Shown here: positions 1 to 26,731 of the stretch, piece after piece
How positions within the stretch are numbered: position 1 is the first letter of the stretch
Layout: the number at the start of each line of letters is the position of its first letter
From: a virus
Virus record (IMG/VR): IMGVR_UViG_3300042549_003682
Span: 1 to 26,731 of that record
Length of the DNA stretch: 26,731 bases
Direction: 5' to 3' (one strand)
Position numbers and translations under genes: made by a program
Notes under the pieces: generated by a model
What the model saw: only the letters and a program-made list of their open reading frames with translations
Databases searched by the model: none
What the model was told of the DNA's origin: nothing

Positions 1-570
1 ACAGTATTGAGTGCTTCATATGCAGATAATGCTTTAACAGCTTCTTTTGCTTTAAATACTCCAAATGCAGGAAATGCCTTAACAGCATCTAATATTACAC
101 CTGCAATAACAAATGAAGCTAATAATAGAGTATTAACTGCCAATGGTGGTGGTACAATAAATGGTGAAGCTAATTTAACATTTGATGGAACTAATTTAAT
201 ATTAAATGGTAACCAAACAATTTCAGGTGATTTAACAGTTAATGGTACTACAACTACAATTAATACTGCTAACTTAAATATAGCTGATAAATTTATATTA
301 TTATCTTCTGGATCAACTTCAACTAATGATGGTGGTATTATTATCCAAAATAATGTTGATGGAACAGGATTTGCTTTCTTATATGATCAAGGTCAAGCTA
401 GATGGGCTTATACAGGTTCATTATCATCAACAGCTACAACAGCATCACCAGACGCTTTCGCAGCTATGGTAGTAGACTTAAATGTAGCGGAAAGTACAGA
501 TAAAGTTATTTACCAAAAACCAGGTAACATTAAAATTGCAACTAACCAAGATATTTTTATCTGGGCATAA
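1..570 (+). CDS. Tail fibre-type structural protein, C-terminal part (5' end outside window)
   Basis: The frame is open from base 1 (Thr-Val-Leu-Ser-Ala-Ser-Tyr-Ala), so this is the 3' end of a longer gene; the TTG at position 7 is most likely an internal Leu codon. It opens with the same Ala-Ser-Tyr-Ala type repeats seen in the fibre genes at 1090 and 13196. It then has a Gly/Asn/Thr-rich beta-type stretch (NLTFDGTNLILNG, DLTVNGTTTTIN) and ends with a compact region finishing DIFIWA. The segment 'VNGTTTTIN...DKFILLSSG...NDGGIIIQN' is a pattern I know from tail fibre and appendage proteins of marine T4-like phages. No enzymatic motif is visible. It probably forms a trimeric fibre or whisker. 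Fibre-type assignment is likely; the exact appendage is unknown. Confidence 0.7.
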   Translation, partial: TVLSASYADNALTASFALNTPNAGNALTASNITPAITNEANNRVLTANGGGTINGEANLTFDGTNLILNGNQTISGDLTVNGTTTTINTANLNIADKFILLSSGSTSTNDGGIIIQNNVDGTGFAFLYDQGQARWAYTGSLSSTATTASPDAFAAMVVDLNVAESTDKVIYQKPGNIKIATNQDIFIWA

Positions 571-596
571 AATAAAAAATTATCAAAAAAGTTATA

Positions 597-803
597 ATGG
601 GATTAATAGACAAAATTCAAAATAAGGGGAATCAGCCAGTAGTGGCTGATTCTTCTAATTTGTTTGAGTTAAATAAAAGGGAAACAGAATTCCTTTTACA
701 AACAATCAAAAATTCTCAATTTAAAGGTGAGGATGTAGAAGTATTATATAATTTAGTATTAAAAATACAAAAGTTATACATTTACCATAATAGTATTAAA
801 TAA
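597..803 (+). CDS. Small phage protein of unknown function (68 aa)
   Basis: A 68-residue protein beginning MGLIDKIQNKG, 26 nt after the preceding fibre gene and 12 nt before the next small gene, so probably cotranscribed with both. After a short polar N-terminus, residues 24-64 (ELNKRETEFLLQTIKNSQFKG... to the C-terminal LVLKIQKLYIY) look like two amphipathic helices. There is no signal peptide, membrane segment or metal-binding motif. Small helical proteins of this type recur beside tail fibre genes in large phages, but I know of no assigned function. The ATG has no Shine-Dalgarno sequence, matching the rest of the window. It is real by position, coding density and codon use. Confidence 0.65.
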   Translation: MGLIDKIQNKGNQPVVADSSNLFELNKRETEFLLQTIKNSQFKGEDVEVLYNLVLKIQKLYIYHNSIK

Positions 804-815
804 AAGTTTTAAAAC

Positions 816-1004
816 ATGAATTTATTCTCAATCGAAAATCTTCAACTAGAAGAAATCAAATTAATGCGTCAATCTCTTAATGTAATCCAAATTACAGGAG
901 CTACAGCTCAATTTGTAGCTAATTTACAAATTAAATTAGATAATGAAATTAATCAAATTGAAACAATGATTAACGAAGAAACTAAAAAATCTAAATCAAA
1001 GTAA
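816..1004 (+). CDS. Small helical phage protein of unknown function (62 aa)
   Basis: A 62-residue protein, mostly helical by eye: LQLEEIKLMRQSLNVIQITG, then AQFVANLQIKLDNEINQIETMI, ending in a lysine-rich tail (EETKKSKSK). The second helix has heptad-like hydrophobic spacing and could form a short coiled coil. It is the last gene before an 85-nt gap that holds a promoter-like ATATTTAT element and a GC-rich hairpin, so it probably ends the transcription unit that includes the two preceding genes. I do not recognise a family with a known function. Confidence 0.6.
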   Translation: MNLFSIENLQLEEIKLMRQSLNVIQITGATAQFVANLQIKLDNEINQIETMINEETKKSKSK

Positions 1005-1012
1005 CCCAACTC

Positions 1013-1020
1013 ATATTTAT
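1013..1020 (+). promoter_or_regulatory. ATATTTAT element, candidate late promoter for the giant fibre gene
   Basis: First of nine intergenic copies of ATATTTAT in the same orientation; here followed by ACC, as at 19703 and 24282. It starts 77 nt upstream of the ATG at 1090, the longest spacing in the window. The promoter role is inferred from recurrence and position. Confidence 0.5.
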
Positions 1021-1049
1021 ACCTATATTATAGATCCTACATAAGGAAG

Positions 1050-1071
1050 TGGGCCGGCAAACCGGTAACCA
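1050..1071 (+). promoter_or_regulatory. GC-rich leader hairpin upstream of the giant fibre gene
   Basis: CCGG (1054-1057) and CCGG (1062-1065) pair around a CAAA loop. G53-T66 wobble extends the stem, and TGG (1050-1052) pairs with CCA (1069-1071) beyond a two-base AA bulge. No T tract follows, so it does not look like a terminator. It lies between the promoter-like element at 1013 and the ATG at 1090 and stands out in AT-rich intergenic DNA. A 5'-UTR structure affecting translation or mRNA stability is possible. Confidence 0.35.
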
Positions 1072-1089
1072 ATCATAATAAATTTTAAT

Positions 1090-4000
1090 ATGCCAAGTTG
1101 GAAAAAAGTCATAGTTAGCGGCTCAGACGCTGCTTTAAATTCTCTTACCGTTACAAACGGAATCACAGGTTCTTTATTTGGAACTGCTTCATATGCTACT
1201 AGTGCTTCTCAAGCAATAACAGCCTCTTACGCGAATTTTGCCTTAACAACATCTAATTCTCAAAATGCTCAAGATGTTTTAATATATGTTAAAAACGTAA
1301 CTGGAGCTCAAATCAATAAAGGAAAAGTAGTAAGAATATCAGGAGCAACAGGTGATAATGCTTTAATATCAACTGCTTCATACGAAAATGATCCAGTTTC
1401 TGCTAACACTTTAGGTATTACTAATCAAGACATTCCTCATGATAGTTTTGGATATGTAATAACAGAAGGTACATTAATAGGAATAAACACAAATGCATTC
1501 GTAGCAGGACAATTACTTTATTTAGGAGCAGCAGGATCTATAATAGGAACAGCACCAGTAGCACCATTACATGCTGTAAGATTAGGACAAGTACTAAGAG
1601 TACAAACTAATAACGGTTCTATGTATGTCCGTATTGATAACGGATATGAATTAGGGGAATTACATGATGTAGTAGATACTACTACAACTTCATCATTTGG
1701 AGATTTATTAGTAAAAAGTGGAAGTGTTTGGATTAATTCTAAACAATTAACAGGATCTTATGGACTAACAGGATCTTTAAACGCGACCTCATTTACAGGA
1801 TCTTTATTTGGAACTGCTTCATATGCTACTTCTGCTTCTCAAGCAATAAGTTCATCATTTGCTAGAAATGCTTCAAGTTCATTATACTCTTTAACATCAT
1901 CTTATTCTGATAATGGAATAAATGCTATACCTCAATTGGAGTATAATAATATTGATAGAACCATTTGGAATAATGGTAAAGGTAACATTGATACTAATCT
2001 TTCATATGGTCCTAAAGCTTTATCAAATAATACTACAGGAACTTATAATATAGCTATAGGGCCTAGTGCTTCAAATTCTAATACTGAAGGTGATGGAAAT
2101 ATCGCTTTAGGAAATGATACTTTATGGCGTAACACAACAGGAAATACTAACTTAGCATTAGGTAACCAAGCCCTGCAAAATCTCCTAACTGGAGATGAAA
2201 ATGTAGCTGTAGGAAATAGTACTCTTTTTATATTAGATGATGGTGATAACAATATAGCTTTAGGACGAAGTGCGGGTATTCATCTTGATGGTAATTCATC
2301 AAATAATGTCATTATAGGATATTCTGCGGGCCCTTCTACTCCAACAGTTGAAAGTAATAAATTATATATAGCATCAGGTTCAGGAACTCCATTAATTGGT
2401 GGGGATTTTGTTGCTAAAACTGTAACAATTTCAGGTTCATTAAATGTACGTGGAACATTAACAGGTTCTTCAGCTCAATTAACAGGTTTAACAAGTACTT
2501 CTCAAACCCGTATAGTTGTATCAGACACTTCAGGTAACTTATCATATAATACAGCTCTTGGTCTTCAAGGAGTACAAGGTGTTCAAGGAATACAAGGATT
2601 ACAAGGAGTACAAGGTTTACAGGGAGCACAAGGAGTTCAAGGAGTACAAGGAGTACAAGGAGTACAAGGAGTACAAGGTGTTCAAGGTTTACAAGGAGCG
2701 CAAGGTTTACAAGGTGCTCAAGGTTTACAAGGTGCACAAGGATTACAAGGTGCACAAGGAGTTCAAGGTGTTCAAGGTCTTCAAGGAGCACAAGGTTTAC
2801 AAGGTGCTCAAGGAGTACAAGGAGTTCAAGGAGGTCAAGGTACAACAGGGGCTCAAGGAACAGATGGTTCATTTGGTGGCGCAACTTTTGATTACACATA
2901 CGATACAACAACAACCGCAGCTGATCCTGGTCAAGGAAAAGTTCGTTTAAATAACGCTACCGAAAATGTAGCAACAGAAATATACATTGACTCATTAAAT
3001 GATCAAGGTACAGACATTTCAGCATTTTTAACTACAATAGATAGTGTAACATCTTTAATTAAAGGGTATGTTAGAATAGCTAATAGAACAGATGCAACAC
3101 AATTTTTATTATTCCAGATCTCAGATCTTACTAATAATACAGGATGGTGGACATTAGCTGTAACTAATCAAGCTTCTTCAGCTACATCACCTTTTACAAA
3201 TTTAGAAGATATAATAATCTCATTTGTAACAACAGGGGATAAAGGAACTCAAGGTGCACAAGGTGTACAAGGAGTACAAGGTTTACAAGGTGCTCAAGGT
3301 TTACAAGGTGCTCAAGGAGTTCAAGGAAATATTGGAACACCATCAACAGTTCAAGGTCCACAAGGTCCACAAAGTGCCCAAGGTACTCAAGGTGCTCAAG
3401 GTTTACAAGGTGCTCAAGGAGTTCAAGGAAATATTGGAACGCCATCAACAGTTCAAGGTCCACAAGGTCCACAAAGTGCCCAAGGTACTCAAGGTGCTCA
3501 AGGAGTACAAGGTGTTCAAGGGATTCAAGGAAATATTGGAACACCATCAACAGTTCAAGGTCCACAAGGTCCACAAAGTGCCCAAGGTACTCAAGGTGCT
3601 CAAGGAGTACAAGGTGTTCAAGGGGTTCAAGGAGTACAAGGTGTTCAAGGGGTTCAAGGGGTTCAAGGTACAACAGGTACTTTATCTTTAACAGGTACAA
3701 CAAATAATGGTGTAATAACATTAAATGGTTCTGCGCCAAATGCTACAGTAGAATCAAATTTAACATTTGATGGTACTACTTTATTATTAACAGGTTCATC
3801 AACAATAGTAGGTACTAATTCAATACTTACACTAAACAACTCAGGCTCATTAGGGGCAGGACAAAGTATATTAAAATCACTAGATAGCGCGTGGTCTGGT
3901 AAATCATTAGGAGCTACCACTTTTAATATTATAGCAACTGATGCTGGTAGTACTCAAGTAGGAGGTATTAATTATGCAAAAGCTTCAAGTAATTCAACTA

Positions 4001-6750
4001 ATGTATCATTCATGTATGATAGTACAGCAACAGCAGCTATATATATCTCAGGTTCAGGTGATGTAGGTATTAAAACATCTACTCCTACCTCAGCTTCCTT
4101 AACAGTAGGTGGAAATGTTTGGGCTACTGCTTTTACAGGATCTTCAGCTCGATTAACAGGTTTAGCCAGTACCTCTCAAACCCGTATAGTGGTATCAGAC
4201 ACTTCAGGTAATTTATCATATAATACTGCTTTAGGTCTTCAAGGAGTACAAGGGGTTCAAGGTGCTCAAGGAGTACAAGGAGTACAAGGAGTACAAGGTC
4301 CACAAGGTGCTCAAGGAGTACAAGGAGTACAAGGTCCACAAGGTGCTCAAGGAGTACAAGGAGTACAAGGTGTTCAAGGGGTTCAAGGGGTTCAAGGGGT
4401 TCAAGGTAGACAAGGTACAACAGGTACTTTATCTTTAACAGGAACAACAGATAATGGTTTATTAACATTAAATGGTTCTTCACCTAACGTTTCTGTAGAA
4501 TCAAATTTAACATTTGATGGTACTACTTTAATACTAGTAGGAAAACTAGAAAACGGAGATTCAGGATGTGTAGCTACAGGAACAGATTCACATGCTGAAG
4601 GTAGAACAACTGTAGCTAGTGGACAATGGACACATACAGAAGGATATCAAACTTTAGCTGTAGCAGATAATTCACATGCTGAAGGGTGGCAAACTCATAC
4701 TGTAGGAGGAGCCTCACATGCAGAAGGATATCAAACATCCGCTTCAGCGGCTTATTCACATGCTGAAGGTTATTTAACACGAGCTTCACAAGAAGCTGCA
4801 CATGCGGAGGGATTCTATACAATAGCATCAGGACGATTTTCACATGCTGAAGGTTATTTAGCTATAGCTATAAGTTCAGGTTCTCATGCAGAAGGATATG
4901 GTGGGTTTGCTATAGGAGATTGGTCTCACGCTGAAGGATTACAAACATCTGCTAGTGGAGTATATTCACATGGAGAAGGATATAGAACACGTACAATAGG
5001 AACCGCAGCTCACTCTGAAGGACAATTTACTACAGCTTCAGGAGATTCTACACATGCTGAAGGAGATTCTACAAACGCAATAGGACAAGCATCTCACGCT
5101 GAAGGATCATCTGCTATATCATTTGGTGGTGGTTCACATGCTGAAGGAAATCAGACAATATCATCAGGATCTAACTCACATGCTGAAGGAAGAGGTTCAG
5201 TTTCAGTAGGAACTTATTCACATGCTGAAGGTGAATTTACATATGCTGAAGGTGGTGCTTCACATGCCGCTGGATTATATACATCCGCTTCTGGTAATTA
5301 TCAAAGTGTAATAGGAATGTATAACCAACCTAATACTAATCAAGGAGCCTTTATTGTAGGTAATGGTACAGGTACAGGAGCAAGATCAAACTTATTATAT
5401 GCTTCAGGTTCACAAGTTCAAATAACAGGATCTTTAGTAGTATCAGCAGGTATAACAGGTTCATTTTCAGGAACTGTAACTAACGCTACAAATGTAGCAG
5501 TAACAGACACAACTTCTGGTACAGGTCCTTACTATCTAATGTTTGCGGATGGTACTACAGGTAATAGAGCAACTAGAGTAGATAGTTCAACATTAACATT
5601 TAATGCTACCTCAAATACTTTAACTGTACCAAATTTAGCAGGTACGGCTTCTTGGGCTACAACAGCTTCTCATGCTTTAGGTGCAGTTTCTTCTGGAATA
5701 ATACAACAAGGTGGTAAATCTTATGTTGCTCATGACTTTAATAGTTATCCAAATGTTTATGATACTACGTTTATAAACCCAATTGGTTCAACAAACCTTC
5801 CAACAAATATGAGTTCTGCTATGTCTTACAGATTCATAATGGGTGGCGGTGATACCGCAGCAAGAGGTGTTGATCTTGTTGTAGCAGCTGAATCAAGTGG
5901 TAACATGTACATGAGAGAAAGATCTATAGGTACTTGGAGTAGAATGTTACACTCAAACAATTTTAATTCATACTCACCAACACTTACAGGAACTGGAGCA
6001 TCAGGTACTTGGGGAATAGGAATATCAGGAAATGCTGCTACTGCTACATCAGCTTCTATGGCATCTACTGTTACTGTAAATAATCAAGATACAACTCCTG
6101 TAACTTATTACTTAACTTTTGTAGGGACAACAGCAGGAAATGCTTCATTAGGTGTAGACTCAACAACACTTACTTATTACCCCGCAGATGGAACATTTAC
6201 TGCTCCTATTGTAAATAGTGCAACAGGTGTTAGAGGAGGAAATGGTGCAGCGGCTACCCCTGCATTCTCATTCTCAGGAGACACTAATACAGGTATGTAT
6301 AACATATCAGCAGATGTATTAGGATTTGCTACAAATGGAGGAGAAAGATTAAGAATAACAGCTGCTGGAGCTATGGGATTAGGTGTTAACCCAACTAATA
6401 CTTCAGGTAGATTTGAAGCTTCAAATGATATAGTAGCATTCTCTACTTCAGATAAAAGATGGAAAAATAATATTGTAAAAATAGATTCTCCATTAGAAAA
6501 AATATCTCAAATTAGTGGAGTTGAATTTGATTGGATAGAAGACGAACCATTCCATGGTAATAAAGGACATGATGTAGGAGTTATAGCTCAAGAAATTGAA
6601 CTAGTAATTCCAGAAGCAGTTCAGACTAGAGAAAGTGGAATGAAAGCTGTTCAATATGATAAAATTATTCCTTTATTAATAGAGTCTATTAAAGAACAAC
6701 AAAAACAAATAGATGAATTAAAAGAATTAGTAAATAAATTAACAAAATAA
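1090..6750 (+). CDS. Giant tail fibre/adhesin with collagen-like and SHAEG repeats and C-terminal S74 chaperone
   Basis: A 1886-residue fibre protein. In order: an N-terminal [15 protein letters not shown] start; Ala-Ser-Tyr-Ala spacers; a compact domain at about 61-195 ([12 protein letters not shown]...); NIALGxxxL-type repeats at about 320-432; collagen-like GxQ blocks at 491-593, 716-863 and 1049-1112; 17 SHAEG-type repeats at 1167-1404; and a knob-like region at about 1534-1650 ([13 protein letters not shown]). The C-terminus (1787-1886) is a peptidase S74 / endosialidase-type intramolecular chaperone: SDKRWKNNI begins at Ser1787 with Lys1792 five residues on, matching the Ser-Lys pair used for self-cleavage in that family, then [10 protein letters not shown] and a terminal coiled coil ([18 protein letters not shown]). 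Such chaperones trimerise fibres and are then cut off. It probably forms a long trimeric receptor-binding or side fibre. The shaft architecture is clear; the receptor is unknown. Confidence 0.9.
2560..2868 (+). repeat. Collagen-like GxQ repeat block 1
   Basis: 103 residues of Gly-X-Gln triplets ([12 protein letters not shown]), encoded by degenerate 9-nt units such as GGAGTACAA and GGTGTTCAA. Almost every third-position residue is Gln and proline is absent, unlike typical collagen. Synonymous variation between units argues for selection on the protein rather than very recent slippage alone. Confidence 0.9.
3235..3678 (+). repeat. Collagen-like block 2 with a 102-bp threefold repeat
   Basis: Gly-X-Gln triplets are interrupted three times by a non-collagen insert ([19 protein letters not shown]) starting at 3325, 3427 and 3529, exactly 102 nt apart. 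The copies are nearly identical in DNA, which suggests recent tandem duplication. Each insert breaks the triplet register and could form a flexible kink. Confidence 0.85.
4234..4425 (+). repeat. Collagen-like GxQ repeat block 3
   Basis: About 64 residues of GVQ/GAQ/GPQ triplets ending GRQGTTG. The flanks ([20 protein letters not shown] before, [12 protein letters not shown] after) closely copy those of blocks 1 and 2, so the whole flank-collagen-flank module was duplicated within the gene. Confidence 0.85.
4588..5301 (+). repeat. 17 tandem 14-residue SHAEG repeats (42-bp period)
   Basis: Seventeen consecutive units with consensus S-H-A-E-G-x-x-T-x-A-S-G-x-x. Every unit is exactly 14 residues, with no insertion or deletion. 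Variants include THTEG, SHGEG, AHSEG and SHAAG. The pattern resembles the left-handed beta-roll repeats of YadA-type trimeric adhesin heads. The DNA of units is diverged, so the array is not a fresh expansion. Confidence 0.9.
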
Positions 6751-6752
6751 TT

Positions 6753-7169
6753 ATGGGTTTTATAGTATCACAATCAGTACAAACATTAGATGGAAATACT
6801 CATAATAGTTTTTATGTAAAAATTGAAAACTATAATATTAATAAAATAGGAGGATTTCTATTTACTTCAGTAGCCCATTATGAAAATAAAGAGTATGCTG
6901 ATTTGAATTTTCCTCCTTATTTAGAAGATGCTGATAAAAGTATAGGAACAGGACGTTTAAATGTTTCAATGTCTTATAACAATGAATGGAAAGAATGGAA
7001 TATGTTTTATTCTTACCCTTTAACTCAAAGTGTAGAAATAGATGGAGAAATAAAAACCCTAAAAAATATTGATATTATTACAGGAAGTGTTTACTCTTAT
7101 TCTTATGATAAACTAAAAGAAGTTTACAAAGGTATATTTGGGGAAGAGAATATTATAGACGAAATATAA
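6753..7169 (+). CDS. Unknown protein downstream of the giant fibre (138 aa)
   Basis: A 138-residue protein starting MGFIVSQSVQTLDGN, two nt after the fibre stop codon, so translation is probably coupled to it. It appears mostly beta-stranded (NSFYVKIENYNINKIGGFLFTSVAHY) with a short helical C-terminus (YDKLKEVYKGIFGEE). No signal peptide, membrane segment or catalytic motif is visible. Small proteins of this kind commonly follow fibre genes in Bacteroidota and marine phages, where they may be accessory fibre, collar or assembly proteins; that role is inferred from position only. Confidence 0.6.
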   Translation: MGFIVSQSVQTLDGNTHNSFYVKIENYNINKIGGFLFTSVAHYENKEYADLNFPPYLEDADKSIGTGRLNVSMSYNNEWKEWNMFYSYPLTQSVEIDGEIKTLKNIDIITGSVYSYSYDKLKEVYKGIFGEENIIDEI

Positions 7170-7173
7170 AATT

Positions 7174-7944
7174 ATGCCTAGAATAGCAGTTACAAATAAT
7201 GTAGGATTAGCAAGTTACTATAATACTTTTTATAGTGCGCCTACAACTAATATAAGTACAAATACTACTTTAGGGTCATCAGAATATACTTGGCCCCCAA
7301 ATTATACTGGGGCTAATTATAGACTTGGAAATTTATATGGAGGTGGTTATTATTTATTTTATTTGAGAGTGAACGCTGTATCTAATGGTAATGTGAGTAT
7401 AACTTATCCTTGGTCACAAGGGCCTAGTACTCAAGTAGGTACTTTAAGACAAGCTTTTACTGTCGCTTATTCCTATATAACAGTATCCGCCTCAGCTAAT
7501 TCTGGATATACTTTTGGAGGATGGTATGATGCTTCTACAGGAGGAAATTTTATTACAGGTACTAATCCTTATAATGTATCAGTACTTGATACTTATTATA
7601 ATGCAGAGTGGTTCGCTAGATTTACAGCAGTAACAACGACTACTACAACTACCACTACTACAACCACAACTACGACTACTACTACAACTACTACAACCAC
7701 TACAACAACTAGTGGATGTGTTTATACTCCATTCTTAGGATATGATTCTAGTAATGAGTTTGATGCTTGTGCTTTCAGCATTTTTGTTAATAGATACACA
7801 GATACTGGAGATATATCTACAGCTACATTTATATATGGTAGCGCAGCATGTGCTACATCAGCTATAGCAGGATGGTATTCAGATGGAACTGTCGCTAGAT
7901 TTTGGGATGGTACTGATTTTACAGGTTTCCCAACAAGTTGTTAA
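7174..7944 (+). CDS. Virion-type protein with InlB-like repeat, 26-Thr linker and Cys-containing C-terminal domain
   Basis: A 256-residue protein with three parts. Residues 1-100 are Tyr/Asn/Ser-rich and probably beta-stranded. Residues about 101-151 (ITVSASANSGYTFGGWYDA...YNAEWFARF) resemble the InlB B-repeat / Listeria-Bacteroides repeat, whose hallmark is GYxFxGWY. Residues 154-179 are 26 consecutive threonines. Residues 180-256 form a small domain with four cysteines, ending FPTSC. It is 4 nt from the preceding gene and is the last gene before a promoter-like element, so it probably belongs to the giant-fibre unit. There is no obvious signal peptide, consistent with a virion decoration or adhesion protein rather than a secreted one. 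The function is unknown; the Thr tract would be a natural O-glycosylation site. Confidence 0.6.
   Translation: MPRIAVTNNVGLASYYNTFYSAPTTNISTNTTLGSSEYTWPPNYTGANYRLGNLYGGGYYLFYLRVNAVSNGNVSITYPWSQGPSTQVGTLRQAFTVAYSYITVSASANSGYTFGGWYDASTGGNFITGTNPYNVSVLDTYYNAEWFARFTAVTTTTTTTTTTTTTTTTTTTTTTTTTTSGCVYTPFLGYDSSNEFDACAFSIFVNRYTDTGDISTATFIYGSAACATSAIAGWYSDGTVARFWDGTDFTGFPTSC
7633..7710 (+). repeat. Run of 26 threonine codons
   Basis: All four threonine codons (ACA, ACT, ACC, ACG) are mixed in no fixed order, so this is not a simple trinucleotide microsatellite. It forms a linker between the InlB-like domain and the C-terminal domain. Confidence 0.95.
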
Positions 7945-7962
7945 TTTTTAACATTAATTTTA

Positions 7963-7970
7963 ATATTTAT
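7963..7970 (+). promoter_or_regulatory. ATATTTAT element, candidate late promoter for the paralogue/glycan unit
   Basis: Sits 34 nt upstream of the ATG at 7997, followed by TATC. It is the only such intergenic element until 13155, so the two paralogues and the three glycan-type genes would form one transcription unit. Confidence 0.55.
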
Positions 7971-7996
7971 TATCAAATAACTTAAACCCTAATATC

Positions 7997-8392
7997 ATGC
8001 CAAGTGCCAACGTTGAAAATTTAGTAAATATAGCTACAAATCTTATAAAAAAGAAATTAGCATTAAGAGAATCTGCTCCAGCAGTATTTGAAACATTACA
8101 AAATATTGATGATCAATTTAGAGCAGCTTGTAATGTTATATCAAATTCAGGTGAATTTGAACAATTAACAGCTCAACAGCAATATTTAATTAACAGTGCT
8201 ATCACAGGAGTTCCTAGAACACGTTTAATAGTATTAGAAACACAATATGTACCAGATGATACAGATGTTGTAGGAGAATTAAGAGACATTAAAAATGTAG
8301 ACTTCCATCAATTAGATGAGGTAAAAAAGAGTAACCCAGAATTATATGATGCTATGTTTAAAGCAGGAATTGTATTAACAAGCGGAAAATAA
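7997..8392 (+). CDS. Unknown phage protein, paralogue of the next gene (131 aa)
   Basis: A 131-residue, mainly helical protein. Its N-terminal half (LVNIATNLIKKKLALRESAP, AVFETLQNIDDQFRAA) aligns by eye with the next gene (LIEQAESLLRKKIAIKESVP, GVFEALSNVDDQLRIT). The C-terminal half (QYVPDDTDVVGEL, NPELYDAMFKAGIVL) aligns with QADYRPNVNDLTAEF and SPELYDKLIKDHGVI. The two are therefore tandem paralogues, 6 nt apart. It is first in its predicted transcription unit, behind the element at 7963. No enzyme motif, signal or membrane segment is visible. It could be a virion protein or an assembly factor; its link to the glycan genes downstream is positional. Confidence 0.65.
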   Translation: MPSANVENLVNIATNLIKKKLALRESAPAVFETLQNIDDQFRAACNVISNSGEFEQLTAQQQYLINSAITGVPRTRLIVLETQYVPDDTDVVGELRDIKNVDFHQLDEVKKSNPELYDAMFKAGIVLTSGK

Positions 8393-8398
8393 TAAATT

Positions 8399-9064
8399 AT
8401 GGCAGAAGCAATAGACATATTAATAGAACAAGCGGAATCTTTACTTAGAAAGAAAATTGCTATAAAAGAATCAGTACCAGGAGTATTTGAAGCTTTATCT
8501 AATGTAGACGATCAATTAAGAATTACAATTAATCAAATAGTAGCTAACCAACAAGACGGAGATTTATCAGCGGCTCAAGTTAGATTAGTTAATACTGCTT
8601 TAGTAGGAACTAGAACAGCTATTGCTTCTTATCAAGCAGATTATAGACCTAATGTAAATGATTTAACAGCAGAATTTGCTATGTTACCTCAAGTAGATTT
8701 AAGACAATTAAGAAAGTTAAAAGATGATAGTCCTGAACTTTATGATAAATTAATTAAAGATCATGGAGTTATTAGAGAAACAGATTTTGGTAAAGATTTT
8801 AATGAAGATGATTTTACTTTTTTAAATAATAAAGAAACAGTATATTCAATTTTAAATAGTAATGAAAACTTTCAAAATAATGGTTATATAGATGATAATA
8901 CTTGGAATGATTTTGTAAATCAAGCTAGAGGTAAATTTGGAGCTTTATGGGGTACTGGTAATGTTTTATCAACAGCCGCTAAATTATTACAAGAAAGATA
9001 CGGGTTTGAATTTTCTGTTAAGTATTTAGAAAACCCAGGAATCAAATCAAGAATTTTATCATAA
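8399..9064 (+). CDS. Unknown phage protein, longer paralogue of the preceding gene (221 aa)
   Basis: Residues 1-122 are homologous to the whole preceding protein (see the matches described there). Residues about 123-221 are extra: an acidic stretch (DFGKDFNEDDFTFLNN), then NGYIDDNTWNDFVNQARGKF, and a C-terminal helical segment (STAAKLLQERYGFEFSVKYL). A plausible history is duplication followed by gain or loss of the C-terminal domain. The next gene, a glycosyltransferase, begins 13 nt downstream. No catalytic motif or membrane segment is visible, and I do not recognise a named family. Confidence 0.65.
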   Translation: MAEAIDILIEQAESLLRKKIAIKESVPGVFEALSNVDDQLRITINQIVANQQDGDLSAAQVRLVNTALVGTRTAIASYQADYRPNVNDLTAEFAMLPQVDLRQLRKLKDDSPELYDKLIKDHGVIRETDFGKDFNEDDFTFLNNKETVYSILNSNENFQNNGYIDDNTWNDFVNQARGKFGALWGTGNVLSTAAKLLQERYGFEFSVKYLENPGIKSRILS

Positions 9065-9077
9065 TTGAAAATTAGTT

Positions 9078-9998
9078 ATGAAATATGTTTGTGTTCAACC
9101 TGCTAGTTTATACTATGCATGGCAAATAGAAGTTATGCTTTATAGCTTCATAAAAAATAAAGTACAACCACAAGATATACACATAATTTTAGCTGTTCAA
9201 GGTAATTATAAAGATGATTACTTTGAACAACTTCAATTTAGGTATCCAAAAGTTAACTTTAAATTCTATCAAGATGATAGACCTACTTCATTTTATATTT
9301 CAAGTATAAGACCTTACTTGTTATCAAAATATTTTAAAGAAAATCCTGAATTAGAAAAAGAAACTATTTTCTATCATGATTGTGATATAGCTTTAACTAA
9401 ACCTTTAGAAGTAAATCATTTACTTCAAGATGATATTTGGTATCTTTCTGATACTATTTCTTATATAGGATATGATTATATTAAATCTAAAGGAGATGAT
9501 GTGTTAAATAAAATGCTTCAAATAATGGACATGAAAGAAGAGGTAGTTAAAGAAAACCAACCTAATTCAGGTGGTGCTCAGTACTTAATGAAAAATGTTA
9601 CTTCTGATTTTTGGTATAGAGTTTATACAGACTGTGAACAACTGTTCCCTCAAATTACTCATTTAAACCAAATGAAAAAACTACAAGATCCTTCACATCA
9701 TGAACTGCAAATATGGTGTGCTGATATGTGGGCGGTATTATGGGGCATTTGGAGATTAGGAATAGAAACTAAAATAGATTCTAAATTAAATTTTACTTGG
9801 GCTAACTCAGCTATAGCAGAATGGGAAGTAAATTCTTTATTCCATAACGCTGGAGTAACAGATAATACAAAACAATTCTTTAAAGGAGATTATATGCATC
9901 AATTACCTTACAACTCTGAACTAACTTTAAGTCCTTATTATGCTTCAGTTCATTATTATGAACTTATAAAAGAAGTAGGAAAAAGTTTGGAGTTATAA
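9078..9998 (+). CDS. GT8-like glycosyltransferase
   Basis: A 306-residue protein with a GT-A type layout. It begins with a short strand and substrate-loop region (MKYVCVQPASLYYAWQIEVML). FYHDCDIAL at 98-106 contains an Asp-Cys-Asp (101-103) that fits the DxD metal/nucleotide-sugar site. NSGGAQYL (163-170) matches the position of the acceptor/sugar loop in GT8-type enzymes, and FHNAG (255-259) supplies a late His as in that family. It would transfer a sugar from a nucleotide-sugar donor in the cytoplasm; donor and acceptor are unknown. There is no signal peptide or membrane anchor, so a soluble acceptor such as a virion protein is possible. It lies between the paralogue pair and two more glycan-type genes. 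Confidence is good for glycosyltransferase and moderate for GT8. Confidence 0.7.
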   Translation: MKYVCVQPASLYYAWQIEVMLYSFIKNKVQPQDIHIILAVQGNYKDDYFEQLQFRYPKVNFKFYQDDRPTSFYISSIRPYLLSKYFKENPELEKETIFYHDCDIALTKPLEVNHLLQDDIWYLSDTISYIGYDYIKSKGDDVLNKMLQIMDMKEEVVKENQPNSGGAQYLMKNVTSDFWYRVYTDCEQLFPQITHLNQMKKLQDPSHHELQIWCADMWAVLWGIWRLGIETKIDSKLNFTWANSAIAEWEVNSLFHNAGVTDNTKQFFKGDYMHQLPYNSELTLSPYYASVHYYELIKEVGKSLEL

Positions 9999-10034
9999 AA
10001 AATTCTTATTACATTAGAGAAAATAACAAGTTAT

Positions 10035-11705
10035 ATGATAAATAATCTAGTAAAAACAATCCTAGAACAAGGAGGATCTATACATCCACTTTTAATACCT
10101 TCAGAAGATACTAACGGTACTGGATTATGTAATCCTTCTATTTTTATAGATCAAGAAAGAATCTTTGTAAATTTAAGACATGTTCAATATACTATGTACC
10201 ATAGTGAAAATGAACAAAAACATCCAAGCAGATATGGTCCTTTATCTTATATTAATCCTGAAGATGATATTACTTTAAGAACTAAAAATTTTATTTTAGA
10301 GTTAAATGAGGATCTATCAATAAAATCTTCAAATTTAACTGATACTACTAAATTAGATGTCCCACCTATATGGGAATTTATAGGTTTAGAAGATGCAAGA
10401 ATAGTTAAGTGGGATAATAAATGGTACCAAACAGGTGTAAGAAGAGACACTACAACTAATGGTCAGGGTAGAATGGAACTTTCAGAGATAGAAATGTCTG
10501 AAGAAGGAGTAAAAGAAATTTCAAGATGGAGAATACCTGCTCCAGGTAATAATGATACTTATTGTGAAAAAAATTGGATGCCTGTTAATGATATGCCTTA
10601 TCATTATGTTAAATGGACTAATCCAACAGAAGTAGTAAAAGTAGATCCTATTAATAAAACTTGTGAAACTGTAGTTTTAAAAACTCAAAAACTTAATATA
10701 AATAGAGATTTAAGAGGTGGTTCTTCTATTATTAAATGGGGTGATTATAGAATAGGAATTACTCATGAAGTAGATTTTTGGTATAGTGAAACAGAACATA
10801 AAGATTGCTATTATTATCATCGTTTTATAATATGGGATAAAGATTGGAATATAGTTAAACATTCTGATTGTTTTAATTTTATGACTTCTAGAGTAGAATT
10901 TAGTTGTGGTTTAATTGAACATAAAAATGATTTTTTAATAACATTTGGTTTCCAAGATAATGCGGCTTACATTTTAAGAGTACCTAAAAATACCTTTGAA
11001 AATATTATAGGATTTAAAAATGGATTTAATTGGGGAGAATTGCCAGTAGAATTAATAGGAATAATATCAGAAGAAATTTTTCAAGATAAATTATATGAAA
11101 AATATAATGAAGTTAAAGAAGGAGATATAGTAATGGATATTGGAGCTAATGTAGGAGCATTTTCATATTCTATTTTAGATAAAAATCCTAAAAAAATATA
11201 TTCTATTGAACCCTCTAATACTTTAATTGATACCTTAAAATCAAACCTTCAAGATAAAGCTGTTATAATCAATAAAGCTATTTCAGAATCTACTGGAACT
11301 AAAAATGAAATTGAAGTAGGAGTTCATATCTATAATAATGAAGGATCTCAATATGAAACTATCACTTTTAAAGATTTAATTAAAGAAAATAAGATTAAGA
11401 AAATAGATTTTTTAAAGATAGATTGTGAAGGAGGAGAATATGATGTTTTTAATAATGAAAATAAAGATTGGATCTTAAAAAATATAAGATATATAACAGG
11501 TGAATGGCATTTATGGGGTACTCCTGATAGTTTAAATAAATTTAAACATTTTAGAGATATTTATTTAACTGAATTTACTGATTATAAAGTATTTTCTAGA
11601 GATAATGAAGATATTACTGATAGAATGTTTGATGATGATTATTTATTAAATTATTCTCATGGTCTTACTCATTCCGCTCAAGTATTAATTTATATTAAAA
11701 ATTAG
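10035..11705 (+). CDS. GH130-like beta-propeller fused to FkbM-family methyltransferase
   Basis: A 556-residue two-domain protein. Residues about 1-340 show a repeated pattern like the GH130/GH43-type five-bladed propeller: NPSIF (33-37) with NLR, GLEDARI (117-123), EKNWMP (178-183), RGGSSI (227-232) and VEFSCGL (287-293) followed by ITFGFQDNA. Residues about 350-556 are an FkbM methyltransferase: SAM-binding VMDIGANVGAF (366-376), acidic IEPS (391-394) and the family's DFLKIDCEGGEYDVF (458-472). FkbM enzymes O-methylate sugars or small molecules, so the fusion suggests a glycan-binding or glycan-cutting module coupled to methyl capping. The methyltransferase call is strong; the propeller is by pattern only, and its catalytic status cannot be judged. 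It is 2 nt upstream of the next glycan gene. The 36-nt gap before it is the only gap of 33 nt or more without ATATTTAT. Confidence 0.75.
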   Translation: MINNLVKTILEQGGSIHPLLIPSEDTNGTGLCNPSIFIDQERIFVNLRHVQYTMYHSENEQKHPSRYGPLSYINPEDDITLRTKNFILELNEDLSIKSSNLTDTTKLDVPPIWEFIGLEDARIVKWDNKWYQTGVRRDTTTNGQGRMELSEIEMSEEGVKEISRWRIPAPGNNDTYCEKNWMPVNDMPYHYVKWTNPTEVVKVDPINKTCETVVLKTQKLNINRDLRGGSSIIKWGDYRIGITHEVDFWYSETEHKDCYYYHRFIIWDKDWNIVKHSDCFNFMTSRVEFSCGLIEHKNDFLITFGFQDNAAYILRVPKNTFENIIGFKNGFNWGELPVELIGIISEEIFQDKLYEKYNEVKEGDIVMDIGANVGAFSYSILDKNPKKIYSIEPSNTLIDTLKSNLQDKAVIINKAISESTGTKNEIEVGVHIYNNEGSQYETITFKDLIKENKIKKIDFLKIDCEGGEYDVFNNENKDWILKNIRYITGEWHLWGTPDSLNKFKHFRDIYLTEFTDYKVFSRDNEDITDRMFDDDYLLNYSHGLTHSAQVLIYIKN

Positions 11706-11707
11706 TT

Positions 11708-13126
11708 ATGAATTTAGAAAAACAATTAAGAGAATTTGTTTTTGACCCTTATAATCAAGAAAAAAATTTCAATTTAGGATACACTTACGAAAACTTAGGT
11801 CATACCGCAGCAGCTATTACTTACTACGTTAGATCAGCTGAATATGGCAATGATGATGATTTGACTTATGAGGCTTTAGTTAGAGTAGGATTATGTTATA
11901 ATAAACAAGGTTCTAGACCTGTTATGACTAGAGGTTCATTTCTAAATGCTATTATATTCGCTCCACATAGACCAGAAGCTTATTACCATTTAAGTTTAAT
12001 TTGGGAAGGATTAAAAGAATACCAAGAAAGTTATGCTTCTATATGTCAAGGTTTATCACATCTTGATAATTATAAACCTACTAGAACTGATATAGGATAT
12101 GATAAAGATTATTCTTTAATATTCCAGAAATCTTATATAAGTTGGTATACAGGAAGACATAAACTGTCTAAAGATTTATCTATTGAATTATATAAATCCA
12201 AAGATACACCTGAATTTTACTTATCTCTTTTAAAACACAATTTATTATATTTTAAATTTTCTGAAGAACAAATTCATGAATTTAGAAATAGTAATCAAAA
12301 AAAAACTGAGGGTTCAATTGATATAGTATTACAAGGTCAATACAATGATTATGTTGATGAAGTTGCTAATCATTACTTACAATTACCTTTTATAAACAAT
12401 ATTATTATTTCATGTTGGAGAGGAGACAAAACTCAAGAACTATCTAATCCTAGAGTAAAATATATTAGAAGTGCTTTACCTTCAAATCCTGGAACTGGAA
12501 ATAGAAATTTACAAATTGTATCATCTTTAGCTGGTTTAAAACAAGTAGAAACTAAATTTACTATCAAAATGAGAAACGATCAAAAGTTTACATTAGATAG
12601 TATGACAAAAATGTATGAGTTCTATCAGGAAAATAAAGAAAGACTCTTAACATTTTCTAATAATGAGGCTAAACCTAAAAACAGAATATGTGTATCAGGT
12701 AATTTTAAACCATTTCCTTTTCATCCTAGAGACCATGTATTTTGGGGTAACACTGAAGACTTAATTGATGTATTTAATATACCATTAGATAGTAATATTC
12801 ATGATAAAATCAACATTCAAAAGCATGAACTAGACCAATATTACGATTCTTATATAAGAAGTGAGTCATACATAGGTAGCCATTATTGTGCTAATTTTGA
12901 TAAAAAGATTAATAAATGGTTATTAAATCCTGAAAAATACTTACACGATAATTCTGAATTCTATCAAGAAGCTCAACTTTTAAGTGATGAATTAACTCCT
13001 AAAATTTTTAAATCATTTCCTAAAGAAGGAATAGATTTAGAATGGCCTAAATACGGATGGAGTACTTATCCATACTCTACTCAAAGAGAATGGTTTAAAG
13101 AATATTGGCATGAAGATGGCTTGTAA
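11708..13126 (+). CDS. TPR protein fused to WavE-like glycosyltransferase
   Basis: A 472-residue protein. Residues 1-160 contain TPR-like helical hairpins (NLGYTYENLGHTAAAITYYVRSAEY; VRVGLCYNKQGSR...AIIFAPHRPEAYYHLSLIWE). Residues about 203-430 resemble the WavE lipopolysaccharide-synthesis family: SIDIVLQGQYNDYVDEVANHY, then INNIIISCWRGD (230-241), GNRNLQIVSSLAGLKQVETKFTIKMRNDQKF (about 264-294), and the late HPRDHVFWG segment. The RNDQ stretch corresponds to the conserved K-x-R-x-D motif. TPR fusions are common in protein-directed glycosyltransferases, so a protein acceptor is conceivable (inference). It starts 2 nt after the methyltransferase stop codon and closes the glycan module. There is no signal peptide or membrane segment. 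Confidence 0.7.
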   Translation: MNLEKQLREFVFDPYNQEKNFNLGYTYENLGHTAAAITYYVRSAEYGNDDDLTYEALVRVGLCYNKQGSRPVMTRGSFLNAIIFAPHRPEAYYHLSLIWEGLKEYQESYASICQGLSHLDNYKPTRTDIGYDKDYSLIFQKSYISWYTGRHKLSKDLSIELYKSKDTPEFYLSLLKHNLLYFKFSEEQIHEFRNSNQKKTEGSIDIVLQGQYNDYVDEVANHYLQLPFINNIIISCWRGDKTQELSNPRVKYIRSALPSNPGTGNRNLQIVSSLAGLKQVETKFTIKMRNDQKFTLDSMTKMYEFYQENKERLLTFSNNEAKPKNRICVSGNFKPFPFHPRDHVFWGNTEDLIDVFNIPLDSNIHDKINIQKHELDQYYDSYIRSESYIGSHYCANFDKKINKWLLNPEKYLHDNSEFYQEAQLLSDELTPKIFKSFPKEGIDLEWPKYGWSTYPYSTQREWFKEYWHEDGL

Positions 13127-13154
13127 AAAGTCTTAATTGGTACTAGACTTCATC

Positions 13155-13162
13155 ATATTTAT
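13155..13162 (+). promoter_or_regulatory. ATATTTAT element, candidate late promoter for the second SHAEG fibre
   Basis: Starts 41 nt upstream of the ATG at 13196 within the 69-nt gap after the glycan module; followed by TATA. Confidence 0.55.
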
Positions 13163-13195
13163 TATAGAATAATCAAAACCTAAACCATAATAAGT

Positions 13196-15640
13196 ATGAG
13201 TACAATCAGTACCTCAGGTATATCTCCTAGTCAGGTAATTAGAGCAGAACATGTCTTAAGAGTAATTAATGCTTTAAGCAATACTGCTAATAATGATATT
13301 TTAATAACAGGTTCTTTAACTGTAACAGGTTCAACAGCTTTATCAGGATCACTTAGAGTAACTGGAGGTATTACAGGTTCAGTATTTGGTACTTCTTCTA
13401 ATGCTACTTCAGCATCTTATGCTTTAATTTCTACAAACGCTGCTACTGCTTCATATGCGGTAACTGCATCTTATGCTTTATCTGCTTCATATGAGATAAA
13501 TTATGAAACTTCAAGTTCATACGCTAATGAAGCTACAACTGCATCATATGCTTTAACTTCATCATATGCTATAAGTTCTACAAGTGCCTCGTATGCTTTA
13601 ACTTCATCATATGCTATAAGTTCTACAAGTGCTTCTTACGCTTTATCTTCATCTTATGCTTTAAGTTCAACAAACGCATCAGCTGCTACAAGTGCATCTT
13701 ATGCTTTAAATTCAACATCAGCTTCATATACTGTAAGTGCGTCTTACTCAACAGTAGCCCAAACATTATTAGGGTCAGTAACAAGTGCTTCTTATGCTTT
13801 AACATCATCTTATGCTTTAAATAGTCCTGGTGGAGGAGGAACAACTAATACTGGATCACTTTTATTAACAGCTTCTGCTACTAATAATGTAATTACATTT
13901 ACAAAAGGTGATGCTAGTACATTTAATATTACTGTAAATACAGGATCAGCTTCTTCTATTAATACAGGATCATTTGCTACAACAGGATCAAATACTTTTA
14001 GTGGATCTCAAAATATTACAGGTTCAGTTTCAATTACAGGTTCACAAAATATAACAGGATCTGTAAATTTAAACGGAGGTACTTTTACAACATTAGGTGG
14101 GGGTTCATTAATGAGTGTATATTCTAATATCATTACTATTGAAAACCAGGGTTCACCATTTGATTATACTCTTTTAGGACAAGGGGTTTTAACATATAAC
14201 TCAGCATCTAATTCACAACAACTTTTATTCCCTGCTTCTTTATCTACAGGTATAAAAGCTATTACTTTACCTAATGATACAGGAACAGTAGCTTTAACTT
14301 ATAATACAGTTACTACATCATCATTTAATTCATTTACTTCATCATATAATAATAAAACAGGATCATTTGCTACAACAGGTTCAAATACCTTTATAGGTAA
14401 TCAAACAATTAGTGGATCTACTTTAATTTCAGGTTCATTGAATAATGGACTAAGAAACATAGCATCAGGATTAAATTCACATGCTGAAGGTGTTAATACT
14501 ATAGCTTTTGGAGAATATTCACATGCTGAAGGTTCAGGTTCTATAGCTTCAAGTTCATTTTCACATGCTGAGGGAGAAGGTACAATAGCTGATTATGGTT
14601 CACATGCGGAAGGATATTATACTATAGCTCAGTTTGGAGGATGGTCACATGCTGAAGGTAGATATTCAATAGCTCGAGGCGAAGCAAGTCACGCTGAAGG
14701 AAATGTAACAATAACATCAGGATCATATTCACATGCTGAAGGAGCTCAAACTCTAACTATAGGAGTATCATCACATGCTGAAGGATATCAAACAACTTCA
14801 TCAGCTGATTATTCACACGCTGAAGGTAGAGAGACTAAATCTACAGGACAGTACTCACACGCTGAAGGTAGATCTACAACATCAACTGGTGATTACTCAC
14901 ATGCTGAAGGTCAAAATACTACATCTACTGGAAATTATTCACATGCTGAAGGATATCAAAGTACATCTACTGCGAATTATTCACATGCTGAAGGAAATCA
15001 AACATCAGCTGCTAGTTCTTATTCACATGCTGAAGGAAGTTTTACTATTACTAATGGTAACTATTCACATGCTGAAGGAACTCAAACTGTAGCTAATGGT
15101 CAAGCATCACACGCTGAAGGATACATCACAAACACATCTCTTACAGCAGATTATTCACATGCTGAAGGAACTCGTACATTAACAATAGGACAATATTCAC
15201 ATGCTGAAGGATATTTTGCAACTTCCTCAGGTCTATATTCTCACGCTGAAGGTGGTAGAACTCATGCTGTAGGAGAAGGAGCACATGCTGAAGGATCAGG
15301 TTCTATAGCTTCAAGTTCATATTCACATGCTGAAGGTTGGGGAACAGTAGCATCAGGTCAATATCAACATGTTCAAGGAACTTATAATATATCTTCTTCA
15401 AATCAAGGAGCTTTTATTATAGGAAATGGAGCTGATAATTCTAATAGATCAAACTTAGTATATGCATCAGGTTCTGAATTTCAAGTAACAGGATCAGTTA
15501 GTATTACAAGTGTATTAACTTTAGCACCAAATGATCCATTACCAACAAGTCAACCAACAGGTTCAATATCTGTATCAGGATCAGGAGCTGATTGTAAACC
15601 ATATTTTTATAATGGTACTACATGGACTTCATTAATATAA
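13196..15640 (+). CDS. Second SHAEG-repeat tail fibre/adhesin protein
   Basis: An 814-residue structural protein. Residues about 61-212 are Ala-Ser-Tyr-Ala-Leu type Ser/Thr-rich spacers, including a 15-residue direct duplication. Next comes a beta-rich region with GSxxITGSxNITGS repeats (about 255-300), a strand-rich connector, then 21 SHAEG repeats (428-723). The C-terminus (SNLVYASGSEFQVTGSVSI...ADCKPYFYNGTTWTSLI) closely matches the post-repeat segment of the giant fibre at first (QGAFIIGNGADNSNRSNLVYASGS versus [24 protein letters not shown]) but lacks the S74 chaperone. The two proteins therefore share modules and probably a trimeric beta-roll fold. It is 17 nt upstream of a small coiled-coil gene. 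It could be a second fibre, a fibre tip or a baseplate-attached whisker; the role beyond virion adhesion is unknown. Confidence 0.8.
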   Translation: MSTISTSGISPSQVIRAEHVLRVINALSNTANNDILITGSLTVTGSTALSGSLRVTGGITGSVFGTSSNATSASYALISTNAATASYAVTASYALSASYEINYETSSSYANEATTASYALTSSYAISSTSASYALTSSYAISSTSASYALSSSYALSSTNASAATSASYALNSTSASYTVSASYSTVAQTLLGSVTSASYALTSSYALNSPGGGGTTNTGSLLLTASATNNVITFTKGDASTFNITVNTGSASSINTGSFATTGSNTFSGSQNITGSVSITGSQNITGSVNLNGGTFTTLGGGSLMSVYSNIITIENQGSPFDYTLLGQGVLTYNSASNSQQLLFPASLSTGIKAITLPNDTGTVALTYNTVTTSSFNSFTSSYNNKTGSFATTGSNTFIGNQTISGSTLISGSLNNGLRNIASGLNSHAEGVNTIAFGEYSHAEGSGSIASSSFSHAEGEGTIADYGSHAEGYYTIAQFGGWSHAEGRYSIARGEASHAEGNVTITSGSYSHAEGAQTLTIGVSSHAEGYQTTSSADYSHAEGRETKSTGQYSHAEGRSTTSTGDYSHAEGQNTTSTGNYSHAEGYQSTSTANYSHAEGNQTSAASSYSHAEGSFTITNGNYSHAEGTQTVANGQASHAEGYITNTSLTADYSHAEGTRTLTIGQYSHAEGYFATSSGLYSHAEGGRTHAVGEGAHAEGSGSIASSSYSHAEGWGTVASGQYQHVQGTYNISSSNQGAFIIGNGADNSNRSNLVYASGSEFQVTGSVSITSVLTLAPNDPLPTSQPTGSISVSGSGADCKPYFYNGTTWTSLI
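13550..13639 (+). repeat. 45-bp tandem duplication in the ASYA spacer region
   Basis: Two consecutive copies of a 45-nt unit (13550-13594 and 13595-13639), both encoding ALTSSYAISSTSASY, with only a few third-position changes. A diverged third copy follows. Confidence 0.85.
14477..15364 (+). repeat. 21 SHAEG-type repeats in the second fibre
   Basis: Twenty-one SHAEG/AHAEG units: eighteen of 14 residues and three of irregular length (13, 15 and 16 residues: units 3, 4 and 16), totalling 296 residues. A degenerate unit (QHVQGTYNISSSNQ) follows. Units share the DNA core TCACATGCTGAAGG with the array at 4588-5301. Confidence 0.9.
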
Positions 15641-15657
15641 ATTAAATAAAAAACGTT

Positions 15658-15915
15658 ATGATTAAACCAACAAAATTAGAAGAACAAGAATTAAAAGATT
15701 TAATAGATTTTCAAGAAAAATCTGAAATTTTAATAGGTAGATTAGGTCAATTACAATTTAGAAAATTACAAATTGAAAAAGAAGAAGATTACCTAAAACA
15801 ACAATATGAACAAATAGTTTCAAGTGAAATTGAAATAAGTTCTAAACTAAAAACAAAATACGGTGATATTAATATAGATATAAAAACAGGTGATATAACT
15901 TACCCTAAAATATAA
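15658..15915 (+). CDS. Small coiled-coil phage protein (85 aa)
   Basis: An 85-residue protein. Residues 7-66 are a long charged helix with heptad-like hydrophobics (LEEQELKDLIDFQEKSEILIGRLGQLQF...LKQQYEQIVSSEIEISSKLKTKYG). A short beta-type tail follows (DINIDIKTGDITYPKI). Small proteins with this layout, ending in a YGDxxIDIxTG-like tail, are familiar from tail gene clusters of marine and Bacteroidota phages but have no function known to me. It lies 17 nt after the second fibre gene and before the sheath promoter-like element, so it is probably cotranscribed with the fibre. It may be an assembly chaperone or a minor virion protein. Confidence 0.65.
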   Translation: MIKPTKLEEQELKDLIDFQEKSEILIGRLGQLQFRKLQIEKEEDYLKQQYEQIVSSEIEISSKLKTKYGDINIDIKTGDITYPKI

Positions 15916-15933
15916 GTTTTAAACCCCCTTTCA

Positions 15934-15941
15934 ATATTTAT
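15934..15941 (+). promoter_or_regulatory. ATATTTAT element, candidate late promoter for tail sheath
   Basis: Starts 40 nt upstream of the sheath ATG at 15974; continues CATCAAATAA, nearly the same extended sequence as at 7963 and 18093. Confidence 0.6.
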
Positions 15942-15973
15942 CATCAAATAAATTAATTTAAACCAATAATAAA

Positions 15974-18046
15974 ATGGCTGAAACATTATTATCTCCAGGA
16001 GTACTAACTAGAGAAAATGACCAATCACAGATCACACAAGGCCCTATCGTTGCAGGAGCTGCTATAGTAGGTCCTACTGTAAAAGGTCCGGTTAGAATAC
16101 CTACATTAGTTACTTCATATAGTGATTATATTAATAAATTTGGTGGTTCTTTCGTTAGTGGAGGTACTTCAAATGAATATTTAACTTCAATCTCTGCTTA
16201 TAACTACTTCCAACAAGGAGGTAATAGTTTATTAGTGACTAGAGTAGTGAGTGGAACATTTGCTCCTGCTACATCTAGTATTAATAGTGGAATTACTGGA
16301 GTTGATGGAAAATTTGCAACTGGGTCATTAAACATATCAGCTTTTACAGATTTGGATACAGGATCATTTGTAGCAATAAGATTTGCTACACCAGATATTG
16401 ATTTCTATATTGTTCCTAACCAAACAGGATATGAATTTGTTGAAAACGAAGGTTCAACAAGATTCTTTTATACTTCACTTCCTTCAGGATCTGCTTACAC
16501 ACTAGATCAATGGGGTACTAAAGTAGCTCAAACTATTAATACAGGATCTTGGGATCTTTATAATTATTTCTCAGCTAGCTATGATGTAAGTTCAAATATA
16601 TTTGCTTTCTCAGGTAGTTCAGCAGGAACAGCAGCAAACTCTTATAAAGTTTACAGAACTACAACAGTAGGTGGAGTAGGTACTTTAACTGCTAGTTTAG
16701 CTGGTGGTGCATCAGGTACTCCTTCAGTAGCATTTACTTTAGAAACTTTATCTTGGGGAGCTATTCAAAATAGTGCTGGAGCAACAGGTAATAACAATAC
16801 ATTAGTAAATGGAACTCCAGATAATGTTAGATGGGAAGTAGCAAATAGAGATACAGCAGCTGGAACTTTTAGTTTATTAGTTAGAAGAGGAGATGATAAT
16901 ATTAATTCAAAAGTAATATTAGAATCATATGCTGGATTATCATTAGATCCAAACTCTCCAAATTATATTGAAGCTGTAATTGGTAACCAATCAATTTCTA
17001 TTGATAATGGATACACAGATGTTTCAGGTGATTATACTAATAAATCAAGATATGTGAGAGTAAAATCAGTAGTAGCTCCTACACCAAATTATTTTGATAA
17101 CAACGGAGTAGCTAAATCACAATATACAGCTTCAATTCCAACAAACGCTAGTGGTTCATTCGGTGGTGCTAATGGTAATTTAGCGGCAGTATACGGTTTA
17201 TCAGATAATGACTATACATCATCATTAAATCTGTTATCTAACCAAGATGAATTTAGATACAACGTGATTACTGTACCAGGATTATGGCAATCAGCTAATT
17301 CAGCAGCTATAGGATTAATGTTAACTAATACTCAAAACAGAGGTGATGCTATCGCGGTTGTAGATTTAGTAAGTAAAGATGTTAACACTATTAACTCAGT
17401 AGTAAGCGAAGCTTTAGAAATTGATAATAGCTATGCAGCAGCTTATTGGCCATGGGTTCAAGTTAATGCTCCAAATACTGGAAAATTAACATGGGTTCCA
17501 CCATCAACAATCATACCAAGTGTTTACGCTTACAATGATAGAATTGCAGCTCCATGGTTCGCACCAGGAGGATTCACAAGAGGTGGTTTAAGTGTTGTAC
17601 AAGCAGCTAAAAAATTATCACCAGATGATAGAGATACATTGTACTTAGGAAAAGTTAATCCAATTGCTACATTCCCAGGACAAGGAGTTGTTGCTTACGG
17701 TCAGAAAACATTACAACAAAAAGCTTCAGCTTTAGATAGAATCAATGTTAGAAGATTATTAATTGAATTAAAATCATATATTGGTCAAATTGCTAACACA
17801 TTAGTATTCGAACAAAATACTTTAGCTACAAGAAATAGATTCTTATCACAAGTAAATCCATATTTAGATTCTATTCAACAAAGACAAGGATTATATGCAT
17901 TTAAAGTAGTAATGGATGAATCAAATAACACAGCTGATGTAATTGATAGAAATCAATTAGTAGGTCAGATATTTATCCAACCAACTAGAACAGCTGAGTT
18001 TATTATATTAGACTTTAATGTAACACCAACAGGAGCTACATTTTAA
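15974..18046 (+). CDS. Contractile tail sheath protein (T4 gp18-like)
   Basis: A 690-residue protein, close in length to T4 gp18 (659). The N-terminus (SPGVLTRENDQSQITQGPIVAGAAIVGPTVKGPVRIPTLVTSYSDYINKFGG) is the standard sheath handshake region. The C-terminus (ALDRINVRRLLIELKSYIGQIANTLVFEQNTLATRNRF...GLYAFKVVMDESNNTADVIDRNQLVGQIFIQPTRTAEFIILDFNVTPTG) is the conserved sheath domain. The variable middle carries the surface domains. Sheath subunits stack around the tube and contract to drive it through the host envelope, so this gene identifies the phage as myovirus-type. It has its own promoter-like element at 15934 and a hairpin terminator at 18064, and appears to be transcribed alone. The codon choice is strongly AT-ending, like its neighbours. 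Confidence 0.95.
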   Translation: MAETLLSPGVLTRENDQSQITQGPIVAGAAIVGPTVKGPVRIPTLVTSYSDYINKFGGSFVSGGTSNEYLTSISAYNYFQQGGNSLLVTRVVSGTFAPATSSINSGITGVDGKFATGSLNISAFTDLDTGSFVAIRFATPDIDFYIVPNQTGYEFVENEGSTRFFYTSLPSGSAYTLDQWGTKVAQTINTGSWDLYNYFSASYDVSSNIFAFSGSSAGTAANSYKVYRTTTVGGVGTLTASLAGGASGTPSVAFTLETLSWGAIQNSAGATGNNNTLVNGTPDNVRWEVANRDTAAGTFSLLVRRGDDNINSKVILESYAGLSLDPNSPNYIEAVIGNQSISIDNGYTDVSGDYTNKSRYVRVKSVVAPTPNYFDNNGVAKSQYTASIPTNASGSFGGANGNLAAVYGLSDNDYTSSLNLLSNQDEFRYNVITVPGLWQSANSAAIGLMLTNTQNRGDAIAVVDLVSKDVNTINSVVSEALEIDNSYAAAYWPWVQVNAPNTGKLTWVPPSTIIPSVYAYNDRIAAPWFAPGGFTRGGLSVVQAAKKLSPDDRDTLYLGKVNPIATFPGQGVVAYGQKTLQQKASALDRINVRRLLIELKSYIGQIANTLVFEQNTLATRNRFLSQVNPYLDSIQQRQGLYAFKVVMDESNNTADVIDRNQLVGQIFIQPTRTAEFIILDFNVTPTGATF

Positions 18047-18063
18047 TAAAATAATTTAGGATT

Positions 18064-18088
18064 AAAGCCCTATCATAAGGGCTTTTTT
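18064..18088 (+). terminator. Rho-independent terminator after tail sheath
   Basis: AAAGCCCT (18064-18071) pairs with AGGGCTTT (18078-18085), loop ATCATA, with the T run continuing to 18088. A perfect 8-bp stem, five bases before the next ATATTTAT element. Confidence 0.85.
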
Positions 18089-18092
18089 CTTA

Positions 18093-18100
18093 ATATTTAT
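18093..18100 (+). promoter_or_regulatory. ATATTTAT element, candidate late promoter for tail tube
   Basis: Starts 32 nt upstream of the tube ATG at 18125 and directly after the sheath terminator; continues CATCAACAAT. Confidence 0.6.
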
Positions 18101-18124
18101 CATCAACAATAACAAAAACGTAAC

Positions 18125-18613
18125 ATGGCAGTATTAAACCCAAACGAAATAATGTTTACCGCTTTTGAACCAAAAGTTCAAAATAGATTTATACTATATA
18201 TTGACGGTATCCCATCATACTTAATTAAAAAAGCATCTGCACCAGGATTTGAAGCAAATGAAATTATATTAGATCACATCAATGTTTACCGTAAAGTTAA
18301 AGGTAAAGTAAGATGGAATGATATGACTTTAGCATTATATGATCCAATTGCACCATCAGGAGCTCAAACAGTAATGGAATGGGCACGTTTAGCTCACGAA
18401 TCTGTAACAGGTAGAGATGGATACTCAGATTTCTACAAAAAAGATTTAAGAATGAATATCTTAGGTCCTGTAGGGGATGTAGTTGGAGAATGGATTATAA
18501 AAGGAGCATTCGTAAAATCAGCAAACTTCGGAGAATACGATTGGTCTTCAGGAGAAGCAGCGGTAGAACTTTCAGTAACAATAGCAATGGATTATTGTAT
18601 CTTAAACTACTAA
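18125..18613 (+). CDS. Tail tube protein (T4 gp19-like)
   Basis: A 162-residue protein, essentially the length of T4 gp19 (163). It matches the gp19 family: PKVQNRFILYIDGIPSYLIKKASAPGFEANEIILDHINVYRKVKGKVRWNDMTLALYDPIAPSGAQTVMEW, with the KxxGKxxWxDxxLxLYDPI core, and a C-terminal GAFVKSANFGEYDWSSGEAAVELSVTIAMDYC. These subunits form the hexameric rings of the inner tube through which DNA passes, enclosed by the sheath encoded just upstream. It is bracketed by terminators (18064 and 18635) with its own promoter-like element at 18093. It therefore looks monocistronic, which suits a very abundant virion protein. Confidence 0.95.
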   Translation: MAVLNPNEIMFTAFEPKVQNRFILYIDGIPSYLIKKASAPGFEANEIILDHINVYRKVKGKVRWNDMTLALYDPIAPSGAQTVMEWARLAHESVTGRDGYSDFYKKDLRMNILGPVGDVVGEWIIKGAFVKSANFGEYDWSSGEAAVELSVTIAMDYCILNY

Positions 18614-18634
18614 GAAACACAAAACATACAAAAG

Positions 18635-18667
18635 AGAAAGCCCATTTATTGGGCTTTCTTTTATTTT
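18635..18667 (+). terminator. Rho-independent terminator after tail tube
   Basis: AGAAAGCCCA (18635-18644) pairs perfectly with TGGGCTTTCT (18650-18659) around a TTTAT loop, followed by TTTATTTT. The 10-bp stem is one of the two longest in the window. Confidence 0.9.
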
Positions 18668-18670
18668 ACT

Positions 18671-18678
18671 ATATTTAT
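18671..18678 (+). promoter_or_regulatory. ATATTTAT element, candidate late promoter for the gp26-like gene
   Basis: Starts 29 nt upstream of the ATG at 18700, right after the tube terminator; continues ATATAAACAC. Confidence 0.55.
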
Positions 18679-18699
18679 ATATAAACACAAATAAAATTT

Positions 18700-19443
18700 A
18701 TGGAAAATCAAGTTGCAACCCCAAAATTCCCTACTGAAATGGTAGATTTACCTTCTAAAGGTCTACTATATCCTGAAGATTCTCCCTTAAGAGCAGGCTC
18801 TATTGAAATGAAATACATGACAGCTCGTGAGGAAGATATTTTAACTAACTCTAATTACATTCAACAAGGTATTGTATTAGATAAATTATTAGAATCTCTT
18901 ATTATTACTAAAATCAATTTTAAAGATTTATTAGTTGGTGATAAAAATGCTATTTTAATTGCATCTCGTATTTTAGGATATGGTCAAGAATATGAATTTG
19001 AAACTAATGGAAAAGTATATCAAGTAGATTTAACTACTTTAAAAGATAAAGAATTACCATCAGATGTAGATTATACTAATGGTAATGATTTTAATTTTAC
19101 TTTACCTGCTACTAAAGACGAAGTTACTTTTAAATTATTATCACATGGTGATGAATTAGCAATAGATCAGGAACTAAAAGGATTAAAGAAAATTAACCCA
19201 AATGGGTCACCAGAATTATCAACTCGTTTAAAATACATGATAACTTCAGTTAATGGTGATAGAGAGAAAAAAACTATTAGAGAATTTATTGATAATCAAT
19301 TATTAGCAAGAGACTCTAGAGCTTTAAGACAAGAAGTAAAAAGAATATCACCAGATATTGATTTAACTATTCAAGGTGATGGCGGGGAGGACATCGCCGT
19401 ACCAATTAATCTTAACTTTTTTTGGCCTGACTTCAACTCATAG
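18700..19443 (+). CDS. T4 gp26-like baseplate/tail assembly chaperone-type protein
   Basis: A 247-residue protein. VDLPSKGLLYPEDSPLRAGSIEMKYMTAREEDIL (16-49) is the signature of the T4 baseplate protein family that includes gp26. The middle (LLESLIITKINFKDLLVGDKNAILIASRILGYG) and the segment RDSRALRQEVKRISPDIDL also fit. It ends VPINLNFFWPDFNS; an FFWPD-like ending is what I remember from phage relatives, so this frame seems to terminate naturally. From memory, some relatives have a CxxC-type zinc site just before this ending; here that place reads QGDGGEDIAV with no cysteine. The last 68 nt overlap a second reading frame. Its location between the tube gene and the tape measure gene is where tail assembly chaperones (lambda G/GT type) usually lie and parallels T4 genes 26-51. 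Confidence 0.75.
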   Translation: MENQVATPKFPTEMVDLPSKGLLYPEDSPLRAGSIEMKYMTAREEDILTNSNYIQQGIVLDKLLESLIITKINFKDLLVGDKNAILIASRILGYGQEYEFETNGKVYQVDLTTLKDKELPSDVDYTNGNDFNFTLPATKDEVTFKLLSHGDELAIDQELKGLKKINPNGSPELSTRLKYMITSVNGDREKKTIREFIDNQLLARDSRALRQEVKRISPDIDLTIQGDGGEDIAVPINLNFFWPDFNS

Positions 19444-19693
19444 AATAAACTTATTCTCTCAAATAAATGAAATAGTATTTCATGGTAAAGGAGGATATGA
19501 TTGGAATACTATTTATAGTATGCCTATTTGGCTTAGAACTTTTACTTTTAATAAATTAAAAGAATGGTATGATAAAGAAAGTGAAGAAGCTGAAAAACAA
19601 AACAATCAATTAACCAATAAAAGTGGTAAAGAAATAGCTAGACCTGATATCCCACAATCAAGTACATATAATGCAAAAGTCCCTAAAAAATAG
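19376..19693 (+). CDS. Overlapping downstream frame, T-like extension or gp51-like protein
   Basis: An open frame in the +1 register relative to the gp26-like gene, overlapping its last 68 nt. Read alone it could begin at GTG 19376 or ATG 19379 (AAGG lies too close, 2 nt upstream), giving about 105 residues. Read through a shift at the T7 run (19417-19423) it yields a fusion ...LNFF-GLTSTHRINLFSQINEIVFHGKGGYDWNTIYSMPIWLRTFTFNKLKEWYDKE of about 330 residues. The region from FFGL onward looks like a conserved helical protein, whereas the preceding residues (MAGRTSPYQLI) look like out-of-frame translation of the upstream gene; this favours the fusion. Helical extensions of this kind bind tape measure protein during tail assembly. 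Its stop codon lies inside a hairpin terminator. Confidence 0.65.
   Translation: MMAGRTSPYQLILTFFGLTSTHRINLFSQINEIVFHGKGGYDWNTIYSMPIWLRTFTFNKLKEWYDKESEEAEKQNNQLTNKSGKEIARPDIPQSSTYNAKVPKK
19414..19426 (+). promoter_or_regulatory. Candidate programmed frameshift site (T7 run)
   Basis: In the upstream frame the codons read AAC TTT TTT TGG. A +1 slip on TTT, or a -2 slip, enters the downstream frame at GGC (19424). A -1 slip would not. The homopolymer allows tRNA-Phe re-pairing in either case. A transcriptional slip would have the same result. Confidence 0.55.
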
Positions 19694-19701
19694 GGGCTTT
19701 T
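19675..19701 (+). terminator. Hairpin terminator overlapping the end of the downstream frame
   Basis: AAAAGTCCCTA (19675-19685) pairs with TAGGGGCTTTT (19691-19701), loop AAAAA; 11 bp with one T-G wobble. The stop codon TAG (19691-19693) lies in the 3' arm. The T-rich 3' arm substitutes for a separate T tract. Immediately followed by ATATTTAT at 19703. Confidence 0.75.
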
Positions 19702-19702
19702 C

Positions 19703-19710
19703 ATATTTAT
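19703..19710 (+). promoter_or_regulatory. ATATTTAT element, candidate late promoter for tape measure gene
   Basis: Starts 24 nt upstream of the ATG at 19727 and one base after the preceding hairpin ends; followed by ACC as at 1013 and 24282. Confidence 0.55.
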
Positions 19711-19726
19711 ACCAATATAATACATT

Positions 19727-22042
19727 ATGGCTGCAGATATAAATGCTTTAAATCAAGAAATTGCTGATCTTAGAAGACAACTAGGAGACAGACCTTTAAC
19801 TCCTTTTAAACCAGAAGATTTAAATAAAGCCTTATTAACAGTTAAAGCTTTAAGACAAGAATTCAGAGAATCATCTGGAGATTTAGATTATATATCTAAA
19901 AGTTTTAAAGACACTGTTAATGAAATGTCTAAGCAAAACATATATTTCAATTCTGCTAAAAAATCCATAAATAGTATATCTGATATTGCTAGACAATTAA
20001 ATGATTACAGAAGAGGAGAAAATTCTTTATCAGAAAAACAATTAAAAAATCTACAAAATCAAGCCCGAATAAAATTTGAAGAATTAAAATTATCTATAAG
20101 AAGTGGACAATTACAAGGTAAAGATCTAATAGCGGCTCAAGCTGCTTTAGATGAGCAAGAAGCCTTTAATAGAACTTTAAGTAGAACTATAGAACTTCAA
20201 GAACAAGTTAACAAAGAAATTGGTCTATTAGGAAGTGGTTTAGAAGGAGCAGGTAAATTCTTAGAAAAAATGGGATTTGCTGGTATAGCTAAACCTATAT
20301 CAGATGCTATCCAAAAAACTAAAGAGGCTAGATTACAAATAAAACTAAATCAAGACGCTATCAGTGATCTTGAAGAAGAATATAAAAACATTCCTCCTTA
20401 TGATGTCCAACGTAAAAAGGAATTAAGAGATCAAATTACTAGTTTAAAAAATCAAAATAAAGAATTAGACAAACAAGCTAATAAGTATAAAAATATAGCT
20501 GAAGCTATAAAAGAACAAGTTACTTTAACTAATATGACTGATGCCATATTAGGTAAAATGGTAAAAAGTTTCTTTGATTTAGATGAAGCTCAAGCTAAAT
20601 TTACAAATTTAACAGGGGGTCAAATCCCTTTAATGGATCAATTTAATGGTAGATTAATTACTAGTGTTGATTATATCAAAACTGCGAGTTCATTAACAGA
20701 ACAATTAGGAATGAATGCGGCTGCTGTTTTCTCTCCTGATACTTTAGCAGCGGCATCTGAAATGGTTAAATCTATGGGTATGACCCAAGAACAAGCCAAT
20801 AAAGCAGCTATGATGTCTCAAGTTAATGGGCAATCTATTGATGATATGAATAACTCTCTTAAAGAGGGTAATAAACAATATAATAAACAAAATAGATCTG
20901 CATTAGCTCAAGGAGCTGTAATGAGAGAAGTATACAATACTTCAACTGCTGTAGCAGCTTCTATGGGTAATAGTGTTAAAAGAATTGGAGAAGCTGTTCG
21001 ACAAGCAAAAGATTTAGGTCTTTCATTACAAGATGTTGAAGGTATAGCTAGCTCTTTATTAGATATTGAATCATCAATCGCTTCTGAATTTGAATATGAA
21101 GTAATTTCAGGTAAGCAATTAAATTTAGAAGCAGCTAGATATTATGCTTTAACTAATCAAACCGATAAGTTAACAAAAGAAATAGCTAATAATCAAGCCT
21201 TAGTACAATCATTTGCATCAGGTAATAGAATAGAACAAGAAGCAGCCGCTAAAGCTTTAGGAATTTCTCGTGACCAATTAGCTGAAATGTATATGGCTGA
21301 TTTGAGAAAGCAAGGACTTTCAGATAAAGCTATAGCAGATGCTATGGCTATGGATGAAATGGATGTTAAAAGATTATCTACTCAAGAAGCTATTAATACT
21401 TCTATAGCTAAAATGACAGAATTATTAGCAGGACCTGCTCAAATTTTAGCTAAAATGTTAGATAACTCTTTTGTAATGTATAGTGTGATGGGTATGATTG
21501 CTACTGTTATGGCGGTAAGTATAGCTACATCTATAGGTAAATCAGCAATAGCTTTAGCTGGTATGATTCCTAAAACTGCTACTTTATTAGGATTAGAAGT
21601 AGGTAGAGCCGCAGCTGCAGTAGCTAGTGCCAGTGCTTTAACTTTAGGTTTAGGAGCTCTAGGTATAATAGCAGGTATAGCAGCAGTTATGGCGGTAGTT
21701 AATTCAAGTACTACACCTAAAACACCATCAATAAAAGATGGTATTGTTGACCCTAAAAAAGGACCTATAATGTCTGGGGAATTTGGATCAGTTCAATTGA
21801 ATCCAAATGATAAAGCAATGTATGGAGCTGATGGTAAAATAAAAGTAGGTACTAATTTAAATCCAACCCCACAAGTAAGAACTCCTCAACAGCAAATTGC
21901 CACTCAAGCTTCACCTTCTATTGACTATGATAAAATGGCTCAAGCAATGTCTAAAGTAAGTGTTAACACTAACTTAGACGGAGTACGTGTGTCAAGTGAA
22001 TTGCAAAAAGCTCCATTAGGAATAGCTACAAGAAAAATATAA
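19727..22042 (+). CDS. Tail tape measure protein
   Basis: A 771-residue protein with tape measure features. The N-terminal half is rich in long charged helices and coiled coils (INALNQEIADLRRQLGD; DQITSLKNQNKELDKQANKYKNIAEAIKEQ). A central Ala-rich helical part follows, then a hydrophobic region at about 582-660 (VMYSVMGMIATVMAVSIATSIG...ALTLGLGALGIIAGIAAVMAVV) that fits membrane insertion on ejection. The C-terminus (GSVQLNPNDKAMYGADGKIKVGTNL) is polar. By the usual rule of about 1.5 angstrom per residue, 771 residues suggest a tail of roughly 115 nm. The location after tube and chaperone-like genes supports the call. No lysozyme or peptidase domain is apparent. It is flanked by promoter-like elements at 19703 and 22046. 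Confidence 0.85.
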   Translation: MAADINALNQEIADLRRQLGDRPLTPFKPEDLNKALLTVKALRQEFRESSGDLDYISKSFKDTVNEMSKQNIYFNSAKKSINSISDIARQLNDYRRGENSLSEKQLKNLQNQARIKFEELKLSIRSGQLQGKDLIAAQAALDEQEAFNRTLSRTIELQEQVNKEIGLLGSGLEGAGKFLEKMGFAGIAKPISDAIQKTKEARLQIKLNQDAISDLEEEYKNIPPYDVQRKKELRDQITSLKNQNKELDKQANKYKNIAEAIKEQVTLTNMTDAILGKMVKSFFDLDEAQAKFTNLTGGQIPLMDQFNGRLITSVDYIKTASSLTEQLGMNAAAVFSPDTLAAASEMVKSMGMTQEQANKAAMMSQVNGQSIDDMNNSLKEGNKQYNKQNRSALAQGAVMREVYNTSTAVAASMGNSVKRIGEAVRQAKDLGLSLQDVEGIASSLLDIESSIASEFEYEVISGKQLNLEAARYYALTNQTDKLTKEIANNQALVQSFASGNRIEQEAAAKALGISRDQLAEMYMADLRKQGLSDKAIADAMAMDEMDVKRLSTQEAINTSIAKMTELLAGPAQILAKMLDNSFVMYSVMGMIATVMAVSIATSIGKSAIALAGMIPKTATLLGLEVGRAAAAVASASALTLGLGALGIIAGIAAVMAVVNSSTTPKTPSIKDGIVDPKKGPIMSGEFGSVQLNPNDKAMYGADGKIKVGTNLNPTPQVRTPQQQIATQASPSIDYDKMAQAMSKVSVNTNLDGVRVSSELQKAPLGIATRKI

Positions 22043-22045
22043 TTA

Positions 22046-22053
22046 ATATTTAT
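22046..22053 (+). promoter_or_regulatory. ATATTTAT element, candidate late promoter after tape measure gene
   Basis: Starts 31 nt upstream of the ATG at 22077; continues CATAAACATT. No terminator hairpin precedes it. Confidence 0.55.
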
Positions 22054-22076
22054 CATAAACATTAAAACATAATAAC

Positions 22077-22280
22077 ATGGCAAATCAAATTTTAGGACAA
22101 GAACAAACTTCTACTTTAGGTAATGGAGGAACTGTTCAACCTACTGAAGCAGAACAAATAGTGTCTAAATTACATTATGAGTACTCAATTAACGACAATC
22201 CACATTTACTTAATTACCCACAACCTTCCACATTAGACCGTCCTACTATCACTAAGTATATGGATAACTTACCAGGATAA
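22077..22280 (+). CDS. Small unknown protein in the baseplate cluster (67 aa)
   Basis: A 67-residue polar protein: an N-terminal low-complexity part (QILGQEQTSTLGNGGTVQPTEAEQIVSKLHYEY), then SINDNPHLLNYPQPSTLDRPTITKYMDNLPG. There is no signal, membrane segment or metal motif. The stop codon is followed after 2 nt by the ATG of the large baseplate-type gene, so translation is probably coupled. It lies between the tape measure gene and baseplate-type genes and may be a minor baseplate or assembly protein. I do not recognise a family. Confidence 0.6.
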   Translation: MANQILGQEQTSTLGNGGTVQPTEAEQIVSKLHYEYSINDNPHLLNYPQPSTLDRPTITKYMDNLPG

Positions 22281-22282
22281 TA

Positions 22283-24232
22283 ATGGCGTTAAGAGACCTA
22301 CAAACTAGTTTAAAAAGTTTAAGAGTAGACAAGGACCGTCCTTTTGGTGGTTCTAGTGGTCTACCTTATATTAAGGGAGGATTACCTGAAGACTCACCTG
22401 CTGGAGAGTACCTAGCTGATCTTGCTAGATATAGCTCTGAAGGTACAGTTAGAGGAGGTTTATTCTCTATAGCATCTTCAGCAGAAGACACTATAAGAAT
22501 TTCTCGCTTTTTAAATGATTTTCCAAAAGGTCTTTTATTTACTTCTAAACAAATAGGATTACAAAAATCTAATCCTAAAATTGAGACTGAAACTAGAGGG
22601 GAAGTTTTAAATACTCAAGTTTATTCAAATTCTAATTTATTAGCTCAAATTGCTTTACAAGGTACAGGAGAACATGTTCCTCGCCCTGGCTTTAATACTA
22701 ATGATTTATTAAATGATGAAAACAAATATGAAAAAATAGTTTCTAATAAAAGTACTAATGAAAACAGATTAGTTACTCTTTATAATAATAAAATCTTATC
22801 TCCTACAGGTCAAATTTTACCTGATAATTTAAAACAATTAGGTATATCAAATTTAGAAGGAGGATTTGAATTATTTAATTATGAAGGAGGCCCAGGTTCA
22901 TCTTATGGAGACGGAAATACTATTATACCTAGAGTAGTTAATACTACTACTTCATATAATACTTATCAATCATCAGGTTTTACAAAATCTGATTATAGAC
23001 CTGATTTCCAATCTTTATCTGAAAAGGATCCTTATAAATTAAATTATAGATCATCTTTATGGAATAAAGCATTCCCAGAATTATCTACAACTGAAAAAAA
23101 TACTGATTTTCAACAAAAAGTAGGTAGTATAAGAAATGAATCTGACTCTATTTCAGATTTAGATGGAAATATAACATTATTAGGCAACACCCAAAAGTAT
23201 TCTCAATTATTATCAAATTCAGGATCAGGTTTATTTCCAACCTTACAAGATTTTAGACAAAATACTGATTCTAATTCTAAATTATTAGCAGCTTCTGTTA
23301 GTTATTTTACGGGAGGACGTAATGGTAAGGGTTTTAATAGAGAAACTAGAATTGGTTTAGGTAATCCTGGTTCAAGAACTAGAGATCAAAGAGCTAATTT
23401 TTATATAGAAAACACAACAGGCCAAGACAAAATAAATATGTCTCCTATCTATAGAAAATCTATTACTACTCCTGTAGAACAAGATAGTGGGGATGTTAGA
23501 GATTTAATTAAATTTTGCATAGAATCTATTGATAATGGCCATCCAACTGAAACTAATAGAATGCATTTTAGAGCTTTCATTACAAATTTCTCAGATAATA
23601 TAGGAGCAGATTGGGATAGTAAAAAATATATGGGTAGAGGTGAAAATTTTTACACTTATCAAGGGTTTACAAGAGATGTAGGATTTACTTTTGTAGTAGC
23701 AGCTCAATCTGTCCAAGAAATGGAAAAAATGTACCAAAAATTAAATTATTTAGCTTCTACTTTACATCCTGATTATGGTGGTCAAGGATTTATGAAAGGT
23801 ACTATTCATCAATTAACTATAGGAGAATATTTCTATAGAACACCTGGTATTATTACTTCTATGAATATATCTGTAGAAGATGAATATCCTTGGGAAATAA
23901 AAATGAAACAACCTGAAGTAGAAGTAGCAGATCAAATAAATGCTGGAGTTGCTGCAATTTTAGGTCAAATTCCTCCAAAATCTGATATAGCTAATAATGA
24001 TAGAGGACAAATGGAATTACCTCAAATCTTAAAAATTCAAATGAGCTTCAAACCTATAATGAATAGATTACCTCAAAAAGGATTCCAAGAACCTATAATA
24101 GTATCAGCAGGAAGAAATATAGGATCTTTAATAGCTAATAATTACTTAGAAAGAGATGATTTTAAAGAAATAATTAAGAATTTTGGAGGTGTACCAGTTG
24201 ATACTGATGGTATTATTCCTCCAAAAAAATAA
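22283..24232 (+). CDS. Large baseplate-type protein, possibly tail-tube-cap-like (gp48/gp54 role)
   Basis: A 649-residue protein. Residues about 70-130 (DTIRISRFLNDFPKGLLFTSKQIGLQKSNPKIE...QVYSNSNLLAQIALQGTGEHVPRPG) look like a conserved N-terminal module. The middle is Asn/Ser-rich and variable. Residues about 410-615 form a compact domain: IDNGHPTETNRMHFRAFITNFSDNIGADWDSKKYMGRGENFYTYQGFTRDVGFTFVVAAQSVQEMEKMYQKLNYLAS, then GTIHQLTIGEYFYRTPGIITSMNISVEDEYPWEI. This resembles the tube-like fold of baseplate tube-initiator or cap proteins and would suit a gene just after the tape measure gene. The tube-cap assignment is inferred from pattern and gene order; a structural role is much more secure. 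It is followed by a terminator at 24253. Confidence 0.6.
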   Translation: MALRDLQTSLKSLRVDKDRPFGGSSGLPYIKGGLPEDSPAGEYLADLARYSSEGTVRGGLFSIASSAEDTIRISRFLNDFPKGLLFTSKQIGLQKSNPKIETETRGEVLNTQVYSNSNLLAQIALQGTGEHVPRPGFNTNDLLNDENKYEKIVSNKSTNENRLVTLYNNKILSPTGQILPDNLKQLGISNLEGGFELFNYEGGPGSSYGDGNTIIPRVVNTTTSYNTYQSSGFTKSDYRPDFQSLSEKDPYKLNYRSSLWNKAFPELSTTEKNTDFQQKVGSIRNESDSISDLDGNITLLGNTQKYSQLLSNSGSGLFPTLQDFRQNTDSNSKLLAASVSYFTGGRNGKGFNRETRIGLGNPGSRTRDQRANFYIENTTGQDKINMSPIYRKSITTPVEQDSGDVRDLIKFCIESIDNGHPTETNRMHFRAFITNFSDNIGADWDSKKYMGRGENFYTYQGFTRDVGFTFVVAAQSVQEMEKMYQKLNYLASTLHPDYGGQGFMKGTIHQLTIGEYFYRTPGIITSMNISVEDEYPWEIKMKQPEVEVADQINAGVAAILGQIPPKSDIANNDRGQMELPQILKIQMSFKPIMNRLPQKGFQEPIIVSAGRNIGSLIANNYLERDDFKEIIKNFGGVPVDTDGIIPPKK

Positions 24233-24252
24233 AAATTATTTAAATTAAATTT

Positions 24253-24274
24253 GGCTCCATTAGGAGCCTTTTTT
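24253..24274 (+). terminator. Rho-independent terminator after the large baseplate-type gene
   Basis: GGCTCC (24253-24258) pairs with GGAGCC (24263-24268), loop ATTA, followed by T6 (24269-24274). ATATTTAT follows at 24282. Confidence 0.85.
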
Positions 24275-24281
24275 ATTTTAT

Positions 24282-26731: not shown

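What the first reader, a model, noticed from the sequence alone, without database searches (positions are those of the whole stretch)
19376..19443. Probable +1 or -2 programmed frameshift joining the gp26-like gene to the next frame
The gp26-like frame ends FFWPDFNS, but in the overlapping register the sequence continues FFGLTSTHRINLFSQ... for 89 codons. The two registers meet at AAC TTT TTT TGG (T7, 19417-19423). The downstream frame lacks a good start of its own. Tail assembly chaperones just upstream of tape measure genes are classically made as short and frameshifted forms (lambda G/GT, mostly -1; Mu-type -2). Here geometry excludes -1. This suggests that a T4 26-51-like gene pair is the functional equivalent of G/GT in this lineage. 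A +1 shift predicts ...NFFGL (330 aa), a -2 shift predicts ...NFFFGL (331 aa).
Basis: partly seen in the sequence, partly recalled or inferred. Interest (0 to 1): 0.75.

Follow-up and report, generated by a model that had tools for sequence, protein, structure and literature searches.

The report
Plus-one frameshift in phage tail chaperone
In a large group of tailed phages, ribosomes very probably slip one base forward at a fixed run of U to make a longer second version of a tail-assembly helper protein, a known trick done here in an unusual direction and missed in existing gene annotations.

Summary
A gp26-like gene (A, 18700-19443) and a second frame (B, 19424-19693) meet at AAC TTT TTT TGG; B is in the +1 (= -2) frame. 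It is not a homopolymer error: of 177 unique A/B junctions in related phages, 172 have B in the same frame. The site reads TTTTTTTG in 150 unique junctions and TTTCTTTG in 17. In 57, B has no usable ATG/GTG/TTG. In three exceptions (two with a gene inserted between A and B, one with a remnant), B has its own ATG and the site has decayed synonymously.

Best reading: programmed +1 ribosomal frameshifting that makes short and long forms of a tail assembly chaperone, as lambda G/GT does. Distant members fit +1 but not -2; interrupted runs argue against polymerase slippage. Cyanophage and some jumbo-phage members use -1 at U_UUU_UUC. T4 gp26 and gp51 belong to the same family, gp51 being an in-frame long form (already published, Vladimirov 2022).

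Apparently new: the +1 site, its deep conservation, the direction switch with opposite flanking-base signatures, and the natural uncoupling cases. No product has been observed, and the 2022 paper could not be read here.

The parts
18700..19443 (+). Gene A: gp26-like short chaperone (TAC-N-like), 247 aa, zero frame
   Evidence: phrog_150 'baseplate hub' E 2.4e-6; 30 of 46 aligned relatives match PF12322; model pLDDT 94.8 matches SP-15 baseplate hub E 1.7e-17 in BFVD
19414..19431 (+). Conserved shift region AAC TTT TTT TGG CCT GAC; slippery run T7 at 19417-19423, A-site codon TGG 19423-19425
   Evidence: identical 18 nt in 92 unique junctions; TTTTTTTG in 150, TTTCTTTG in 17; non-U before the run in 71 of 73 clusters
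19424..19693 (+). B: +1-frame C-terminal extension, 89 codons plus stop, making a 330 aa fusion
   Evidence: tblastn relatives; +1 frame in 172 of 177 unique junctions; dN/dS about 0.09-0.34 in six close pairs
19441..19443 (+). Zero-frame stop that ends the short form
   Evidence: a stop 5-12 codons after the first site codon in all 86 clusters
18125..18613 (+). Tail tube gene upstream (context)
   Evidence: phrog_4542 tail tube E 3.8e-22
15974..18046 (+). Tail sheath gene upstream (context)
   Evidence: phrog_23 tail sheath E 1.2e-71
19727..22042 (+). Probable tape measure gene downstream (context), 771 aa
   Evidence: position and length; no convincing family match in the window; annotated as tape measure at the same place in immuto, LIS04 and SP-15; a long ORF starts within 500 nt of B in 135 of 141 loci

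Best explanation
One reading start makes two tail assembly chaperones. Most ribosomes read A to its stop and give the 247 aa short form. A fraction pause on UUU-UUU-UGG; the P-site tRNA-Phe detaches and re-pairs one base downstream on UUU (or UUC in variants), and translation runs on in the +1 frame through B to give a 330 aa long form. By analogy with lambda G and GT, the short form would coat the tape measure protein and the long form would tie it to tail tube subunits. Shown: frame geometry, conservation of site and frame, absence of starts for B in many relatives, selection on B, membership of A in the gp26 family. Inferred: that the slip is ribosomal and +1, its efficiency, and the protein-protein roles.
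For: B in +1 in 172 of 177 unique junctions. 57 have no ATG/GTG/TTG from the upstream +1 stop to 12 codons past the site, and in 25 that stop is one codon before the site. Third bases free of coding in the B frame are fixed at the site: TTT in 85 of 86 clusters; the base before T7 is C 57, G 13, A 1, T 2, although comparable codons elsewhere end in T 74% of the time. +1 re-pairing is perfect where -2 is not: UUU_CUA (L126), UUU_CGU (L131), UUU_CGC and UUU_CAG (L236, L239). When B has its own start (L044, L086, L087) the site decays synonymously. Gene order tube - A/B - tape measure. T4 gp26 and gp51 are the short and long forms in the same family. Best solved structure matched by A, among the chains Foldseek proposed, is the HK97 tail assembly chaperone 2ob9, Z 4.9 over 84 residues (weak).
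Against: No peptide or reporter data. No stimulator found: no conserved RNA structure and no Shine-Dalgarno-like element close upstream. For T7 alone a -2 re-pairing is also perfect. B can exist as a separate protein (L086, L087), so fusion is not indispensable. TMP and tube binding are by analogy only. Unique junctions are related, so the counts are not independent.
Confidence: 0.87

Rival explanations
1. A -2 programmed frameshift, as in phage Mu: the tRNA on the second UUU slips back two bases and gives ..NFFFGL.. (331 aa).
For: Same frame outcome; re-pairing UUU to UUU is perfect on T7 and tolerable on UUUCUUU.
Against: Leaves mismatches at the sites of L126, L131, L236 and L239, where +1 to UUC is perfect. 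Assumes one mechanism for the whole family; the T7 lineage could differ.
Confidence: 0.08
2. B is translated from its own start (upstream GTG 19376/ATG 19379 here, or reinitiation after the A stop), without a frameshift.
For: A start exists upstream in the B frame in 107 of 172 junctions, with an SD-like motif in 16; B has a clear start in L044, L086 and L087.
Against: 57 junctions have no usable start; a CUG start is not conserved (at least 8 lineages lack it, e.g. L179, L192, L041, L125, L227, L229, L230). It does not explain fixed third bases at the U run or their decay once B has a start.
Confidence: 0.03
3. RNA polymerase slippage on the T run makes mRNAs in which A and B are in one frame.
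For: Homopolymer T runs are the usual substrate.
Against: 17 unique junctions have TTTCTTT, and distant members runs of 3-6 T, with the same frame relation.
Confidence: 0.015
4. Assembly or sequencing error (six rather than seven T) splits one gene.
For: Homopolymers are error-prone.
Against: 172 unique junctions from independent samples and isolates keep the same frame; TTTCTTT versions too.
Confidence: 0.005

Closest known systems
Lambda G/GT-type tail assembly chaperone frameshift (Xu, Hendrix and Duda 2004; reviewed in PMC5009743)
   Same: Two products, short and frameshifted, from a gene between the tube and tape measure genes; short zero-frame tail after the site.
   Different: Usually -1 on an X_XXY_YYZ heptamer; here +1 on UUU_YUU_UGG, and the protein is of the gp26 family.
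T4 gp26/gp51 tail assembly chaperones (Vladimirov, Gautam and Davidson 2022, cited in PMC12846349 and PMC10885494)
   Same: A and T4 gp26/gp51 fall in one family (phrog_150, PF12322); short and long forms.
   Different: T4 makes the two forms from two genes; here one gene and a frameshift.
-1 poly-U sites in TAC genes of T4-like phages and Vandenendeviridae (PMC12846349)
   Same: Slip on a U run near the end of TAC-N; downstream ORF annotated as a separate gene.
   Different: Direction -1, U before the run; here +1, non-U before the run.
+1 TAC shifts proposed in haloarchaeal myoviruses (HSTV-2, PMC5009743; HF1 group TTT-CGC, PMC7230728)
   Same: +1 at a UUU codon near the end of the short chaperone; Streptomyces phage BRock here has CTG_TTT_CGC.
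   Different: Other viruses, short UUU_CGC motif; the U7GG site is not described there.
prfB (RF2) +1 frameshift CUU_UGA
   Same: CUU to UUU re-pairing is one option at UUUCUUUGG; UUU is among the next most slippery codons there (PMC10885494).
   Different: No stop in the A site (UGG) and no close Shine-Dalgarno-like element; role is a protein ratio, not autoregulation.

Membership tests
G/GT-type tail assembly chaperone frameshift | Gene lies between tail tube and tape measure genes | tested here: met
   Tube phrog_4542 upstream; long ORF just downstream, annotated as tape measure in immuto and SP-15
G/GT-type tail assembly chaperone frameshift | Overlapping downstream frame reachable only by a frameshift, conserved in relatives | tested here: met
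   172 of 177 junctions in +1; 57 without starts
G/GT-type tail assembly chaperone frameshift | Conserved slippery site | tested here: met
   TTTYTTTG in 167 unique junctions
G/GT-type tail assembly chaperone frameshift | Both products made, in a set ratio, and both needed | not testable with these tools
   Needs proteomics and genetics
G/GT-type tail assembly chaperone frameshift | Short form binds tape measure, long form binds tube | not testable with these tools
   Analogy only
G/GT-type tail assembly chaperone frameshift | TAC fold (e.g. HK97 gp13) | tested here: inconclusive
   2ob9 is the top VIA-align row, Z 4.9, rmsd 6.1, 84 aligned; Foldseek E 2.5
gp26 family (PF12322 / phrog_150) | Sequence match of A to the family model | tested here: met
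   phrog_150 E 2.4e-6 for the window's A; PF12322 misses the window's A but matches 30 of 46 aligned relatives
T4 gp51-type long form | B homologous to the C-terminus of gp51 | tested here: inconclusive
   2 of 49 B relatives match phrog_634 (best 4.8e-4), window B none; direct hhalign to gp51 not significant, intermediate links P 2e-4 to 6e-5
Mu-type -2 frameshift | Acceptable re-pairing two bases upstream at all sites of the family | tested here: not met
   Fails in L126, L131, L236, L239; possible at T7 itself
prfB-type +1 frameshift | Stop codon in the A site and a Shine-Dalgarno-like element a few nt upstream | tested here: not met
   UGG in the A site; GGAG/GAGG only about 30 nt upstream

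The most novel reading that the evidence does not exclude
Within one homologous chaperone family the frameshift direction has switched at least twice while a U run stays at the same place, and the flanking bases set the direction: U before the run and UUC inside it for -1, a non-U before it and UGG after it for +1. T4 left the scheme by keeping two genes, and three relatives here by splitting B off.
Probability: 0.5. Interest if true: 0.68.

Novelty: new variant of a known kind. Interest (0 to 1): 0.55.

Why it matters
Programmed +1 shifts are rarer in phages than -1 shifts, and no general +1 motif is agreed (PMC10885494). A UUU_YUU_UGG site conserved over 80 of 86 sequence clusters, with phages in culture (Flavobacterium phage immuto, Microcystis phage Mel-JY01), is a ready natural series for learning how direction is programmed. 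It also corrects annotation: in these isolates, and in cyanophages ('gp51', 45 aa in S-RIM50), the long chaperone is missing and a truncated gene is listed instead.

Tried and rejected
RNA structure: single folds, z-scores over 86 clusters (mean -0.88 downstream, -0.42 upstream) and RNAalifold (no common pair) gave no stimulator. Shine-Dalgarno-like stimulator: GGAG/GAGG occurs about 30 nt upstream, too far for a +1 site of the prfB kind. Group I intron at the split loci: no Rfam match. Sequencing error: rejected by the relatives; L102 alone looks like an indel. Direct link of the window-type A or B to T4 gp51: hhalign not significant; the link runs through intermediate families. Fold search with B: no significant match (model pLDDT 76.6). 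RM378: its site fits (TTT TTT TGG), but its B is not detectably homologous, so it rests on position only. All-pairs dN/dS mixed unaligned pairs and gave no usable median; only close pairs are quoted. PADLOC on the WOR-3 copy: nothing. Literature: no report of this +1 site found in 9 searches, but the key paper (Vladimirov 2022) could not be read.

Full report
Observation. The window is a 26,731-base virus record. Gene A (18700-19443) follows sheath and tube genes and is followed, after B, by a 771 aa ORF in the tape measure position. A ends AAC TTT TTT TGG CCT GAC ... TAG; B is open in the +1 frame from 19367 to 19693.

Relatives. IMG/VR scans with A and B gave over 120 loci, and at least 594 B relatives. 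Further scans, GTDB genomes and named phages brought this to 225 loci with a complete A stop and 177 unique junctions. B is in +1 in 172. The other five: L044 and L086 (a gene inserted between A and B), L087 (a remnant of such an insert), L102 (apparent indel), L178 (contig end). Sampling favours close relatives; clustered at 80, 70 and 50% identity of A, the +1 set is 86, 50 and 10 groups.

The site. TTTTTTTG in 150 unique junctions, TTTCTTTG in 17; the 18 nt AACTTTTTTTGGCCTGAC is identical in 92. Part of this is forced by coding in two frames (CCT, GAC). The third base of codon 1 and that of the codon before it need not be, because the B frame is not read there if the slip happens on the U run. 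They are fixed all the same: TTT in 85 of 86 clusters (79% TTT elsewhere), and before the run C 57, G 13, A 1, T 2 (74% T in comparable codons elsewhere). The p-values treat clusters as independent, which they are not fully. A U there would create U_UUU_UUU, the classical -1 heptamer; avoiding it fits a site tuned for +1 (inference).

No start for B. In 57 of 172 no ATG/GTG/TTG lies between the upstream stop in the B frame and 12 codons past the site; in 25 that stop is one codon before the site. A CUG start is not conserved. B is under purifying selection (dN/dS 0.09-0.34 in six close pairs). The zero frame always stops 5-12 codons after the first site codon, as expected if a short form is also made.

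Direction. +1 against -2 was judged on the variants. UUU_CUA (LR756508), UUU_CGU (Streptococcus phage GXN1), UUU_CGC and UUU_CAG (Streptomyces phages BRock and Alone3) allow UUU to UUC at +1, while -2 leaves a mismatch. UUU_CGN is the motif proposed for +1 in HF1-group haloviruses and in eukaryotic viruses (PMC7230728). UUUCUUU and short runs argue against transcriptional slippage. So +1 is favoured, not proven, for the T7 form itself.

Natural uncoupling. In L086 a GIY-YIG endonuclease gene (PF01541 2.5e-6) sits between A and B. L087 keeps both ends of that insert (77-82% identical) with the middle lost. L044 has another insert without a Pfam match. In all three, B has an ATG and the site in A has changed synonymously: TTC TTT TGG CCA, TTC TTC TGG CCC, TTC TTC TTT CCC. 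So A's protein sequence does not need the U run, and B seems to work as a separate protein; the fusion may matter mainly for dose (inference).

Function. A belongs to the gp26 family; its best solved structural neighbour, weakly, is the HK97 tail assembly chaperone. T4 gp26 and gp51 both match PF12322, and gp51 has an extra C-terminal part that matches the small gp51 family phrog_634. Short and long forms from two genes in T4 are published (Vladimirov 2022). The link from B to the gp51 C-terminus runs through chains of modest profile matches.

Other direction. In cyanophages (52 of 54 unique junctions) and in jumbo phages Atu_ph07, XacN1, PA5oct and RAS14, B is in the -1 frame with U_UUU_UUC or U_UUU_UUU. 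On a tree of A, well-supported branches force at least two changes for the -1 label, but long branches limit confidence. The 45 aa 'gp51' of cyanophage S-RIM50 is the end of this -1 extension. -1 poly-U sites in T4-like TAC genes were already known (PMC12846349).

Verdict. A known strategy (TAC frameshift) in a known family (gp26), with a +1 site that is deeply conserved, apparently undescribed and misannotated. Novelty is limited by the published T4 work and by +1 proposals in haloviruses, and raised by the opposite flank signatures and the uncoupling cases.

Noticed in passing
L086:2357-2971; L087:2774-2967; L044:3744-4295: A GIY-YIG homing endonuclease gene (L086), its decayed remnant (L087) and another insert (L044) sit exactly at the A/B junction; the hyperconserved frameshift site may be what the endonuclease targets.
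   Followed up: partly
L234:4220-4357 (cyanophage S-RIM50): The annotated 45 aa 'gp51' is the C-terminal part of a -1 frameshift extension of gp26 at U_UUU_UUC; the same arrangement occurs in 52 of 54 unique cyanophage-type junctions.
   Followed up: yes
L230 (CP070664.1, WOR-3 bacterium MAG chromosome): Sheath, tube, A with TTT TTT TGG CCT, B and a long downstream ORF lie on a 2.8 Mb MAG chromosome: a prophage, a contractile device or a mis-binned phage.
   Followed up: partly
window 1090-6750 and 13196-15640: Two long structural proteins with QGVQGVQG collagen-like and SHAEG repeat blocks.
   Followed up: no
window 7174-7944: ORF with an uninterrupted run of more than 25 threonines.
   Followed up: no
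window 10035-11705: FkbM-type methyltransferase domain (PF05050, 1.7e-14) at the C-terminus of a larger protein, near the tail genes.
   Followed up: no
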